Source: Halopseudomonas laoshanensis
GTDB lineage: Bacteria; Pseudomonadota; Gammaproteobacteria; Pseudomonadales; Pseudomonadaceae
NCBI RefSeq assembly: GCF_008365385.1
Contig: NZ_QOVF01000008.1
Span: 1 to 64,000, forward strand
Direction of reading: 5' to 3'
DNA length: 64,000 bases
Below, piece after piece: positions 1-64,000 of the stretch (position 1 is the first letter of the stretch; each line of letters begins with the position of its first letter). Position numbers and translations under genes: made by a program. The notes beneath the pieces were generated by a model that worked only from the letters and a program-made list of their open reading frames with translations, made no database searches and was not told the DNA's origin.

Positions 1-37
1 AGCTAACCAGTACTAATTGCCCGTGTGGCTTGACCAT
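1..37 (+). rRNA. rrl: 23S rRNA, 3' end only
   Basis: The first bases match the conserved 3' terminus of bacterial 23S rRNA (the GCTAACCAGTACTAATTGCC block followed by the end of helix 1). Only the last ~37 nt are inside the window and the rest lies upstream. The exact 3' end is set by analogy with other gammaproteobacterial 23S genes. The 150-nt spacer to the 5S gene shows no tRNA. Confidence 0.85.
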
Positions 38-187
38 ATAACACCCAAGCAATTTGGTGTGGTCATGACACCGATGAACGACAATCCGAACTTGGATTGG
101 GATTGCAGTTACCGCTATGAAAAAAACATTTCTATCACCGAACCACCCCTTTACGCCGTGTAGACTAAAAACTGCACAGCAACGAAT

Positions 188-305
188 TGCTTGACGACCA
201 TAGAGCATTGGAACCACCTGATCCCATCCCGAACTCAGAAGTGAAACGATGCATCGCCGATGGTAGTGTGAGGTTTCCTCATGTGAGAGTAGGTCATCGT
301 CAAGC
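188..305 (+). rRNA. rrf: 5S ribosomal RNA
   Basis: A complete 5S rRNA of about 118 nt. It begins TGCTTGACGA and ends in the complementary TCGTCAAGC, which forms the terminal helix. The loop core with CCATCCCGAACTCAGAAGTG and the GAGAGTAGGTC segment is diagnostic. It follows 23S as in a standard rRNA operon and is followed 8 nt later by an intrinsic terminator. Any protein reading frame across this interval is fortuitous. Confidence 0.97.
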
Positions 306-313
306 GCTATACC

Positions 314-347
314 AAAACCCCGGATATCGAAAGATGTCCGGGGTTTT
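314..347 (+). terminator. rRNA operon intrinsic terminator
   Basis: Perfect 11-bp stem (AAAACCCCGGA paired with TCCGGGGTTTT), extended by a GU pair and ATC/GAT around a GAAA tetraloop, ending in a T run. It lies 8 nt after the 5S gene and ends the rRNA transcript. Confidence 0.9.
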
Positions 348-443
348 ACTTTGCGCGCAGGAAAACTCACACAGCAGACCGCGCACAACACCGACACCCG
401 CAAATCATCCTCATTGGCCGACCTTTACTTGGTCATGCCTGGC

Positions 444-483
444 CCACCCCGTCATTCCCGCGCAGGCGGGAATGACGGGGTGG
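444..483. repeat. Long perfect palindrome with a dRS3-like core
   Basis: Two 18-bp perfectly complementary arms (444-461 and 466-483) around a GCAG loop. The core reads ATTCCC-GCGCAGGC-GGGAAT, which fits the ATTCCC(N8)GGGAAT form of the neisserial dRS3 repeat and similar dispersed palindromes in other proteobacteria. It sits about 100 nt after the rRNA terminator, in a 405-nt non-coding stretch before sbp. It has no T run, so it is probably a dispersed repeat and not a terminator. A copy count in the genome would settle this. Confidence 0.7.
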
Positions 484-722
484 CTCTACGTGGGGTTGAG
501 GGTGCAGGGGTGTAGCGACGGAGACAAAGGGCACAGACGATAGACGGATCACCCATTACCAGCACAAATGTCATTGACGCGCTCATCACGCCCCTGGACC
601 CTCTTCCAGCTTCAAATATTCCTTATGCTTTAGTGGTTTAAGTAATAAGCAAATCCGTCTAAAGCCAATATTGTTCTATGTCCGAGCATTCTGTAGGCTG
701 TGTTTCCTGTTCAAACGGAACT

Positions 723-738
723 GCATATCTTGATATGC
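723..738. promoter_or_regulatory. Palindrome just upstream of the sbp ribosome binding site
   Basis: GCATATC-TT-GATATGC, two 7-bp arms separated by 2 nt, ends 3 nt before the GGAGG of sbp. It could be a repressor operator or an mRNA hairpin that influences access to the start site. The rest of the 348-752 interval holds the 444-483 repeat and an AT-rich stretch (about 615-665) where a promoter and CysB-type activation site would be expected. No promoter boxes could be called with confidence. Confidence 0.4.
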
Positions 739-752
739 CTGTGGAGGTTTAT

Positions 753-1781
753 ATGGTTGGTGGATTATCAGTATTGGGACGCTTAAAAGGCGCGGCTGGC
801 GTATTGGCTGTGAGCGCCGGTATGGTGATGACGCCAGCCCATGCCGCAGATCAAGAGATACTCAACTCCTCCTACGACATCGCGCGCGAACTCTTCTCTG
901 ACTATAACGAACTCTTCAGTAAACACTGGCAGGAAGAGAGCGGCAAGACGATTGAAATCAAGCAGTCGCATGGCGGTTCATCCAAGCAGGCGCAGGCTAT
1001 CATTCAAGGTTTGCGTGCCGACGTGGTTACCTACAACCAGGTGACTGATGTAGACATCCTCCACGAACGCGGCAATCTGATTCCGGAAAATTGGCGCGAG
1101 CGGTTGCCGAATGCCAGCTCGCCCTATTATTCAACCATGGCTTTCCTGGTTCGTAAGGGCAATCCGAAAAACATCAAGAACTGGGATGACCTCGCTCGCG
1201 AAGGCGTCACCTCTGTACTGCCAAATCCAAAAACCTCTGGTAATGGCCGTTACACTTATCTCGCGGCACTGGGTTACGCGCAAAAGACTTTTGAAGGTGA
1301 TGAGGCAAAGATTGATGAGTTTCTGAAAACGGTGCTGAGCAATGTTGCCGTCTTCGACACCGGCGGCCGCGGCGCTACCACGACCTTCGTTGAGCGGGAG
1401 ATCGGTGATGTCCTGCTGACCTTCGAATCGGAGGTGAATAACATCGTTGCGCAGTACCCGGACGGTGGCTACGAAGTCGTAGTACCTAAAGTGAGCTTCC
1501 TGGCGGAAATGCCGGTGACCTGGATCGACCGCAATATTGAACGTAACGGCACTGAGGCGGTTTCCAAAGCTTACCTTGAATACCTCTACAGCGAAGAAGC
1601 ACAACGACTGATTGCTGGTTTCTTCTACCGCGTGCACAACGAAACCGTCAGCGAAGAATTTGCTGATAAATTTCCAGAGGTGGAGCTTGTGCCTATCGAA
1701 GAGATTGCTGGCGATTGGGAGAACGCGATGAAGGTTCACTTTGCCAGTGGTGGTAAACTGGATCAACTTCAGCGCAGGTAA
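753..1781 (+). CDS. sbp: Sulfate-binding protein of the CysTWA ABC importer
   Basis: Periplasmic solute-binding protein that captures sulfate (possibly thiosulfate) for the CysT-CysW-CysA importer encoded next to it. The start at 753 is preferred because GGAGG lies 5 nt upstream and the product then begins with a normal signal peptide cleaved after AHA (about residue 31). An in-frame ATG at 678 would add 25 unlike residues before it. The mature protein (about 310 aa) carries typical family segments such as the NGRYTYLAALGYA region and the GRGATTT...LTFESE block that lines the anion site. First gene of a four-gene operon; the stop is 12 nt before cysT. CysB control is expected from the family, not shown by a clear site here. 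Confidence 0.93.
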   Translation: MVGGLSVLGRLKGAAGVLAVSAGMVMTPAHAADQEILNSSYDIARELFSDYNELFSKHWQEESGKTIEIKQSHGGSSKQAQAIIQGLRADVVTYNQVTDVDILHERGNLIPENWRERLPNASSPYYSTMAFLVRKGNPKNIKNWDDLAREGVTSVLPNPKTSGNGRYTYLAALGYAQKTFEGDEAKIDEFLKTVLSNVAVFDTGGRGATTTFVEREIGDVLLTFESEVNNIVAQYPDGGYEVVVPKVSFLAEMPVTWIDRNIERNGTEAVSKAYLEYLYSEEAQRLIAGFFYRVHNETVSEEFADKFPEVELVPIEEIAGDWENAMKVHFASGGKLDQLQRR

Positions 1782-1793
1782 TCGAATCTTTCC

Positions 1794-2660
1794 ATGAGTA
1801 CAACCGTGGCCGGCTTATCGTCGGCGAGTAGGAACAAACCCGGCAAGCGCGTCTTGCCGGGTTTTGCTTTGAGTCTGGGTGTCTCCCTTCTCTTTATCAG
1901 CTTGATACTGATTCTGCCGATAACCGGTCTTATCGTTCAGACCTCCGGTATGAGCATGGCTGATTATTGGGCGGTGATCAGTGATGAGCGCGTCGTCGCT
2001 TCCTACAAGGTGACCTTATGGGCAGCAGCAATCGCATCGCTGTTTAACGGCGTGGTTGGGCTTTTGCTCGCGTGGGTACTGGTGCGTTACGAGTTTTGGG
2101 GCAAGCGCATCGTTGATGCCTTGATGGATCTGCCCTTTGCGCTGCCGACAGCGGTCGCGGGTATTACCCTGGCGGCGCTGTTCTCCGAGGGCGGCTGGTA
2201 TGGCGAGTATCTGGCTGCGCTAGGTATAGAGGTTGCCTTTACGCCACTGGGCATTGTGGTCGCAATGGCTTTTACAAGTCTGCCCTTTGTGGTGCGCACG
2301 GTGCAGCCGGTACTGGAGGATCTGGCGCCGGAAGATGAAGAAGCGGCGGTGAGTATGGGCGCTTCGGATTGGACGGTGTTCAGGCGCATTCTATTCCCCT
2401 CCCTGTGGCCAGCCTTGATGACCGGTATTGCGCTGTCGTTCACTCGCAGCCTGGGCGAGTTCGGTGCGGTGATCTTTATCGCCGGCAATATGCCTTACGT
2501 TAGCGAGATCACCAGTTTGATGATCTTCATCCGCCTGCAGGAGTTCGATTACGCTGCAGCAAGCGCGATTGCGTCGGTGGTGCTGATGGCCTCGCTGGTC
2601 CTGCTGTTGGCTATCAACTTATGGCAGGCGCGTTACTTACGCCGCCTGCATGGACGGTAA
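1794..2660 (+). CDS. cysT: Sulfate ABC transporter permease CysT
   Basis: Inner-membrane permease subunit (288 aa) of the sulfate/thiosulfate importer. The N-terminal tail is basic, followed by about six hydrophobic segments. The cytoplasmic EAA loop that docks the ATPase is visible near residues 180-200 (EDEEAAVSMGASDWTVFRRI), and the ARS-type SLGEFGAVIFIAGN segment follows, as in CysT/CysU proteins. It is 12 nt after sbp and 5 nt before cysW, so the four genes are almost certainly co-transcribed. The ribosome binding site is weak, suggesting translational coupling. It pairs with CysW to form the heterodimeric pore. Confidence 0.95.
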   Translation: MSTTVAGLSSASRNKPGKRVLPGFALSLGVSLLFISLILILPITGLIVQTSGMSMADYWAVISDERVVASYKVTLWAAAIASLFNGVVGLLLAWVLVRYEFWGKRIVDALMDLPFALPTAVAGITLAALFSEGGWYGEYLAALGIEVAFTPLGIVVAMAFTSLPFVVRTVQPVLEDLAPEDEEAAVSMGASDWTVFRRILFPSLWPALMTGIALSFTRSLGEFGAVIFIAGNMPYVSEITSLMIFIRLQEFDYAAASAIASVVLMASLVLLLAINLWQARYLRRLHGR

Positions 2661-2665
2661 GCGCC

Positions 2666-3532
2666 ATGAGCCGGTCAAAATCTACTTTGCGTATCGGTGA
2701 TCAACCCTGGGTCAAATGGGGGCTGATTACCCTGGCGCTGAGCGTGACCATACTGTTACTGGTCATTCCGCTGGTGCTGATCTTCGTTGAGGCCTTTTCC
2801 GAAGGCGCGCAAACCTTTTGGAACAATCTCACCGATACCTACACGCTGAGTGCTATCGGGTTGACGCTGTTTGTAGCGGCACTAACGGTACCCATCAACC
2901 TGGTTTTCGGCGTGTTTCTCGCCTGGCTGGTAACCCGCTTCGAATTTCCGGGACGCAAGGTGCTGATTACCTTGATCGACATCCCCTTCGCCGTATCGCC
3001 AGTTGTGGCGGGCTTGCTCTATCTGTTGCTGTACGGCAGTAACGGCTGGCTCGGCAGCTGGCTGATGGATCAGGACGTGCAACTGATGTTCGCCTGGCCA
3101 GGCATTGTGCTGGTGACTGTGTTCGTCACTTGCCCCTTTGTTGCCCGCGAGCTGATTCCTTTGATGCAGCAGCAAGGCCGCGAGGAAGAAGAGGCCGGTG
3201 TGGTACTAGGCGCTTCAGGGTGGAAACTATTCCGCAAGGTGACACTACCGAATATCCAGTGGGCGCTGCTGTACGGCGTGATATTGACCAATGCCCGGGC
3301 TGTGGGTGAGTTCGGTGCCGTATCGGTGGTGTCCGGCAATATTCGCGGTGAAACCAATACGCTGCCGCTGCATGTCGAGCTGCTATATCAGGATTACAAC
3401 GCGGTTGGGGCTTTCACCAGTGCGTCGCTGCTTGCGGGAATTGCGCTGCTGACCCTGCTGGTAAAAGGTTTTGTCGAGTGGCGCCAGTCCCGCCAGCGCG
3501 CCCCGTTATCTGACCAATCGGACAGTCGCTGA
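2666..3532 (+). CDS. cysW: Sulfate ABC transporter permease CysW
   Basis: Second membrane subunit (288 aa) of the sulfate importer, paralogous to CysT. It has six predicted membrane segments, an EAA loop ([21 protein letters not shown]) and the matching [17 protein letters not shown] region characteristic of CysW. The start at 2666 was chosen because it lies 5 nt after the cysT stop; the longer reading frame would run back into cysT. The stop overlaps the cysA start (TGATG), a typical coupled arrangement. Confidence 0.95.
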
Positions 3533-4629
3533 TGAGTATTACCCTAGACGGTATCAACAAGTATTTTGGCCAATTCCAGGCCCTCAAGGATATCTCTTTG
3601 GAGATCCCAGATGGTGAGCTGACCGGGTTGCTAGGGCCTTCGGGTTCGGGCAAGACCACCTTGCTGCGCATCATCGCCGGCCTGGAGACGGCAGAGCAGG
3701 GCCGCATTCTATTTCATGGCAAAGATGTCACGTCGCTGCATGTGCGCGAGCGACGCGTTGGCTTTGTGTTCCAGCACTATGCGTTGTTCCGGCATATGAC
3801 CGTCGCGCAGAACATTGCCTTTGGTCTGGAGGTGCTCCCACGCAAGGAGCGCCCTGGCACCGCGGATATTCGCAAGCAGGTTGGTGAGCTGCTGGAAATG
3901 GTGCAGCTGAGTCATTTGGCTGATCGCTTTCCTTCGCAGCTGTCCGGCGGACAGAAACAGCGCATTGCCCTGGCCCGCGCGCTGGCGATGAAGCCGCAGA
4001 TCCTGTTGCTGGACGAACCATTTGGCGCGCTGGATGCCAAGGTTCGCAAAGATCTGCGCCGCTGGTTGCGTGCGCTGCATGACGAATTGCACTTTACCAG
4101 TGTGTTCGTCACCCACGATCAGGAAGAGGCGCTGGAGCTATCTGATCGGGTAGTGGTGATGAGCGCCGGCAAGATTGAGCAGGTCGATAATCCCCAGGCC
4201 CTGTACGCTCAGCCGGAGAGCCGTTTTGTCTTCGACTTTCTTGGGCATGTGAACGTGTTCAACGGTACCCTGCAGGGCCAACGTTTGGCTCAGGGCGAGG
4301 GCTGGGTGGATATGCCCGCACCGATAACCGATGAAGCTGTGCAGCTGTATTTGCGCCCACATGAAGTGCGCTTGCAGGACAAACCCGCAGAGCACGCCAA
4401 TTTGCCCTTGCGTATTGAGTCAATCAGTTTGATCGGCGCTGAGGTACGGCTGGAGCTCTTGCCCTGTGGCTGGCAGTCGGAAGAGCCCTGGGAGGTGGGT
4501 ATCAGTCATGTGGAGTTCAACCGTTGGCAGCCACAGCGCGGCGACCGATGCTATGCTGTTCCGGACGTTGGGCATCTGTTTGACGCACATCAGGGGCAAC
4601 CGCAAACGCTCAGTTGGATTAAAGACTGA
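3532..4629 (+). CDS. cysA: Sulfate/thiosulfate import ATPase CysA
   Basis: ATP-hydrolysing subunit (365 aa) that drives sulfate uptake through CysT-CysW. Visible motifs in order: Walker [11 protein letters not shown] (residues ~35-44), Q-loop in [12 protein letters not shown] signature [15 protein letters not shown], Walker [17 protein letters not shown] and the switch histidine in [13 protein letters not shown]-terminal TOBE-type domain (residues ~240-360) follows. The start overlaps the cysW stop. Length and domain order match CysA, and the operon context excludes other CUT1/MOI-type ATPases. Confidence 0.96.
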
Positions 4630-4659
4630 CGCCGCCGCCCGCCCGCAACGGGAGGTCCG

Positions 4660-5286
4660 ATGAATCCATACGAGCGCTATGTATTGCCGCGGATGATCGA
4701 CATTGCCTGTGGCATGGGCGACGTGATGAAAGCGCGCTCACGCATCGTTCCGCAGGCGATGGGCGAGGTACTGGAAATCGGTATAGGCACCGGGCTCAAC
4801 CTGCAGTTCTATCGTCCTGACCAGGTAACCTCTATTGTCGGGGTGGACCCGGCCGCGCAGATGCAGACGTTGGCCCTGCGGCGTGCAGCCGCGTGTGGCA
4901 TTCCGGTGGAAATGATCGCGGTGGATGTGCAAGGCATCCATGCGGCGGACGACCGATTCGATACCATCGTCATGACCTTCACCCTGTGCTCGATTGCCGA
5001 TCCGCTACCAGCCCTGCGCGAAATGTTGCGGGTGCTCAAGCCCGGCGGGCGCTTGTTGTTCTGCGAGCACGGGCTGGCTCCAGATGCGTCGGTCAGACGC
5101 TGGCAGCACCGGTTGACCCCGATATGGAAACCAATCGCTGGCGGTTGCCATCTCAATCGCGACATCCCACAGCTGCTGCGGGATGCCGGGTTCAATATTG
5201 GCGAAATAGCGACCGAATATCTGCCAGGCCCGCGGCCAATGACCTATATCTACAGTGGATGGGCGCAGCAGGAAGCGCTGGCCTAA
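4660..5286 (+). CDS. Class I SAM-dependent methyltransferase
   Basis: 208-residue soluble methyltransferase with the Rossmann-type SAM fold. Motif I is VLEIGIGTGLNLQFY (residues ~33-47), the acidic end of strand 2 is in GVDPAAQM, and the post-motif region MTFTLCSIADPLPALREMLRVLKPGGRL is typical of the UbiE/Methyltransf_11 group. A good GGGAGG site lies just before the ATG. It starts 30 nt after cysA and may be read with the sulfate operon, but the substrate cannot be deduced. Its stop overlaps that of the convergent lysR-type gene by a few bases. Confidence 0.85.
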   Translation: MNPYERYVLPRMIDIACGMGDVMKARSRIVPQAMGEVLEIGIGTGLNLQFYRPDQVTSIVGVDPAAQMQTLALRRAAACGIPVEMIAVDVQGIHAADDRFDTIVMTFTLCSIADPLPALREMLRVLKPGGRLLFCEHGLAPDASVRRWQHRLTPIWKPIAGGCHLNRDIPQLLRDAGFNIGEIATEYLPGPRPMTYIYSGWAQQEALA

Positions 5287-6137
5287 AGTCTGAAACCATC
5301 GGCGATATAGTCTGCCAGACACTCGCTCACCGGCGACCGCGTCTGCGCATTGCGCAGCAGTACGATACTCGCGCTAGGCATGCTCGGCAGGCCATCGTCA
5401 ACGCCGAGAATACGCATGTCAGCCGGGATCAGACTTTGTAATTGCGCGGTGATTGCCAACCCGGCGCTGACCACCGCCATGATCGCCGACAGGCTGGGGC
5501 TGGTATAAGCCACGCGATAATCCCGACCCATGGTATCCAGCGCGTTGCAGGCCCAATCGCGACAGAAGCATTCGGCGTTGAACATCGCCAGCGGCAGGCT
5601 TGATTGTTCGTTCAGGTCGAAGCCGGCTGCCTGCGCCCAGACGATCTGTTCCTGGCGCAGTAACTGGCCGATTTCCTTGCCCGGCTCCCGCGTCACGATG
5701 GTCAGATCCAGATCCTTGCGTTGCAACAGATGAAAGGAGGGCTCGCAATGCAGCTCTACCTGGACCATCGGATAGGTCTGCGCAAAGCGGGCGAGAATGC
5801 TGGGCATAAAGCGCATGACATAATCATCCGGCGTACCCACGCGTACGCTGCCAACCATATGCGGTTCACGCAGGCTGCTCATGACTTCGCTCTGCAGTTT
5901 CAGAATGCGCCGTGCGTAGCCCAGCAGCAGTTGACCTTCTGCGGTCAGGCCGAGTTGCCGACCCTCTTTGAGAAACAGCGCACGCTGCAGTACGTCCTCT
6001 TCCAGACGCTTCATCTGCATGCTGACCGCTGATTGGGTCCGGTTCAGGACTTCGGCTGCGCGGGTAAAACCGCCTTGGTCGGCGATGGCGACGAAGGTGC
6101 GTAACAACTCGCTGTCGATCGTGGGGAAGTTGGCCAT
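5283..6137 (-). CDS. LysR-family transcriptional regulator
   Basis: 284-residue LTTR. The N-terminal winged helix-turn-helix covers residues ~6-65 (LLRTFVAIADQGGFTRAAEVLNRTQSAVSMQMKRLE, written here as one family-typical block in two parts: LLRTFVAIADQGG and TQSAVSMQMKRLE). The remainder (about 90-284) is a periplasmic-binding-protein-like effector domain. It is divergent from the DUF1127 gene at 6245, and a palindrome at 6212-6229 in the shared upstream region is a plausible binding site. Its 3' end overlaps the convergent methyltransferase stop (TAA/CTA). The inducer and targets are unknown. Confidence 0.9.
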   Translation of the reverse strand: MANFPTIDSELLRTFVAIADQGGFTRAAEVLNRTQSAVSMQMKRLEEDVLQRALFLKEGRQLGLTAEGQLLLGYARRILKLQSEVMSSLREPHMVGSVRVGTPDDYVMRFMPSILARFAQTYPMVQVELHCEPSFHLLQRKDLDLTIVTREPGKEIGQLLRQEQIVWAQAAGFDLNEQSSLPLAMFNAECFCRDWACNALDTMGRDYRVAYTSPSLSAIMAVVSAGLAITAQLQSLIPADMRILGVDDGLPSMPSASIVLLRNAQTRSPVSECLADYIADGFRL

Positions 6138-6211
6138 AGATCAATTCCTGAGATGGCAAGCATCATAAACATTCGTTGGATTGATGTTAGCTCCAGCGCA
6201 AGACTAGCGCC

Positions 6212-6229
6212 ATACCCTATGGAGGGTAT
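6212..6229. promoter_or_regulatory. ATACCCT-N4-AGGGTAT palindrome, candidate LTTR or other operator
   Basis: Two perfect 7-bp arms with a 4-nt centre lie between the divergent lysR-type gene (start 6137) and the DUF1127 gene (start 6245). Such interrupted dyads suit LysR-family sites. It also lies within 20 nt of the DUF1127 start and contains GGAGGG, so as RNA it could mask an upstream ribosome binding site. Confidence 0.5.
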
Positions 6230-6244
6230 ATGGAGGATATGGCG

Positions 6245-6520
6245 ATGAAAGTAGCAAGAAAGCAGGTTGTGGTAGAACAGTATAGTCAGGATCACGGGCG
6301 GGCTCTGCGCCGTTTCCCAGGCCACGCAAAGACCCTGGTGCTGGCAATGGTGCGTCGCGTACAACGTTGGCAGCGACTGGCCTATGAGCGGCGCTTACTC
6401 GGCTCGCTGGACCAGCATCAGCTTCGGGATATTGGTATCACCCGGGCTGAAGCGCAGCGAGAAAGTGCCAGGCCGTTCTGGGACGACGTCGGGACGGATG
6501 AGCAGCGGCGCGAGATGTGA
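6245..6520 (+). CDS. DUF1127 small basic protein
   Basis: About 91 residues. The C-terminal part carries the DUF1127 (YjiS-like) signature, an arginine-rich helix YERRLLGSLDQHQLRDIGIT followed by RAEAQRES.RPFW. Proteins of this family are small, basic, often RNA-associated or stress/phosphate-related in alphaproteobacteria; function here is unknown. Three in-frame ATGs exist (6230, 6239, 6245). 6245 is preferred because GGAGG at 6232-6236 is then 8 nt away. It abuts the convergent acyltransferase gene with no gap. Confidence 0.85.
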   Translation: MKVARKQVVVEQYSQDHGRALRRFPGHAKTLVLAMVRRVQRWQRLAYERRLLGSLDQHQLRDIGITRAEAQRESARPFWDDVGTDEQRREM

Positions 6521-7543
6521 TCAGTGCTCGAGAAGCTTGGCGCAGGCCGCCAGAATCTTTGCAGTATCCGGCGGATTGCGCCCTGGCGCGCCCGCACAAT
6601 GACCCCAGTCGGAAACGATAGGCATACACTCGGCATTGGGCATCTTTGTGGCTTCCCAGGCGGCATCCTGGTCTGTGAAGTACAGGTCCGTGGAGCAGGG
6701 CATGATCAGCGTCTTTGCTGTGATGGCTCCGAGGGCCGCGGCAATATCCCCATTAAAGCTGTCATTGAGGCTGATATCGGCGGCCTTCCAGCTTTCCAGT
6801 ACGGTCAGCAGATTGTTGGCATCCTGGGCCAGATGGTCATCCTCCCAGTACTTCAATAACGCCGGAATACTTTCAAACCCGAGTTGGTGATAAAGCTCAT
6901 CCCGGAAGAACGCTTGGCTATAGGCCCAGCCGGCATAAACGCGAGCAAAGGCTTTTAACCCGGCCGTTGGTTGGTGATGATAAAAGCCGTCATGCCAAGC
7001 CGGATCGCAGGTCAACGCTGCCTTCACCCCTTCGAGAAATACCTGGTTGTGCGGCCAACAGCGTGCGGTGGCGCAGATGCTCATCACGCGTTTGACCTGT
7101 TGTGGATACAGGCAGCCCCATTGCAACGCCTGCATACCGCCCATGGACCAGCCCATGACCAGCGCGGGTGAGGCATCGGCAAAGCGGCTTTCCAGCAAAC
7201 GCTTCTGCGCTATGACATTGTCGTAAAGACTGACGTGCGGAAAATGACCGCGCGCCTGATTGTTGGGTGCATTACTCGGTGAGATCGAGCGCCCGTTGCC
7301 GATCAGGTTGGGAATGACAATGCAGTACCTGTCTGGATCAAGCGGGCCCTGTGCACCAATAAGGGGCAAAACGCCTTCGTGTGTTCCACCATAGTACGTC
7401 GGGATCAGAATCAGGTTGTCGCCCGCCGCATTCAGTTCCCCGATCTGGACATAGCTGAGCCAGGCGTCGCGCAATATATCGCCGCTCTGCAGAGGCATAT
7501 TCCCCAACTGAATGATTTGCTCAAGTCCTTGATATACCGACAT
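6521..7543 (-). CDS. MetX-like alpha/beta hydrolase (homoserine O-acetyltransferase family)
   Basis: 340-residue alpha/beta-hydrolase-fold enzyme. The nucleophile elbow is GWSMGGMQ, the acid is probably the Asp in PCSTDLYF and the catalytic His is in [11 protein letters not shown] near the C-terminus, the arrangement of MetX-type acyltransferases. The early segment YYGGTHEG..., the [14 protein letters not shown] loop and the conserved IGNG.S block also fit. The family acylates homoserine or serine, but members outside methionine operons are often of unknown specificity, so MetX itself is not claimed. It is divergent from the glnT-type gene and shares an upstream region with a strong palindrome. 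GAGGAG lies 9 nt before the ATG. Confidence 0.8.
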
Positions 7544-7611
7544 TACTGCAACTCCTCTCTCGATATGTAGATGCCCATGAAAGCAACGCGGAACAGCGTC
7601 GTACGTATTTA

Positions 7612-7635
7612 TACATGCATGCTGGCATGTATGTT
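7612..7635. promoter_or_regulatory. AcrR-like operator between MetX-like and glnT-type genes
   Basis: TACATGCAT-GCTGGC-ATGTATGTT. The inner part is a perfect dyad with 8-bp arms (7611-7618 and 7625-7632). Half-sites and the 6-nt spacing agree with the E. coli AcrR box (TACATACAT-N6-ATGTATGTA) at 16 of 18 half-site positions. It lies in the 153-bp divergent promoter region. The TetR-type gene at 10301 has an AcrR-like recognition helix, so it is the natural candidate to bind here. Confidence 0.6.
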
Positions 7636-7696
7636 GAATGGAAGAATCATACCAAGCTCGCCGTTGTCGGCGCTTTTATCATTCTGGAGTGCAGTC

Positions 7697-9058
7697 ATGA
7701 CCGTTCAGCCATCACCCGAAAACCTTAAGCAAACCCTGCAAGACAAGGGCGTGAAATACGCTCTGGCCGGTTATGTGGATATTCACGGCATCATCAAGGG
7801 AAAGTTTGTACCCATCTCGCATATCGGCCGCATGCTCAAGGGCTCGGAACTCTTCACCGGAGCAGCGCTGGATGGTGTACCGCAGGATATCGCGGATAAC
7901 GAAGTGGCGGCGATGCCCGACGTTGCAACCATGACCGTCTGCCCGTGGAACCCCGAACTTGCCTGGTTCGCCAGCGACCTGCACCTGGAGGGCGCGCCTT
8001 TCGAAGCCTGCTCGCGGAGCATTCTCAAGCGCCAGGTTGCGGCCGCCGCGGATATGGGCTTCACCTTCAATCTGGGCATTGAAACCGAGTTCTTCCTGTT
8101 CAAGGACAGTGCCGATGGTGGCTTTGAACCTATTAGCGGCCGCGATATTCTGGCCAAGCCCTGCTACGACCCGCGCACCCTGGGCGATAACATGCATATC
8201 GTCGGTGAACTGGTAGAGGCGATGAACAGCATGGGCTGGGATGTCTATTCCTTCGATCATGAAGACGCCAACGGCCAGTTCGAGACCGATTTCACCTATA
8301 CCGACGCGCTAGGCATGGCCGACCGGTTGGTGTTCTTTCGCCTGATGGCCAACGAAATTGCCCGCAAGCACGGCGCCTTTGCCAGCTTTATGCCCAAGCC
8401 CTCGGCCAACCGCACCGGCAGCGGCGCGCACTACAACATGTCTTTGGCTGACCGCGAGACCGGCAAGAACCTGTTCGATCCGGCCAATGGCGAAGACACT
8501 CACGGCTGTGGCGTCACCGAGATGGCCTATCACTTTATTGCCGGCATCATGAAACACGCCGGGGCTATCAGCGCGGTGATTGCGCCGACGGTCAACAGCT
8601 ACAAACGTCTGGTGCGCAAGGGCGCGATGTCCGGCTCGACCTGGGCACCGGTGTTTGTCTGCTACGGCAATAATAATCGCACCAATATGTTGCGTATTCC
8701 ATCGCAGGGTGGCCGGGTGGAATGCCGCGCGGCGGACATCGCCTGTAATCCGTATCTGGGCGCGGCGATGATTCTGGCTGCAGGTCTGGAGGGCATCCGC
8801 GAGGCCATGGATCCGGGTCAACCGCACCGCGAGAACATGTACAACTACAGCGACAAGGAAGTGCGCGAGATGGGTATCGAAATGCTGCCGCAAAACCTAG
8901 GCGAAGCCGTCGACGCCTTTGAAGCGGACCCACTGTCCAAGCAGGTTTTTGGTCAGGCGATGTTCGACAGCTTCGTGCAGTTCAAGCGCGAAGAGTGGAC
9001 CAGCTATCACACCCACGTATCCGAGTGGGAAATTCAGCGTTATCTGAAATTCTTCTGA
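7697..9058 (+). CDS. glnT: GlnT-type (type III-like) glutamine synthetase / gamma-glutamylamide synthetase
   Basis: 453-residue member of the glutamine synthetase superfamily, close to the GlnT/gamma-glutamylmethylamide synthetase group. ATP-dependent ligation of ammonia or a small amine to glutamate is the expected reaction. Metal/active-site motifs are present: GIETEFF (residues ~128-134), HEDANGQFE (188-196), NRTGSGAHYN (238-247) and the ATP-site arginine region RIPSQGGRVECR. The start at 7697 has GGAG 8 nt upstream; an ORF reaching back to 7571 would add 42 residues unlike the family. A terminator hairpin follows. Context with a urea/amide-type binding protein and a TetR regulator favours use of an alternative nitrogen source over housekeeping GlnA. 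Confidence 0.8.
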   Translation: MTVQPSPENLKQTLQDKGVKYALAGYVDIHGIIKGKFVPISHIGRMLKGSELFTGAALDGVPQDIADNEVAAMPDVATMTVCPWNPELAWFASDLHLEGAPFEACSRSILKRQVAAAADMGFTFNLGIETEFFLFKDSADGGFEPISGRDILAKPCYDPRTLGDNMHIVGELVEAMNSMGWDVYSFDHEDANGQFETDFTYTDALGMADRLVFFRLMANEIARKHGAFASFMPKPSANRTGSGAHYNMSLADRETGKNLFDPANGEDTHGCGVTEMAYHFIAGIMKHAGAISAVIAPTVNSYKRLVRKGAMSGSTWAPVFVCYGNNNRTNMLRIPSQGGRVECRAADIACNPYLGAAMILAAGLEGIREAMDPGQPHRENMYNYSDKEVREMGIEMLPQNLGEAVDAFEADPLSKQVFGQAMFDSFVQFKREEWTSYHTHVSEWEIQRYLKFF

Positions 9059-9065
9059 TTTCATT

Positions 9066-9092
9066 GCGCCAGCAAAAGCTGGCGCGCCTTTT
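9066..9092 (+). terminator. Intrinsic terminator after glnT-type gene
   Basis: GCGCCAGC-AAAA-GCTGGCGC stem-loop, 8 bp perfect, 7 nt after the stop, followed by GCCTTTT. It probably attenuates or ends transcription before the solute-binding protein gene. Confidence 0.75.
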
Positions 9093-9145
9093 GCTGTGCT
9101 TTACCCATAACAGGCAACAGCCTCATATCCCCCAGGAGTTGAAAC

Positions 9146-10240
9146 ATGCAAAAGCCTCTTCCCTTTACCCGTCGCCTCAGCGGCTTACTCAAAGGCGCAG
9201 TTCTGGCCATGGCCGCTTCGGCCATCATGGTGCCCGCCGCTTACGCCCAGGAACGTGACAGCTTCAAGATCGCCTGGAGCATTTACGCCGGCTGGATTCC
9301 GTGGAAATACGTTGATGAATCCGGGATCATGAAAAAGTGGGCCGACAAGTACGGTATCGAAGTCGAGATCGTGCAGATCAACGACTATATCGAATCCATC
9401 AACCAGTACACCGCCGGAGAGTTTGACGGCGTAGTCGCGACCAGCATGGATGCATTGTCGATTCCCTCCGCCGGGGGTGTGGATACCACGGCGTTGATCG
9501 TTGGCGATTATTCCAATGGCAATGACGGCCTGGTGATGAAAGACAGCAGCGATATCAAGGACCTCAAAGGTCAGGAAATCAATCTGGTTGAGCTGTCTGT
9601 TTCGCATTATCTGCTGGCCCGAGCGCTGGACAGCGTCGGCATGAGCGAGCGTGACGTGACCGTGGTCAACACCGGGGACGCGGATATTGTGGCTGCCTTC
9701 AGCACGCCTGGCGTGAAAAACGTAGTGACCTGGAACCCGTTGCTGGATGACGTGGCGAAGATGCCGGGTGCCAATCGCGTGTTCGATTCCAGCCAGATCC
9801 CCGGTCACATCAAGGATCTGACCGTGGTTAACACTCAGACCCTGGCAGACAACCCCAAACTGGGCAAAGCACTGGTCGGCGCCTGGTTCGAGTTGATGGC
9901 TGAGATGGGTACCGATAGTGAAGCAGGTCAGGAAGCTCGTGCAGCTTTGGGCGAAGCCTCTGGTACGGACCAGGCCGGTTATGAAGCACAACTGGCAGGC
10001 ATGAAAATGTTCTGGAAGCCGGCCGACGCAGTCGCATTCATTTCCAGCGACGAAGCGGTCGAGGCAATGGACAGCGTTCGTGACTTCTCCTTCGAGAAAG
10101 GTCTGCTGGGCGAGGGTGCGCCTTCTGCCGATTTTGTTGGCATTAGCTTCCCCGGTGGCAAAACGCTGGGCGATACCGATAATATCAAGCTGCGCTTCGA
10201 TCCCTCCTACATGCAAATGGCGGCTGACGACGCACTCTGA
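9146..10240 (+). CDS. NitT/TauT-type solute-binding protein, urea-carboxylase-region family
   Basis: 364 residues with a Sec signal peptide ending AAYA (about residue 34). The mature sequence resembles the ABC periplasmic proteins found beside urea carboxylase genes: the SIYAGWIPWKYVDESGIM start, INDYIESINQYTAGEFDGV, and VELSVSHYLLARALDSVG are hallmark segments. The family is thought to bind urea, guanidine-like or amide compounds. No permease or ATPase gene is adjacent, so it must use a transporter encoded elsewhere. AGGAG lies 7 nt before the ATG. A hairpin without a T run (10257-10277) separates it from the TetR gene. Confidence 0.82.
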   Translation: MQKPLPFTRRLSGLLKGAVLAMAASAIMVPAAYAQERDSFKIAWSIYAGWIPWKYVDESGIMKKWADKYGIEVEIVQINDYIESINQYTAGEFDGVVATSMDALSIPSAGGVDTTALIVGDYSNGNDGLVMKDSSDIKDLKGQEINLVELSVSHYLLARALDSVGMSERDVTVVNTGDADIVAAFSTPGVKNVVTWNPLLDDVAKMPGANRVFDSSQIPGHIKDLTVVNTQTLADNPKLGKALVGAWFELMAEMGTDSEAGQEARAALGEASGTDQAGYEAQLAGMKMFWKPADAVAFISSDEAVEAMDSVRDFSFEKGLLGEGAPSADFVGISFPGGKTLGDTDNIKLRFDPSYMQMAADDAL

Positions 10241-10300
10241 TAAAGCCCTCCACCTGCCTCGGCCTGATCGGTCGAGGTGGGTGATGCGATTGGAACACCC

Positions 10301-10912
10301 ATGCGCCGTACCAAAGAAGACGCGGAAAAAACCCGCCTGAAAATCATCGAAGCCGCGCTGGTGCTGTTCAGCCGCAATGGTTTCTCGAATACCACCCTGG
10401 CGATGATCGGCACCGAAGCTGGCTACAGCCGCGGGCCCATCTACTGGCATTTCAAGAACAAGGATGATCTCTACCAGGCCGTTCTGGCCTGCTCGCAGGA
10501 GCCGCTTGAGCAATTGATCGACAATGCCGCTCGCGAGACGGCCAACCCGGTTGCCGCAATTGATACCTTTGCCAGGCAGTGGCTGGTCCTGCTCGCTGAA
10601 GATGTCTGGTTTCGGCAGTCGTTCGAAATTCTATTGAACAAAACCGAATTGACCGAAGCGGTGGCGCCCTCGCTCAAACGCGAGAGAGAGCTGACGCGGC
10701 ATATTGTCGATACCTTGTCACAGCTAGTCGCCCAGGCGCAGCAATTGCAGCAGATACCTGCCACGCAGCCAGCGGGCAAACTCGGGCTGCTGGTTTACAC
10801 CTATTTGATGGGCGTGACCCAGAGCTGGCTATTTGCGCCTGAATTGTTCTGTCTCAAGCAGGAGGAGGAATTCTTTGTGCAGCGGCTGCACGGTATGCTG
10901 ATGCTGAATTAA
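10301..10912 (+). CDS. AcrR-like TetR-family repressor
   Basis: 203-residue regulator. The N-terminal helix-turn-helix (residues ~10-60) contains TLAMIGTEAGYSRGPIYWHF, very similar to the AcrR/TtgR recognition region (the RG.IYWHFK.K.DL pattern). The C-terminal ligand domain matches the long-helical TetR_C_2 type. The start at 10301 gives the usual MRRTKEDAEKTR opening; a longer frame from 10277 adds 8 residues. It ends in a strong shared terminator. The AcrR-like operator at 7612-7635 suggests it controls the glnT/MetX-like divergent promoter. The alternative is control of an efflux system elsewhere. Confidence 0.88.
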   Translation: MRRTKEDAEKTRLKIIEAALVLFSRNGFSNTTLAMIGTEAGYSRGPIYWHFKNKDDLYQAVLACSQEPLEQLIDNAARETANPVAAIDTFARQWLVLLAEDVWFRQSFEILLNKTELTEAVAPSLKRERELTRHIVDTLSQLVAQAQQLQQIPATQPAGKLGLLVYTYLMGVTQSWLFAPELFCLKQEEEFFVQRLHGMLMLN

Positions 10913-10921
10913 ATGGGTATG

Positions 10922-10959
10922 AACAACAAAGCCGGGGCACGCGCTCCGGCTTTGTTGTT
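10922..10959. terminator. Bidirectional terminator between TetR gene and alkyl sulfatase
   Basis: Perfect 14-bp stem (AACAACAAAGCCGG with CCGGCTTTGTTGTT) and a 10-nt loop, lying between two convergent stops (10912 and 10973). A/T tracts on both sides allow it to serve both strands. Confidence 0.85.
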
Positions 10960-10972
10960 TCTGGGGTGAGAG

Positions 10973-12937
10973 TTATTGCGCGACCGGCTCGATAATCGCG
11001 AAGTTGGCAGGCGGTTCCTCAATCAGTTGCAGCAAGCCGAAGAACGCCTTGGGGTTGCCCTCCACGCTGATGTCGCCCGCCTTGACCGCGTCGGGGAAGG
11101 TCAGTTGGCGCAACAGAATACGATCCAGGGTGCCGCGTGTCATACTGACGCTGGCATCGGCATTCTCCGCCAGGCTGCCGGCGCGATAGGTCAGGGTTGA
11201 GTTCTGCAGGTTCAGGCGGTACTGCTCGTCGATATCGGTCAGGCTCCAGTTGATCACCAGGTGTCGGCCTTCGGCTTTTTCCGCGTTCAGACGTACCGCC
11301 AACAGGTCGAAGAACATGCCCGCTTCCAGTGCCTGCAACAGATCCGCTGACAGGCCATTACCGCGTCGCGCTTCTGGCGCTCCCTGGCGTAATTCCTGGG
11401 CGCCGGTCAGGTAGGCTCCGCGCCAGGTGCCCGCTTCGGCCTGATAACCCAACTGCTCCAGCGCATCGGCGCCGAGCTCGCGTGCAGCTTTGTTCTGCGG
11501 TTCGGCAAATACGGCCTGACTCATGACCCAGGCTACCCAGCGGTATTCACCCTTAGCAAAATCCGCACGGGCCTGTTCCAGCACCCTGTCCATGCCGCCC
11601 ATATAGCTGATGGTCTTGGCCGCATTCTGCTGCGGTGGCAGCGGGTCGAGATTGGCCGGGTTGGCGTCGTACCAGCCCATATAGCGTTGATAGATGGCCC
11701 GGGCATTGTGCTTCAGCGTGCCGTAATAGCCGCGGGCGTACCATTCCTGATCCAGGCTTTTCGGCAGCTTGATGTTCTCGGCAATATCGCCAGCAAGATG
11801 GCCTTTGTTCATCATCCGTACCGATTGGTCATGAATGAACTTGTAAAGATCGCGTTGCACACCAAGAAAATGCTGGGCCTGTTTCTGCTCCCATATCGGC
11901 CAATGGTGCTGGGCGATAAGAATGTCAGCGCGGTCGCCAAAGCGCTCGAGTGCCTTGTCGATATAGTGCGACCAGGCGCTGGCATCGCGAATGGCTGCGC
12001 CGCGAATGGTGTAGATGTTGTGCAGATGCTGGCTGGTGATTTCCGCGGTATTGAGCACTTTGAACTGCGGGAAATACATCATCATTTCCGACTCGGCTTC
12101 GGTGCCATGCGCCATCTGGAATTCGATCTCGATGCCGTCAATGGTCAGCGTCGCATCATCAGGCACTGTGTCAGTCGGGGCGATCAGCGTCAGCGGGCCG
12201 CTGGCCAACGCCTTGCCCAGGCCGGTATCCACATGGCCGCGCTCACCCGGAGGCACCTGCGCACCGAACTGGTAGGTGGCGCGGCGCGCCATGGCATTAC
12301 CGGCAATCACGTTCTCGGAAACCGCGTGCTGCATAAAGCCGTAGGGTGCGTACACCTTGACCTTACCCGCGCGCACATCCGCCTCATTGATCACACCTTT
12401 GACGCCACCAAAATGATCGGCATGGTTATGGGTATAGAGCACGGCAACCACCGGCTTTTGTGGACGGTTCTGGTAGTACAGATCCAAGCCCGTCTTGGCG
12501 GTGGCCGGGGTCAGCAGGGGATCAATAATGATTAGTCCGGTCTTGCCTTCAATAATGGTCATGTTGGCCAGATCCATGCCACGAATCTGGTACATGCCTT
12601 CGGTGACTTGGAACAAGCCGTGGATCGCATTCAATTGCGCCTGACGCCAGAGGCTGGGGTTGACCGTATCTGGCGCAGCTTTGCCATTCAAAAACGCGTA
12701 GGCCGCCATATTCCAGGCCAGTTTGCCCTCGCTGTCGGTGACCTTGCCTTCCGGCCATTCGGCAATAAAGCCGCGCTTGGCATCATCGAACGCCTGGGTA
12801 TTGGCAAAGGGCAGGTCGTCTAGAACCGCCTTGTTGCGCTCAGCGGTGTAGGATTCTGCGGGCTTGGGTTCAGCGAAAGCATTAAGGGTGCAGCTTGCGG
12901 TGAGGATGCTGGTTAACAGCAACGGGCGGTAGCGCAT
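10973..12937 (-). CDS. Secreted alkyl sulfatase, SdsA-type metallo-beta-lactamase fold
   Basis: 654 residues, matching the ~650-aa length of SdsA1-type alkyl sulfatases that hydrolyse primary or secondary alkyl sulfates such as SDS to alcohol plus sulfate. Signal peptide ends near ANAFA (residue ~22). The MBL metal site shows THNHADH (residues 169-175), then the helical dimerisation domain (about 400-520) and a C-terminal SCP2-like domain that binds the aliphatic chain (about 530-654). It supplies carbon and sulfate, fitting the sulfate importer elsewhere in the window. A small dyad ATGCG-N5-CGCAT at 13042-13056 upstream could be regulatory. Confidence 0.9.
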   Translation of the reverse strand: MRYRPLLLTSILTASCTLNAFAEPKPAESYTAERNKAVLDDLPFANTQAFDDAKRGFIAEWPEGKVTDSEGKLAWNMAAYAFLNGKAAPDTVNPSLWRQAQLNAIHGLFQVTEGMYQIRGMDLANMTIIEGKTGLIIIDPLLTPATAKTGLDLYYQNRPQKPVVAVLYTHNHADHFGGVKGVINEADVRAGKVKVYAPYGFMQHAVSENVIAGNAMARRATYQFGAQVPPGERGHVDTGLGKALASGPLTLIAPTDTVPDDATLTIDGIEIEFQMAHGTEAESEMMMYFPQFKVLNTAEITSQHLHNIYTIRGAAIRDASAWSHYIDKALERFGDRADILIAQHHWPIWEQKQAQHFLGVQRDLYKFIHDQSVRMMNKGHLAGDIAENIKLPKSLDQEWYARGYYGTLKHNARAIYQRYMGWYDANPANLDPLPPQQNAAKTISYMGGMDRVLEQARADFAKGEYRWVAWVMSQAVFAEPQNKAARELGADALEQLGYQAEAGTWRGAYLTGAQELRQGAPEARRGNGLSADLLQALEAGMFFDLLAVRLNAEKAEGRHLVINWSLTDIDEQYRLNLQNSTLTYRAGSLAENADASVSMTRGTLDRILLRQLTFPDAVKAGDISVEGNPKAFFGLLQLIEEPPANFAIIEPVAQ

Positions 12938-13182
12938 GGTGGATAAACTCCAGCGTTGTTTTTATCGGCAGTAACCTTCAGTAGTAAAGACTATAGAAGT
13001 GCGGAGTCTTATATATCCAATGCATTTTTAGTGCGTTTTTGATGCGCAATACGCATTGATGCAATTTGATGAATATTATTTTTAGATCGTGCAGCCAAAT
13101 TGCCACACTAACTCGCTATGCTTGGCGGCCGATGAGACTGGACCGGGGTGCATTTTTCCTCGAAGCCTGGGGCCCTTTAAAC

Positions 13183-13188
13183 TATAAT
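13183..13188 (+). promoter_or_regulatory. Consensus -10 element upstream of nspC
   Basis: TATAAT lies 65 nt before the nspC start; no good -35 hexamer stands 16-18 nt upstream. The 315-nt gap 12938-13252 also contains AT-rich DNA and a dyad (13042-13056) nearer the alkyl sulfatase, and no gene. Confidence 0.45.
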
Positions 13189-13252
13189 CGCGCGCTTTCT
13201 CGACGCCGGGCCCTGCCCGGATGTTCGGCACCGACCAGAGGGGTATGACTCA

Positions 13253-14350
13253 GTGATCAAGACGCCGTATTACCTGATCGACAAGAGCAAGCTGCTGCGC
13301 AATCTGGAAAAGATTGCCTATGTACGCGAACACTCCGGGGCCAAGGCATTGCTGGCGCTGAAGTGTTTTGCCACCTGGTCGGTATTCGATCTGATGCAGC
13401 AATATATGGACGGCACCACTTCTTCGTCGCTGTATGAGGTAAAGCTCGGCCGTCTTAAGTTCGGCGGCGAGACGCATGCCTATAGCGTCGCCTATGGCGA
13501 TGATGAGATCGAGGAAGTGCTGGCGAATTCGGACAAGATCATCTTCAACTCGATCAGTCAGCTTGAGCGCTTTGCCGATGCCTCCGATCTGCATGTGCGC
13601 GGGCTGCGCCTGAACCCAGGCGTCAGCAGTTCGGAATTTCTGATCGCCGACCCTTCGCGTCCCTTCAGCCGTCTGGGCGAGTGGGATGCCGAGAAGATCG
13701 CTGACGTGATCGATCAGGTCTCCGGCTTCATGATTCACAATAACTGCGAGAACAGTGACTTCGGCCTGTTCGACCAGATGCTCAGCCAGATTGAAGAGCG
13801 TTTTGGCGAGTTGCTGGAGCAGGTCGAATGGGTCAGTCTGGGTGGCGGCATTCATTTTACTGGCGAAGGTTATCCGCTGGACGCCTTCTGTGCACGACTC
13901 AAGCAGTTTGCCGAGCGCTACGGCGTGCAGGTGTACCTGGAGCCAGGCGAGGCGGCGATCACCATGAGTACTTCGCTGGAAGTATCGGTGCTCGATACCC
14001 TGTATAACGGCAAGCAACTGGCAGTGGTCGACAGCTCGATCGAGGCGCACATGCTTGATCTGCTGATCTATCGCCAGCCAGCGAAGATGGAGCCCTGCGA
14101 GGGCGAACATGAGTACATGGTGTGCGGCAAGTCCTGCCTGGCGGGCGATATTTTCGGTGAGTTCAAGTTCAACAAACCGCTGAAGATTGGTGATCGCCTG
14201 TCGTTTATCGATGCGGCCGGTTACACCATGGTCAAGAAGAACTGGTTCAACGGGGTGAAAATGCCGTCCATTGCCGTGCGTCAGCTGGACGGCGAGATTG
14301 AACTGGTCCGCGAGTTCGGATTCGAAGACTTTGTCAACGGCCTCTCCTGA
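13253..14350 (+). CDS. nspC: Carboxynorspermidine/carboxyspermidine decarboxylase
   Basis: 365-residue PLP enzyme of the alanine-racemase-fold decarboxylases. It decarboxylates carboxy(nor)spermidine to (nor)spermidine, the last step of the aspartate-semialdehyde-dependent polyamine route. The PLP lysine is in LLALKCFATW (K37). The glycine-rich phosphate loop is SLGGGIHFTGEGYPLD, and the catalytic cysteine region is VCGKSCLAGD. Translation starts at GTG 13253, with GAGGGG 8 nt upstream. It is followed 46 nt later by the matching dehydrogenase, the usual pair but here in the order decarboxylase-dehydrogenase. Confidence 0.93.
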   Translation: MIKTPYYLIDKSKLLRNLEKIAYVREHSGAKALLALKCFATWSVFDLMQQYMDGTTSSSLYEVKLGRLKFGGETHAYSVAYGDDEIEEVLANSDKIIFNSISQLERFADASDLHVRGLRLNPGVSSSEFLIADPSRPFSRLGEWDAEKIADVIDQVSGFMIHNNCENSDFGLFDQMLSQIEERFGELLEQVEWVSLGGGIHFTGEGYPLDAFCARLKQFAERYGVQVYLEPGEAAITMSTSLEVSVLDTLYNGKQLAVVDSSIEAHMLDLLIYRQPAKMEPCEGEHEYMVCGKSCLAGDIFGEFKFNKPLKIGDRLSFIDAAGYTMVKKNWFNGVKMPSIAVRQLDGEIELVREFGFEDFVNGLS

Positions 14351-14396
14351 GGCCTTTAATCCAGCCTTGTCCAAGGAGGCGTTTCGAGGAAGAGAC

Positions 14397-15635
14397 ATGA
14401 AGAAAAACGTTCTGATTATTGGTGCCGGTGGTGTTGCTCAGGTTGTCGTGCACAAGTGCGCGCAGCATAACGATGTGCTGGGTAATATTCATATTGCTTC
14501 ACGTACGGTGGAAAAATGCCAACAGCTGGTCGACAGCGTACGGGAAAAGGGCAGCCTCAAGGTTGCCGGTGAATTGCAAGCGCATGCGCTGGATGCTCTC
14601 GATGTCGAGGCGACCAAAGCGCTGATTGCCAAGACACGGTCGCAAATCGTCATCAATGTCGGATCGGCTTTCGTCAATATGTCCGTGCTGCAAGCCTGTA
14701 TCGAAACCGGCGCAGCCTATCTGGATACGGCAATCCATGAGGATCCGAGCAGGATCTGTGAGACCCCACCCTGGTACGCCAACTACGAGTGGAAGCGCCG
14801 CGAGCTCTGCGAAGCCAACGGCATTACCGCCATTCTGGGGATCGGCTTTGATCCGGGCGTGGTCAATGCCTACGCGGCACTGGCAGTCAGCGACTATTTC
14901 GACAGCGTCAGCGATATCGACATCATCGATATCAACGCGGGCAGCCACGGCAAGTACTTCGCTACCAACTTTGACCCGGAGATCAACTTTCGCGAGTTCA
15001 CCGGTACCGTCTGGTCCTGGCAGAACAGCCAGTGGGTCAGTAACAAGATGTTCGAGGTCAAGCGCACTGACGATTTGCCAGTGGTCGGCGCCCACACCAG
15101 CTACATGACTGGCCATGATGAAGTGCATTCGCTGTCGCAGAATCTCAAGGTGCCGAACGTGCGCTTCTGGATGGGCTTTGGCGAGCATTACATCAATGTG
15201 TTCACCGTGCTCAACAGCCTGGGCCTGCTCTCGGAACAGCCGGTGACCACCGCCGAAGGGCTGGAAGTGGTGCCGTTGAAAGTGGTCAAGGCGGTATTGC
15301 CTGATCCGTCGTCGCTGGCGCCGGATTACCAGGGTAAAACCTGTATCGGAGATCTGATCAAGGGCAAGAAGGATGGTGAGGACCGCGAGATCTTTATCTA
15401 CAACGTCGCCGACCACGCCGAGGCTTATCAGGAAGTAGGCAGCCAGGGGATTTCCTATACCGCCGGTGTGCCGCCGGTGGCGGCTGCGCTGTTGATCGCC
15501 AGCGGTGAGTGGGATGTGCAGAAGATGGCTAACGTCGAAGAGCTGCCGCCCAAACCCTTTCTCAAACTGATGAACGAGATGGGTCTGCCCACGCGTATCC
15601 GTGATGAAGACGGCGATCGCCCGTTGAATTTCTGA
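14397..15635 (+). CDS. Carboxynorspermidine/carboxyspermidine dehydrogenase (saccharopine dehydrogenase family)
   Basis: 412 residues. It condenses aspartate beta-semialdehyde with diaminopropane or putrescine and reduces the Schiff base with NADPH, making the substrate of NspC. The nucleotide-binding loop IIGAGGVAQVVVHK is at residues ~6-19 and the sequence is colinear with the family (GIGFDPGVVNAYAALA, DINAGSHGKYFATNFDPE). The start at 14397 is preferred (GGAAGAG upstream, NAD motif at the N-terminus). A strong terminator follows the stop. Whether norspermidine or spermidine is made cannot be told from sequence alone. Confidence 0.92.
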   Translation: MKKNVLIIGAGGVAQVVVHKCAQHNDVLGNIHIASRTVEKCQQLVDSVREKGSLKVAGELQAHALDALDVEATKALIAKTRSQIVINVGSAFVNMSVLQACIETGAAYLDTAIHEDPSRICETPPWYANYEWKRRELCEANGITAILGIGFDPGVVNAYAALAVSDYFDSVSDIDIIDINAGSHGKYFATNFDPEINFREFTGTVWSWQNSQWVSNKMFEVKRTDDLPVVGAHTSYMTGHDEVHSLSQNLKVPNVRFWMGFGEHYINVFTVLNSLGLLSEQPVTTAEGLEVVPLKVVKAVLPDPSSLAPDYQGKTCIGDLIKGKKDGEDREIFIYNVADHAEAYQEVGSQGISYTAGVPPVAAALLIASGEWDVQKMANVEELPPKPFLKLMNEMGLPTRIRDEDGDRPLNF

Positions 15636-15652
15636 TCATATCGCGGCAATGG

Positions 15653-15686
15653 AAAAGGCCAGCCCGAGTGATCGGGCTGGCCTTTT
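15653..15686. terminator. Terminator after the polyamine operon
   Basis: 15-bp perfect stem (15653-15667 with 15672-15686), GTGA loop and T run. A-tract and T-tract flanks make it bidirectional, serving also the convergent VOC gene that stops at 15704. Confidence 0.9.
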
Positions 15687-15703
15687 TTGGTGGCATTGGC
15701 CGG

Positions 15704-16474
15704 CTATTTTTTCTGCCAGGGCGCACGCAGAATTTCAATCAGCGTGCCATCGGCATCCTTGGCGTAGCCAACGGTCTCGCCCTCTCTGTCGCTTTCAGTA
15801 GCGGCGGCCGGCGTCTCTGTGACCCGCTCGCCGGCATCGCTGAGGGCCTGCGCGAAACCTTCTGGCGACATGCTGCGCAGCTCCAGCTTCACCGGGTTGT
15901 CGGTGTAATTGCGCGGTGCGCCATGCGTCCAATTCATCAAGACCAGTGCGGAGCCACCCTGGCCTTGCAGGATGTACTCATTGTACTGGAAGGGGATAGG
16001 CAAATAGATCAGCTCGCGAAAGCCCAGGTCGTCGACATAAAAATCGCGGGCGGCCTGGAGATCACTTACGCCGATGCCGAAGGCGCCGAAGTAGGATTGC
16101 AGCGCATCGGCACTGCCGACAAACTCGATCAGGTTATTATCCAGATCCCGGCCAAAGCCAACCGTCACGCCCAGCCCGGCCTGAAACGCTGGCGGCACGG
16201 TAACTCGTCCGCCTGCGGCGAGGATATCCAGCGCGTATTGATCGGGGTCGTTTACATAGAACACCAGTTTGCCGGGATTCTGTTGATAGTTGCGGCTGAC
16301 GCCGTCGGTAAAGCCCATCAGCACCAACTCTGAGCCACGACCGTCGGCTGAACGCATAACCACCTCTTCGCGGTCCTCACGGCTGCGGCGTGTGACTTCC
16401 TGCATGCCCAATCCGGCGCGGTAGAAACCGACGGATGCTTCCAGGTCCTCCACACCGATACCGGCTGCGCCCAA
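15704..16474 (-). CDS. Second double-VOC (glyoxalase-like) unit, directly after an in-frame stop
   Basis: 256-codon open frame with two vicinal-oxygen-chelate (glyoxalase/bleomycin-resistance-like) domains (about residues 3-115 and 130-250). It is a clear paralogue of the upstream unit: shared blocks include NPGKLVFY, VGFGRDLDNNLIE, FGAFGIGVSDL and ALVLMNWT. It has no ATG; the first possible start is TTG at 16474, immediately after the TAA of the upstream gene and in the same frame. There is no ribosome binding site or signal peptide of its own. It could be a coupled cistron, a readthrough extension, or a decayed part of a former four-domain protein. Enzyme substrate unknown. Confidence 0.6.
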   Translation of the reverse strand: MGAAGIGVEDLEASVGFYRAGLGMQEVTRRSREDREEVVMRSADGRGSELVLMGFTDGVSRNYQQNPGKLVFYVNDPDQYALDILAAGGRVTVPPAFQAGLGVTVGFGRDLDNNLIEFVGSADALQSYFGAFGIGVSDLQAARDFYVDDLGFRELIYLPIPFQYNEYILQGQGGSALVLMNWTHGAPRNYTDNPVKLELRSMSPEGFAQALSDAGERVTETPAAATESDREGETVGYAKDADGTLIEILRAPWQKK

Positions 16475-17401
16475 TTAGCCGCGGATGCCTTGGCGTATCT
16501 CCAGCAGCGTGCCGTCGGCATCGCTGGCGTAACCCAGCAGCGCGCCCTCCAGGTCTGCCTCTTCGGAAGCGGCGGGACCGCGGCTGACATCGCCGCCTGA
16601 TTCGCTGATGGCTGCAGCAAGGTTATCGGGGTAGGCCACATCCAGCTGCAGCTTTACCGGATTGTCGGTGTAATTGCGCACGCTGCCGTTGGTCCAGTTC
16701 ATCAGTACCACGGCCGAGCTGCCGGGCACCGGTGAGGTCAGGATGTATTCGTCATATTGCCCTGGAATTTGCAGAAACTGACTTTCCTCAAAGCCGAGCA
16801 CTTCAACGTAGAAATCCCGGGCAGCGTCCAGGTTGCTGACGCCGATGCCAAAGGCGCCAAAAAACGACTCTGTGGCGGTCGGTTCACCGACGATCTCGAT
16901 CAGGTTGTTATCCAGGTCGCGGCCGAAGCCGACTACCACATTGCCGACCGAAGGCTGAGCAGCGGGGGGTACCGTGATGCGACCACCGGCGGCGCTGAAG
17001 TTGCTCGCGAACTGATTGGGGTCCTTGGCGTAGAACACCAGTTTTCCAGGGTTCTGCTGGAAGTTGCGGCCGATGCCATCGGTGAAGTCCATCAGGATCA
17101 CCTTGGAGCCACGGGCGTCGGCGGATTCCAGGACCACCTCGGTGCGATTGTCGCGCGTCAGGCGGTCCACCACGCGCATGCCCATACCCTGAGTGTAGAG
17201 CGTCACCGCGGCGTCCAGATCGCTCACGCCTATCCCTGCAGCGCTCATGAACGTCAGATTGGCGGGTTCGTTAGCCGGAGGTGGCGGAGGTGGTGTGCTG
17301 GCATTGTCGTCAGACCCGCCACCCCCTCCGCCGAGGCAGCCATTGAGCAGAAGAATGAGCAAACCCAGCAGCAAGGTTTTGAGGCAGATGGCAGCCGGCA
17401 T
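16475..17401 (-). CDS. Lipoprotein with two VOC (glyoxalase-like) domains
   Basis: 308 residues. It begins with a lipoprotein signal (LLLGLLILLLNGC, lipidated Cys at residue 22), a linker of six Gly and later six Pro, and then two VOC domains (about 55-165 and 180-300). Start 17401 has AAAGGA 7 nt upstream; the longer frame to 17518 lacks a sensible N-terminus. Envelope-anchored VOC proteins are uncommon, since most family members are cytosolic. The TAA stop is followed at once by a same-frame paralogous double-VOC unit. A TetR-type operator lies 40 nt upstream. Catalytic activity is uncertain. Confidence 0.8.
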   Translation of the reverse strand: MPAAICLKTLLLGLLILLLNGCLGGGGGGSDDNASTPPPPPPANEPANLTFMSAAGIGVSDLDAAVTLYTQGMGMRVVDRLTRDNRTEVVLESADARGSKVILMDFTDGIGRNFQQNPGKLVFYAKDPNQFASNFSAAGGRITVPPAAQPSVGNVVVGFGRDLDNNLIEIVGEPTATESFFGAFGIGVSNLDAARDFYVEVLGFEESQFLQIPGQYDEYILTSPVPGSSAVVLMNWTNGSVRNYTDNPVKLQLDVAYPDNLAAAISESGGDVSRGPAASEEADLEGALLGYASDADGTLLEIRQGIRG

Positions 17402-17441
17402 GGCGTGGTCCTTTGTTTTAATTGTAGAGGCATCAATTTGA

Positions 17442-17457
17442 ATGAACGTTCGTTCAT
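17442..17457. promoter_or_regulatory. TetR-type operator upstream of VOC lipoprotein gene
   Basis: ATGAACG-TT-CGTTCAT, perfect 7-bp arms, 16 bp in total, the form seen at many TetR-family sites. On the minus strand a TACAAT -10 box (17421-17426) lies about 18 nt downstream, placing the dyad over the -35 region of the VOC gene, as expected for a repressor site. Confidence 0.6.
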
Positions 17458-17610
17458 AAATATTAAGATACTCCATCTTTACATGGGCTGCCAGCCAGCA
17501 TCGCGGTGACGTTGCCACCTCATCAGGCTATGATTCCCGGATTGGTTTCCCGATCACTGGCGCTGGCCTTGCACGCCGGCTGCGCAACTCGACCTCGAAA
17601 GGTACCCAGC

Positions 17611-18960
17611 ATGTCCTCGCCGCTATCTGCCGTCTCCCTGGAAATGCGTCTGGCTGGCGTGCCGGACATTGAATGCGTGACCCCCGATCTGAACGGTATA
17701 CCCCGGGGTAAGGTGATGACCGTGGATGGGTTTTTACAGGGTCGGCGCTTGCAGATGGCACGCGGCGTGTTGCTGCAAGCGGTGATGGGCGGTTACCCGG
17801 AAGCGCGCTTTTACGGTAACGAAGACGGCGATCTGGTGCTGCGTGCCGTGCCTGAGCAGGTGCATGTTCTGCCCTGGGCCGAGACGCCCCGCGCATTGGC
17901 CATTTGTGACGCGGTGGAGCTGGATGGACAGCTCTCCGGGTTATCGAGCCGCAGCTTGTTGCAGGAGGTGGTTGAGCGTTATGCCGCACGCAACTGGCAA
18001 CCGATTGTGGCGACCGAACTGGAATTCTTTCTGTTTGAGCCGCATGCCGATGTAAACCAGCCGTTCCAGCCGCCGGTCGGGCTGGACGGGCGCCGCGATG
18101 CGGGCAACGCCGCCTTCAGTGTCACCTCCAATAGCGGTCTGCGGCCGTTCTTTGAAGAGCTCAAGGCATGCATGGCGGCGCTGGGTATTCCGCGCGATAC
18201 TTTCATGCATGAGATGGGTGTCAGCCAGTTCGAGATCAATTTCGTCCATGGGGATCCGCTGCTGATCGCCGACCAGACCTTTATGTTCAAGCACATGCTG
18301 CACGAGGTCGCGCTCAAGCACGGCCTGATCGCCGTGTGCATGGCCAAACCGCTGGCGCGGGTGCCGGGCTGCTCGATGCATATTCATCAAAGCGTGGTGG
18401 AGAAGGCGCACGGGCGAAATATCTTTACCGACCCGCGTAACGACGAGCCGACCTTCAGCTTTGGGCACTACATCGGCGGGCTGCAACATTGCCTGGGTGA
18501 TATGACCTTGCTGATGGCGCCGTATATCAATTCCTATCAGCGCTTTTGTCATACTTACGCCTCACCCAACAATCTGTGCTGGTCGCATGACAACCGCAGT
18601 GCCGGCTTGCGCGTCCCGGCCAGCGGGCCGATGGACCGGCGCGTCGAGAACCGATTGCCCGGTGCCGATGCCAACCCCTATCTGGCGATCGCGGTCAGCC
18701 TGGCCGCCGGGCTTTATGGCATTGAAAACGAGGTCGAACCCACGGCCGTGTCCCAGGGCGAGTTCGATGCGCCGGATGAGTTGACGCTGCCTAGTACTCT
18801 GCAGGAAGCTCTGCAGCGCCTGCGCCGCAGCCCGTTGGCCAAAGAGCTGTTCTGCGCTGAATTTATTGATGGTTATATAGCCACCAAAACCTTGGAGCTG
18901 GATGACTTCATGAACGAAATAACTCCCTGGGAGCGGCGCTATCTCGGCGCCTTCGTTTAA
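17611..18960 (+). CDS. Gamma-glutamylpolyamine synthetase-like glutamine synthetase family protein
   Basis: 449 residues of the GS superfamily, most like PuuA/PauA enzymes that ligate glutamate to putrescine, spermidine or related amines, starting polyamine breakdown. Motifs: VATELEFFLF (~133-142), HEMGVSQFEINF (200-211), GCSMHIHQS (253-261) and the C-terminal RVPASGPMDRRVENRLPG block. The N-terminus IECVTPDLNGIPRGKV is typical. Start 17611 was chosen since upstream residues of the longer frame are not family-like. It stands alone and 2 kb from polyamine synthesis genes. The exact amine is unknown. Confidence 0.82.
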   Translation: MSSPLSAVSLEMRLAGVPDIECVTPDLNGIPRGKVMTVDGFLQGRRLQMARGVLLQAVMGGYPEARFYGNEDGDLVLRAVPEQVHVLPWAETPRALAICDAVELDGQLSGLSSRSLLQEVVERYAARNWQPIVATELEFFLFEPHADVNQPFQPPVGLDGRRDAGNAAFSVTSNSGLRPFFEELKACMAALGIPRDTFMHEMGVSQFEINFVHGDPLLIADQTFMFKHMLHEVALKHGLIAVCMAKPLARVPGCSMHIHQSVVEKAHGRNIFTDPRNDEPTFSFGHYIGGLQHCLGDMTLLMAPYINSYQRFCHTYASPNNLCWSHDNRSAGLRVPASGPMDRRVENRLPGADANPYLAIAVSLAAGLYGIENEVEPTAVSQGEFDAPDELTLPSTLQEALQRLRRSPLAKELFCAEFIDGYIATKTLELDDFMNEITPWERRYLGAFV

Positions 18961-19085
18961 ATAACCGAGCGAATAGCTGTGAGCCGTCAAGGCGGCGGCG
19001 AAAAGCGCCCTGGGTACAAATCGACCATGGACGCCAGCGCTGCTATTCCTTAACCTGCAGGCATTCCCTTGGCACGCGCGGAGCA

Positions 19086-22000
19086 ATGATGCAGGACGCT
19101 GACGACCTTAATCCTGGCCTGATGATTATTCACGGTAATCGTCTGGAAAGTCTGCGCGAGCTGGTGGTGGATTGGATGCGCGCGCACCCGCTGGCGCCGC
19201 TGGAAAATGAAGTCATCCTGGTACAGAGCAACGGCATCGCCCAATGGCTGCAGATGGCGCTGGCGGCCGATGCGCAACACGGCGGTAGTGGCATCGCGGC
19301 GGCGCTGGATGTGCAATTGCCGGCGCGGTTTCTCTGGGACAGCTATCGCGGTGTGCTGGGTCGTGAAGCGGTGCCGGAAACCTCGCCGCTGGACAAACAG
19401 CCACTCACCTGGCGGCTGATGCGCCTGTTGCCGATGCTGCTGGAACAACCGGCCTTTGCCCCCCTCAAGCGGTTTCTGCAAGACGACGTCGATTGCCGCA
19501 AACGCTATCAGCTGGCCGAGCGGCTGGCCGATCTGTTCGATCAGTATCAGGTCTACCGTGCGGACTGGTTGAATGACTGGGCCGAAGGCCGTGATCGCAT
19601 CGGTTTGGCGCGGCAGGGTCATCAGCCCCTGGGAGCCGAGGAGCTGTGGCAGCCGGCACTCTGGCGCGCGGTGTTGCAGGATGTCGGCGTCGAACGTCTG
19701 AGCGATAGCCGTGCCGGTATTCATCCGCGCTTTGTCGAGCATCTGTTGCAGGTTGCAGAACGCCCGCCGGGGTTGCCGCGCCGGGTCATCGTGTTCGGCA
19801 TTTCCTCGCTGCCGGCGCAGACATTGGAAGCACTGGCGGTGATCGGGCGCTTCAGTCAGGTCCTGCTTGGCGTGCTAAATCCCTGCCAGTATCACTGGGG
19901 CGATATCGTCGCCGATCAGGATCTGCTGCGGCATCAATACAAACGCCAGCAGCGCCGCCCCGGAATGCCCGCCACCCTGGATGAGCAGATTGTTCATCAG
20001 CACGCGCATCCGTTGCTGGCGGCCTGGGGAAAACAGGGCCGCGACTATATCAACCTGCTGGATCAGCACGACGAGCGCGGCGCTTACGAAGCGCGTTTCG
20101 CTTCGATCAACGGTGGCCGCGTCGATCTGTTCGAGGAGCCGGAAGGCGCAACCTTACTGGAACAGTTGCAGCGCGATATTCTGGAGCTCAGCCCGTTGGC
20201 GGAAAGCCGTGTGCGTTGGCCGGCGCTGGTGGGCCGTGCGGATGAGTCGATACGCTTTCATATCGCCCATAGCCCCCAGCGCGAAGTAGAAATTCTGCAT
20301 GACCAGCTCCTGGCCGCCTTCGACGCCGACCCGAGCCTGAAACCACGCGACATCATCGTCATGGTGCCCGACGTGAATACCTACGCACCGCATATTCAGG
20401 CGGTGTTCGGACAGCATGCGACTGACGCGGCGCGCTATATCCCCTATACCCTGGCCGATCAGGGGCAGCGCGGTCAGGAGCCGTTATTGATTGCGCTGGA
20501 GCACTTGCTGCGCCTGCCAGACAGCCGCTTGCCTGTCAGTGAGATACTCGATCTGCTGGATGTGCCTGCCCTGCGCTCGCGCTTCGGACTGAGCGAAACC
20601 GATTTACCGACCCTGCACCGCTGGATCGAGGGCGCCGGCATCCGCTGGGGCCTGGATCAGCGGCGGCGTGAAAGCCTTGGCCTGCCCGCCGGGCTTGACG
20701 CCAATAGCTGGCGATTCGGTCTGCGCCGTATGCTGCTCGGTTATGCCTCCGGGCAGGGCAGCGCCTGGGCCGATATCGAGCCCTATGATGAAGTCGGCGG
20801 GCTGGACGCCACGCTGATCGGCCCGCTGAGCAGCTTGCTGCAGGCGCTGGACAAATACGAACAACAACTCGCCCAGCCGGCAAGCCCGGCTGTGTGGGGC
20901 GAACGTTTACGTGGCTTGCTGGAGGCGTTTTTCAACGCCGAAAGTGATCGTGATCAGTTGCTGCTGGCGCAACTGCAGGAGGGGCTCGCCAACTGGCTGG
21001 AGCTTTGTGAGTCGGTGGCGCTGGATGAGCCGCTGCCGCTGAATGTGGTAGCCGAAGCCTGGCTGGAGGGCATCGGTCAGACGCAACTGAGCCAGCGTTT
21101 TCTTGCTGGCGCGGTGAACGTCTGCACACTGATGCCGATGCGCGCGATTCCGTTCAAGCGCATCTGCCTGCTGGGCATGAATGATGGCGATTACCCGCGC
21201 GCGCAGCCGCCGCTGGATTTTGACCTGATGGGCCGCGATTACCGGCCGGGCGACCGCTCACGGCGTGAGGATGACCGCTACCTGCTGCTGGAGGCGCTGC
21301 TCTCGACCCGTGACAGCCTTTACATCAGCTGGGTCGGCAGAAGCATTCGCGACAATAGCGAGCGTCCGCCTTCTGTCTTGATCGGCCAGCTACGTGATCA
21401 TTTGTCCAGTGGCTGGCGCCGTGAAGATGGGGCCGACCTACTCGAATCCCTGACCACCGATCACCCACTGCAGCCCTTCAGCCGTGCCTATTTTAGCGGC
21501 GATGATCCGGCGCTGTTCAGCTATGCCGGGGACTGGCGTGGATTGCACGATCTACCATTACAGCTCCAGGTCGACGCGCCGCTGCCCGCGATGACCCTGG
21601 AGACCGCGATCGAGCTACCGGCGTTGCAGCGCTTTCTGCGCAATCCGGTGGAGCATTTCTTTGCCACCCGGTTGAAAGTCTGGCTGCAGGAGCAGGATAC
21701 GGTCACAGAGGATGATGAGCCTTTTGCGCTGGACGGCCTGCAGCGCCATCAGCTTAGCCAGTGGCTACTCGAGCAGGTGAAGGATCTGGATACCGATGCC
21801 GACTGGCACGCTGAACTGACCACGCAGGCAGGGCGCCTGATGCAGCGCGGTAGTCTGCCGCTGGCCGGGTTTGGCGGGCTGACGCGGGATCAATTGATCA
21901 GCCCGCTTGAGGATCAGTTAAGCCGTTACCGTGAGCAGTTGCCGGTCTGGCCGCAGGTCATTGAGCACCCACTGCCGCTGTTCGCCAGCGCACCCGGTAT

Positions 22001-22565
22001 CGAGCTGCGCAGTTGGCTTGCCGGCGTGCGTCAGTCAGAACAGAACCATGGCCTGCTGCGCCTGCATCTGGTCACCGGAAGCCTGCTGGATAAAAAAGGC
22101 AAGGCGCCGCGCTGGCGCAAACTGCTCAACGACCTCTGCCTGCATGTTCTGGCCTCAGCCAGCGGTCACCTGTTGACCAGCAGGTTGATCAGTGCGGACG
22201 CCAGCGTGGAGTTATTGCCGCTCGAGCAGGGGCAGGCGCAACAGATCATGCATGACTGGTTGCTCGGTTGGCTGGAAGGTTTGAAGCGGCCGCTGCCGGT
22301 CGCAGCGGAAACGGCCTTTGCCTTGCTGACGGAGAAAAAGCCCGAACAGCAGCTGTTCAAGGCCGCGAGCTGTTACGACGGCTCCAGTTTTTTGACCGGT
22401 GAGGTGAGTAAAAGCGTGGCCCTGCAGCGCAGTTATCCGGATTTTGCCAGTCTGCTGGCCAACGAGGAGTTTCAGGGCTGGGCTGAAGCGCTTTACCAGC
22501 CGTTGGTTGATGGTCTGGAGGGCGGATGGATCACCATCAGCGCGGCCGGGGAGGGCGAGGCATGA
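19086..22565 (+). CDS. recC: Exodeoxyribonuclease V subunit gamma (RecC)
   Basis: 1159 residues, the usual size of pseudomonad RecC. This subunit scans for Chi and splits the duplex in the RecBCD recombination/repair complex. Helicase-like but inactivated domains are recognisable: the N-terminal VQSNGIAQWLQMALA region, IVFGISSLPAQTLEAL, and the late MPMRAIPFKRICLLGMNDGDYPR segment. The start is ATG 19086 or the adjoining 19089. The stop overlaps the recB start (ATGA). A 125-nt gap before it shows no clear promoter. Confidence 0.95.
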   Translation: MMQDADDLNPGLMIIHGNRLESLRELVVDWMRAHPLAPLENEVILVQSNGIAQWLQMALAADAQHGGSGIAAALDVQLPARFLWDSYRGVLGREAVPETSPLDKQPLTWRLMRLLPMLLEQPAFAPLKRFLQDDVDCRKRYQLAERLADLFDQYQVYRADWLNDWAEGRDRIGLARQGHQPLGAEELWQPALWRAVLQDVGVERLSDSRAGIHPRFVEHLLQVAERPPGLPRRVIVFGISSLPAQTLEALAVIGRFSQVLLGVLNPCQYHWGDIVADQDLLRHQYKRQQRRPGMPATLDEQIVHQHAHPLLAAWGKQGRDYINLLDQHDERGAYEARFASINGGRVDLFEEPEGATLLEQLQRDILELSPLAESRVRWPALVGRADESIRFHIAHSPQREVEILHDQLLAAFDADPSLKPRDIIVMVPDVNTYAPHIQAVFGQHATDAARYIPYTLADQGQRGQEPLLIALEHLLRLPDSRLPVSEILDLLDVPALRSRFGLSETDLPTLHRWIEGAGIRWGLDQRRRESLGLPAGLDANSWRFGLRRMLLGYASGQGSAWADIEPYDEVGGLDATLIGPLSSLLQALDKYEQQLAQPASPAVWGERLRGLLEAFFNAESDRDQLLLAQLQEGLANWLELCESVALDEPLPLNVVAEAWLEGIGQTQLSQRFLAGAVNVCTLMPMRAIPFKRICLLGMNDGDYPRAQPPLDFDLMGRDYRPGDRSRREDDRYLLLEALLSTRDSLYISWVGRSIRDNSERPPSVLIGQLRDHLSSGWRREDGADLLESLTTDHPLQPFSRAYFSGDDPALFSYAGDWRGLHDLPLQLQVDAPLPAMTLETAIELPALQRFLRNPVEHFFATRLKVWLQEQDTVTEDDEPFALDGLQRHQLSQWLLEQVKDLDTDADWHAELTTQAGRLMQRGSLPLAGFGGLTRDQLISPLEDQLSRYREQLPVWPQVIEHPLPLFASAPGIELRSWLAGVRQSEQNHGLLRLHLVTGSLLDKKGKAPRWRKLLNDLCLHVLASASGHLLTSRLISADASVELLPLEQGQAQQIMHDWLLGWLEGLKRPLPVAAETAFALLTEKKPEQQLFKAASCYDGSSFLTGEVSKSVALQRSYPDFASLLANEEFQGWAEALYQPLVDGLEGGWITISAAGEGEA

Positions 22566-25500
22566 ACCACCACCGCAACCCGGATGAGAGCCTGGCTCAC
22601 TCATTACCCCTGGCGCTGCGCTGCCCGCTACGCGGCAGCCGCTTGATCGAAGCCAGCGCCGGTACCGGCAAAACCTTCACCATCTCCGCACTCTACCTGC
22701 GCCTGGTGCTGGGGCATGGCGGCGACGCCGCCTTCGCTCGCGAATTGCTGCCGCCAGAAATTCTGGTAGTGACCTTTACCGAAGCGGCCACCCAGGAGCT
22801 GCGCGACCGGATTCGTGCGCGCCTGGTCGATGCGGCCAGGGCCCTGCGTGGCGAGGACGAGAAGCCGGATCCGATCATTGCCGCGCTGCGGGAAGATATC
22901 GACCCCGATCTGTGGTCGGCCAGCGCGCGCAAACTGGAGATCGCCGCGCAGTGGATGGATCAGGCCGCCGTGTCGACCATCCACAGCTGGTGCCAGCGCA
23001 TGCTGCGCGAACATGCCTTCGACAGTGGCAGCCTGTTTGTGCAGACGCTGGAAACCGATCAGCGTGAGTTGCTCGCTGAGGTCGCTCGCGATTACTGGCG
23101 CCTGCATTGTTACCACTTGCAGGGCGCAGCACTGGGCTGGGTGGATCACATCTGGCAGCAGCCGGATCTGCTGCTCGGCAAGGCGCGCATTCTGCTTGAC
23201 CAGGCACCGGCGGACGCGCATGAGCAGAATCTGCAGCAGTTGATTGATGCCGGCCTGCAGCAGGCTGAAGAGCAAATGGCGGCACTGAAAGCACCCTGGC
23301 TGGATTGGGTTGACGAGCTGGCCTTGCTGCTGGAGCAGGCCCGCGAGGCCAAGGCCTACAACGGTCAGAAGATGAACAGCCGCAATCTGGGCAACTGGCT
23401 GGACAGACTCCGCAGCTGGGCCGGCGACCCGCAGCAGCGGCTATTGGACATAGGCGCTGGGTTTTCCCGGCTGACCCCCGAGGGGCTGGCTGAGGTATGG
23501 AAGAACGGCATCCCGCCGGATCATCCGGCGCTGGACGCCATGCGCGATTTGAAGGCGGATCTGCAGCGGATCAAAGGGCCGGAGCAAGCGGCATTGCGCC
23601 ACGCTGCAGCCTGGATTGCGCAACGCTTCGAAGCGGAGAAGCGCCGCCGTGCGCAGATGGGCTTCGACGATATGCTCACCCGTCTGGATGCCGCCTTGCA
23701 GGGGCCCAACGGTGACCGTCTGGCCGAGGTGATCCGTACTCAGTTCCCGGTCGCACTGATCGATGAGTTCCAGGATACCGACCCACTGCAGTACCGGATT
23801 TTCGACCGGATCTACCGGGTAGAAGCCAATGATCAGGACACCGCACTGCTGCTGATCGGCGACCCGAAACAGGCGATCTACGCCTTCCGCGGAGCGGACA
23901 TTTTTACCTATCTGCGTGCGCGCGCCGCCACGCTAGGCCGGCACGAGAGCCTGGACACCAACTTCCGCTCCAGTGCTGCGATGGTCACTTCAGTCAATCA
24001 CGTGTTTGAACAGGCCGAACAGCAATTTGACCGCGGGGCCTTTCTGTTCCGCCGGGGCGAGCACAACCCGCTGCCGTTTCTGTCGGTCACTGCCCAGGGT
24101 CGTGACGCGGTCTGGAGCGTGCGCGGTCAGCCGGCGCCCGCGCTGACCGCCTGGTATTTGCCCAGCGACGAGCCAGTAAGCGGTGATGACTATCGTTGGC
24201 AGATGGCCGAGCGTTGCGCCACCGCAATGGTCGAGCTGCTGCAGGCCGGTCAACAGGGTGAGGCCGGCTTTGCCGAGCCGGACAAACCGCTTGAGCCGGT
24301 GCGGCCGGCGGATATGGCGGTACTGGTGCGTACTGGGCGCGAAGCCCAGGCGATTCGTCAGGCATTGGCTGAACGTGGCGTGCGTAGCGTTTACCTGTCG
24401 GACAAGGATTCGGTGCTCACTACCCTGGAAGCACAGGATCTGTTGCGCTGGTTGCGTGCCTGCGCAGAACCCGGCAATGACCGTTTGCTGCGCGCGGCCT
24501 TGGCCGCCCCCACTCTGAACCTGAGTTGGGCGGAACTGGAACAGTTGAATGAAGATGAGCGTCTGTGGGAGCGGCGGGTCGATGAGTTTCGCGATTACCG
24601 CAGGCTATGGCAGCGCCAGGGCGTGCTGCCGATGTTGCATCGGCTGCTGCATCAATTCCAGTTGCCTGCGCGGCTGCTCGCCCAGCGTGATGGCGAGCGG
24701 CGGCTAACCAATCTGCTGCACCTGGCGGAGTTGCTGCAAAGTGCCGCGCGGGAACTGGATGGCGAGCAGGCGCTTATTCGTCACCTCGGCGAACTGATTC
24801 GCCAGGCCGGCAGCGGTAGCGCAGAAGAGCAGGTGTTGCGGCTGGAAAGCGATGCGGAACTGGTCAAGGTCGTGACCATCCACAAATCCAAAGGCCTGGA
24901 ATATCCCTTGGTGTTTCTGCCTTTTATCAGCCATAGCCGACCGGTGAAAAAAGGCGAGCCGGTGCGCGTGTATGACGGCCAGCGCTCGCAGTTGCATCTG
25001 GACCCCAATGACGAGGTACTGGCGCAGGCTGACCGGGAGCGGCTCGGCGAAGACCTGCGGCTGCTGTACGTGGCGCTCACCCGGGCCCGGCATGCCTGCT
25101 GGCTAGGCCTGGTAGATTTGAAATCCGGCAATAGCAAACAGTCGGTCCTGCATCACAGTGCCATCGCCTGGCTGCTGGCTGGCGGGCAGCCACTCGCTTC
25201 ATCCCCGGCGCTGCTCTCCTGGCTTGAGGCTTGGAGTCACGTGGACGGCTGCATCGCTGTGCAACCCGCGCCCGAGCCACTTGAGCAGGTCTACCAGCCG
25301 CAACAGGATGCAGTCCTGAGTCTACGTGAACGCGTGCCATCACACGCGCGTTTCGAATCCTGGTGGATTGGTTCCTACAGTGCGCTGACGGTGAGCAGTG
25401 AAGCGCCGCTGGCGGCTGAAACCGCGCTGGCGGAGAAGATTACCGATGATGACCGCAAGGCGCGTTTTATCGCCCTGCGGCCCGGTGAAACGCCGACCAT

Positions 25501-26242
25501 TCATCGCTTCCCGCGCGGGCCGCAGCCAGGCACCTTTATCCATGGTTTGCTCGAGCTCGCGGGCAACGAGGGCTTCGCCAGTCTGAGCGAGCCGCAGCAG
25601 TGTCTGAGTTGGCTGGTGCCGCGCTGCCAACGGCGGGGCTGGGGCGAGTGGAGTCAGTGCCTGAGTGACTGGCTGGTGCAACTTCTGACGCGTCCGGGAT
25701 TGGTCCCCGGCAGCTCTCTGGCGCTCGCCGATTTGCAACCGGGCCAGTACCAAAGTGAACTGGAATTTTTATTCAGCGCCAGCCGCGTGGATGTGCAGCA
25801 GATCGACCAACTGGTCTGCGCCGCAACCCTTGACCAGCAGCCGCGGCCGGCCTTGCAGCGTGATCAGCTCAATGGTCTGTTCAAGGGCTTTATCGATCTG
25901 GTATTCGAACATGATGGCCGCTATTACGTGGTCGATTACAAGTCCAACTGGCTGGGCCAGGGGTCAACGGATTACACCGAGGCGGGGATGCAGCGCATGA
26001 TCCTGGAGCATCGCTATGATCTGCAGTACGTCCTCTATCTGCTGGCGCTGCACCGCCAGCTGCGCGCGCGCCTGCCGGATTACGACTACGATCAGCACAT
26101 TGGCGGCGCACTCTATTGGTTTGTGCGCGGCGTAGAGGCAGATAACGGCGGGCTCTGGCTCGACCGGCCGCCACGTACGCTGATTGAGGCGCTCGACCGG
26201 CTGTTTGCCGGTGAGCCTCAGGAGACTAGCCATGCAGGGTGA
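22562..26242 (+). CDS. recB: Exodeoxyribonuclease V subunit beta (RecB)
   Basis: 1226 residues: a superfamily 1A 3'-5' helicase followed by a nuclease. Walker A is IEASAGTGKTFTI (~residues 28-40); motif Ia/II show VTFTEAATQELRDRI and LIDEFQDTDPLQYRIF. Later motifs include IGDPKQAIYAFRGAD and VTIHKSKGLEYPLVF. The C-terminal nuclease has GFIDLVFEHDGRYYVVDYKS, containing the metal-binding Asp, Asp and Lys of RecB. It starts at the ATGA overlap with recC (22562); the longer frame from 22526 runs inside recC. The 3' end overlaps recD by 11 nt. Confidence 0.97.
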   Translation: MNHHRNPDESLAHSLPLALRCPLRGSRLIEASAGTGKTFTISALYLRLVLGHGGDAAFARELLPPEILVVTFTEAATQELRDRIRARLVDAARALRGEDEKPDPIIAALREDIDPDLWSASARKLEIAAQWMDQAAVSTIHSWCQRMLREHAFDSGSLFVQTLETDQRELLAEVARDYWRLHCYHLQGAALGWVDHIWQQPDLLLGKARILLDQAPADAHEQNLQQLIDAGLQQAEEQMAALKAPWLDWVDELALLLEQAREAKAYNGQKMNSRNLGNWLDRLRSWAGDPQQRLLDIGAGFSRLTPEGLAEVWKNGIPPDHPALDAMRDLKADLQRIKGPEQAALRHAAAWIAQRFEAEKRRRAQMGFDDMLTRLDAALQGPNGDRLAEVIRTQFPVALIDEFQDTDPLQYRIFDRIYRVEANDQDTALLLIGDPKQAIYAFRGADIFTYLRARAATLGRHESLDTNFRSSAAMVTSVNHVFEQAEQQFDRGAFLFRRGEHNPLPFLSVTAQGRDAVWSVRGQPAPALTAWYLPSDEPVSGDDYRWQMAERCATAMVELLQAGQQGEAGFAEPDKPLEPVRPADMAVLVRTGREAQAIRQALAERGVRSVYLSDKDSVLTTLEAQDLLRWLRACAEPGNDRLLRAALAAPTLNLSWAELEQLNEDERLWERRVDEFRDYRRLWQRQGVLPMLHRLLHQFQLPARLLAQRDGERRLTNLLHLAELLQSAARELDGEQALIRHLGELIRQAGSGSAEEQVLRLESDAELVKVVTIHKSKGLEYPLVFLPFISHSRPVKKGEPVRVYDGQRSQLHLDPNDEVLAQADRERLGEDLRLLYVALTRARHACWLGLVDLKSGNSKQSVLHHSAIAWLLAGGQPLASSPALLSWLEAWSHVDGCIAVQPAPEPLEQVYQPQQDAVLSLRERVPSHARFESWWIGSYSALTVSSEAPLAAETALAEKITDDDRKARFIALRPGETPTIHRFPRGPQPGTFIHGLLELAGNEGFASLSEPQQCLSWLVPRCQRRGWGEWSQCLSDWLVQLLTRPGLVPGSSLALADLQPGQYQSELEFLFSASRVDVQQIDQLVCAATLDQQPRPALQRDQLNGLFKGFIDLVFEHDGRYYVVDYKSNWLGQGSTDYTEAGMQRMILEHRYDLQYVLYLLALHRQLRARLPDYDYDQHIGGALYWFVRGVEADNGGLWLDRPPRTLIEALDRLFAGEPQETSHAG

Positions 26243-28277
26243 TCAATTGGATCTGCTCGCCGGACCCGGCCTCGCAGTGGAATTGCATGACAGCCAGCGT
26301 CTGCTGGCGCTGCTTGACCAGTGGCAGGCCAATGGCTGGTTGCGCACCCTGGACCGTGCGCTCGCAGGTTTTCTCTATGAACAGGTGCCCGACTGTCCGG
26401 CCAGCGTATTACTGGCTGCGGCGCTGGTCAGTCACCAATTGGGGCATGGCCATGTGTGTCTGGATCTGCAGGCAACCCTGGCCGAGCCGGACTTTGCCTT
26501 GTCACTGCCGCCCGAAGGCGAAGCCATAGAGGCGGCTTTGCTGCCGTCGCAATTACTCGCGGGTTGGCGCGTAACGGACTGGCAGCAACAACTGGTGGCA
26601 AGCGCAGTGGTCGACAGCGAGCGGCCCGAACACGGCAGCCGGCCTTTGGTGCTGGTAGGGCGGCGTCTGTATCTGCGCCGCTATTGGCAGTATGAACGCC
26701 AGGTGGTTGATAGCTTATTGCAGCGCCTTGGTCAGCCGCTGGCCGTGCCGGCCGATTTGCCGGCGCGCTTGCAAGCGCTGTTTGCCGGCAGCCAGCAGAA
26801 CCCGGATTGGCAGCGGCTGGCTTGCGCACTGGCAGCGCGTGGTCGTTTCAGCATCATTACTGGTGGGCCCGGTACCGGCAAGACCACTACCGTAGTGCGT
26901 CTGCTGGCGCTGCTGCAGACCCCGGCAGTGGCAGTCGGCCAACCATTGCGCATCCGTCTGGCGGCGCCTACGGGCAAGGCAGCTGCGCGTCTGACCGAAT
27001 CCATTGGCAAACAGGTCGGTGCGCTGCCGGTGGATGCCAGCGTGAGTGAGGCTATCCCCAAGGAAGTCACTACCTTGCATCGTTTGCTAGGCAGCCTGCC
27101 GGACAGCCGCCACTTCCGCCATCATGCGGGCAATCCGCTGGCGCTGGATGTGCTGGTAGTGGATGAGGCATCGATGATCGATCTGGAAATGATGGCCTGC
27201 GTACTGGCCGCGCTGCCGCCCGGTGCACGGCTGGTGCTGCTTGGCGACAAGGATCAACTGGCATCGGTCGAGGCCGGCGCCGTGCTCGGTGATCTCTGCC
27301 GGTACGCGGATGGCGGCTGGTATAGCGAAGAAACCCGCGCCTGGCTGGAGCAGGTCAGTGGTCAGTCACTGACAGCTGCCGGTTTGCAAATAGGTGAGCA
27401 GGTTACGCATCCGTTGGCGCAGCAGACTGCCATGTTGCGCTACTCCCACCGCTTCGGCAGCCACAGCGGCATCGGCGAACTCGCTCGGGCGGTTAACCGC
27501 TGTGATAGCGCCGGGGCAAGGCGATTACTGGTAAGCGGCGGCTTCAGCGATATTCACCGGCAACGGTTGAGTGCACCTGGCGATCCAGCGTTCGCCACCC
27601 TGGTGCTGGGTGGTAACGAGGGTCTGCCGGGATACGCTGGCTACTTGCAGGTGTTGCAGGATACTCGTCCGGGACAGGGCGTCAGCGGCGCAGATCCGGT
27701 CTGGGAAGGCTGGGCGCGCAAGGTGCTGCACGCGTTTGATCGCTTCCAGCTATTGTGCGCAGTGCGTCGTGGCGACTGGGGTGTGGAGGCAGTCAATCAA
27801 CGAGTGGCGGCGTTGTTGCAACGTCGCGGTCTGCTGCGCAGTGATCAGGGCTGGTACGAAGGCCGCCCGGTGCTGGTCACCCGCAATGATTATGCGCTGG
27901 GCCTGATGAACGGGGATATCGGTATCGCCCTGCGTATTCGCGAGCCGGCTTTGCAGCCCGGCGAGCCAGAAAAGGAAGCGCTGCGCGTGGCATTCCCGCG
28001 TAACGATGGCAGCGGCGGTATTCGGTTTGTATTACCCAGTCGCTTACCGGAAGTCGAATCGGTGTTTGCGATGACGGTGCACAAATCCCAGGGCTCCGAG
28101 TTCGAACACGTGGCTCTGGTGCTGCCGGAGGCGGGTAATCCGGTGCTGACCAAAGAACTGGTGTACACCGCGATCACCCGCGCCAGCGCGCATTTCAGCT
28201 TGGTGGAAAGCCGCGACGGGGTATTCGAGCAGGCAGTACAGACCCCGGTAAGGCGGATCAGCGGCCTGGCGTTCTGA
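26232..28277 (+). CDS. recD: Exodeoxyribonuclease V subunit alpha (RecD)
   Basis: 681-residue superfamily 1B 5'-3' helicase, the fast motor of RecBCD. Walker A: TGGPGTGKTTTVVRLLALL; Walker B region VLVVDEASMIDLEMM; GDKDQLASVEAGAVLGDLC; C-terminal motif TVHKSQGSEFEHVALVLP and VYTAITRAS. Start 26232 lies inside the recB end, indicating translational coupling. It abuts the convergent amidotransferase gene (TGA directly followed by TCA). The recC-recB-recD order without ptrA is the pseudomonad arrangement. Confidence 0.96.
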   Translation: MQGDQLDLLAGPGLAVELHDSQRLLALLDQWQANGWLRTLDRALAGFLYEQVPDCPASVLLAAALVSHQLGHGHVCLDLQATLAEPDFALSLPPEGEAIEAALLPSQLLAGWRVTDWQQQLVASAVVDSERPEHGSRPLVLVGRRLYLRRYWQYERQVVDSLLQRLGQPLAVPADLPARLQALFAGSQQNPDWQRLACALAARGRFSIITGGPGTGKTTTVVRLLALLQTPAVAVGQPLRIRLAAPTGKAAARLTESIGKQVGALPVDASVSEAIPKEVTTLHRLLGSLPDSRHFRHHAGNPLALDVLVVDEASMIDLEMMACVLAALPPGARLVLLGDKDQLASVEAGAVLGDLCRYADGGWYSEETRAWLEQVSGQSLTAAGLQIGEQVTHPLAQQTAMLRYSHRFGSHSGIGELARAVNRCDSAGARRLLVSGGFSDIHRQRLSAPGDPAFATLVLGGNEGLPGYAGYLQVLQDTRPGQGVSGADPVWEGWARKVLHAFDRFQLLCAVRRGDWGVEAVNQRVAALLQRRGLLRSDQGWYEGRPVLVTRNDYALGLMNGDIGIALRIREPALQPGEPEKEALRVAFPRNDGSGGIRFVLPSRLPEVESVFAMTVHKSQGSEFEHVALVLPEAGNPVLTKELVYTAITRASAHFSLVESRDGVFEQAVQTPVRRISGLAF

Positions 28278-28955
28278 TCAGTCAGCGGCGCGTCTGACCG
28301 CCTGAATCAGCGCCTGAAACAACAGGCGCTGGCGGCGGTAAAACAACAGGAATTCCGGGTGCCATTGCACGCCAAGCAGGAACGGCTTGCGCGGATCTTC
28401 CACTGCCTGAACGATACCGTCCAGATCGCGGCCGCTGACGATCAGCCCTTCGCCAACCTTGTCTATCGCCTGGTTGTGCAGGCTGTTGATCCGGCAGTTA
28501 TCGGACATCAACAGTCGCCATAGGCGGCTGCTCGGCTCAATGTTGAGCGTTTTCAGCGGCAGTATGGTCCAGCGGTTGGAGGTCATCTTGCGGTGTGATT
28601 TCAGTTCCTGGAACAGGTTGCCTCCACGCCGTGCGTTGAGTAGCTGCGCACCGCGGCATATGCCCAGCAGCGGCAGATTACGGGCCAGCGCGTCGTCGAT
28701 CACTGCCAATTCCAGAGCATCGCGTTCAGCGTCGTACTTTGGATGAACTTCAGGTTCGGCGGCATAGATCACCGGGTCTATGTCATGCCCACCGGTCACC
28801 ACCACGGCATCATAGTGTAGTTGGCTCAAGTCATCGCCGGGCCTGACCTGTAAGGCATGAGCGCCGTACCAGCGCAGCGCACAGCCGACCAGAAAGCGTG
28901 GCCCGAACGCACCACGGCGGGGCCCTGTAACTGCGACTATTACCCGCTGAGTCAT
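28278..28955 (-). CDS. Class I glutamine amidotransferase / peptidase C26-like hydrolase
   Basis: 225 residues from the ATG at 28955. It has the catalytic nucleophile in LLGICRGAQLLNARRGG and the His-Glu pair in GVQWHPEF, the triad of PuuD-like gamma-glutamyl hydrolases and GATase-1 domains. The segment VVVTGGHDIDP also fits peptidase C26. The ATG overlaps the stop of the amidoligase gene (ATGA), so the two are translationally coupled. This pairing of a GS-fold amidoligase with a GATase is a recognised but chemically unassigned combination. Likely role: supply ammonia to the ligase, or cleave its gamma-glutamyl product. Confidence 0.85.
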   Translation of the reverse strand: MTQRVIVAVTGPRRGAFGPRFLVGCALRWYGAHALQVRPGDDLSQLHYDAVVVTGGHDIDPVIYAAEPEVHPKYDAERDALELAVIDDALARNLPLLGICRGAQLLNARRGGNLFQELKSHRKMTSNRWTILPLKTLNIEPSSRLWRLLMSDNCRINSLHNQAIDKVGEGLIVSGRDLDGIVQAVEDPRKPFLLGVQWHPEFLLFYRRQRLLFQALIQAVRRAAD

Positions 28956-29950
28956 GCCTGAGCGCCGAGCCAGTTTTTGTCTACCTGTTCTGCCCAATCG
29001 GTCAGCAAACGACTCAAACCACTATCCAGATGTTGGCGATAGGCGTCGCAGCAGGCGTCCAGGCGCGGACGATCACCAGCCAGGCGCTCTACCTCAATCC
29101 AATCAGCCCAGGCCAGGTGCAAACCCCATCCGGGTTGATCGATGAGGCAGTCGGGCAAACGGTAATGAAAGGTCGGCCGCGATTTGATCAGCGCGTCGCC
29201 GGTGACCGACAACACCCGGGCCTCGTCGATATGCTTGAACAGCGGGAGCATGTCCAGCGCCCGGTTGCGGGTCGGATTGTCGCGCAGATAGTCGCTGATC
29301 AGTTGAGGCATCTCAGGCCAATACGCCTGGTTGATCACCTGCCGGACATACACGCTGGGAAACGGATCGACATAACTGGTCAGTCGCCGCGTCATATTGA
29401 TATTGGCGCGTTGCAGCAGCCAGTCATACAGGCATATGAAGGCTTTCAGATAGGCGCAGATGGTGTCGGCTTCGGTGTCCGGCACTTCAGGGTTGAATTG
29501 CATACCAAAGGCATTGGTCATGCGGTCGCCGGTGCCTTTGGCGCCAGCGTGGCGCAGGTGCTCGATCAGCGCATCGACCTCGTGCAGGCGGTTCAAAGGC
29601 AGCGGCGGGCTGACCAGCTCGTGTGGGACCAGATTGTCAGTCAGCCACTTGAGCATTTCTTCGGCAGAGGTTTTCAGGTCATCGCCAAAATCATCTTTCT
29701 GACGTTTCTCCCGGCCCAGTTTTTTCAGCAATCGGAAATCCAGCTCGACGATCCAGGGGCCTGCAGCATCGCCAGTGAGCGTGCGTTCGTAGCGGCTGGT
29801 CTGTTCAACCTCGCAGCCAAGAAACTGCGCGGCCAATTGGGCCAGGGCGTCCAGGGTCAGGCCATTCATTTCCAGTTCTACGCCCACGCGGCGCAGCTCA
29901 CCCTTTTGGGTTTTCTGCCGCGGCGGCATTGGAAACGGATTCTGGGTCAT
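28952..29950 (-). CDS. Predicted amidoligase (carboxylate-amine ligase fold)
   Basis: 332 residues, resembling the putative amidoligase family related to glutamine synthetase and gamma-glutamylcysteine ligase. The opening RRVGVELEMNGLTLDAL carries the expected GxExE-like metal-binding acidic strand, and WIVELDFRLLKK gives a second acidic strand. NAFGMQFNPEVPD follows near the middle, with a helical C-terminus. Start 29950 has AAAGGAG 7 nt upstream. It is coupled to a GATase downstream and follows a gamma-glutamyltransferase 101 nt upstream on the same strand. Substrates are unknown; an ATP-dependent amide bond to a glutamate-like carboxylate is inferred. Confidence 0.78.
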   Translation of the reverse strand: MTQNPFPMPPRQKTQKGELRRVGVELEMNGLTLDALAQLAAQFLGCEVEQTSRYERTLTGDAAGPWIVELDFRLLKKLGREKRQKDDFGDDLKTSAEEMLKWLTDNLVPHELVSPPLPLNRLHEVDALIEHLRHAGAKGTGDRMTNAFGMQFNPEVPDTEADTICAYLKAFICLYDWLLQRANINMTRRLTSYVDPFPSVYVRQVINQAYWPEMPQLISDYLRDNPTRNRALDMLPLFKHIDEARVLSVTGDALIKSRPTFHYRLPDCLIDQPGWGLHLAWADWIEVERLAGDRPRLDACCDAYRQHLDSGLSRLLTDWAEQVDKNWLGAQA

Positions 29951-30051
29951 GCCTCGCTCCTTTAAAGATGCCAAGCCACTCTAACACGGGGGCAAGGGTG
30001 TATTGATGACAGGTAATGGTGTGTAACCTATCGGGCACTCATGGGCCAGGG

Positions 30052-31803
30052 TCACTCACCCAAGGCTACGCCATCCAGTCGTGGGTCGGCACCACCGCGC
30101 CATTGCCCATCGACCCATTCGATGCCGTGCAACCCGCTGGTCATAGACACGAGGCTCACCTCATGGCCCAGCGCTTGAAGTGCGGATACCTGCTGGTTCA
30201 GCGCAGTACCGGCTTCCAGTTCCAGCCCCAGGCCGCGGTCCAGGTGATTGGGCAGCGCGATGGCTTGCTGCACATCCATATTCCAATCCAGTACGCCAAC
30301 CAGGGCTTTAACAACATAACCGATGATCCGGCTGCCGCCGCGCGAGCCAATGACCAGTCTGGGCTCTCCATCGGCATCCAGGACTACAATCGGAGCCATT
30401 GAACTGCGCGGGCGCTTGCCGCCGGCCACGGCATTGGGGTGAGCGAGATCGCCCAACTGTGGATCGAAGCTGAAGTCGGTCAATTGGTTATTCAACACGA
30501 ACCCCTGGCTGAGCATTCGGCTACCGAAGGGCGCTTCATTCGAGCTGGTCAGCGCCAACAGGTTCCCTTGTGCATCGACGATACTGAAGTGCGATGTGCC
30601 GCGCTCATCCGCATCAGGCGCCAGCTCGATATCGCGTCTCTCCACGCGTTTGCCGGGCTCGCCGGGATGCACCTGAGTCAGTGCCTGCTCGGGCTTGATC
30701 AACATGGCGCGCTGGCGCAGGTATTCGGCATCGAGTAACCCATCGACTGGTACCCGGACAAAATCCGGATCGCCGATATAAGTGTTGCGATCGGCAAACG
30801 CCAGGCGACTGGCTTCGGTAATTAGATGCAGGCTGGCCGGACTACCTGGCGCCAACGCACTCATGTCAAAGTGTTCAAGCATGCCCATGATCTGCAATAC
30901 GCTGATGCCGCCGGAGGAGGGCGGAGGCGCGCCGCACAACGTCCATTCGCGGTAGGGCGCGCAGACCGCATCGCGCTTCAGTGCGGTATAGCCGGCCAGA
31001 TCTTCCAGGCTGATATCGTCGGCTCCCCAGCGCGCATTGTTGGTGCGCTGGACAAACTGTTGTGCGATGGGGCCTCGGTAGAAAGCCTGGGGGCCCTGAT
31101 CCGCAAGCTGCTGCAAGGTTCTGGCTAGGGCCGGGTTGCGTAATACGGGCGGCTCGACGCCGGCCTGGCGCCGGTAATACTGGCGTGTATCCGCGAACAG
31201 GCGCAGTGACCAATCGGCCTCTATCTGTCGCTGTAAACGGAGTGGCATCGGCAGGCCCGACTCTGCCAGCGCGATGGCTGGAGCCAGTAGCGTCGCCCAG
31301 GGTAAACGGCCGTGTTCCTGGTGGGCCAGGGCCAGCATCGAAACCAGCCCAGGCACACCGACCGACGAGCCGCTGGGAATAGCCAGCGCCAGCGGCAGCG
31401 AGGTGCCAAGAAACTGGAAGCGGTCAGGTTTGGCGGCAGCGGGTGCGGTTTCGCGGCCATCGTAAACCACCGGCTGTGCGCTTCCCGCTTGATGCAGAAG
31501 CAGAAACCCACCGCCGCCGATGCCGGTCTCGGGTGATTCGATCAGCCCGAGTACCATTTGCACTGCGATGGCGGCATCTACTGCATGGCCACCTTGACGC
31601 AATATATCCAGTCCGGCTTCCACCGCTAAGGGATGCGCCGCGGAGATCATCATCTGTGCCGCCTGACGTTCCGCTACCGGTTGAACGGTGCGCACGGCGG
31701 TCGCCGGATCGCTGCCGCTGCAAGCGCTCAGCAATACCAGCAAACTTATGCCCGCCCAGCGGGTCAGAGCGATGAGACGGGATGGCGGTAAGATTATCGA
31801 CAT
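30052..31803 (-). CDS. ggt: Gamma-glutamyltransferase, lipoprotein form
   Basis: 583 residues. The N-terminus has a lipobox (LLVLLSAC, Cys28), so it is probably anchored in the outer membrane; most bacterial GGTs are soluble periplasmic proteins. It is an Ntn hydrolase that cleaves itself before the catalytic Thr in ERGTSHFSIVD (Thr403). The SSGGISVLQ, RPRSSMAP and GSRGGSRI blocks build the glutamate pocket. It hydrolyses or transfers gamma-glutamyl groups, for example from glutathione. Start at ATG 31803 gives the lipoprotein signal; a TTG at 31827 is the alternative. It lies upstream of the amidoligase/GATase pair on the same strand. Confidence 0.92.
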   Translation of the reverse strand: MSIILPPSRLIALTRWAGISLLVLLSACSGSDPATAVRTVQPVAERQAAQMMISAAHPLAVEAGLDILRQGGHAVDAAIAVQMVLGLIESPETGIGGGGFLLLHQAGSAQPVVYDGRETAPAAAKPDRFQFLGTSLPLALAIPSGSSVGVPGLVSMLALAHQEHGRLPWATLLAPAIALAESGLPMPLRLQRQIEADWSLRLFADTRQYYRRQAGVEPPVLRNPALARTLQQLADQGPQAFYRGPIAQQFVQRTNNARWGADDISLEDLAGYTALKRDAVCAPYREWTLCGAPPPSSGGISVLQIMGMLEHFDMSALAPGSPASLHLITEASRLAFADRNTYIGDPDFVRVPVDGLLDAEYLRQRAMLIKPEQALTQVHPGEPGKRVERRDIELAPDADERGTSHFSIVDAQGNLLALTSSNEAPFGSRMLSQGFVLNNQLTDFSFDPQLGDLAHPNAVAGGKRPRSSMAPIVVLDADGEPRLVIGSRGGSRIIGYVVKALVGVLDWNMDVQQAIALPNHLDRGLGLELEAGTALNQQVSALQALGHEVSLVSMTSGLHGIEWVDGQWRGGADPRLDGVALGE

Positions 31804-31901
31804 AGTCGGCAGGCTAACCTGTGCCAAAGCCGCCGTCTAACGTTTGGCATTTTTGAGGTATTATTACAGGCGTTATTTCTTTTGACCCTTGAAGGCATTA
31901 A

Positions 31902-32090
31902 ATGACCAATTTAGCGGAGTTTCGGGCCGCGGAGCGTAAGCTTGCGCAGCAGCTGGCCCAACTGGAAAACATGAAGCAGGACGCCGGTCTGCAGCGGGAA
32001 TTGGCGTTCAGTGATGAGTTGAAAGCGTTGATGAAAAGCTACGGTTATTCGGCCCGGCAAGCGCTGGCCATTTTACAGTCGGCCGAGTAA
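31902..32090 (+). CDS. MvaT-like protein lacking the DNA-binding domain
   Basis: 62 residues. They align end to end with the N-terminal coiled-coil oligomerisation domain of the H-NS-like protein MvaT: EFRAAERKL..QL..LE, QD..LQRELAF..ELKALM, and Y..S.RQALAIL. Full-length MvaT is about 120-125 residues and has a C-terminal DNA-binding part (KNPH.GEVIETKGGNHKTLKEW type). None of the three frames in the 223 nt downstream encodes it, so this is either a truncated gene or a natural dimerisation-only antagonist comparable to H-NST. GAAGG lies 7-8 nt before the ATG, so it looks translatable. Confidence 0.7.
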   Translation: MTNLAEFRAAERKLAQQLAQLENMKQDAGLQRELAFSDELKALMKSYGYSARQALAILQSAE

Positions 32091-32313
32091 TTCCATCTCG
32101 CGAAAGACAGCTGCGTTTCCATAATGTTCCCAAAATCGCTATCATGGTGGCTTATTGGTGACGAATGTCGCCGAATGGCTGTTGATCGGTAGCGCGTACC
32201 GGTTTTCCGTCAAGCATGGTTGAGTTGCACACCAGGCTGGCCAAGAAACCGTTGACTTGTCCTGCTCTGGTGCCTGTGTAGCCGGCTGCCTTCACTCAGG
32301 AGCAAGAACCGCG

Positions 32314-33981
32314 ATGGATAAAGATCCCTCTTCAAATACCGGCATTGAGCCGGAAGATCCCGCCCTGGACGCCATCCCGGCACCTTCGGGCGAATCAACG
32401 CTGATCGATACCGATTACGTCATTGGCCAGGATAATATCAAAGGACAGTTTTCCTTTGCGCTGGATATCCACGGCAAGGTGTTCAGCATTTCGGCACTGA
32501 CCATTATTGCGTTCGTGATTCTCACGTTGGCACTACAGAATGACGTGGAGCCGATTTTCAGCGCTATCCGTGATTGGCTGACCGGTAATCTTGCCTGGTT
32601 CTTCTTGGGCGCCGCCAATATTTTCGTAATTCTTTGCCTGGTGCTTATCGTCTCGCCATTGGGCAAAGTACGCCTGGGTGGTATGGACGCCAAGCCGGAT
32701 CACTCCTATATGGGCTGGTTCAGTATGCTGTTTGCCGCCGGCATGGGTATTGGCCTAATGTTCTACGGTGTCTCCGAGCCGATGTCGCATTTTTCCGCGT
32801 CCATGGGTGGTGTTGCTGTAGGCGAAGAGGGTTTGCGTACTGACTGGGCGCCGTTGGCTGGTGCTGCCGGTGATGCACAAGCCGCTGCCAGTTTGGGGAT
32901 GGCCGCGACGATTTTCCATTGGGGTCTGCACCCTTGGGCCATCTACGCGATTGTGGCGTTGGCGCTGGCGCTGTTCTCCTTCAACAAGGGTCTGCCGCTG
33001 AGCATACGGTCGATCTTTTACCCGATTCTGGGTGAGCGGGTCTGGGGCTGGCCTGGGCATGTGATCGATATTCTTGCGGTGTTCGCCACCCTGTTTGGTC
33101 TGGCCACCTCCCTGGGTATTGGCGCGGAACAAGCCGCAGGCGGCATCGACTATCTGTTCGGTATTGCCGCTACGGACATGTCCAAGGTGCTGCTGATTAT
33201 CGGCATCACGGCGATTGCCTTGATGTCTGTGCTGGCCGGGTTGGATAAGGGCGTTAAGCGGCTGTCGCAGCTGAACATGGTTCTGGCGATCCTGTTGCTG
33301 GGCTTTGTCATTGTGGTCGGCCCGACGCTGGCGATTCTGACCGGCTTCTTCACCAACCTGGGCTCGTATCTCCAGCATCTGCCGGCGCTGTCCAACCCGA
33401 TTGGCCGTGAAGATGCCAACTTCAGCCAGGGCTGGACCGCGTTTTATTGGGCCTGGTGGATCAGCTGGTCACCCTTCGTCGGCATGTTTATCGCCCGCGT
33501 CAGCCGTGGCCGTACCGTACGCGAGTTTCTGATTGCGGTTCTGCTGGTGCCTTCGCTGGTGTCAGTGTTGTGGATGACAGCCTTTGGCGGTACCGGCATA
33601 GGTCAGTTCGTCAACGACGGATTTACCGGGGTGCAGGATGCGGCGTTGGAGTTGCAGCTGTTTGCCATGCTTGGTGAGCTGCCTTTGGCGGAAATCACCT
33701 CGTTCATCGGTATCATTCTGGTGATCGTGTTCTTTATCACCTCGTCGGATTCCGGCTCGCTGGTGATCGACACCATTACGGCCGGCGGAAAGGTCAATGC
33801 GCCAGTACCACAGCGGGTGTTCTGGGTGATCATCGAAGGCGTGATCGCTATTGCGCTGCTGCTCGGTGGTGGTCTGGTGGCATTGCAGGCCATGGCGGTA
33901 TCGACCGGCTTGCCGTTTACTCTGGTGCTGCTGGTCGGCTGTATCTCGATTGTTAAAGGGTTGATGTCCGAACCCCGTTAG
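32314..33981 (+). CDS. BCCT-family betaine/choline/carnitine transporter
   Basis: 555 residues with about 12 membrane helices. The family signature MGIGLMFYGVSEPMSHF is clear, as are the Trp-rich substrate helix (FYWAWWISWSPFVGMFIARVSRGRT) split across ~50 nt of DNA and the helix following it. It imports choline, glycine betaine or similar trimethylammonium compounds with Na+ or H+, for osmoprotection or carbon. The C-terminal tail is short, unlike the ~100-aa regulatory tail of BetT. Start 32314 has AGGAG about 11 nt upstream. A TTGACT box at 32252-32257 could be a -35 element. A terminator follows. Confidence 0.9.
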   Translation: MDKDPSSNTGIEPEDPALDAIPAPSGESTLIDTDYVIGQDNIKGQFSFALDIHGKVFSISALTIIAFVILTLALQNDVEPIFSAIRDWLTGNLAWFFLGAANIFVILCLVLIVSPLGKVRLGGMDAKPDHSYMGWFSMLFAAGMGIGLMFYGVSEPMSHFSASMGGVAVGEEGLRTDWAPLAGAAGDAQAAASLGMAATIFHWGLHPWAIYAIVALALALFSFNKGLPLSIRSIFYPILGERVWGWPGHVIDILAVFATLFGLATSLGIGAEQAAGGIDYLFGIAATDMSKVLLIIGITAIALMSVLAGLDKGVKRLSQLNMVLAILLLGFVIVVGPTLAILTGFFTNLGSYLQHLPALSNPIGREDANFSQGWTAFYWAWWISWSPFVGMFIARVSRGRTVREFLIAVLLVPSLVSVLWMTAFGGTGIGQFVNDGFTGVQDAALELQLFAMLGELPLAEITSFIGIILVIVFFITSSDSGSLVIDTITAGGKVNAPVPQRVFWVIIEGVIAIALLLGGGLVALQAMAVSTGLPFTLVLLVGCISIVKGLMSEPR

Positions 33982-34002
33982 CCTTTGTTTTAGAGCTGCA
34001 AC

Positions 34003-34034
34003 AAAAGGCGCGACCTGTGAGGGTCGCGCCTTTT
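34003..34034. terminator. Terminator between BCCT and exonuclease genes
   Basis: 13-bp stem AAAAGGCGCGACC / GGTCGCGCCTTTT with a TGTGAG loop. It lies between convergent stops at 33981 and 34049 and is flanked by A and T tracts, so it serves both strands. Confidence 0.9.
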
Positions 34035-34048
34035 TGTATTCTACTGAC

Positions 34049-34771
34049 TCAGTTCCACAGATCGCGAACGGCGATGGCGGGATGGTAGTGAGTGGCAACT
34101 TGCGCTTGCAGCAGCTCGGCGGTGGCCAGCGCATCGACCAAGGCATGATGCGCCTGATAATGCGGTAGACCGTAGCGCAGGCGGCTGTCAGCCAGGCGGA
34201 TGGAAGTCGGCTTAATACCGCGCAGCCGGGCAAACCAGCCAGGCTGGTTCGCGCCGCGGTACAGCCGCGCTTCCAGTTCCATGGTATCAATCACCGGAAA
34301 ATGCAGCTGCTCGCCAATAAAGTAGCGCACCGCTTCACTGAGAAAGCCGCGCTCGATATTGCGGTAATGCACCACCACGACTTTGCCTGCCAGGCTTTCC
34401 AACAAGGTACCTAACAGCTCGTCCAGCCCCGGAGCTTCGCTGATTTCGCTGTGGGTGATGCGGTGCAGGGTGACCGATTTGCTGGTCAGTTCGGCAATCG
34501 GTTTGACCACGTGGTAGCTGGTCTGCGCGCAGCGAATGCGATCAAGGCTGAAAGGCGCCAGGCCGATACTGACGATAGCGTCGCGGTGTGGGTCCAGGCC
34601 GGTGGTCTCGATATCCATGGCGATCAGCTCGACCTCGCTCAGGGGCGTGTCAGCGGCAACGGCGCCGGCCCGATAAAAGCGCACCAAGCGCTCATCCTTC
34701 GCGGTATTGGCCAGGTTATTGAAAATGCTCTGCCAGTCAGGGCTGTTTGCGAGGGCGGCTGCTTTGCTCAT
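34049..34771 (-). CDS. DEDDh 3'-5' exonuclease (DnaQ-like)
   Basis: 240 residues. The exonuclease motifs are present: ExoI LIAMDIETTGLDPH (~49-62), ExoII near VVHYRNIERGFL (the usual Asn-Asp is replaced by Arg-Asn, though E may substitute), and ExoIII HHALVDALATAELL with the DEDDh His. It lies downstream of, and overlaps by 4 nt, the DUF294/CBS/cNMP gene, a conserved pair in pseudomonads. Probably acts on DNA or RNA ends; the precise substrate is unknown. Confidence 0.85.
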   Translation of the reverse strand: MSKAAALANSPDWQSIFNNLANTAKDERLVRFYRAGAVAADTPLSEVELIAMDIETTGLDPHRDAIVSIGLAPFSLDRIRCAQTSYHVVKPIAELTSKSVTLHRITHSEISEAPGLDELLGTLLESLAGKVVVVHYRNIERGFLSEAVRYFIGEQLHFPVIDTMELEARLYRGANQPGWFARLRGIKPTSIRLADSRLRYGLPHYQAHHALVDALATAELLQAQVATHYHPAIAVRDLWN

Positions 34772-36684
34772 AGGGTGCGCATGGACTGCAGCGAAGGATA
34801 ACGGTAGCGCAAGAACTTCTGCGCATTGCTGAGAACTTGAAAGGCTTCCTTGAGGTTATGTCGATCCGCTGCGGGGATGGTTTCAGGCTGAATATAATTA
34901 TTGGGTTCGCGGCCCTGTTCGATCTCCCGCGCCTGATGACGGATACGCACCATCGACAGGAATTCCAGGGCATAGCGTAGCCGAGTAATTGCTTCAGGCG
35001 GCATCAGCCGCGTGGTGGCCACAGCGTCCAGCCGCTCGAAGGAGTTTTGCGCCTTGGAGCCGCAGGCCAGGCTGTGTACGCGGATCAGGTCGGTTAGGGG
35101 CGCTGTGCCGCGGCCCTTGAGGTTGATGATGTTCTTGTGCTCGCCATCCTGTTCCATCACAAAGGTACGGAAAAAGCCCAGTGGCGGCGTACGATTGAGC
35201 GCGTTGCGTGCCAGGGCCGCCAGGAACGGCTCACTGGTGCTGGCTTTGGAGGCGAGCAGATCCTTCAGTGTTTCGGCCAGGTCGGCTTCGCCATAGACGC
35301 TGTCCAGATCAAAGAAAATCGAGCTGTTGAGCAAGGTCTCAGGGTTGGGTCGGTCTATCCATTGGGTGAAGTACTGTTTCCATACTTTCAGCGGCTGGCG
35401 CCATTTCGGGTTGGTCGCCATGATGCCACCCTTGCAGTAGGTATAACCGCAAGCCGCCAGCCCATCGCTGACGAAGGTCGCCAACTTGAGAAAATACGCG
35501 TCGTGCAGTTCGGGATCAAAGCTGTCATCCAGAATCAGCGCATTGTCCTGGTCGGTCACTACCAGTTGCTCGTCGCGGGCCATGGATCCGAGCGCCAGGT
35601 AGCAATATGGCACTGGCGGCGGGCCCAGCTCGGCCTCGGCCAACTCCAGCAAACGCTGGCTGAAGCCTCTGCCGATACCTGCCATGGTGCTGCCGATCAT
35701 ATGCGCGGTGGCTTCATCATTGGCCATGCGCACAAAGGTCGCGCGAATATCCGGTAGCAAGCTCTGCAAGCCGGCTACGTCCTGCTTGTTAAAAATATTG
35801 CTGACCAGATACAGGCTGCTCTGCGATTCAAAGCGGATGATATCGGTCAGGTTGATCAGGCCGATTGGCCTTTTGCGCTGAATCACCGGCAGGTGGTGAA
35901 TATTGTTGCGCAGCATGCACAGCATGGTGTCGAACACCGAGTCCTCGGCCTGCACGGTGATCGGATTGGGCGACATGACCTGACTGATTGGTGTATCTGG
36001 CGCCAGACCCTCGGCCACCACCCGGGTACGGAAATCACGGTCGGTGACGATGCCGACCATGATGCCCGAGCCAGGGCCCGCAGCGGGGAGAGTGCCGGTG
36101 CCATCCACGGCAGCCATGCTGTCGACAATCACCAGCGACGAGACATTCTCCGCGGTCATGACGCTCGCAGCGTCTTTGACCGAGGTATGCGCCGGCACCA
36201 TGATCGGCAGCCGGCTGATCAGTTTGCGCACTTTGATCTGCATCAGCTCGCCGGCTTTGCTTTGGCTGTCCACAGCCGACTTCAGGCGCGACTGGCCCTC
36301 GGCCTCGACAAAGTCGGCAAAGGTTTCGTGTTCCTCGCAGAGACGGTCAAACAGACTGGACGGAATGAAGTAGATCAGACTGTCTTCGATCGCCCGTGCT
36401 GGAAAGCGCACCTTGTGATTGCGCAGCAAACCAAAGTGACCAAAAATATCGCCTTCGGTCAGACGGTTATAGAGCTCGCCATTGCGCCGGAACACATCCA
36501 CCGCACCGCTACGCACGTAATGCAGGAACTGAATATCCTGATCGAACAGCAGAATGTCGGTACCCGCCTTGAAATAGCTGATCTCAACCTGGCGCGCCAC
36601 CTCGCTGAGGACCTCTTCCGGCAAGCCATCGAATGGCGGAAAGCGGCTCAGGTGATCACGTATTTCGATGATCTCAATATCCAT
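34768..36684 (-). CDS. cNMP-binding/CBS/DUF294 nucleotidyltransferase-like regulator
   Basis: 638 residues in four modules: an N-terminal cyclic-nucleotide-binding domain (about 10-130), two CBS motifs (about 155-290), a DUF294 GlnD-like nucleotidyltransferase domain (about 310-450) with ALGSMARDEQ at 364-373 and TDQDN at 377-381, and a DUF294 C-terminal helical domain (about 480-630). The domain set suggests a cytoplasmic signalling enzyme that senses nucleotides and may nucleotidylate a partner; none is known. Its ATGA overlap with the exonuclease gene shows co-translation. Confidence 0.88.
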   Translation of the reverse strand: MDIEIIEIRDHLSRFPPFDGLPEEVLSEVARQVEISYFKAGTDILLFDQDIQFLHYVRSGAVDVFRRNGELYNRLTEGDIFGHFGLLRNHKVRFPARAIEDSLIYFIPSSLFDRLCEEHETFADFVEAEGQSRLKSAVDSQSKAGELMQIKVRKLISRLPIMVPAHTSVKDAASVMTAENVSSLVIVDSMAAVDGTGTLPAAGPGSGIMVGIVTDRDFRTRVVAEGLAPDTPISQVMSPNPITVQAEDSVFDTMLCMLRNNIHHLPVIQRKRPIGLINLTDIIRFESQSSLYLVSNIFNKQDVAGLQSLLPDIRATFVRMANDEATAHMIGSTMAGIGRGFSQRLLELAEAELGPPPVPYCYLALGSMARDEQLVVTDQDNALILDDSFDPELHDAYFLKLATFVSDGLAACGYTYCKGGIMATNPKWRQPLKVWKQYFTQWIDRPNPETLLNSSIFFDLDSVYGEADLAETLKDLLASKASTSEPFLAALARNALNRTPPLGFFRTFVMEQDGEHKNIINLKGRGTAPLTDLIRVHSLACGSKAQNSFERLDAVATTRLMPPEAITRLRYALEFLSMVRIRHQAREIEQGREPNNYIQPETIPAADRHNLKEAFQVLSNAQKFLRYRYPSLQSMRTL

Positions 36685-36732
36685 AAGTGCGCATCCTGAT
36701 CAACAAGTGCATGAGCGACCGGGGAGCGCGGC

Positions 36733-37737
36733 TCAACGGTCGCTGCGCAATGGGCCGAACTCGACCGGTACCCAGGCAAAGGCCTCGCCTTCACGGCGCA
36801 CGTGGCCTAGGCCGGGGAAGGGCAAGTGTGCACCCGCAACCCAGAAGCTGTCGTCCGCCGCGTCGTTGAACACGCGTTTGCGGGTTTGCAGCGCCTTGGC
36901 GCTATCCACGTCGAACTCGATAGTGACCTCGGGCCGGGCGAACTGTACGGCATGACTGTGTACCAGATCGCCCCAGATCATCAGGCTCTGGCCTTCCGAG
37001 CGGAACATGTAGGCACTATGGCCAGGCGTGTGACCGCCTGTAGGTATGGTGCTGAGGCCCAGCATCAGCTCGGCATCGCGGCCATATTGTTGAAGGCGCT
37101 TTTTCGCCACATAAGGTTCGACCGACGCTTGCGCCATTTGAAAAAACGGCTGCATGGCTTCGGGCATGCTGGCTGCTACTTCTTTGCTAAGCCAGAACTG
37201 CGCCTCGGCACGAGGGACGTGCACGGTAGCGTTGGGGTAAGTGGCCGTGCCGTCAGCGTTACGCAAGCCGCAGGCATGATCGGCGTGCAAATGGGTGAGC
37301 AATACGGTGTCCACCTGCTCAACGCTATAGCCCGAGGCTTCCAGGTTGGTTTTTATTACCCCCAGCGTCGGCCCGAAGCACTGGGCGGCGCCCACATCAA
37401 CCAGAATCAGATTGCTGCCGGTATTGACCAGGTAAGCGTTAACAGCGGTCTGGATGCCACGCTCAGACTCGACGAACATTTTTGCCAAGAGGCTTTGCAT
37501 GTCCTCGGCGTCGATGCTTTTCAGCAGCGCCGGATCCAGGTCAATAAAGCCGTCGTACAGTGCGGTGACTTCGAAGTCGCCGACGGCCATACGGTAGTAG
37601 CCGGGCACCTGAGTGTTCTGTTTCCCCACCGGAGCCGCAACGGCCTGGCTGATGGGTAGGCTGGCAGCGATGCCAATGCAAAGGGTGGCCAGTGCGCAGA
37701 TCAGCTTATGGCAGGAAAACGGTGATGCGTACGTCAT
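36733..37737 (-). CDS. Secreted metallo-beta-lactamase-fold hydrolase
   Basis: 334 residues with a signal peptide ending near AVAA (residue ~34). The metal ligands are in LLTHLHADHACGL (HxHxDH, 148-154), TGGHTPGHSAYM and WGDLVHSH. The family includes lactonases, arylsulfatase-like and quorum-quenching enzymes; nothing here fixes the substrate. It sits 49 nt upstream-side of the DUF294 gene on the same strand (its stop before that gene's start) and may be transcribed with it. Periplasmic location is inferred from the signal. Confidence 0.85.
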   Translation of the reverse strand: MTYASPFSCHKLICALATLCIGIAASLPISQAVAAPVGKQNTQVPGYYRMAVGDFEVTALYDGFIDLDPALLKSIDAEDMQSLLAKMFVESERGIQTAVNAYLVNTGSNLILVDVGAAQCFGPTLGVIKTNLEASGYSVEQVDTVLLTHLHADHACGLRNADGTATYPNATVHVPRAEAQFWLSKEVAASMPEAMQPFFQMAQASVEPYVAKKRLQQYGRDAELMLGLSTIPTGGHTPGHSAYMFRSEGQSLMIWGDLVHSHAVQFARPEVTIEFDVDSAKALQTRKRVFNDAADDSFWVAGAHLPFPGLGHVRREGEAFAWVPVEFGPLRSDR

Positions 37738-37818
37738 TATTATTCTCCGAGTGCAGGTTCAAATCTGAAAGAGTCCATTGTGCTTCGTCTAGGTACAAGC
37801 GTGTTGCTACCCATGGGG

Positions 37819-38775
37819 TCAGCGAAATAGCTGGCGGGGTACCCACCATAAATAGGCCAGCATTCCGGTCAATTCCACCAGAGACTGGAAGACCACTACC
37901 GCGACAGCAATTTCCCAGCCGGCAGGCAGAGCCAGAACCAAGGGTAGCATTACGAAGGAATTGCGCGTGCCGAAACTGAAAGCCAATGTGCGTCCGGCCC
38001 GGGTATCGAGCTTGAGAGCGCGTGACAGGCCATGAGCCAGAAGCCCGGCAATCAGTAGAAACAGGATAAACACAGGCAATGCGGTCAGTAAAAGGACGCC
38101 GGACTCTTCCAGTACCTGACCGTTGGCGGCACAGGTCATCATTAATACCAGCGCCAGAAGCGGCACCGGTAACCAGGCCAGGCCGTCGCCCACGCGGGCG
38201 CGTGCGGGAACGGCCTGCATCCACCGCTGGGTTATCGCCGACATCAACATGGGCACAGCCAGCAGTCCCAGCGCAGCGTTTAACAGCGGCGCGTCGATGG
38301 TCACTTGCAGACTGCTGTCGGGGAGCATCAGCCATAAATACATGGGTAGCAGCAGTAGCTGCACAAGCAGGTTAACCGGCGTAATGGAGATGGCGCGGCT
38401 GGTACTGCCACCCCCTAGATGGGTAAAGGTAATGAACCAGTCGGTGCAGGGGACAAGTAGCACCACTAATACGCCCAGGCGTAGGGCGGGATCGTCCGGC
38501 AGCCACTGGATCAAGACCCATGCTGCCAGCGGTAAAAACAAAAAGTTGCCCACCAGCACCGCTGCTATAAAGCGGCGATCAACCAGGGCCTGGCGCAGGT
38601 GCAGCAATGGCACCTGAACAAAGGTCGCGTATAGAAGTAAGCCCAGCATCGGCCACAGCAGGATCTCCAGCCAGGGCTTTATGCCAGGTAGCAGGCTGCC
38701 TAGCAGCAGACCCATAGCGACTGCGCCTAGGTACAGGCGTAACTGGTTCTTTTCCAGGCTCGAACGGTCTAGCAT
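37819..38775 (-). CDS. Bile acid:sodium symporter / ACR3-like membrane transporter
   Basis: 318 residues with about 9-10 hydrophobic helices, a BART-superfamily carrier. The segment VVLLVPCTDWFITFTHLGGG and the TRNSFVMLPL region resemble ACR3-type and related symporters. Substrate is unknown: arsenite, organic anions or other solutes are possible. No arsR or arsC neighbour is present, so an arsenic role is not supported by context. Confidence 0.75.
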   Translation of the reverse strand: MLDRSSLEKNQLRLYLGAVAMGLLLGSLLPGIKPWLEILLWPMLGLLLYATFVQVPLLHLRQALVDRRFIAAVLVGNFLFLPLAAWVLIQWLPDDPALRLGVLVVLLVPCTDWFITFTHLGGGSTSRAISITPVNLLVQLLLLPMYLWLMLPDSSLQVTIDAPLLNAALGLLAVPMLMSAITQRWMQAVPARARVGDGLAWLPVPLLALVLMMTCAANGQVLEESGVLLLTALPVFILFLLIAGLLAHGLSRALKLDTRAGRTLAFSFGTRNSFVMLPLVLALPAGWEIAVAVVVFQSLVELTGMLAYLWWVPRQLFR

Positions 38776-38873
38776 CGGATTGCAGTAGGTAGCGGCAGGG
38801 GATGCTACTGTATCAGTAGTAGGTAGGGAGCAGTTGCTTGCCCGCTTTGGTTTATTGTCCTGAGGAGATGATT

Positions 38874-39911
38874 ATGCACAAAGGCGCAAAACGCTTACTT
38901 GCCGGACTGGGTTGCCTGATGGTGGTTTGTTGGTCCAGTGCTCAAGCGCAGGAAGACAGTATCGAACTGGTGGGCTTGAATGTGGCGGGGGCGGAATTCA
39001 CCGGCAATCAGCTGCCGGGCAAGCATGGCACGCACTACTTCTTTCCGCCCAAGGGTTACTTTGCCGAGTGGCGTAAAAAAGGCATAACAATGGTGCGTTT
39101 CCCGTTGAAATGGGAGCGTCTGCAGGCCAGCCTGAATGCCGAACTGGACCCGGTGTACAGTGGGCTGGTGGACAAGATGCTCGACCAGGCCGCCGAGAAC
39201 GACATCCGCATCATTCTCGATGTGCATAACTACGCGCGATATCGCGGCAAGGTGATTGGTACCGAGGAAACGCCGATCAGTGCGTACCATGATCTGATGT
39301 CCCGTATCGCCGAACGCTGGCACAAGCATCCAGCGCTCTACGCCTACGACATCATGAACGAACCCTATGGCGCGGACGACAAATGGCCGCCGACAGCGCA
39401 GGCGGGTATTGATGGCATCCGCAAGCATGACATGCAGCGGCCACTGCTGATCGAGGGTACCTCATGGTCCAGTGCTGCTCGCTGGCCGCGCTACGCCGAC
39501 GCACTGTTAGAGCTGGAAGATCCGGCGGACAACATCATTTTTTCCGCGCACCTGTATATCGACAGTGATGCCAGCGGTAGTTATAAAGCAGCTCCGGGGG
39601 ATAATTTTGATCCGATGGTGGGGGTCAAGCGAGCCGAGCCGTTTATTGGCTGGTTAAAAGAGCATGGAAAGCGGGGGCATATCGGGGAGTTTGGCGTGCC
39701 AGGAGATGACCCGCGCTGGCTGGACGCTATGGATAAGCTTCTCGCCCATCTGCAGGACAATTGCATACCCATCACCTATTGGGCAGCCGGCCCCTCCTGG
39801 GGCAAGTATCGGCTCTCGGTTGAACCGCGCAAGGGCGTGGACCAACCGCAGTGGGCCGTGTTGGAAAAATACCTGGGGCAGGGTAACTGCTCGGAATACG
39901 GTCCAGGCTAA
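38874..39911 (+). CDS. Secreted glycoside hydrolase family 5 enzyme
   Basis: 345 residues with a signal peptide ending ...SSAQA (about residue 25). GH5 features: the general acid/base Glu in DIMNEPYG (E163) and the nucleophile Glu in HIGEFGVPG (E272), with HNYARYRG and AHLYIDSD between. The family cleaves beta-1,4 glucans, mannans and related polymers. ATG 38874 is preferred, 6 nt after AGGAG; 38868 is too close. It is convergent with the exopolysaccharide operon and ends 22 nt from it, so hydrolysis of the cell's own polymer is possible but unproven. Confidence 0.88.
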   Translation: MHKGAKRLLAGLGCLMVVCWSSAQAQEDSIELVGLNVAGAEFTGNQLPGKHGTHYFFPPKGYFAEWRKKGITMVRFPLKWERLQASLNAELDPVYSGLVDKMLDQAAENDIRIILDVHNYARYRGKVIGTEETPISAYHDLMSRIAERWHKHPALYAYDIMNEPYGADDKWPPTAQAGIDGIRKHDMQRPLLIEGTSWSSAARWPRYADALLELEDPADNIIFSAHLYIDSDASGSYKAAPGDNFDPMVGVKRAEPFIGWLKEHGKRGHIGEFGVPGDDPRWLDAMDKLLAHLQDNCIPITYWAAGPSWGKYRLSVEPRKGVDQPQWAVLEKYLGQGNCSEYGPG

Positions 39912-39933
39912 GGTCTAGCGCCGGGTGGTCTTG

Positions 39934-40896
39934 CTAGGCAGGCAGCCTGGCGAAAACCCGGCGCAGCTGTTCTCTTATTTTTCGTTTCAGCGACTGACCC
40001 TTGCGCAGGGTGACGTATTTCAAAGCCGACACACTGAAGCCAGGGACATACATTTCGTTGGTGGCGGTGCAGTACACCGGTTTGTTCGACAGGCGCATGA
40101 TCTCCCGTGCCTGATGCTCCTCGCTTTCGATAAAGAGTATCGCCTGCAGCTGCTCCTGATAAATTCGCGCCTTGAAGGTGTGATGCATGTTCAATCGGCG
40201 GCGCTCCGCAGCAGATGGCAGGTCCAACATATGCAGCGTGCCGTAGGAAACACCATGTCTTTTCAGCCAGGCTTCGGTTTCCGGACGGTATTTCTCCAAC
40301 CGGCTGGTAACCAGATGCGCCACTTGCACTGAAGGCAGGTAAAGGGGTCTGGCGGAGGTCAGAAACTCCCGGTAGCGCACCCCGTCATCGTTCTCATCCG
40401 GCGTCGGATCTACGCACAGTACCCCATCGATATCCAGACAAGCACGAGTGATGTAGTGGTGGTGCATGATATTCCATTCGAATACGCGCGGCTGCTCGAC
40501 GGTATCCAGATAGACGTCTACCTCCCCGGTATTGTGCTGCTGAGCGAAGGCGACCATGGTCACTACAGCGCCGGGATACACCTCTTTCACTTTGGTCACC
40601 GCTTCGCGCATGGAGTTGCCGGTGGCGATACTGTCATCTACCAGGAGTATCTGCTTGGCGTTCTGCGGTTTTTCCAGCGCGTCATGTTTGTAGGTGCGGG
40701 TGCTGCCGTGTTTCAGGTCGTCGTTGCGCAGGAACGCGTACAGGTCGGTCAGTGGCAGGTTCAGTTTTAATGAAATAAGACTGGCCACCAGCATACCGCT
40801 GCGCGGGATACCCACGATCAGATCCACATCCTGGGGAAGCTTGCTGGCGTGTTTGCTGATCAACGCCGATAGATCGCCAACGCTTCGATAGTTCAT
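39934..40896 (-). CDS. Phosphoribosyltransferase-HAD-like fusion
   Basis: 320 residues. The N-terminal half is a type I PRTase domain with the PRPP loop LLVDDSIATGNSMREA (84-99) and GIPRSGMLVASL. The second half begins with CLDIDGVLCVDPTP (about 153), a DxDG motif of HAD-type phosphatases. Such fusions occur in surface-polysaccharide gene clusters, but their biochemical task is not settled. It is the last gene of the minus-strand exopolysaccharide operon. A 7-bp hairpin (40927-40946) lies between it and manC. Confidence 0.82.
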   Translation of the reverse strand: MNYRSVGDLSALISKHASKLPQDVDLIVGIPRSGMLVASLISLKLNLPLTDLYAFLRNDDLKHGSTRTYKHDALEKPQNAKQILLVDDSIATGNSMREAVTKVKEVYPGAVVTMVAFAQQHNTGEVDVYLDTVEQPRVFEWNIMHHHYITRACLDIDGVLCVDPTPDENDDGVRYREFLTSARPLYLPSVQVAHLVTSRLEKYRPETEAWLKRHGVSYGTLHMLDLPSAAERRRLNMHHTFKARIYQEQLQAILFIESEEHQAREIMRLSNKPVYCTATNEMYVPGFSVSALKYVTLRKGQSLKRKIREQLRRVFARLPA

Positions 40897-40956
40897 GGGA
40901 GCACACTCCTTGCTGCTCAGGCGGTGCAGGGGCTCTGGCGCCCCTGATGGTGGGAG

Positions 40957-42396
40957 TTAGGCTACGGAGGCCTTTTGCTCGCTGGTGGACACTCGACCAT
41001 AGTTGTCAGCGAAACGGACGATGTCGTCCTCGCCGAGATAGGAGCCGGATTGAACTTCGATCAACTCCAACGGAATGATGCCGGGGTTCTCAAGCGAATG
41101 AACCTGACCAATGGGAATGTAGGTAGATTGGTTCTCGGTGACCATATAAGTTTCTTCGCCATTGGTGACGCGCGCCGTGCCGCTGACCACAATCCAATGC
41201 TCGGCGCGGTGGTGGTGCATCTGCACAGAGAGTTTGGCTCCAGGCTTCACGGTAATACGTTTGACCTGATACCGCTGACCATTGTCGATGGAGTCATACA
41301 CACCCCATGGACGGTAGACTTCCCGGTGATTGAGGTGCTCGCCACGGCCGTCGAGTTTCAACTTGTCGACGATGCGTTTGACCTCCTGGGCCTGGCTGCG
41401 ATGGGCGACGAGCACTGCGTCCTTGGTTTCCACAATCACCAGATCTTCCAGCCCAACAGTGGCTACCAGTCGATGATCGGCGTGGACATAGTTATTTCGT
41501 GAGTCGTGGCTGATGACATCACCCTTGAGCACGTTACCGCTGCCGTCCTTCTCGCTCACGTCCCACAGCGCCGACCAGGAACCGATGTCGCTCCAGCCGG
41601 CATCCAGCGGCACCATAATGGCATCGGTCGTGCGTTCCATTACCGCGTAGTCGATCGAGTCGGAGGGGCACGCCATAAAGGCAGCCTCATCTACCCGGAT
41701 AAAATGCATATCCTGTTCACAATGGGCGACGGCGGTGCGACAGGCTTCAAGAATGTCCGGGCGAAATTTGCCCAGCTCTTCCAGGTAGCGGCTGGCGCGA
41801 AACATGAACATGCCACTGTTCCAGAAGAAATCCCCCGAGTTTATGTAGTCCTTGGCGGTTTCCAGGTCCGGCTTTTCTACAAAGCGCTTGACCTGGTACC
41901 CACCGCTCTCACCGTCGGGTGCGCCCTTCTGGATATACCCGTAACCGGTTTCAGGGTGCGTGGGCACTACGCCAAAATTAACCAGCTTGCCCGCTTCGGC
42001 ATAGGGCAAGGCACTGTTGATGCTGTGATGAAAAGCCGCCTGATCTTCGACCAGATGGTCGGCAGCGAGAATCAACAGAACTGGATCATTACCGCCTTCG
42101 CAGGCCTGCAGTGCCGCCAGAGCAACAGCCGGTGCGGTATTGCGCCCAGCCGGTTCGAGCAGAATCTGGGCTCCTTCCATGCCCAATTTGCGCAGTTGTT
42201 CTGCGGCAAGGAAGCGGTGCTCTTCGTTACAGATCAGCCGTGGCAGATCCGTGTCCAGGCCGCTCAGTCGAGCGATGGTCGATTGCAGCATGGACATACT
42301 GGGGTCGGCCAGGGGCAGAAACTGCTTGGGGTTGAGTTGGCGTGACAGCGGCCAGAGCCTGGACCCAGTGCCACCCGACATAATAATGGGGATCAT
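40957..42396 (-). CDS. manC: Mannose-1-phosphate guanylyltransferase / mannose-6-phosphate isomerase
   Basis: 479-residue bifunctional enzyme of the AlgA/WbpW/PslB/XanB type. It makes GDP-mannose, feeding Gmd and the polymer. N-terminal guanylyltransferase: [37 protein letters not shown]-terminal type II isomerase cupin: [13 protein letters not shown] and [20 protein letters not shown]. Located within the exopolysaccharide locus. A phosphomannomutase (AlgC) must come from elsewhere in the genome. It is 60 nt from the next gene with a small hairpin between. Confidence 0.95.
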
Positions 42397-42430
42397 GTGT
42401 GTACTCCGTGAAAAGCGAATCGGTTGCAGG

Positions 42431-43150
42431 CTAGGTTCTGAGATGTCTTATGAGTATGGGAATAAAACGTCGCGCATCGTGCGCGTAGCGGCCGAGTAGG
42501 CGCTGGGGTTCGGCACAGATGCGATGCAGCCACTCCAGGCTCAGGTTCTGCACCCATTCCGGCGCGCGTTTGACGCTGCCTGCCAAGAAATTGAGCGAGC
42601 CACCCACACAGAGACCAACGCCTCTTGCCTCGCCCGTTTCAAATATCCGGGCGGCGATGATTTCCTGGGTCGGGCAGCCCAGGGCAAGAACGACAAGCTG
42701 GCCCGGGTGGGCGACAACGAAGTCCAGGCAGCGTCCTATCGCGGCTTCATCCTTGATAAAGCCCATGGGCGGGTAGGTATGGTGGAAGGTGATGCCGGGG
42801 TATTTTTCCCGCAGCAAGGCCATGTTGTCTGCTTCGCAACCTACTACGGTCACAGTCCACTGTTGTTCAGCGGCTACTTCCATCAGATCAGCCGTCAGCG
42901 TGCTGCCGGGTATGGCTTCCACCGGCTTGACCCCAAAAAGTCCGAGTATGGGCAACAACACGCGGCTGTCGCAGATGCGGTGGCTGGCCATGGCATAGGC
43001 TTCGGTCAGCTTCTGGTCGTGTTCCAACTGGACTATGTGGTTGACGTTTGGCGTGACGATATAGCTGAACGGCTGTTGGCAGGCCGGAAATATCTGACGT
43101 AGCAGCTCCTCCTTGGAACCGGTGTAGAAATCGATATCAAAAGCCTTCAT
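42431..43150 (-). CDS. WecG/TagA/CpsF-family glycosyltransferase
   Basis: 239 residues of the GT26 family that transfers a sugar to a lipid-linked acceptor. Family blocks: [45 protein letters not shown] and the C-terminal [28 protein letters not shown]. In colanic- or Psl-type systems members add a sugar during repeat-unit assembly. Donor here is unknown; UDP-glucuronate or another sugar made at the locus is plausible. Transcribed with the exopolysaccharide operon. Confidence 0.88.
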
Positions 43151-43200
43151 AACAATCCCCGTGAACAGCTGGTATGCCTGATTTGGGCTTTGTGTTGAAT

Positions 43201-43974
43201 TTAGGCAAAGCGTTTCTCCAGAGCGGCCCGGAGAATTTTGCTGTGCGTATGAAGAAAGTGTAGGCCATAAAGTCCGTATGCTTTTGGGGCATTGAGCTTC
43301 AGGTATTGCATGCGGATATCCACATCTTCTTTCAGCGCTGCAAAGCGCCGACGCTGGGAGACGCCCGTGGTATCAAAGATGCACAGCGGTGTGCGCAAGT
43401 GCAGTATTTCGGTGTTTTTATCCAGCCCCTTCACGAACTCGATGATCATGCAATAGTCGGCCGACAGCTTGTAATTCTGGCGGAAGCGGATCTTGCTCAA
43501 ATGCGTATTTTCGAAGTACATGGCCTGGTGGCAGGACGGCATGCCGAGAAAGATCTTGTTGATAGGCTTGCCATAGGCCGCAGTCAGCTTGCCTTCGGCG
43601 TTCTCCAGGTAGTAATCGCCGTAAATATACTTCGGCGCAACGCTCGCCCGCTCCGCGGCCAGCGCCACCTTCTCCAGCGAGTTCTCATCGTAAAACTGGT
43701 CGCCGCTGTTCATGAACAGCGTATAGCCGGGGGTTTCTGTCGCCTTGATCAAACCTTTGTTCATGGCGTCGTAAATGCCTTTATCGGCTTCCGAAGTGAT
43801 CTCGGCCAACGGCTCGTTCAGCTCGGCAAGCCATTGCGCACTGCCGTCAGTGGAGGCACCGTCCATCACGATCCAGCGAAAATTCCGGTACTTTTGACGA
43901 ACGATGCTCTCGTAGGTTTTCTGCAAACCCGCCAGATTGTTCCAGTTAATAGTTACGACGCTGAAGTTGGTCAT
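43201..43974 (-). CDS. GT2-family glycosyltransferase
   Basis: 257 residues with a GT-A fold: FSVVTINWNNLAGLQKTYESI at the start, then RWIVMDGASTDGSAQWL and TSEADKGIYDAMNKG, and MNSGDQFY as the DxD-like site. This matches WcaA/WcaE-type transferases of polysaccharide loci. It is downstream of wzy and overlaps that gene by 29 nt. Donor and acceptor cannot be fixed from sequence. Confidence 0.9.
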   Translation of the reverse strand: MTNFSVVTINWNNLAGLQKTYESIVRQKYRNFRWIVMDGASTDGSAQWLAELNEPLAEITSEADKGIYDAMNKGLIKATETPGYTLFMNSGDQFYDENSLEKVALAAERASVAPKYIYGDYYLENAEGKLTAAYGKPINKIFLGMPSCHQAMYFENTHLSKIRFRQNYKLSADYCMIIEFVKGLDKNTEILHLRTPLCIFDTTGVSQRRRFAALKEDVDIRMQYLKLNAPKAYGLYGLHFLHTHSKILRAALEKRFA

Positions 43975-45232
43975 GGTGAGCCCAGTTGATTGGTGGCGAT
44001 ATAGGGGTACGACCTTGCTCGCGAGCAGGGTTTCTTACCTTGGCGAAATAGACAAAACAGGCGGCGGCAATACCCAGGGTGGCGCCGCCGTACATGAGAG
44101 CATTGGAGAGCAGCATATTGAGCATGCCGAACCAGAAGGTCAGCTGAAAGGCGAGTAGCAGGGGCCCCTTGTGTTTGCACTGGCGCATGATCCACAGGTA
44201 GCCGCCATAGAAAATCAACGCGATTAGCGGCGTCAGGAATCCGAAGCGGTGATACACGCCGACGATGCCCACGTCAGACAGGTAGAAATGCGGCCCGTAC
44301 ATGCCGGAAAATCCACCGTTCCATTGCAACGACAGTGCACCCAGGCCGACGTAGTAATTGTCCCGCACGGCTTGCAAGATGACCGCCACGGTATTCTCAC
44401 GTACACCCGGGCCACTGGTAGCTTCAAACAGCAGCGCATTGAACCGCTCGTACTGCTCCACATAGAACTCGGGCACGAGGAAAAAGGAAAAAACCAGCAC
44501 CGCCGATGCCAGAGAGCCTAGTTTGAGCAGTGAACCAATGCGGTTGCGGAAAATCCACAACGCTGCCAGCGACCAGATGACCATGGTCTGACGGGTCTGG
44601 ATAACGAGCCAGAGGTAGGCAGCGAAGAATAATAACAGGCCCACCCGCGCGACAGAGACTCGGTCCCGCATGCTGTATAGGAGCATGAACACGGCAATCG
44701 ATACATAGCTTGAGCCAATCATGAAACGGTTGGGTCTCAGCGTTTCGACGAAGTCCTTCTCATCTACGTGAAAAGAAATATTGGTGTTTTCCGGAATGAT
44801 GCCAAAGTAATACAGAAAGCCCACCACGCCACAGAGTACGGCAGAATACAAAAAGAAGTTTTCCAGGTGCTTCTGAGTCGGAGCGGTCTTGATCAGCAGA
44901 TACAGCGTGGGGAAGAACGACAGATAAAGCAGGCTGCGGCGTTCTTCCAGCAAGCCGTAGATGATCGGCTGGCCATAATTGAGATTGGCCAGAATGGCTG
45001 ATGCCAACGGCAATACCCCGCCTAAAAACAGTATCCACAAACTGGACTTGGACTGGTAAACGCGTTTCCACATGAACAGCAGCATCCCCGCCGCTATTAC
45101 CATGCCGAACAGGTACAACTCCCGCATGAACGGGAGTCCGGCCTTCTTGTCATCTGTCAGGAAGAAAATACCCGAGTTCAGCAGAATCAGGATAAAAAGC
45201 AGGTTCCTGTAAGCGAGCAGTTGTTTGAACAA
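43946..45232 (-). CDS. wzy: Polysaccharide polymerase Wzy-like membrane protein
   Basis: 428 residues with about 10-12 predicted membrane helices and a long periplasmic loop around residues 260-330 (RFNALLFEATSGPGVRENTV and following). This topology and its place in a Wzx/Wzy cluster make it the candidate O-antigen/EPS polymerase, which joins lipid-linked repeat units in the periplasm. It has no ATG near the start; TTG at 45232 with GAGGGG about 10 nt upstream is the likely start. Its 3' end overlaps the GT2 gene by 29 nt. Confidence 0.78.
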   Translation of the reverse strand: MFKQLLAYRNLLFILILLNSGIFFLTDDKKAGLPFMRELYLFGMVIAAGMLLFMWKRVYQSKSSLWILFLGGVLPLASAILANLNYGQPIIYGLLEERRSLLYLSFFPTLYLLIKTAPTQKHLENFFLYSAVLCGVVGFLYYFGIIPENTNISFHVDEKDFVETLRPNRFMIGSSYVSIAVFMLLYSMRDRVSVARVGLLLFFAAYLWLVIQTRQTMVIWSLAALWIFRNRIGSLLKLGSLASAVLVFSFFLVPEFYVEQYERFNALLFEATSGPGVRENTVAVILQAVRDNYYVGLGALSLQWNGGFSGMYGPHFYLSDVGIVGVYHRFGFLTPLIALIFYGGYLWIMRQCKHKGPLLLAFQLTFWFGMLNMLLSNALMYGGATLGIAAACFVYFAKVRNPAREQGRTPISPPINWAHHDQLQRRNY

Positions 45233-45259
45233 GGCAATCGTTCCCCTCTAGCGGATTGT

Positions 45260-45736
45260 TCAGATCGACGTGCAAGCGTCGAGATAGACCTTTGAATTCA
45301 AATGAACCTGATCGGAGATTGCCATGTCGTTTCTCTGCCACCAGCTGTACAGCCTGTGCTGATCAGGCGGCGGGCTGAGTGTATCTTCGGCACTCAGCGT
45401 GAGCTGATAGGCGATCACAACGTAGTGCGTGCTGGGCGCATCGCCACCCTGACCGAATACGCTGTCATGATAAAAATGCTCATAAACGCCCAGCATGCTG
45501 GCTTGCTGCCGAACAAATACACGGCCCAGCTCGCCTTCGGTAATGCGTTGGAAGGCCTGGTCCAGGCTTTCGTTCTTGTAGATACGCCCGCCCGGCACAA
45601 ACCAGGTGCCTTGTGCCGGACGATTGAGGCGTTGTCCGAGCAGGATGTCGCCATCGCGGTTGCTCACCAGCAAGTCGATCGATACCAGCGGAGTGCTGGC
45701 CACCACGGTTTTGAAGCTGTCGGCGTCAAGGAACAC
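45260..45736 (-). CDS. gmm: GDP-mannose mannosyl hydrolase (Nudix)
   Basis: 158 residues with a variant Nudix signature (VPGGRIYKNESLDQAFQRI...E). Its length, the SIDLLVSN and NRPAQGTWFVPGGRI segments, and its location beside gmd-fcl identify the WcaH/Gmm type, which hydrolyses GDP-mannose or GDP-glucose and balances GDP-mannose levels during fucose synthesis. It starts with GTG at 45736, 3 nt after the fcl stop, with GGAG inside the end of fcl. Confidence 0.85.
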   Translation of the reverse strand: MFLDADSFKTVVASTPLVSIDLLVSNRDGDILLGQRLNRPAQGTWFVPGGRIYKNESLDQAFQRITEGELGRVFVRQQASMLGVYEHFYHDSVFGQGGDAPSTHYVVIAYQLTLSAEDTLSPPPDQHRLYSWWQRNDMAISDQVHLNSKVYLDACTSI

Positions 45737-45738
45737 GG

Positions 45739-46716
45739 CTAGCTCCGGGCTTCGTTCATGTGCTCTACAAACCAGCTGTAGGCATCGCGGAGCCCGTCTT
45801 CCAACCCGATACTGGCGCTCCAGCCCAATGACGCCAGACGCGATACATCCATCAGCTTGCGTGGCGCGCCATCGGGTTTGCTCGGATCAAAGCCTAGCCA
45901 GCCTTCGAAGCCGGTCACTTTGGCGATGGTCTGGGCCAGCTCGGCAATGGTGCAATCCTCGCCGGTACCGACGTTGATATGCGACAGCATGGGCTGGGTA
46001 TGCTCCTGATAGGTAGGCGTATCCAGGTTCATCACATGCACGCTGGCTGCGGCCATGTCGTCGACATGCAGAAATTCGCGCATGGGTTTGCCGCTACCCC
46101 AGATGATGACTTCTTGATCACCGCGCAACGTGGCCTCATGGAAGCGCCGCAGCAATGCGGGAATCACGTGGCTGTTTTCCGGATGGTAGTTATCGCCAGG
46201 ACCATACAAATTGGTTGGCATCACGCTTCGATAGTCGCGCTGGTACTGGCGGTTATAACTCTCACACAGCTTGATGCCGGCAATTTTCGCCAGCGCATAA
46301 GGCTCATTGGTGGGCTCCAGAGTACCGGTCAGTAGGGCCTCTTCTCGCATCGGCTGCTCCGCCAGCTTGGGGTAAATGCACGAGGAGCCGAGAAACAGCA
46401 GCTTCTGCACATCGTTGGCATGCGCGGCCTGGATGATATTGGCCTGGATCATCAGGTTCTGATAGATGAACTCTGCCGGGTAAACGTTATTGGCATGAAT
46501 GCCGCCGACTTTGGCGGCAGCCAGATATACCTGGTCGATCGCCTGCTCGGCGAAGAACGCGTTCACTTCGGCCTGATCCAGCAGGTTCAGAGCCTGGCGG
46601 TCGCGGACAATGATGTTGTCATAGCCCAACGAAGTCAGACGTCTGACAATGGCTGAGCCGACCATGCCCCGATGGCCAGCGACGAAAACGCGCTGATGGC
46701 GTGCCTCCTCGGTCAT
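45739..46716 (-). CDS. fcl: GDP-L-fucose synthase
   Basis: 325-residue SDR enzyme (WcaG) performing the epimerase and NADPH reductase steps from GDP-4-keto-6-deoxymannose to GDP-L-fucose. The NADP-binding loop [16 protein letters not shown] is at the N-terminus; catalytic motifs SSCIYPK and [16 protein letters not shown] follow, with [18 protein letters not shown]. It lies 2 nt after gmd and just before gmm, the colanic-acid-type order. Its product implies fucose in the exopolysaccharide. Confidence 0.96.
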
Positions 46717-46718
46717 GC

Positions 46719-47843
46719 TCAGCTCTCCACGGTCAAGGGAACGTCGTGACCATGCTCTTTCAGCAGAGCGTGGCGCTTGGCAACCTTGAGATCTTCACGG
46801 ACCATTTCAGCGCACATCTCCTGCACGGTGACTTCGGGCACCCAGCCCAATTTCGACTTGGCCTTGGAGGGGTCACCGAGCAGGGTTTCTACCTCGGCAG
46901 GGCGGAAGTAACGCGGGTCGACCTGAATCAACACGTCACCCACCTTGACCGCGGGAGCCAGGTCGCCATCGACCTTGTCGACGATGCCTTTTTCTTCCAC
47001 GCCGCTGCCTTCAAAACGCAGCGTGATGCCCAGCTCGGCGGCGGACCAGCTAATGAACTCGCGAACCGAGTACTGCACGCCGGTAGCGATGACGAAGTCT
47101 TCAGGCTGCTCCTGCTGCATCATCATCCACTGCATGCGCACATAGTCTTTCGCATGGCCCCAGTCACGCAGGGAGTCGATATTACCCATGTACAAACATG
47201 TCTCCAGCCCTTGGGCAATATTGGCCAGACCACGGGTTATCTTGCGCGTGACGAAGGTCTCACCGCGGCGCGGCGACTCATGGTTGAACAGAATGCCGTT
47301 GCAGGCATACATGCCGTAGGCCTCGCGGTAGTTCACCGTAATCCAGTAGGCGTAGAGCTTGGCGACGGCGTAGGGCGAGCGCGGGTAGAAAGGCGTGGTT
47401 TCCTTCTGCGGGCTTTCCTGGACCAGGCCATACAACTCGGAAGTGGAGGCCTGATAGAAGCGGGTTTTCTTTTCCAGGCCGAGCAGGCGGATGGCCTCAA
47501 GGATACGCAGCGTACCCATGGCGTCCACGTCGGCGGTGTATTCCGGCGATTCGAAGCTGACTGCAACGTGGGACTGGGCTCCCAGGTTGTACACCTCATC
47601 AGGCTGTACCTGCTGAATGATGCGCGTCAGGTTGGAGGAGTCGCTCAGGTCGCCGTAATGCAGCACAAAATTCTGATTCTCGACATGCGGGTCCTGGTAA
47701 ATGTGATCCACGCGTTGCGTATTGAACAAGGACGCACGACGCTTGATGCCATGCACCTCATAGCCCTTTTCCAGCAGCAGTTCCGCCAGATAGGAACCGT
47801 CTTGCCCGGTGATGCCTGTGATAAGTGCTTTTTTGCGTTCCAT
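46719..47843 (-). CDS. gmd: GDP-mannose 4,6-dehydratase
   Basis: 374 residues. It converts GDP-mannose to GDP-4-keto-6-deoxy-D-mannose, the first step to GDP-fucose. The Rossmann motif [18 protein letters not shown] opens the protein, SSYxxxK catalysis is in [16 protein letters not shown], and [19 protein letters not shown] is a Gmd hallmark. Start codon lies after a purine-rich leader. Works directly with fcl two nucleotides downstream. Confidence 0.97.
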
Positions 47844-47902
47844 TGAATTTCTGTACTCCGAATATCGATTTGAAAGAGTTGATACCTGACAGCCGCAGAT
47901 AA

Positions 47903-49060
47903 TCAGCGGGATCCCGAGCGGCTGACGATTAATTGAACCCGTTCCAACAGGCCGGACAAAATGATCCGCGGGGAGGGGAATTTGTAGAAAAATCGGTACA
48001 TGCCGTATTCGGCTTCAGCAGACGAGGCGTAACTGGTAGCGCTTGATGGCTCAATCAGGCTGATACCCTCGCCCTCGACGTTGTGCATCACGCTTAGCTC
48101 CATGGGTTTCATGGACAAGCTGAAGTTGTGCAAGCCTTGCCTGTTGCTGCGAGCTAACTGCAGCCCGTCATTGTGGTGCTTGCAGCCATACAGATTGACG
48201 GTGAAGTCATACTTGGCCAACAGGGGATTCTGCATCTTGATGCTTTCCGGTGAGATTTCGCAGAAGGCGTCATAGATGGCCAGGCTGGCGCCCAGCGGCA
48301 CAAACTGGTGGGTCATGCTGCGCTGTTGGACCGGCACCTGGAAGCGTGATGAGGCGATATTGAAGTGCTGGCCAGGATCGCCGAAATTGGTCGTCAATGA
48401 CCGGTACGGATACACGAAAAACTTGTTCCGCGAGATGATGTAGGCGTTGTAAAGCTTCAACCAGGAGGAGTCCGGCCAACTGAGAATGTCTGCTGGAATA
48501 TTCGCAATGTTAGTAATGTCCGTTCCATGCTCCTGCATCCACTGCCGGAAGCCGAGCCACTGCCGGCGTGACCAGGCCTGGCCCCAGGAAGCAGCCAGCT
48601 GCATGAAATAGACATCGGCGTCGCCGTTGTCCACCGGCATAAACGGCAGGTTGGCGGTTTGATTGAATTGCTGGCTGTACAGGCTGATACCGGCAATGGC
48701 CGGGTCTTCAGCATAAAAATCCAGTGCCGCGCTGGTGTATTCATAGAAGAACGGTGATACGAACAGATCATCTTCCAGCACCAGTACATCGCCGTATTCT
48801 TCAGTCAGGTCGCCACAGCTCAATACATGATTGCGCAGCCCCAACCGGGTTTCATGCGCGATGATACGTTTGTCGCCGTGCGGCCATTCAAAGGCTTTTG
48901 CCACCTCCAGAGGCTCGAGCATGCCGGAATTATCCAGGCTGATGATCAAACGTACATTGCCTGCCGGAAAGTGCGCATTGCGCAGGGAGCCCAGCAGTCG
49001 CGAAAGACTGGCTGGGCGGTTATAGCCGATCACAATGATCGTGGGTAAGGATGGCGTCAT
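47903..49060 (-). CDS. GT2/GNT-I-like glycosyltransferase
   Basis: 385 residues. It begins [19 protein letters not shown], typical of GT-A enzymes, and has [17 protein letters not shown] (EDD metal site), [14 protein letters not shown] and an aromatic-rich C-terminal half. It resembles GNT-I-like family members that add a sugar to an acceptor in surface-glycan clusters. Donor unknown; fucose or mannose from GDP-sugars made by adjacent genes is a reasonable inference. It lies 60 nt upstream of gmd on the minus strand. Confidence 0.82.
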
Positions 49061-49117
49061 GAAATAAATAAACCGAAAGAGGGCAAGAAAACGGGTGGCG
49101 CGAAAGTGGACGTCATA

Positions 49118-50503
49118 TCAGCTCCGAGGCGTCAGGCGCTTGTGCCATTTGCGAGCTTCGTAGAGCACGATAAAAATCAGGCTGGTGTAAATGAAGATGC
49201 TGGCCATCGCGAACGCGATAACGGTACCTAATGCGTCCTGTATCCAGAGCGCACCGATAAACAGCGAGCTGACGCGCAGGACAGTACTGATAACCTCGAT
49301 CACCAGGTAACGCCGTTGCAGGCGCAGAGCCGGTGCTGCAACAGTGCAGGGCCGGCTGATGAACACCGCATATTCAGACAGCGCCAGCCACCGCGCCAAC
49401 TCGCCGGCCATCGCCCACTCGCTGCCGAAGACGAAAGAGAACAGCCATGGGCCGAAGAAGAACACGGTGGCGAAAGGCACCAGACCTACCGCAGCCAGGC
49501 CGACAAAGGCTTTGAGCAGCATGCCGGTAATCGGCTGTTCTGCCTGGATGGCTTTCGCCAGCTTGGGGTAGTAAACATCGGCCACCGATTTGCCGATCAG
49601 ATGGGTGGGCATGCTCAGGGTTTGCTTGCAAATAGCGAAAAACCCAGCAGCTGAAGCACCAAAATAGGCGGCCAGAACCAGAGTCGGCAGATTCTGCGAG
49701 ACGGCATTGATCAACATCTGCGGTGCCCGGTAAACCGGGAAGTCGCTGTAGCGGCTAGCTACGCTAAGAATCGTGGATACTTCAATAGGCTGATCCTCGG
49801 GATGCTTGCGACCGATTGCCTTGTCGCGGCGAATGCCGAAAAACAACATGCCTGCATGCAACAAGGGGCCAAGCGCCGTAGTGATCACCAGCATGGCGGC
49901 GGAAGCGTGTATCAGGCCGGCTGTGCTGCGGCCTATGTTGTGAATGATGGAGTGGGCGACGGCGACCCGGGCAGTGACCTTGAACCGCTGTTTGCGGATC
50001 AACCATTGCTGGGCAGTTTCCAGAGCCGCGCCACAGAACATCGCCAGCGGTAGCAACATCAGGAAGGGCGTAATGGCTTCTACGCCCATCAGTGCAACCA
50101 GTTGCCCACCGAAGAAATGCAGTTGTACCGCGCTCAACGCGGCTACGCCGATCGCCAGGATAATCGACAGCTTGACCAGGTTGCGCCCTTCATCATCGCG
50201 GCTGGGTAGCACGATAGACACCGGATAGGTGAGAGCCGCGACCGGCACGGTCATCGCCACCAACCCGAGAAACACGCCCAAAACACCATAGTTTTCCGGC
50301 CCATACAGACGCGTGATGATGGGCATAAAGGCCATCGCGACCATCTGTGCCCCGGCGGTGCCGGACACCACCGTGAGTATATTGCGCAGCAACTTGCTTT
50401 TTGTGAGCTCGCGAATACCCATGCTCACCCTGCTGCTGCGCAGATGATCATCTTCACCAGATTGCGAGGCTACAGCGCTAGCGGAGGTGGTTGGATCAGG
50501 CAT
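49118..50503 (-). CDS. wzx: Wzx-type polysaccharide flippase
   Basis: 461 residues, about 12 membrane helices, MATE/MVF-like polysaccharide transport family. It flips undecaprenyl-linked repeat units across the inner membrane. Features: GTAGAQMVAMAFMPIITRLYG, YPVSIVLPSRDDEGRN and PTHLIGKSVADVYYPKLAKA. The start at 50503 overlaps the ugd stop (ATGCCTGA reading in two frames) and is preferred over a longer frame running into ugd. Pairs functionally with Wzy. Confidence 0.88.
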   Translation of the reverse strand: MPDPTTSASAVASQSGEDDHLRSSRVSMGIRELTKSKLLRNILTVVSGTAGAQMVAMAFMPIITRLYGPENYGVLGVFLGLVAMTVPVAALTYPVSIVLPSRDDEGRNLVKLSIILAIGVAALSAVQLHFFGGQLVALMGVEAITPFLMLLPLAMFCGAALETAQQWLIRKQRFKVTARVAVAHSIIHNIGRSTAGLIHASAAMLVITTALGPLLHAGMLFFGIRRDKAIGRKHPEDQPIEVSTILSVASRYSDFPVYRAPQMLINAVSQNLPTLVLAAYFGASAAGFFAICKQTLSMPTHLIGKSVADVYYPKLAKAIQAEQPITGMLLKAFVGLAAVGLVPFATVFFFGPWLFSFVFGSEWAMAGELARWLALSEYAVFISRPCTVAAPALRLQRRYLVIEVISTVLRVSSLFIGALWIQDALGTVIAFAMASIFIYTSLIFIVLYEARKWHKRLTPRS

Positions 50504-51842
50504 GGATCGGCATACGGCCAATTCCATAATAGGTAAAGCCTTCACGCTTGATCTGGACCGGATCGTACTGATTGCGCCCATCGACGATCAAGGGATGGTT
50601 GAGCAGCTTCTTCAAGGCTTTGAAATCAGGCCGGCGGAAAGGCTTCCATTCTGTAACCAGCACAAGCGCATCGGCGTCGATGGCCGCTTCATACTGGCCT
50701 TCGACAATAGTGAGTTTCTGTTCATTGAACCATTGCTCGGGAAACTCTCGGCGCGCGGATTCAGCGGCGATCGGGTCGTAGGCTTTTACGTGTGCACCGG
50801 CATTGATCAGGCTGTTGATCAGCACCACGCTGGGCGCCTCACGCATATCGTCTGTACCCGGTTTGAAGGCCAGGCCCCAGACGGCGAAGGTCTTGCCGCT
50901 CAACTCGCCGTCAAAATGCGTCATCAGCTTGTTGTAGAGTGACTGCTTTTGCACGGCATTGCGGTCTTCAACCGCTTGCAGCAGCTTGGGTTCGTAATCA
51001 TTTTGGTGGGCGATACTGATCAGCGCTTTCACATCCTTGGGAAAGCACGAGCCACCATAGCCACAGCCGGCGTAGATGAAGTGGTAGCCGATGCGCTGGT
51101 CCGAACCAATACCCAGGCGGACGTGTTCAATGTCTACGTCCAGGCGCTCACACAGGCCAGCGATTTCATTCATGAAGGAAATCTTGGTGGCGAGCATGGC
51201 GTTGGCTGCGTACTTGGTCATTTCCGCATCGCGCACGCCCATGAACATCATCCGTGGCCGGTTGCGAATGAAGGGCGCATAGAGCTCGGTCATCACCTGG
51301 CGAGCGTTCTCGCTTTCAGTACCGACAATGATGCGATCCGGATGCATGAAATCATTGACCGCAGAGCCTTCCTTGAGAAATTCGGGGTTGGATACCACGT
51401 CAAAACTCAGGTCAAGACCGCGCTGCTTGAGCTGCTCACTGATAGTGGCCTGTACCAGGTCCGCGGTACCTACCGGCACCGTGGACTTGTTGATCACAAC
51501 CGATGGCCGGGTGATCAGGCTGCCGATCTGTCTGGCCACTTCCACCACATACTGCAGATCCGCCGAGCCGTCTTCGCCGGGCGGGGTGCCGACTGCGATG
51601 AAGAACACGTTGGAATGCTCAATGCTGTCTTTCAGCGCCGTGGTGAAATGCAACCTGTCGGCTGCATGGTTCTCTGTCACCAGGGTATCGAGCTCCGGCT
51701 CATAGATCGGCAGGATGCCTTTCTTGAGGTTCTCGATCTTTGTCGGGTCGGTATCGACGCAGTAAACAGTGTTACCCATTTCGGCGATACAGGCCCCGGT
51801 AACCAGCCCTACATAGCCGGTTCCAATGACAGTAATGTCCAT
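50496..51842 (-). CDS. ugd: UDP-glucose 6-dehydrogenase
   Basis: 448 residues. It oxidises UDP-glucose to UDP-glucuronate with two NAD+. The NAD loop VIGTGYVGLVTGACIAE starts the protein; the catalytic Cys is in YGGSCFPKDVKALI; AVWGLAFKPGTDDMREAPS and a C-terminal NAD/UDP-binding domain follow. It sits between the initiating transferase and flippase genes and implies glucuronic acid in the polymer. AAGGA lies 7 nt upstream of the ATG. Confidence 0.97.
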   Translation of the reverse strand: MDITVIGTGYVGLVTGACIAEMGNTVYCVDTDPTKIENLKKGILPIYEPELDTLVTENHAADRLHFTTALKDSIEHSNVFFIAVGTPPGEDGSADLQYVVEVARQIGSLITRPSVVINKSTVPVGTADLVQATISEQLKQRGLDLSFDVVSNPEFLKEGSAVNDFMHPDRIIVGTESENARQVMTELYAPFIRNRPRMMFMGVRDAEMTKYAANAMLATKISFMNEIAGLCERLDVDIEHVRLGIGSDQRIGYHFIYAGCGYGGSCFPKDVKALISIAHQNDYEPKLLQAVEDRNAVQKQSLYNKLMTHFDGELSGKTFAVWGLAFKPGTDDMREAPSVVLINSLINAGAHVKAYDPIAAESARREFPEQWFNEQKLTIVEGQYEAAIDADALVLVTEWKPFRRPDFKALKKLLNHPLIVDGRNQYDPVQIKREGFTYYGIGRMPIHA

Positions 51843-51918
51843 GAATTAATCCTTGTCTGAAGGGAAAAGCATTTGCAGATCACGGGGTCGGCGCAGCGCT
51901 ACCCGTGCATCTCAATAG

Positions 51919-53313
51919 TTAGTACACGTCTCGTGAAAACAACGCGAAGGGCGTGCGAAACAGGATCTTGATGTCCAGCCAGAGCGACCAGCTATTGATA
52001 TAGGCCAGGTCCTGCTCTACCCGCTGTTGCATCTTTTCGATGGTTTCCGTTTCGCCGCGGTGGCCATTCACCTGAGCCAAGCCGGTAATGCCGGGCTTGA
52101 TACGGTGGCGCGCCATATAGGCAAGGATCTTGTCGCTGTAGTAATCGTTATGCGTGACCGCGTGGGGGCGGGGGCCGACCAGCGACATTTCACCGCGTAG
52201 CACGTTGAACAGCTGCGGCAGTTCGTCGATCGAGGTTTTACGCAAAATCCGTCCTGCTGGCGTCACGCGGGGATCTTCGCGGGTGGCCTGCTTAACCACG
52301 GTGTCATCCTCATGCATACGCATGGAGCGGAATTTCATTACGTGGATAACCTCGCCATTCCAGCCGTGGCGCGGCTGCAGGAACAGAACAGGCCCCGGCG
52401 ATGAACGTTTCACGGCAATGGCTGCGGCGAGAAAAACCGGGCTTAGCGCCAGAATGGCGAGCATGGCTATCGCCCGGTCCATCACGTCCTTGGTGAACAC
52501 CGCTGCAGGGTGCGAGCTGAAAGGCGTTTCATTCAGATAAATCGCCGGAAGTTGCTCGATCTCTGAAATCGACTGATTGAGGAGCGGCATGCCGCCAAAA
52601 TCGGGGATCCATACAACGTCCACGCTCAGATCAAGCAGGGTCAGGTAAAGGGCTTCGATCGACGGGACTTCGTTCAGGCTTAGTGCGATGTAAACGCGCT
52701 TGATGTTATGTTTTTCGACCTGCTCGCGCAGTGTGCTCAAGTCGCCCAACACAGGGAATCGCGGGTCTGCGCTTTCGGTATCAGGTTGGGAAGACAACAT
52801 GCCCAGTAGCGGTACCCGGCCAGAAGCGGCGAGTCGCTTGGCCAGATCATAGGCGGTAGCACCCGTGCCGAGGATTGCCGACGTGCGGCCCACGCGCAGT
52901 TTGCTGGAATGCAGATTGGCGAAGTAGCGCATAGGCAGGTAGGCCACCGCTTGCACGACAAAGCCCAGCGTCGCCCACTTAAGCAGGATACTCGGCGAGA
53001 ATAAATTGCTGCTGTTACTGAGGTGGGCGATCACAAACAGCCCGATCAGCAAGGTCGCCCAGCCAATCAGCAGGTGGCCGAGCCCGGCAAAATAGCCATG
53101 CCGCTTGTGATAGACATGCGCCAGCATATAGGCCGGGACTGAAGCAAATACCGTAACGACGATCAACATGCGGTACTGGGTGGAAACCATGCCGAACTGA
53201 TCGATGGCCAGATAGCAAAGTAAAATGCTGACCAGTGAAACAGCACAAAACCACTGCACCCAGAAAGTCAGACCGTGTCGGTTGACAGCCGGGTTGTTTC
53301 GTTTCGCGATCAT
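51919..53313 (-). CDS. Undecaprenyl-phosphate hexose-1-phosphate transferase (WcaJ/PslA-like)
   Basis: 464 residues: four N-terminal membrane segments (about 18-120), a Rossmann-like CoA-binding-type region, then the polyprenol-phosphate transferase domain (about 275-464) with RSSPGPVLFLQPRHGWNGEV, MKFRSMRMHED, LRKTSIDELPQLFNVLRG and SLVGPRPHA. It starts repeat-unit synthesis by moving glucose-1-P (or galactose-1-P) to undecaprenyl phosphate. AAGGAG lies 8 nt before the ATG. Confidence 0.93.
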   Translation of the reverse strand: MIAKRNNPAVNRHGLTFWVQWFCAVSLVSILLCYLAIDQFGMVSTQYRMLIVVTVFASVPAYMLAHVYHKRHGYFAGLGHLLIGWATLLIGLFVIAHLSNSSNLFSPSILLKWATLGFVVQAVAYLPMRYFANLHSSKLRVGRTSAILGTGATAYDLAKRLAASGRVPLLGMLSSQPDTESADPRFPVLGDLSTLREQVEKHNIKRVYIALSLNEVPSIEALYLTLLDLSVDVVWIPDFGGMPLLNQSISEIEQLPAIYLNETPFSSHPAAVFTKDVMDRAIAMLAILALSPVFLAAAIAVKRSSPGPVLFLQPRHGWNGEVIHVMKFRSMRMHEDDTVVKQATREDPRVTPAGRILRKTSIDELPQLFNVLRGEMSLVGPRPHAVTHNDYYSDKILAYMARHRIKPGITGLAQVNGHRGETETIEKMQQRVEQDLAYINSWSLWLDIKILFRTPFALFSRDVY

Positions 53314-53485
53314 TATAAAGCTCCTTCAAACGTAAATTGCTGTCGCCTGAGGTCCGTGCTCTGCCTTTCGTGCTTATACGGCGGCGCAAATAGTCAATCA
53401 CTACAAAATGTGGAATTACGGCTGACGGCCGGGCTGGGAAGTCCTCAGCCGTCGCCTAAAAGTGGCGCCGGTCTGGCGCACTAGG

Positions 53486-54211
53486 TCAAACGAAATGGTG
53501 TTCTGCAATCAGCCATGGCGTATCAACAACCAGCCGCCGCGCAGTTCTCTCACCAAGAATCTCTATGGCCACTTCAAGGCCAGGTTGCATATCCGGTGGT
53601 CGGTGCACCAGGTTGTGCGCATCGCTGGCTAAAATGGTCACCACGCCTTGCTTGATCAGGTCCAAAGCCAGATCTTGTGCAGGTTCACCAAATGAACCGG
53701 CCACCGACCCGGCGGTCAGCTGCAACAAGCAGCCCTGCTGGATGAAAGGTCGCAATCGCGCGGGCTGCTGCATAAAGCCTTTATTGCGTTCCGGGTGCAC
53801 GATCATGGGCATGACCCCTCGGCTCAACAGCCAACGCGTCATCTGCTCGGCACCGAACGGAATACTGCCGTGCGGAAACTCCAGAAGCATGACTCTGCGG
53901 CCCTTCCAGCGCCCCACGAAGGGAATGCTGCCTTCGCTGATCATGCTCATCAGTTCGCTGCCGAAACGCACTTCAGCGGCGTAACTGACCCGAACTTTGA
54001 TGCCGGCCTCTGCAATCGCCGCGGCAAATTGGCGGCAGACATTGCGGATATTGGCTGCGCTGTTGTCGTAACGTCCGGGATGGATATGCGGCGTACAGAC
54101 CATGTGAGTAATGCCGCTAGACTCGGCAGTTCTGGCCATTTCCAGTGCCGTCTGCATGTCCTCTGGGCCATCATCGATGCCCGGTAACAAGTGACAGTGC
54201 AGATCAATCAT
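53486..54211 (-). CDS. PHP-type protein-tyrosine phosphatase, CpsB/YwqE-like
   Basis: 241 residues. The metal-binding PHP motifs are clear: MIDLHCHLLPGIDDGP, CTPHIHPGRYDN, IVHPERNKGF and LASDAHN. Such enzymes dephosphorylate the tyrosine autokinase of capsule/EPS systems and are best known from Firmicutes; proteobacterial Wzc is more often paired with a low-molecular-weight phosphatase (Wzb). It lies 44 nt downstream of the kinase gene, so Wzc is the likely substrate. Confidence 0.9.
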   Translation of the reverse strand: MIDLHCHLLPGIDDGPEDMQTALEMARTAESSGITHMVCTPHIHPGRYDNSAANIRNVCRQFAAAIAEAGIKVRVSYAAEVRFGSELMSMISEGSIPFVGRWKGRRVMLLEFPHGSIPFGAEQMTRWLLSRGVMPMIVHPERNKGFMQQPARLRPFIQQGCLLQLTAGSVAGSFGEPAQDLALDLIKQGVVTILASDAHNLVHRPPDMQPGLEVAIEILGERTARRLVVDTPWLIAEHHFV

Positions 54212-54254
54212 GGTGTTTGCTCAGATAGCAATCCGGCAATCGCAGGGTAGCTAA

Positions 54255-56480
54255 TCAAGCCTTCCCAGCGCTGTAGCCGTAGTGGTCGACGTAGCCGCTG
54301 TAATCACCTTTCTTCGCGGCTTTCTTCACGTCTACCTGATTCAGCACTACGCCGACGATGGAGGCACCGCTTTGCAGCAATTGACCCACGCCACGCTGAG
54401 CCATGGGGATGGAGGTGCTCTCGGACTTGATCACGTAGACCACCGATGTGGCCAGTGTGGAGGTCAGAATCGGGTCGCTGACAGCCTGCGTTGGCGGTGA
54501 GTCAATGATGATGTGATCGTAATGTTCCTTGGCTTTCTCCAGCAGCTCTGCAAAGCGCGGGGAGGCCAGCAATTCCAGTGGGTTGGGTGGCACCGCACCG
54601 GCGGTCATCATGTCCAGATTTTCAGACACCTTCTGGATGCAGTCCTGAGCCTTGGCGGTACCGGAAATCAGGTTCGCCAACCCCGGAGTACCAACGGGAA
54701 AGTCGAAGTTGCGCGCCAGAGTCGGGCGGCGCAAGTCAGCATCAATCAGCAGTACTGTTTTCAACTGACTAAGAGAGAACGCCAGGTTCGACGCCAGCGC
54801 GCTCTTGCCCTCGCCAGGTACCGAAGAGGTGATCACCATGACTTTCTGTGAGCGCGTCATATCGGCGAGCATGACCCCGGTACGAATGGTTCTTACCGCT
54901 TCGCAGAACTGGTGCTCTTCGTTTCTCTCGAACAGATGATGCATATGCTTCTGATGCTTTTTAGCCATCAGCGGCATGATGCCCAGCACGGGGAGGTTCA
55001 ATTGACCCTCGACATCTTCGGTGCCCTTGAAGGTGTTGTTGAGGACCTCGGAAATCAGGGCAATCACGACTCCGGCAATCAGCGACAGCACTACTGCGAT
55101 AATCAGCAGCAGTTTCTTGTTCGGAGCGGCGGGCTCCGCCGGCGGGATGGCCCGATCGACAATGCGCGCATTGGTGCTGGCCAGATCCTGGGTGGCAGTG
55201 GTTTCCTGCAGGCGAGTCATGAAGGTTTCATAGAGGGCGCGGTTGCTCTCTACATCACGGGTCAACTCCCGAACCTTGAACTCCTTGCCGGAAATGTCCT
55301 GAATCTGTTCCTTGTTCTGATTGAACGAGGCACGCAAGGAGTTCTCGTTGGCCAGCGCCAATTGATAATTGCGTTCAATGCCCGCAACCACCTGCTCAAC
55401 CTGACTGCGCAGGCTGGCCGTGGCGGCGTTCAGATCCGAGCGCGCTGACTGCATGGCCGGGAAGCGTTCACCGTAGCGGCCTGACAGTTCATCAACCTTG
55501 GCTTGGGCGCGAGCCTGCTCGGCTTTGAATTGCTGAATCAGTGGATGCCCCAGCACTGCGGGCACACTGGCCATACGCTCCCAGCCCTGGGAACTCATGG
55601 ATTGCACCTGGCGATACTGACTCTCCGCTTCGGCGCGTTGACTGCGAGCATCGATCATTCGGTCGCCGATCATGCCCAACTCATTGGTGCTGATGGTAGC
55701 GACGCCGTCGATGTCTACCAGACCTTCCTGTTCGCGATACGCCTGCAGGCGATTCTCTGCCTCTTTGAGGCTGCCGCGTAACTCGTCAAGACGGCTGTTC
55801 ATCCAGGTGGTCGCTTTGACCGACATGTCCATCTGCGCCTCGAGCTGACTCTCGATGTAACTGTCTGCAATGGCATTGGCTGCCAGCGCGGCAGTGAACC
55901 GATCGGTCATGTCAAAGGCGATCCTTACCAGTTGGCTCTTGCCCTCGACACTCACGGAGGTGCGCTCCATGAATCGGCTAGTGGCGAAATCCAGGATCTC
56001 TTCTTCGGTAAGGATTTGTTCAATCGAGTCGGGATCTTCCCCGAAAACAGCAATTTTGGCGCGATTGATCAGTGGCTTGATATTAATCAACGGTTGCGGC
56101 TGTTGGCGCGGATCAAAGGTCGGGTGCTGGGTCAGGTTGAGCTTCTCTACTACCCTTTCCGCAACGTCACGGCTGGTAATCAAACCCAGCTGTGTCTGCA
56201 TGTACTCACCGAGTAGCCCGGTAGAGTCGTAAACCTGCTGGAAGGCTACCAACTGATTGCCCTTCGCCTCGATCATCACTGTAGTGCTGGCGCGGTAGAC
56301 CGGCTGCACCTGCGACAAAGCCAGCGCCGCTAGCAAGGTCACCAAAGCCACCAGCGCAAAGATGCTCCACTTTGCCGACCAGATGGCATGCCATTTCTTT
56401 TTCAAGTCGATAAAGTCCGCATCATCATCTGATGGGGCCAGCGGATACCATTGTTTTTCCGGGCGAAGGGGGCTGTTCAT
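54255..56480 (-). CDS. wzc: Polysaccharide co-polymerase tyrosine autokinase Wzc
   Basis: 741 residues. A Wzz-type periplasmic chain-length domain with coiled coils lies between two membrane helices (about 39-58 and 455-475). The cytoplasmic BY-kinase domain shows Walker A SSVPGEGKSALASNLAF, Walker A' VLLIDADLRRPTL and Walker B HIIIDSPPTQAVSD. The C-terminus ends in a tyrosine cluster (DYSGYVDHYGYSAG), the autophosphorylation tail. It controls polymer length and export. It begins 2 nt after the wza stop. Confidence 0.95.
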   Translation of the reverse strand: MNSPLRPEKQWYPLAPSDDDADFIDLKKKWHAIWSAKWSIFALVALVTLLAALALSQVQPVYRASTTVMIEAKGNQLVAFQQVYDSTGLLGEYMQTQLGLITSRDVAERVVEKLNLTQHPTFDPRQQPQPLINIKPLINRAKIAVFGEDPDSIEQILTEEEILDFATSRFMERTSVSVEGKSQLVRIAFDMTDRFTAALAANAIADSYIESQLEAQMDMSVKATTWMNSRLDELRGSLKEAENRLQAYREQEGLVDIDGVATISTNELGMIGDRMIDARSQRAEAESQYRQVQSMSSQGWERMASVPAVLGHPLIQQFKAEQARAQAKVDELSGRYGERFPAMQSARSDLNAATASLRSQVEQVVAGIERNYQLALANENSLRASFNQNKEQIQDISGKEFKVRELTRDVESNRALYETFMTRLQETTATQDLASTNARIVDRAIPPAEPAAPNKKLLLIIAVVLSLIAGVVIALISEVLNNTFKGTEDVEGQLNLPVLGIMPLMAKKHQKHMHHLFERNEEHQFCEAVRTIRTGVMLADMTRSQKVMVITSSVPGEGKSALASNLAFSLSQLKTVLLIDADLRRPTLARNFDFPVGTPGLANLISGTAKAQDCIQKVSENLDMMTAGAVPPNPLELLASPRFAELLEKAKEHYDHIIIDSPPTQAVSDPILTSTLATSVVYVIKSESTSIPMAQRGVGQLLQSGASIVGVVLNQVDVKKAAKKGDYSGYVDHYGYSAGKA

Positions 56481-56482
56481 GC

Positions 56483-57013
56483 TTAGAAGAATCCCTGGTC
56501 GATAGTAATGGTGTCGCCTGGCTTGACGATGGTATCCAGAGCGGCTTTTTCAATAGTTCGGCTTTCGTCACCACCACGGATCACCGTGATTCGTCGCTTA
56601 GATGCTCGTTCAGTCAGGCCACCCGCCAGCGCAATGGCACGATCGAGAGTCAGGCCTGGCTGAAATGGGTACCCGCCGGGGTCATTCACTTCGCCACTGA
56701 TGTAGAACTCGCGATAGTTGATGACACTGACGGAGACACGCGGGTCGACGATATAGCCGTCCTGCAGCCCTTTGACGATCATGTCCTCGATTTCCCGAGG
56801 CGTTTTGTCCAGCGCATTAACCTCGCCAATAAAGGGGTATGAAAAGGTGCCTGCATCGTTCAAGCGGATTTCCTCGAAGCTCAGATCGGGCTCGCCATAA
56901 ACGTTGATACGGACCACATCGCCAGAGCTGAGGCGATATTGGGTTTCCGCCTGCGCCTGAAAGGCGAAACCAAGCAGTAGTACGACGGCTAACTTCAAAA
57001 TGTGCATAGGCAT
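56483..57013 (-). CDS. wza: Short outer-membrane polysaccharide export protein (Wza/GumB-like OPX)
   Basis: 176 residues with a signal peptide ending FQAQA (about residue 22). It contains one polysaccharide-export domain (YRLSSGDVVRINVYGEPDLS...) and one SLBB-like domain (about 95-170). It is less than half the ~380-aa length of E. coli Wza and lacks the C-terminal outer-membrane-spanning helix, so it needs a partner to cross the membrane; the adjacent beta-barrel is the obvious one. ATG 57013 has GGAGAG 7 nt upstream. A GTG at 57028 is less likely. Confidence 0.88.
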   Translation of the reverse strand: MPMHILKLAVVLLLGFAFQAQAETQYRLSSGDVVRINVYGEPDLSFEEIRLNDAGTFSYPFIGEVNALDKTPREIEDMIVKGLQDGYIVDPRVSVSVINYREFYISGEVNDPGGYPFQPGLTLDRAIALAGGLTERASKRRITVIRGGDESRTIEKAALDTIVKPGDTITIDQGFF

Positions 57014-57106
57014 AAAAGTTCTCTCCACGACTGCGCAACAGCTCTGCAGCGATATCGTCCTGGTTTATTAGAGTGGGCCGATGATCATCGGCCTTGGGGT
57101 AGTGGT

Positions 57107-58261
57107 TTACAGACTGAGTTCGACTATCAGCAGGTACAGGTTGCGTTTGTAGTCGTTGTCAGCGCTGGTCGAGTCGTTGTCGACCCTGCGATAGCCGAGT
57201 TTGAAATCAGCCCAACGATCGTATGAATACACCACAGCAGCGCCGAACGCGGTCCGGTCATCTTCTCTGTCGATCGCCTTGTACTCGCGATCAAGAATCT
57301 GATATTCCAGCTCGGTAGAAATCCAGGGGCTCCAGGTGTGATCCCAGCTGAGCAGCGTGTTTATGTCCTGCACGGTGCTGGCGCCATCATCGCCTTCATC
57401 GAAGGCGCGGCGGGTGGTAATACCGAAGGTGGAATAGGTGCGCGGGTTCCAGGTCAAGCCAACGTCCCACATGGGGCTGGTGTAATCCGTGCGACTGGAA
57501 TCGTCGAAATTCTTTTTCTCGGCACCAACCCTCAATGTACCGGTTGTCTTCGCAGTGGCCTCCCAGGTGCCGCCGACCAGGGCCGCCGTATTGACGCTGC
57601 TACGGTTATTCAGGTCAGTGGTGTAGTCATGATCGGTGTAGCGCAGTTCCCCAAGTGTGCGGGTTTTTGGGGATATACGGTGATACCAGGTGGTGGTCAA
57701 CCCCGCGGTGTCACGTTCCTGGTCATCATTGATGCCGCCACTGTTCTGGAAGCGGCGCTGCTCGTAACGACCCAAAAGGTCGATCTGATTGCGCGCGGTC
57801 ACTGCGCCGAAGGTGTAACCCAGCTCGCCATTGGCTAACGAGTATTTATCGTTGACGCCATCAAGCGTGGTATCAGTCGTTTCTTCAATTCGGTGGTAGC
57901 CCAGCCCCGCTCTGAGGCGGTGCCGTGAGGTAAATTCCAGGATGCTTTTCAATGTCAGGTGATGATTTGTATGGCTCGCGTCTGACTCGGAATGGTAGGT
58001 CTCGCGGGTTGCGCGATACTCCAACTGATGGCCGGTCTTGCTCCCCTCTGCGGTGAGCTGGAAGCTAGGCTCCAGTGTGGTCACCCAGGAAGAGATTTCG
58101 TTCTCGTCATCCCCACGAAGATTATCATCGTAACGCTCACCCAACAGCAGGGTCGGCGTGAAGTCAAAACCTGCTAGATCGATGCTCTGCGGCTCCACTG
58201 CAAGCGCATGAGCCGAAAGGGTGCCAGCAAGCATAGCCATGGTCAGTGTGGTTGTTCTCAT
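57107..58261 (-). CDS. Outer-membrane beta-barrel protein of the EPS locus
   Basis: 384 residues, signal peptide ending AHALA. The rest is a run of alternating amphipathic strands of ~10 residues rich in aromatic residues, with a C-terminal strand ending in NLYLLIVELSL, the typical barrel end. It resembles the BBP2-type putative porins found in exopolysaccharide loci. First structural gene after rfaH; it likely forms the outer-membrane channel with the short OPX protein. Start 58261 is preferred over a longer frame reaching 58369 because of its signal peptide. Confidence 0.82.
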   Translation of the reverse strand: MRTTTLTMAMLAGTLSAHALAVEPQSIDLAGFDFTPTLLLGERYDDNLRGDDENEISSWVTTLEPSFQLTAEGSKTGHQLEYRATRETYHSESDASHTNHHLTLKSILEFTSRHRLRAGLGYHRIEETTDTTLDGVNDKYSLANGELGYTFGAVTARNQIDLLGRYEQRRFQNSGGINDDQERDTAGLTTTWYHRISPKTRTLGELRYTDHDYTTDLNNRSSVNTAALVGGTWEATAKTTGTLRVGAEKKNFDDSSRTDYTSPMWDVGLTWNPRTYSTFGITTRRAFDEGDDGASTVQDINTLLSWDHTWSPWISTELEYQILDREYKAIDREDDRTAFGAAVVYSYDRWADFKLGYRRVDNDSTSADNDYKRNLYLLIVELSL

Positions 58262-58389
58262 AGAAATGAAGTCCTTGTCGAAAGATACAGCTGCAGTGAA
58301 AGGAAGAGGGCCTTGTTGCGACCCACCCCGGTATCTAAGGCGCTGACTTTGATGACAAATATGCTGCACTAGCGTGAGCTGCCAGCCCT

Positions 58390-58432
58390 CATCCGTCTCC
58401 TATCCGAGACCTGATGGACCTCGGGACGGATG
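58390..58432 (-). promoter_or_regulatory. Hairpin in the EPS operon leader
   Basis: CATCCGTC pairs with GACGGATG, and the inner CCGAG with CTCGG, separated by a small one-sided bulge and an 11-nt loop. It lies in the long leader between ops and the beta-barrel start and lacks a T run. Possible leader RNA structure that affects transcription or translation. The remainder of the 58262-58882 gap (621 nt) holds ops and no gene. Confidence 0.4.
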
Positions 58433-58622
58433 CACGAAAGCAATGATGTCCGAAACGTCAGCGATTCTTTTCTGTTTTAAGCTTTTGGAGAACGACCACG
58501 ACATTCAGCCAGGTGGTGGGCATCTATTAAACGGGGTGTGTGGGAGATCCTGTGCACAGATCTGATCCGTTTCTCATCGTTGCGTATCAGTTTGGTGCGC
58601 CACATCTGACAATCATTCACCC

Positions 58623-58633
58623 ACGCTACCGCC
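58623..58633 (-). promoter_or_regulatory. ops element (RfaH recruitment site)
   Basis: On the minus strand the DNA reads GGCGGTAGCGT, exact for the E. coli ops core that pauses RNA polymerase and loads RfaH. It lies 250 nt downstream of the rfaH stop and 362 nt upstream of the beta-barrel start, in the untranslated leader, where ops must be to act on the EPS genes. Confidence 0.85.
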
Positions 58634-58882
58634 CAAGACATGCTCCTGATGGGCAACTACTAGATAGATGTTGTGGTAGGCAGCACTAAATACATCAACA
58701 GAGGCTTACAGCGATCAGAAGGTTAATTCATCTGTGTGAATCTAACGTGACCAAAGCAATAAGCATGCCGTGTCGGGAGGCTACAAGCGTTGTGAAATCT
58801 CTTCATACAATCTCACCGCATCGGACCTGCGTGCCTCAAAATAGTTCACCCTCGAAACAGTTGCGTCCTAAAAAGGCAGAAA

Positions 58883-59386
58883 TCAGGTCGAGATATGCTT
58901 GAGCGGCACCTTGATCAATTGCTGCCGATTCAACACATTCAACAACAACATCACCCGCTGTTCGCCATCCATTGACACGAATACGGCATCCAGCTCCGCG
59001 TACGGTCCCACTTTGACGTGGATGCGGTCGCCGGGATTCAGCGCCTGAGTGTTCTGAGCCGCGGCGCAACGTTCGCGCAAATGGACAATGATGTCATCGC
59101 TGACTCGGCAAGGCGTGCCGCAGAACGCCACAATTCGGGTTACGCCCCGGGTGGATTGCAAAGAAGTCCAGCTATCTTCGGCCTTAACACGTACAAAGAT
59201 ATAGCCGGGAAAAAGTGGCTGAGCTTTTTGCTGAATGGAGCCGCGTTTCAGGGTTTGCATCTGGATGCTGGGATTGAAGCACTCGAACCCTTGCCGGGTC
59301 AGGTGCTCACACGCGCGGGTATCTTGCCGGGGTTTGCACTGCAACAGGTACCAAGCGATTTCGGGCAATTCCATTTGCTTGCTCAT
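58883..59386 (-). CDS. rfaH: Transcription antiterminator RfaH (NusG-like)
   Basis: 167 residues: an N-terminal NGN domain (about 10-100) and a C-terminal KOW domain (about 117-167). RfaH-type features are WYLLQCKPRQDTRACEHL, PLFPGYIFVRV (57-67), STRGVTRIVAF and the basic helix after it. RfaH binds ops on the exposed non-template strand, suppresses pausing and Rho, and couples ribosomes to long surface-polysaccharide operons. Here it is encoded at the head of the very operon that carries an ops site. A clear AGGAGG lies before the ATG. Confidence 0.93.
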   Translation of the reverse strand: MSKQMELPEIAWYLLQCKPRQDTRACEHLTRQGFECFNPSIQMQTLKRGSIQQKAQPLFPGYIFVRVKAEDSWTSLQSTRGVTRIVAFCGTPCRVSDDIIVHLRERCAAAQNTQALNPGDRIHVKVGPYAELDAVFVSMDGEQRVMLLLNVLNRQQLIKVPLKHIST

Positions 59387-59801
59387 AAGCCCTCCTGGCT
59401 CAGTGGTTTCCGGTCGCGCTGTAATTCCATCGAGCCCAATAGTGACAACTCATAATTTGCAATAATAAAGCCCACTTTCATCATTGTATCCAGCGTTTCG
59501 ACGATCGGCGTGATCAAAGAGAAATATATGATCGGCTTTTTATAGCGAAGCCCTATTCCCATTGGGCTGCAGCCATCCTATGGTTTTCTCAAGCTGGTGT
59601 ACTTCTGGCCATATTTAGTCGATCAGTTAGCTATATTTGGACCGCCGTACCAGCCAGTTGTTCATCGCTTGATCAATTAGTCCTGTAATAAGCTCTCCGC
59701 GTAATTACGCCTCATACTTATTGAGAATTTCCCTGATGGGGTAAAACTGGGCATGCTGGTGCTCTGTTGGCTTTCCTGCCAAGAACAAGGTATGAATTTC
59801 T
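59387..59801. other. Intergenic region upstream of rfaH and lldD
   Basis: 415 nt of AT-rich DNA between the divergent rfaH and lldD genes. No tRNA, repeat or convincing ORF was found. Promoters for both genes should lie here, but no consensus pair could be identified with confidence. Confidence 0.6.
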
Positions 59802-60971
59802 ATGATTATCTCTTCGCCTAATGACTATCGCGCTGCCGCCAAAAGCCGGTTACCGCGCTTCCTGTTCGACTATATCGATGGCGGTGCGAACGATGAGCAT
59901 ACTCTGCGTCGCAACGTGTCGGACCTTGCAGATGTGGCGCTGCGTCAGCGGGTGCTGAAAAATGTTGAAGGCGTCAACCTTGAGACTCAGTTGTTTGATG
60001 AAACGCTGACCATGCCAGTGGCCCTGGCACCGGTAGGGCTGACCGGTATGTTCGCCCGGCGTGGTGAAGTGCAAGCTGCCCGCGCGGCGGCGGCCAAGGG
60101 CATTCCCTTCACGCTGTCTACGGTATCAGTCTGCCCTATCGCTGAGGTCGCCTCGGCGATCAATCGACCCATGTGGTTCCAGCTTTATGTGCTCAAGGAC
60201 CGCGGCTTTATGAAGCATGCGCTGGAGCAGGCCAAGGCCGCGGGCGTCAAGACGCTGGTCTTTACGGTGGACATGCCTACTCCCGGCTCTCGATATCGTG
60301 ATGCGCATTCGGGCATGAGCGGTCAGTATTCCGCCATGCGACGCATGTTTCAGGCGGCCATGCACCCTCGCTGGGCCTGGGATGTGGGTCTGCACGGTAA
60401 GCCCCACGATCTGGGCAATATCTCCCTGTACCGCGAAAGCCCCACGGCGTTGGCCGATTATATTGGCTGGCTCGGCGCCAACTTCGATCCGTCCATTTCC
60501 TGGAAAGATCTGCAGTGGATTCGCGATTTCTGGGAAGGTCCGATGATTATCAAGGGCATCCTCGATGCCGAAGACGCCAGAGAAGCGGTTCGCTTCGGCG
60601 CAGACGGCATTGTCGTCTCCAACCACGGCGGTCGCCAGCTCGATGGGGTACTCTCAAGCACTCGGGCACTACCGCCCATAGCAGACGCAGTTAAAGGTCA
60701 GATCAAGATCCTGGTCGACTCCGGCATTCGCACCGGACTCGATGTCGTGCGGATGATGGCCTTGGGCGCCGATTTCACCTTGCTCGGTCGCCCGTTCATT
60801 TACGCGCTGGCAACGGCTGGGGAGAGCGGGGTGGCCAACCTGCTGAACCTGATTGAAAAGGAAATGAAGGTCGCCATGGTGCTGACTGGCGCCAAATCGA
60901 TCTCAGGTATTACTGAGGAGATGCTGGTCAGAACGGCGCGGGAGCAGGGCGCTTACGCGGCGGGAGAGTGA
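59802..60971 (+). CDS. lldD: FMN-dependent L-lactate dehydrogenase
   Basis: 389 residues of the alpha-hydroxy-acid oxidase family. The membrane-associated enzyme oxidises L-lactate to pyruvate and passes electrons to the quinone pool. Matching features: [20 protein letters not shown] and [17 protein letters not shown] at the start, [13 protein letters not shown], the active-site [10 protein letters not shown] block and the FMN-phosphate loop [20 protein letters not shown]. It stands without an adjacent lldP permease or lldR regulator. AAGG is 11 nt before the ATG. A bidirectional terminator lies 35 nt downstream, shared with ssrA. Confidence 0.94.
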
Positions 60972-61006
60972 TATCGGCCAGTAGCCTGGGGTCAAATCTC
61001 AGGCAG

Positions 61007-61034
61007 AAAAAAGGCGTCCAAGGACGCCTTTTTT
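61007..61034. terminator. Bidirectional terminator between lldD and ssrA
   Basis: AAAAAAGGCGTCC pairs with GGACGCCTTTTTT around a very small loop, between the lldD stop (60971) and the 3' end of ssrA (61039). A and T tracts on both sides fit termination in both directions. Confidence 0.88.
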
Positions 61035-61038
61035 GATT

Positions 61039-61426
61039 TGGTGGAGCCGGGGGGATTTGAACCCCCGTCCGCCAGTCCTCCGCTATCGGTTCTACATGCT
61101 TAGCCAGCTCTACTGAGTTAACTCCTCACCGCCCGAGTGGCAGGGTGTTTGGAGCGAGTTACGTAATGTTTAGCCGCTTCGTCCGTAACATACTAGGCGA
61201 CGATTCTGTTCTATATGACAATCATTTCGAGTTTACAGACATCCTCTAATGATTGCTGGAGCCGAAGCTACCAGAAGTGCGACTAGGCTGCTTACGCAGC
61301 TAGTTGGGCACCGTAATTGTCATCATTGGCAATTATATAGGTTTGCAACAGTTTATTTACGAGTTCTGTTACCAACTCGGCATGCCCCTCCAGTTTTGTA
61401 ACCGTCGTCGAATCCAAATCGGCCCC
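61039..61426 (-). ncRNA. ssrA: tmRNA (SsrA)
   Basis: About 388 nt on the minus strand. The 5' end reads GGGGCCGATTTGGATTCGACG and the 3' end ...AAATCCCCCCGGCTCCACCA with CCA encoded, forming the alanine acceptor stem. The tag reading frame lies at 61292-61330 and encodes ANDDNYGAQLAA then a stop. tmRNA with SmpB frees stalled ribosomes and tags the nascent peptide for proteolysis. smpB lies just upstream on the same strand. No integrase sits at its 3' end. Confidence 0.97.
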
Positions 61427-61520
61427 AAAACCATCATGGTCTTTTCTTACAGATGCAATTGTACTGCAAAGGTTCCCTGGTTGATAGGCCAGCGCTAGGT
61501 ACGGCGCTGATCTGCAGGCA

Positions 61521-61544
61521 AAAAAAGCCCCGCAGAACGGGGCA
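61521..61544 (-). terminator. Intrinsic terminator downstream of smpB
   Basis: On the minus strand GCCCCG-TTCTG-CGGGGC is followed by seven T residues, 130 nt after the smpB stop and before the ssrA region. It separates the smpB and ssrA transcripts. A second small hairpin, TTCACC/GGTGAA, lies at 61631-61647 near the smpB stop. Confidence 0.82.
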
Positions 61545-61674
61545 GAAATTCTTGCTTGCTTGGCCTCACGCCGGATTGGTGGAACTGACCAGTCCGGTAT
61601 GAATGATTTGACTTGAGGCTGTTGCAAAAGTTCACCGGCCGGGTGAAAAAATTCGAACGGCGAGCACGACGCTG

Positions 61675-62157
61675 TTAACGGCTGTTATCGCGCACCACGC
61701 GCTGTTTCTCACGTGCCCAGTCGCGTTCTTTCTCGACCTGACGCTTGTCGAAGTCTTTTTTACCGCGCACTAGGGCGATCTCGCATTTGACGAGGTGGTT
61801 TTTCCAATACAGGGCTAATGGGACGCAGCTGAAACCTTTCTGCTGTACGCCTGTAATTAGCTTGTCCAGCTCGCGCGCGTTGAGCAGCAGCTTGCGCGTG
61901 CGCGTCGGGTCGGCGATGACGTGGGTGCTGGCCGTCTTCAGGGGGGTGATATGGCCGCCGAGCAGGAAGGCTTCGCCGTCCTTGAGAAGGATATAGCTGT
62001 CGACCAGTTGCGCCTTACCGGCACGCAGACTTTTCACTTCCCAGCCAGTCAGCATAACGCCGGCCTCAAAGCGGTCTTCGACAAAATATTCGTGTTTGGC
62101 CTTCTTGTTCAGCGCGATGGTGCCGCTGTTGGCCTGGGGTTTCTTTTGATTGCTCAT
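61675..62157 (-). CDS. smpB: SsrA-binding protein SmpB
   Basis: 160 residues, the normal length. The OB-fold protein binds the tRNA-like part of tmRNA and takes it to stalled ribosomes. Family blocks: [39 protein letters not shown] and the basic C-terminal tail [21 protein letters not shown]. Start 62157 is used; a longer frame to 62289 lacks homology. Upstream (62158-62266) is the divergent promoter region with the NSS transporter gene. Confidence 0.97.
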
Positions 62158-62266
62158 AGGCGGCGCATTATAGGGCCTACCACGGCGTTCGGCTATACGG
62201 GCCTTGTTACCCCTGATCAAAATCTGGACAATGCCCCTCTTTTTCGCTAGCGGGCGGTAACTCTGC

Positions 62267-63670
62267 ATGGCCAACGAGCGCACTTCCATTCACGGCATCT
62301 GGACCAGCCGGTGGGTCTTTATTCTGGCGGCGACCGGTTCGGCCGTTGGCCTGGGGAATATCTGGAAGTTTCCCTATATGGCAGGCGTGTACGGTGGCGG
62401 GGCGTTCGTGCTGGTTTACCTGTTGTGTATTGCATTGGTCGGGCTGCCGATCATGCTGGCGGAGACGGTGCTGGGCCGGCGCGGACGGCAGAGCCCGGTC
62501 AATACGCTGCGGAGTTTGGCAGTGCAGGCAGGCGCCTCGGCGCGGTGGTCTTGGGCGGCGATCATGGGTATGGTCGCGGCGCTGCTGATATTGTCCTTTT
62601 ACAGTGTGGTCGCTGGTTGGTCACTGGATTACATCATCGGCATGGGCCGCGGTGAATTTGTAGGTATTGACGGCGACAGTGCTGGCGCGCGTTTTGGCAG
62701 CCTGACGGCCGACCCATGGCGTCTGACCCTATGGCACAGTCTGTTCATGCTGGTTACCGGGGTGATCATCGCCCGCGGCGTCGTGGCGGGACTGGAAAAG
62801 AGTTTGCGCATCATGATGCCGATGCTGTTTGTGCTGCTGATCATTCTGCTCGGCTACAGCATGACCACCGGGCATTTCATGCAGGGCCTGACCTTTCTGT
62901 TTCATTTTGATCTCGCCGAAGTGCCGGACGGCATTCTCGCAGCCATGGGGCACGCGTTTTTTACCCTGAGTGTCGGCGTGGGATCGATCATGGTGTTCGG
63001 CTCTTATATGCCGAAGAATTCATCCATAGGCGGCACCGTAATGACGGTAGCGCTGCTGGATACCGTGGTTGCACTGACAGCAGGCATGGCGCTGTTTCCC
63101 ATCGTATTTGCTGCCGGCCTGGAGCCCAGTGCCGGCCCGGGATTGATGTTTGTCACGCTGCCGATTGCCTTCGGCAATATCGCCATGGGCCAGGTGTTCG
63201 GGCTAATGTTTTTCGTGCTGGTCGCGGTAGCGGCCTGGAGCTCGGCGATTTCCATGCTTGAGCCTGCGGTCGCGTACTGGGTTGAGCGGACCGGGCGCAC
63301 GCGGACACAGATCACGGCACTGATCGCATTGATCTGCTGGGTCGTGGGGCTGGGCACCGTGCTGTCATTCAATGTATTGGCAGACGCACGCTTCTTTGTC
63401 AGCGATGACTCCGGCTGGCGGCTATTTGTATGGGGCGCCGATGGCGGGAAAACGCTGTTTGAAAGCATTGATTATCTGACCAGCCGCATCATGCTGCCGC
63501 TGGGCGGGCTGCTCTTTGCGCTGTTCGCCGGCTGGGTGATCGGGCGAGACGTATTTCGAGCCGAGCTGGCGCTGCGCCATCCGCGGCTGTTTCCAGTGGT
63601 ATATTGGCTGCTACGCTATGTGGCCCCGACAGGGGTGTTGATTGTGTTTGTGACTGAACTGTTCAAATAA
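62267..63670 (+). CDS. Sodium-dependent transporter (NSS/SNF family)
   Basis: 467 residues with about 11-12 membrane helices. The first helix holds the family signature [20 protein letters not shown] (Na+ and substrate site, LeuT-like), and the SxxFSYxxY-like region and [13 protein letters not shown] follow. It imports amino acids or related amines with Na+; substrate unknown. Start ATG 62267; a GGCGGTAA stretch upstream is a modest ribosome binding site. It ends 20 nt before ratA. Confidence 0.9.
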
Positions 63671-63690
63671 AGAGGCTTGAATAACCGGCT

Positions 63691-64000
63691 ATGACCCATA
63701 TCCAGCGCTCGGCGTTGCTGCCGTATCCGGCTCAACGCCTGTTTGATCTCGTCAATCGGGTGGAGCGGTACCCCGAGTTCCTGCCCTGGTGTGCCAAGGC
63801 GGAGATTCTCAGCGAAACCGACACCCAGATGCGTGCGCGCCTGACGGTGGCCAAGGCCGGATTAACCCAGTCGTTCACCACCAATAACACCTTGGTCCCT
63901 GGTCAGCGTATCGAGCTGCGGCTGGAAGACGGCCCGTTCAGTGATCTGCACGGTGTGTGGGAGTTTAAGGCGCTGGGTGAGAACGCCTGCAAGATCAGTC
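63691..64000 (+). CDS. ratA: RatA-type START/polyketide-cyclase family protein (5' part)
   Basis: At least 103 codons are visible; the gene runs past the window end (normal length about 145 residues). The start MTHIQRSALLPYPAQRLFDLVNRVERYPEFLPWC is shown here in two parts as MTHIQRSALLPYPAQ and VERYPEFLPWC, typical of RatA/PasT and the CoqD/Coq10 family. It binds lipid or ubiquinone-like ligands; in E. coli it is described as a 70S-association toxin. Location after an NSS gene beside smpB-ssrA matches gammaproteobacterial gene order. Confidence 0.88.
   Translation, partial: MTHIQRSALLPYPAQRLFDLVNRVERYPEFLPWCAKAEILSETDTQMRARLTVAKAGLTQSFTTNNTLVPGQRIELRLEDGPFSDLHGVWEFKALGENACKIS

Follow-up and report, generated by a model that had tools for sequence, protein, structure and literature searches.

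The window, a 64,000-nucleotide stretch comprising positions 1 to 64,000 of contig NZ_QOVF01000008.1 of Halopseudomonas laoshanensis, contains a plus-strand open reading frame of 62 codons that runs from ATG to TAA and encodes a product of 62 amino acids (Table 1). An earlier note, made from the sequence alone, had read the entire product as the oligomerization half of MvaT, and database searches bore this out. The NCBIfam model NF041859 (MvaT/MvaU family) aligned residues 1–60 of the protein with positions 1–60 of its 120 (E = 3.9e-17), at a score of 62.5 bits that lies below the curated cut-off of 75 bits, and a sequence search of the Protein Data Bank (PDB) matched the N-terminal domain of TurB (5b52; E = 1.5e-14) over residues 1–59. 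A Pfam scan of the product returned a single sub-cut-off match to an unrelated domain (E = 0.044) and nothing for Hha or the H-NS family; the NCBIfam matches were to MvaT models only. Searching the whole genome in six frames with NF041859, we recovered model positions 1–62 at this locus and one full-length MvaT of 125 amino acids elsewhere (C9), and no others. No DNA-binding domain (DBD) was matched in any frame after the short gene, nor in the 400 nt past its stop, in agreement with the same note, which had seen none in the 223 nt between the stop and the next ATG (32314). The locus carries the oligomerization half of the MvaT family without the DNA-binding half: the homologous N-terminal domain of the full-length MvaT/MvaU silencers is present, whereas the C-terminal DBD and a score above the family cut-off are not.

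Table 1. Positions of the short gene, its neighbors, and the RNA genes in the window (position 1 is the first nucleotide of the window)
Feature	Position	Strand	Basis
5S rRNA gene	190-305	+	Rfam
ggt-like (gamma-glutamyltransferase) gene, divergent neighbor	30052-31827	-	ORF; homologue adjoins short gene in 17/36 loci
5' untranslated stretch with Shine–Dalgarno-like GAAGG at 31891-31895	31884-31901	+	Read from sequence
Stand-alone TurB-like (MvaT family) oligomerization-domain gene	31902-32090	+	Profile, PDB, tree, and fold matches
Intergenic stretch, putative leader of BCCT-like gene	32101-32313	+	Conserved in H. pelagia group
Promoter-like site upstream of BCCT-like gene	32116-32145
BCCT-type transporter gene (555 aa), downstream neighbor	32314-33981	+	Homologue adjoins short gene in 31/36 loci
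tmRNA gene	61039-61426	-	ARAGORN and Rfam

An AlphaFold2 model of the monomer, built from a 30-row alignment, predicted helices at residues 4–47 and 51–60 (mean pLDDT 75, pTM 0.37), and its best match among PDB folds was again the TurB N-terminal domain 5b52 (E = 5e-3, TM 0.59). A protein of the Hha/YmoA type is thus not indicated by either sequence or fold. Across the shared stretch, the product is 27% identical to the full-length MvaT of its own genome and about 25–42% identical to the full-length MvaTs of Halopseudomonas.

Neighborhood of the Short Gene

We take the two flanking genes to be a ggt-like and a BCCT-type gene. Upstream of the start codon, an AGG or GGA lies at a distance of 4–16 nt in 29 of the 36 short homologues described below, and no promoter-like site was found for the short gene. 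The intergenic stretch on its downstream side recurs with 88–92% identity at three further loci in the H. pelagia group, which come from two species (L004, L005, and L050; G, C, and L numbers are our labels for genomes, contigs, and loci), and probably serves the BCCT-like gene as its leader. A known Rfam RNA was ruled out here, with no match up to E = 5, and so was an mvaT remnant in the 223-nt gap: no remnant is present, and the gap holds instead this conserved stretch.

Conservation and Selection in Halopseudomonas

The closest named relative of the short protein, 93% identical, is found in Halopseudomonas pelagia. In an NF041859 census of 37 Halopseudomonas genomes, all 37 encode a full-length protein above the cut-off and 36 encode a short homologue; the single genome without one, G020, has a completeness of 79%. 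In length, the short homologues range over 58–74 amino acids; this set of 36 leaves out three loci with proteins repeating rows already included (L050–L052) and one with a broken frame (L090). The short homologue of G019 (L040) lacks five residues around position 28–32. Three genomes of the genus (G001, G008, and G031) have a further long copy each. The neighbors are retained as well: within sequence stretches that reach only 1.5 kb for most loci, 35 of the 36 short genes adjoin ggt-like and/or BCCT-like homologues, with both in 13 loci, only the ggt-like in 4, only the BCCT-like in 18, and neither in 1 (L031). Because the BCCT-like homologue lies at least 900 nt away in 12 of the 31 loci that have it, the two genes do not form a fixed operon.

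A DBD within reach of a frameshift or of stop read-through was ruled out for the whole set. Family matches read through the stops of the 36 short genes end at model position 87 or earlier, and two DBD queries against the 400 nt past each stop gave nothing at E = 1. The coding sequences are under constraint. In codon alignments of nine disjoint close pairs, selected by hand from a pairwise listing, we counted 115.4 synonymous changes over 386.7 sites and 24.6 nonsynonymous changes over 1,317.3 sites, giving a pN/pS of 0.063; the nonsynonymous share was 0.18 when 0.77 is expected without constraint (binomial P = 4e-50). Conserved length and a low dN/dS, which the earlier note had named as speaking for function, both find a counterpart here.

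The same note had allowed that the gene might be a decayed mvaT and had named a full-length orthologue at the same place in close relatives as the mark of a recent pseudogene. The outcome was otherwise: 0 of the 36 homologues have a DBD, and neither the 36 relatives examined nor the genome itself carry a full-length orthologue at the locus. That the short gene is a pseudogene of mvaT or mvaU, for which the missing DBD is the sole point in favor, is scarcely credible given an intact short frame in nearly every genome and neither relaxed selection nor variable truncation. Genuine decay can be seen elsewhere in these genomes and takes another form: G008 (C1:3564717-3565044) has an mvaT-like frame that is broken and retains part of a DBD, and a genome of another genus (G102) has a frameshifted one, also with a DBD remnant. 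Broken mvaT-like remnants with identical translations were also seen in two Halopseudomonas species (L157, G007:C7:1270962; L158, G003:C15:68394). Because length and locus are conserved, selection is purifying, and the proteins form a single clade (next section), it is well supported by these comparisons that the short gene has been kept for a function as a free-standing oligomerization domain.

We also considered direct binding to DNA, by which the protein would displace MvaT from particular sites in the manner reported for the H-NST of enteropathogenic Escherichia coli (EPEC), whose C-terminal arginines are reported to mediate its binding of LEE DNA (PMC3897749). Two short homologues have basic C-terminal tails (L011 and L023), but no strongly basic tail was seen among the others, the short proteins average a net charge of −0.4, and the 62-residue product has a charge of 0; such a role appears very improbable.

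As far as two pattern-based IMG/VR scans reach, carriage by phages was ruled out, neither scan returning a relative of the short family. Two phage records did match: the protein encoded by the first is full-length, and the second matched across MvaT residues 1–121, with an early stop in the frame. Among plasmids, a record whose match overlaps a hypothetical gene proved to hold a full-length homologue (the one record examined for length, with 113 other plasmid records matched).

Evolutionary Origin

We inferred a tree of the N-terminal domains from 112 rows and 62 columns, with identical full-length proteins dropped; it is weakly resolved in parts. A single branch sets all 36 short proteins apart (support 100/95; recovered in 99% of 200 bootstrap trees). 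This clade sits inside a branch (98/96) that also contains 20 long proteins from outside the genus plus a single long copy from Halopseudomonas and that we call TurB-like after its member L098, which nearly repeats the TurB chain of the PDB match. A separate MvaT branch (85/81) holds 34 of the 35 MvaT rows of the genus. The branch names MvaU and MvaT, and the use of MvaU for the TurB-like lineage, are our own assumption. The 35th MvaT row, from G019 (L039/L071, on C25, the only full-length MvaT of that genome), forms a long branch beside the TurB-like branch. Of the label given in the earlier note, an MvaT fragment, the family is therefore right, but MvaT proper is not, since the tree places the protein in the TurB-like lineage and its identity to the MvaT of its own genome is low.

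The simplest reading of the tree would be that a TurB/MvaU-type paralogue lost its DBD once, ahead of the radiation of Halopseudomonas. Outside the genus, we searched 25 genomes of the same family (18 genera), hand-picked from at least 261, and found no intact protein consisting of the N-terminal domain only at E ≤ 1e-3; among these 25, the frame in G120 is broken, and two matches in G067 cover model positions 34/35–119.

Interface Residues

TurB is described, in its own numbering, as having a terminal dimerization site at about residues 1–31 and a central one at about residues 32–58 (PMC13141940). The short proteins are like the N-terminal domain of TurB and of MvaU-like proteins in sequence and predicted fold over residues 1–60 and in core residues. 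Nine positions are invariant in all 36: F7, R8, L14, L18, L21, F36, L40, L43, and Y47. Of these, F7, R8, L14, and L21 are contacts of the TurB terminal site listed in PMC13141940, and F36, L40, L43, and Y47 belong to the central region, compared here by region and not by single contacts. Other terminal-site contacts given there have changed: E37, the salt-bridge partner of R8 in TurB, has given way to N, S, G, or A throughout the 36 proteins, A13 is likewise replaced in all, and M18 is L in all; 12 proteins differ at D27, 10 at L4, and 18 at G29, where one more has a gap. With these contacts altered, the terminal site may have become weaker or acquired another specificity. In addition to the exchange of E37 and the sub-cut-off score, the short proteins differ from TurB/MvaU-like proteins in having neither linker nor DBD.

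Compared with most full-length members of the family, positions 12, 15, 35, 37, and 39 are altered; for this residue comparison, full-length proteins from outside the genus were split into MvaU-like and MvaT-like by their first letters only. At position 39, 32 of the 36 short proteins have E, and full-length relatives mostly have K (34 of the 35 MvaTs of the genus). Substitutions reported to lower oligomer formation in Pmr affect E6, R8, K15, Q18, R20, N27, and K49, and E35A and E37A do not appear among the oligomer-losing variants of the fragment Pmr_nt61 in the available part of the same paper (PMC4138198). Of those seven positions, R8 is kept in all 36 short proteins, and K15, which is A throughout, and K49 are kept in none. 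The pattern of exchanges would mark a distinct, constrained partner and is compatible with a preference either for MvaT or for the protein itself.

The latter possibility is part of a wider alternative in which the protein acts apart from MvaT, as a homo-oligomer or as an adaptor for some other protein, with an action that may be confined to the ggt/BCCT locus. The five altered positions could favor self-association, and the conserved locus would fit a local role; the varying distance to the BCCT-like gene, the retention of hydrophobic positions in both dimer regions, and the company that a second DBD-less family keeps with mvaT (below) argue against it. We consider action apart from MvaT rather unlikely.

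A Second Family of Proteins without a DNA-Binding Domain

Searching 390 genomes of the order with the alignment of the short family, we found short open frames also in another taxonomic family, f36. Of six f36 proteins scanned, five match the N-terminal-domain positions of NF041859 (E = 1.2e-6 to 4.6e-4) without a DBD. The sixth is of another type, seen in three genomes of the f36 genus g54 (L151, L152, and L153 from G544, G467, and G332): it is about 64 amino acids long, and its C-terminal half weakly resembles the MvaT central dimerization region (E = 0.008, one tested). The taxonomic family f36 may be the Halomonadaceae.

With a query from this second family of proteins, counting the best match per genome, we obtained matches in 75 of 121 f36 genomes and 14 of 24 genera and none in the other 46 genomes; the count treats related genomes that are nonindependent, and two of the matches (G675 and G680) are weak. 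The proteins are 64–96 amino acids long (35 extracted from 43 loci, two of them duplicates; for example, L161 and L148, G629:C67:215937-216149), and pN/pS is 0.21 in eight disjoint pairs. Among the matches listed, full-length MvaT is present in all 121 genomes, and in 63 of the 75 genomes the second-family gene follows a full-length mvaT on that gene's strand, downstream by less than 2 kb in 42 genomes and by up to 20 kb in 21 others. Nine others are farther away, seven of them on the opposite strand, and three have no mvaT on their contig, again among the matches listed. By simple arithmetic, with 20 kb on a single strand set against a genome of roughly 4 Mb, chance would give less than one such placement. 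This association with mvaT is the best indirect evidence that DNA-blind N-terminal domains act together with the full-length silencer. One plasmid match from Halomonas is 60% identical to an f36 MvaT, and no separate second-family member was found in the 20 kb around this plasmid copy.

The two short families match each other in a profile comparison (E = 1.7e-9 over 58 columns). A common clade of both was not rejected by the AU test (p = 0.716), and the constrained tree even scored higher in what is a poorly resolved tree. The two families are perhaps of common origin.

Discussion

Our preferred reading, to which we give a probability of roughly 0.55, is that the short protein is an antagonist that joins MvaT oligomers and lowers silencing. 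Following the loss of its DBD in a TurB/MvaU-type paralogue, the free-standing oligomerization domain would enter oligomers of full-length MvaT, mainly through the central dimerization site. The resulting hetero-oligomers would have fewer DBDs per filament, and filaments would be weaker or their growth capped at the altered terminal site; silencing and bridging would be turned down, and the gene would serve as a rheostat on MvaT within the core genome. We infer the entry into MvaT oligomers because Pmr residues 1–61 are reported to oligomerize without the rest of the protein (PMC4138198), MvaT paralogues to form hetero-oligomers (PMC4138198 and PMC13141940), and silencers truncated to the N-terminal domain to be dominant-negative in some cases (PMC7074111). 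Hetero-association is not assured, because the MvaTs of the genus are so divergent from the short protein in the shared stretch, and the effect on DNA and its anti-silencing direction, which we deem plausible, would follow from the mechanism proposed.

The opposite effect is also conceivable. As a co-silencer, the protein would bind MvaT oligomers and strengthen or stabilize filaments and bridging, much as Hha/YdgT does with H-NS; according to PMC8501957, Hha/YdgT binds the H-NS dimerization site or N-terminal domain and stimulates bridging. A core, vertically inherited gene present together with MvaT in 36 of 37 genomes looks more like a standing cofactor than a weapon. The short protein, however, has an MvaT-type N-terminal domain and no Pfam match to Hha; subunits lacking a DBD would, on simple grounds, reduce affinity for DNA; and the slightly negative mean charge leaves no evident basic surface. 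This reading seems to us possible, though on the unlikely side.

Among known systems, the closest in span are the laboratory fragments Pmr_nt61 and TurB_nt61, which cover nearly the same residues and of which Pmr_nt61 is reported to oligomerize alone; these are constructs, whereas the short protein is the product of a natural gene under purifying selection. The H-NST of pathogenic E. coli is likewise an oligomerization domain of a silencer without a canonical DBD and is expected to act on the full-length silencer. H-NST, however, belongs to the H-NS family and is described in PMC7074111 as located on genomic islands, while the short protein belongs to the MvaT family, has no H-NS family match in Pfam, and is core, chromosomal, and syntenic through the genus, not carried on horizontally acquired islands. 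It would thus be H-NST-like in its proposed action yet no member of H-NST, differing in silencer family and in being core and vertically inherited. Other small proteins, such as Hha/YdgT and gp4 (Mip) of phage LUZ24, also act on the oligomerization domain of a silencer (PMC8501957); the short protein lacks the Hha match, and gp4 is phage-borne, while the short family has no relative in the pattern-based IMG/VR scan.

According to the earlier note, descriptions of such a role are uncommon for pseudomonads. The literature searches agree: among the listed titles and beginnings of abstracts, mainly open-access, none describes an MvaT protein that naturally lacks the DBD, and a table in a 2019 review lists H-NST as the truncated derivative for H-NS and "unidentified" for MvaT (PMC6936261). 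A survey of H-NS homologues states that it excluded those with one domain (PMC7544231). For H-NS, natural truncated antagonists have been described and lie on genomic islands (PMC7074111); for MvaT, the table of the review gives none.

Taken together with the second family, the short gene raises a broader proposal, for which we see about an even chance: DBD-less oligomerization-domain proteins would constitute a permanent component of MvaT silencing in this order, encoded in the core genome and setting filament length or bridging, and would be, as far as these searches go, the first natural truncated MvaT partners found. The gene is small, Halopseudomonas is not known for causing disease, the prediction suits standard MvaT assays, and the second family, most of it encoded close to mvaT, could be put to the same test. 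If the proposal is true, these bacteria would regulate silencing from within, by means of one full-length silencer and one DNA-blind paralogue that is part of the core genome and vertically kept.
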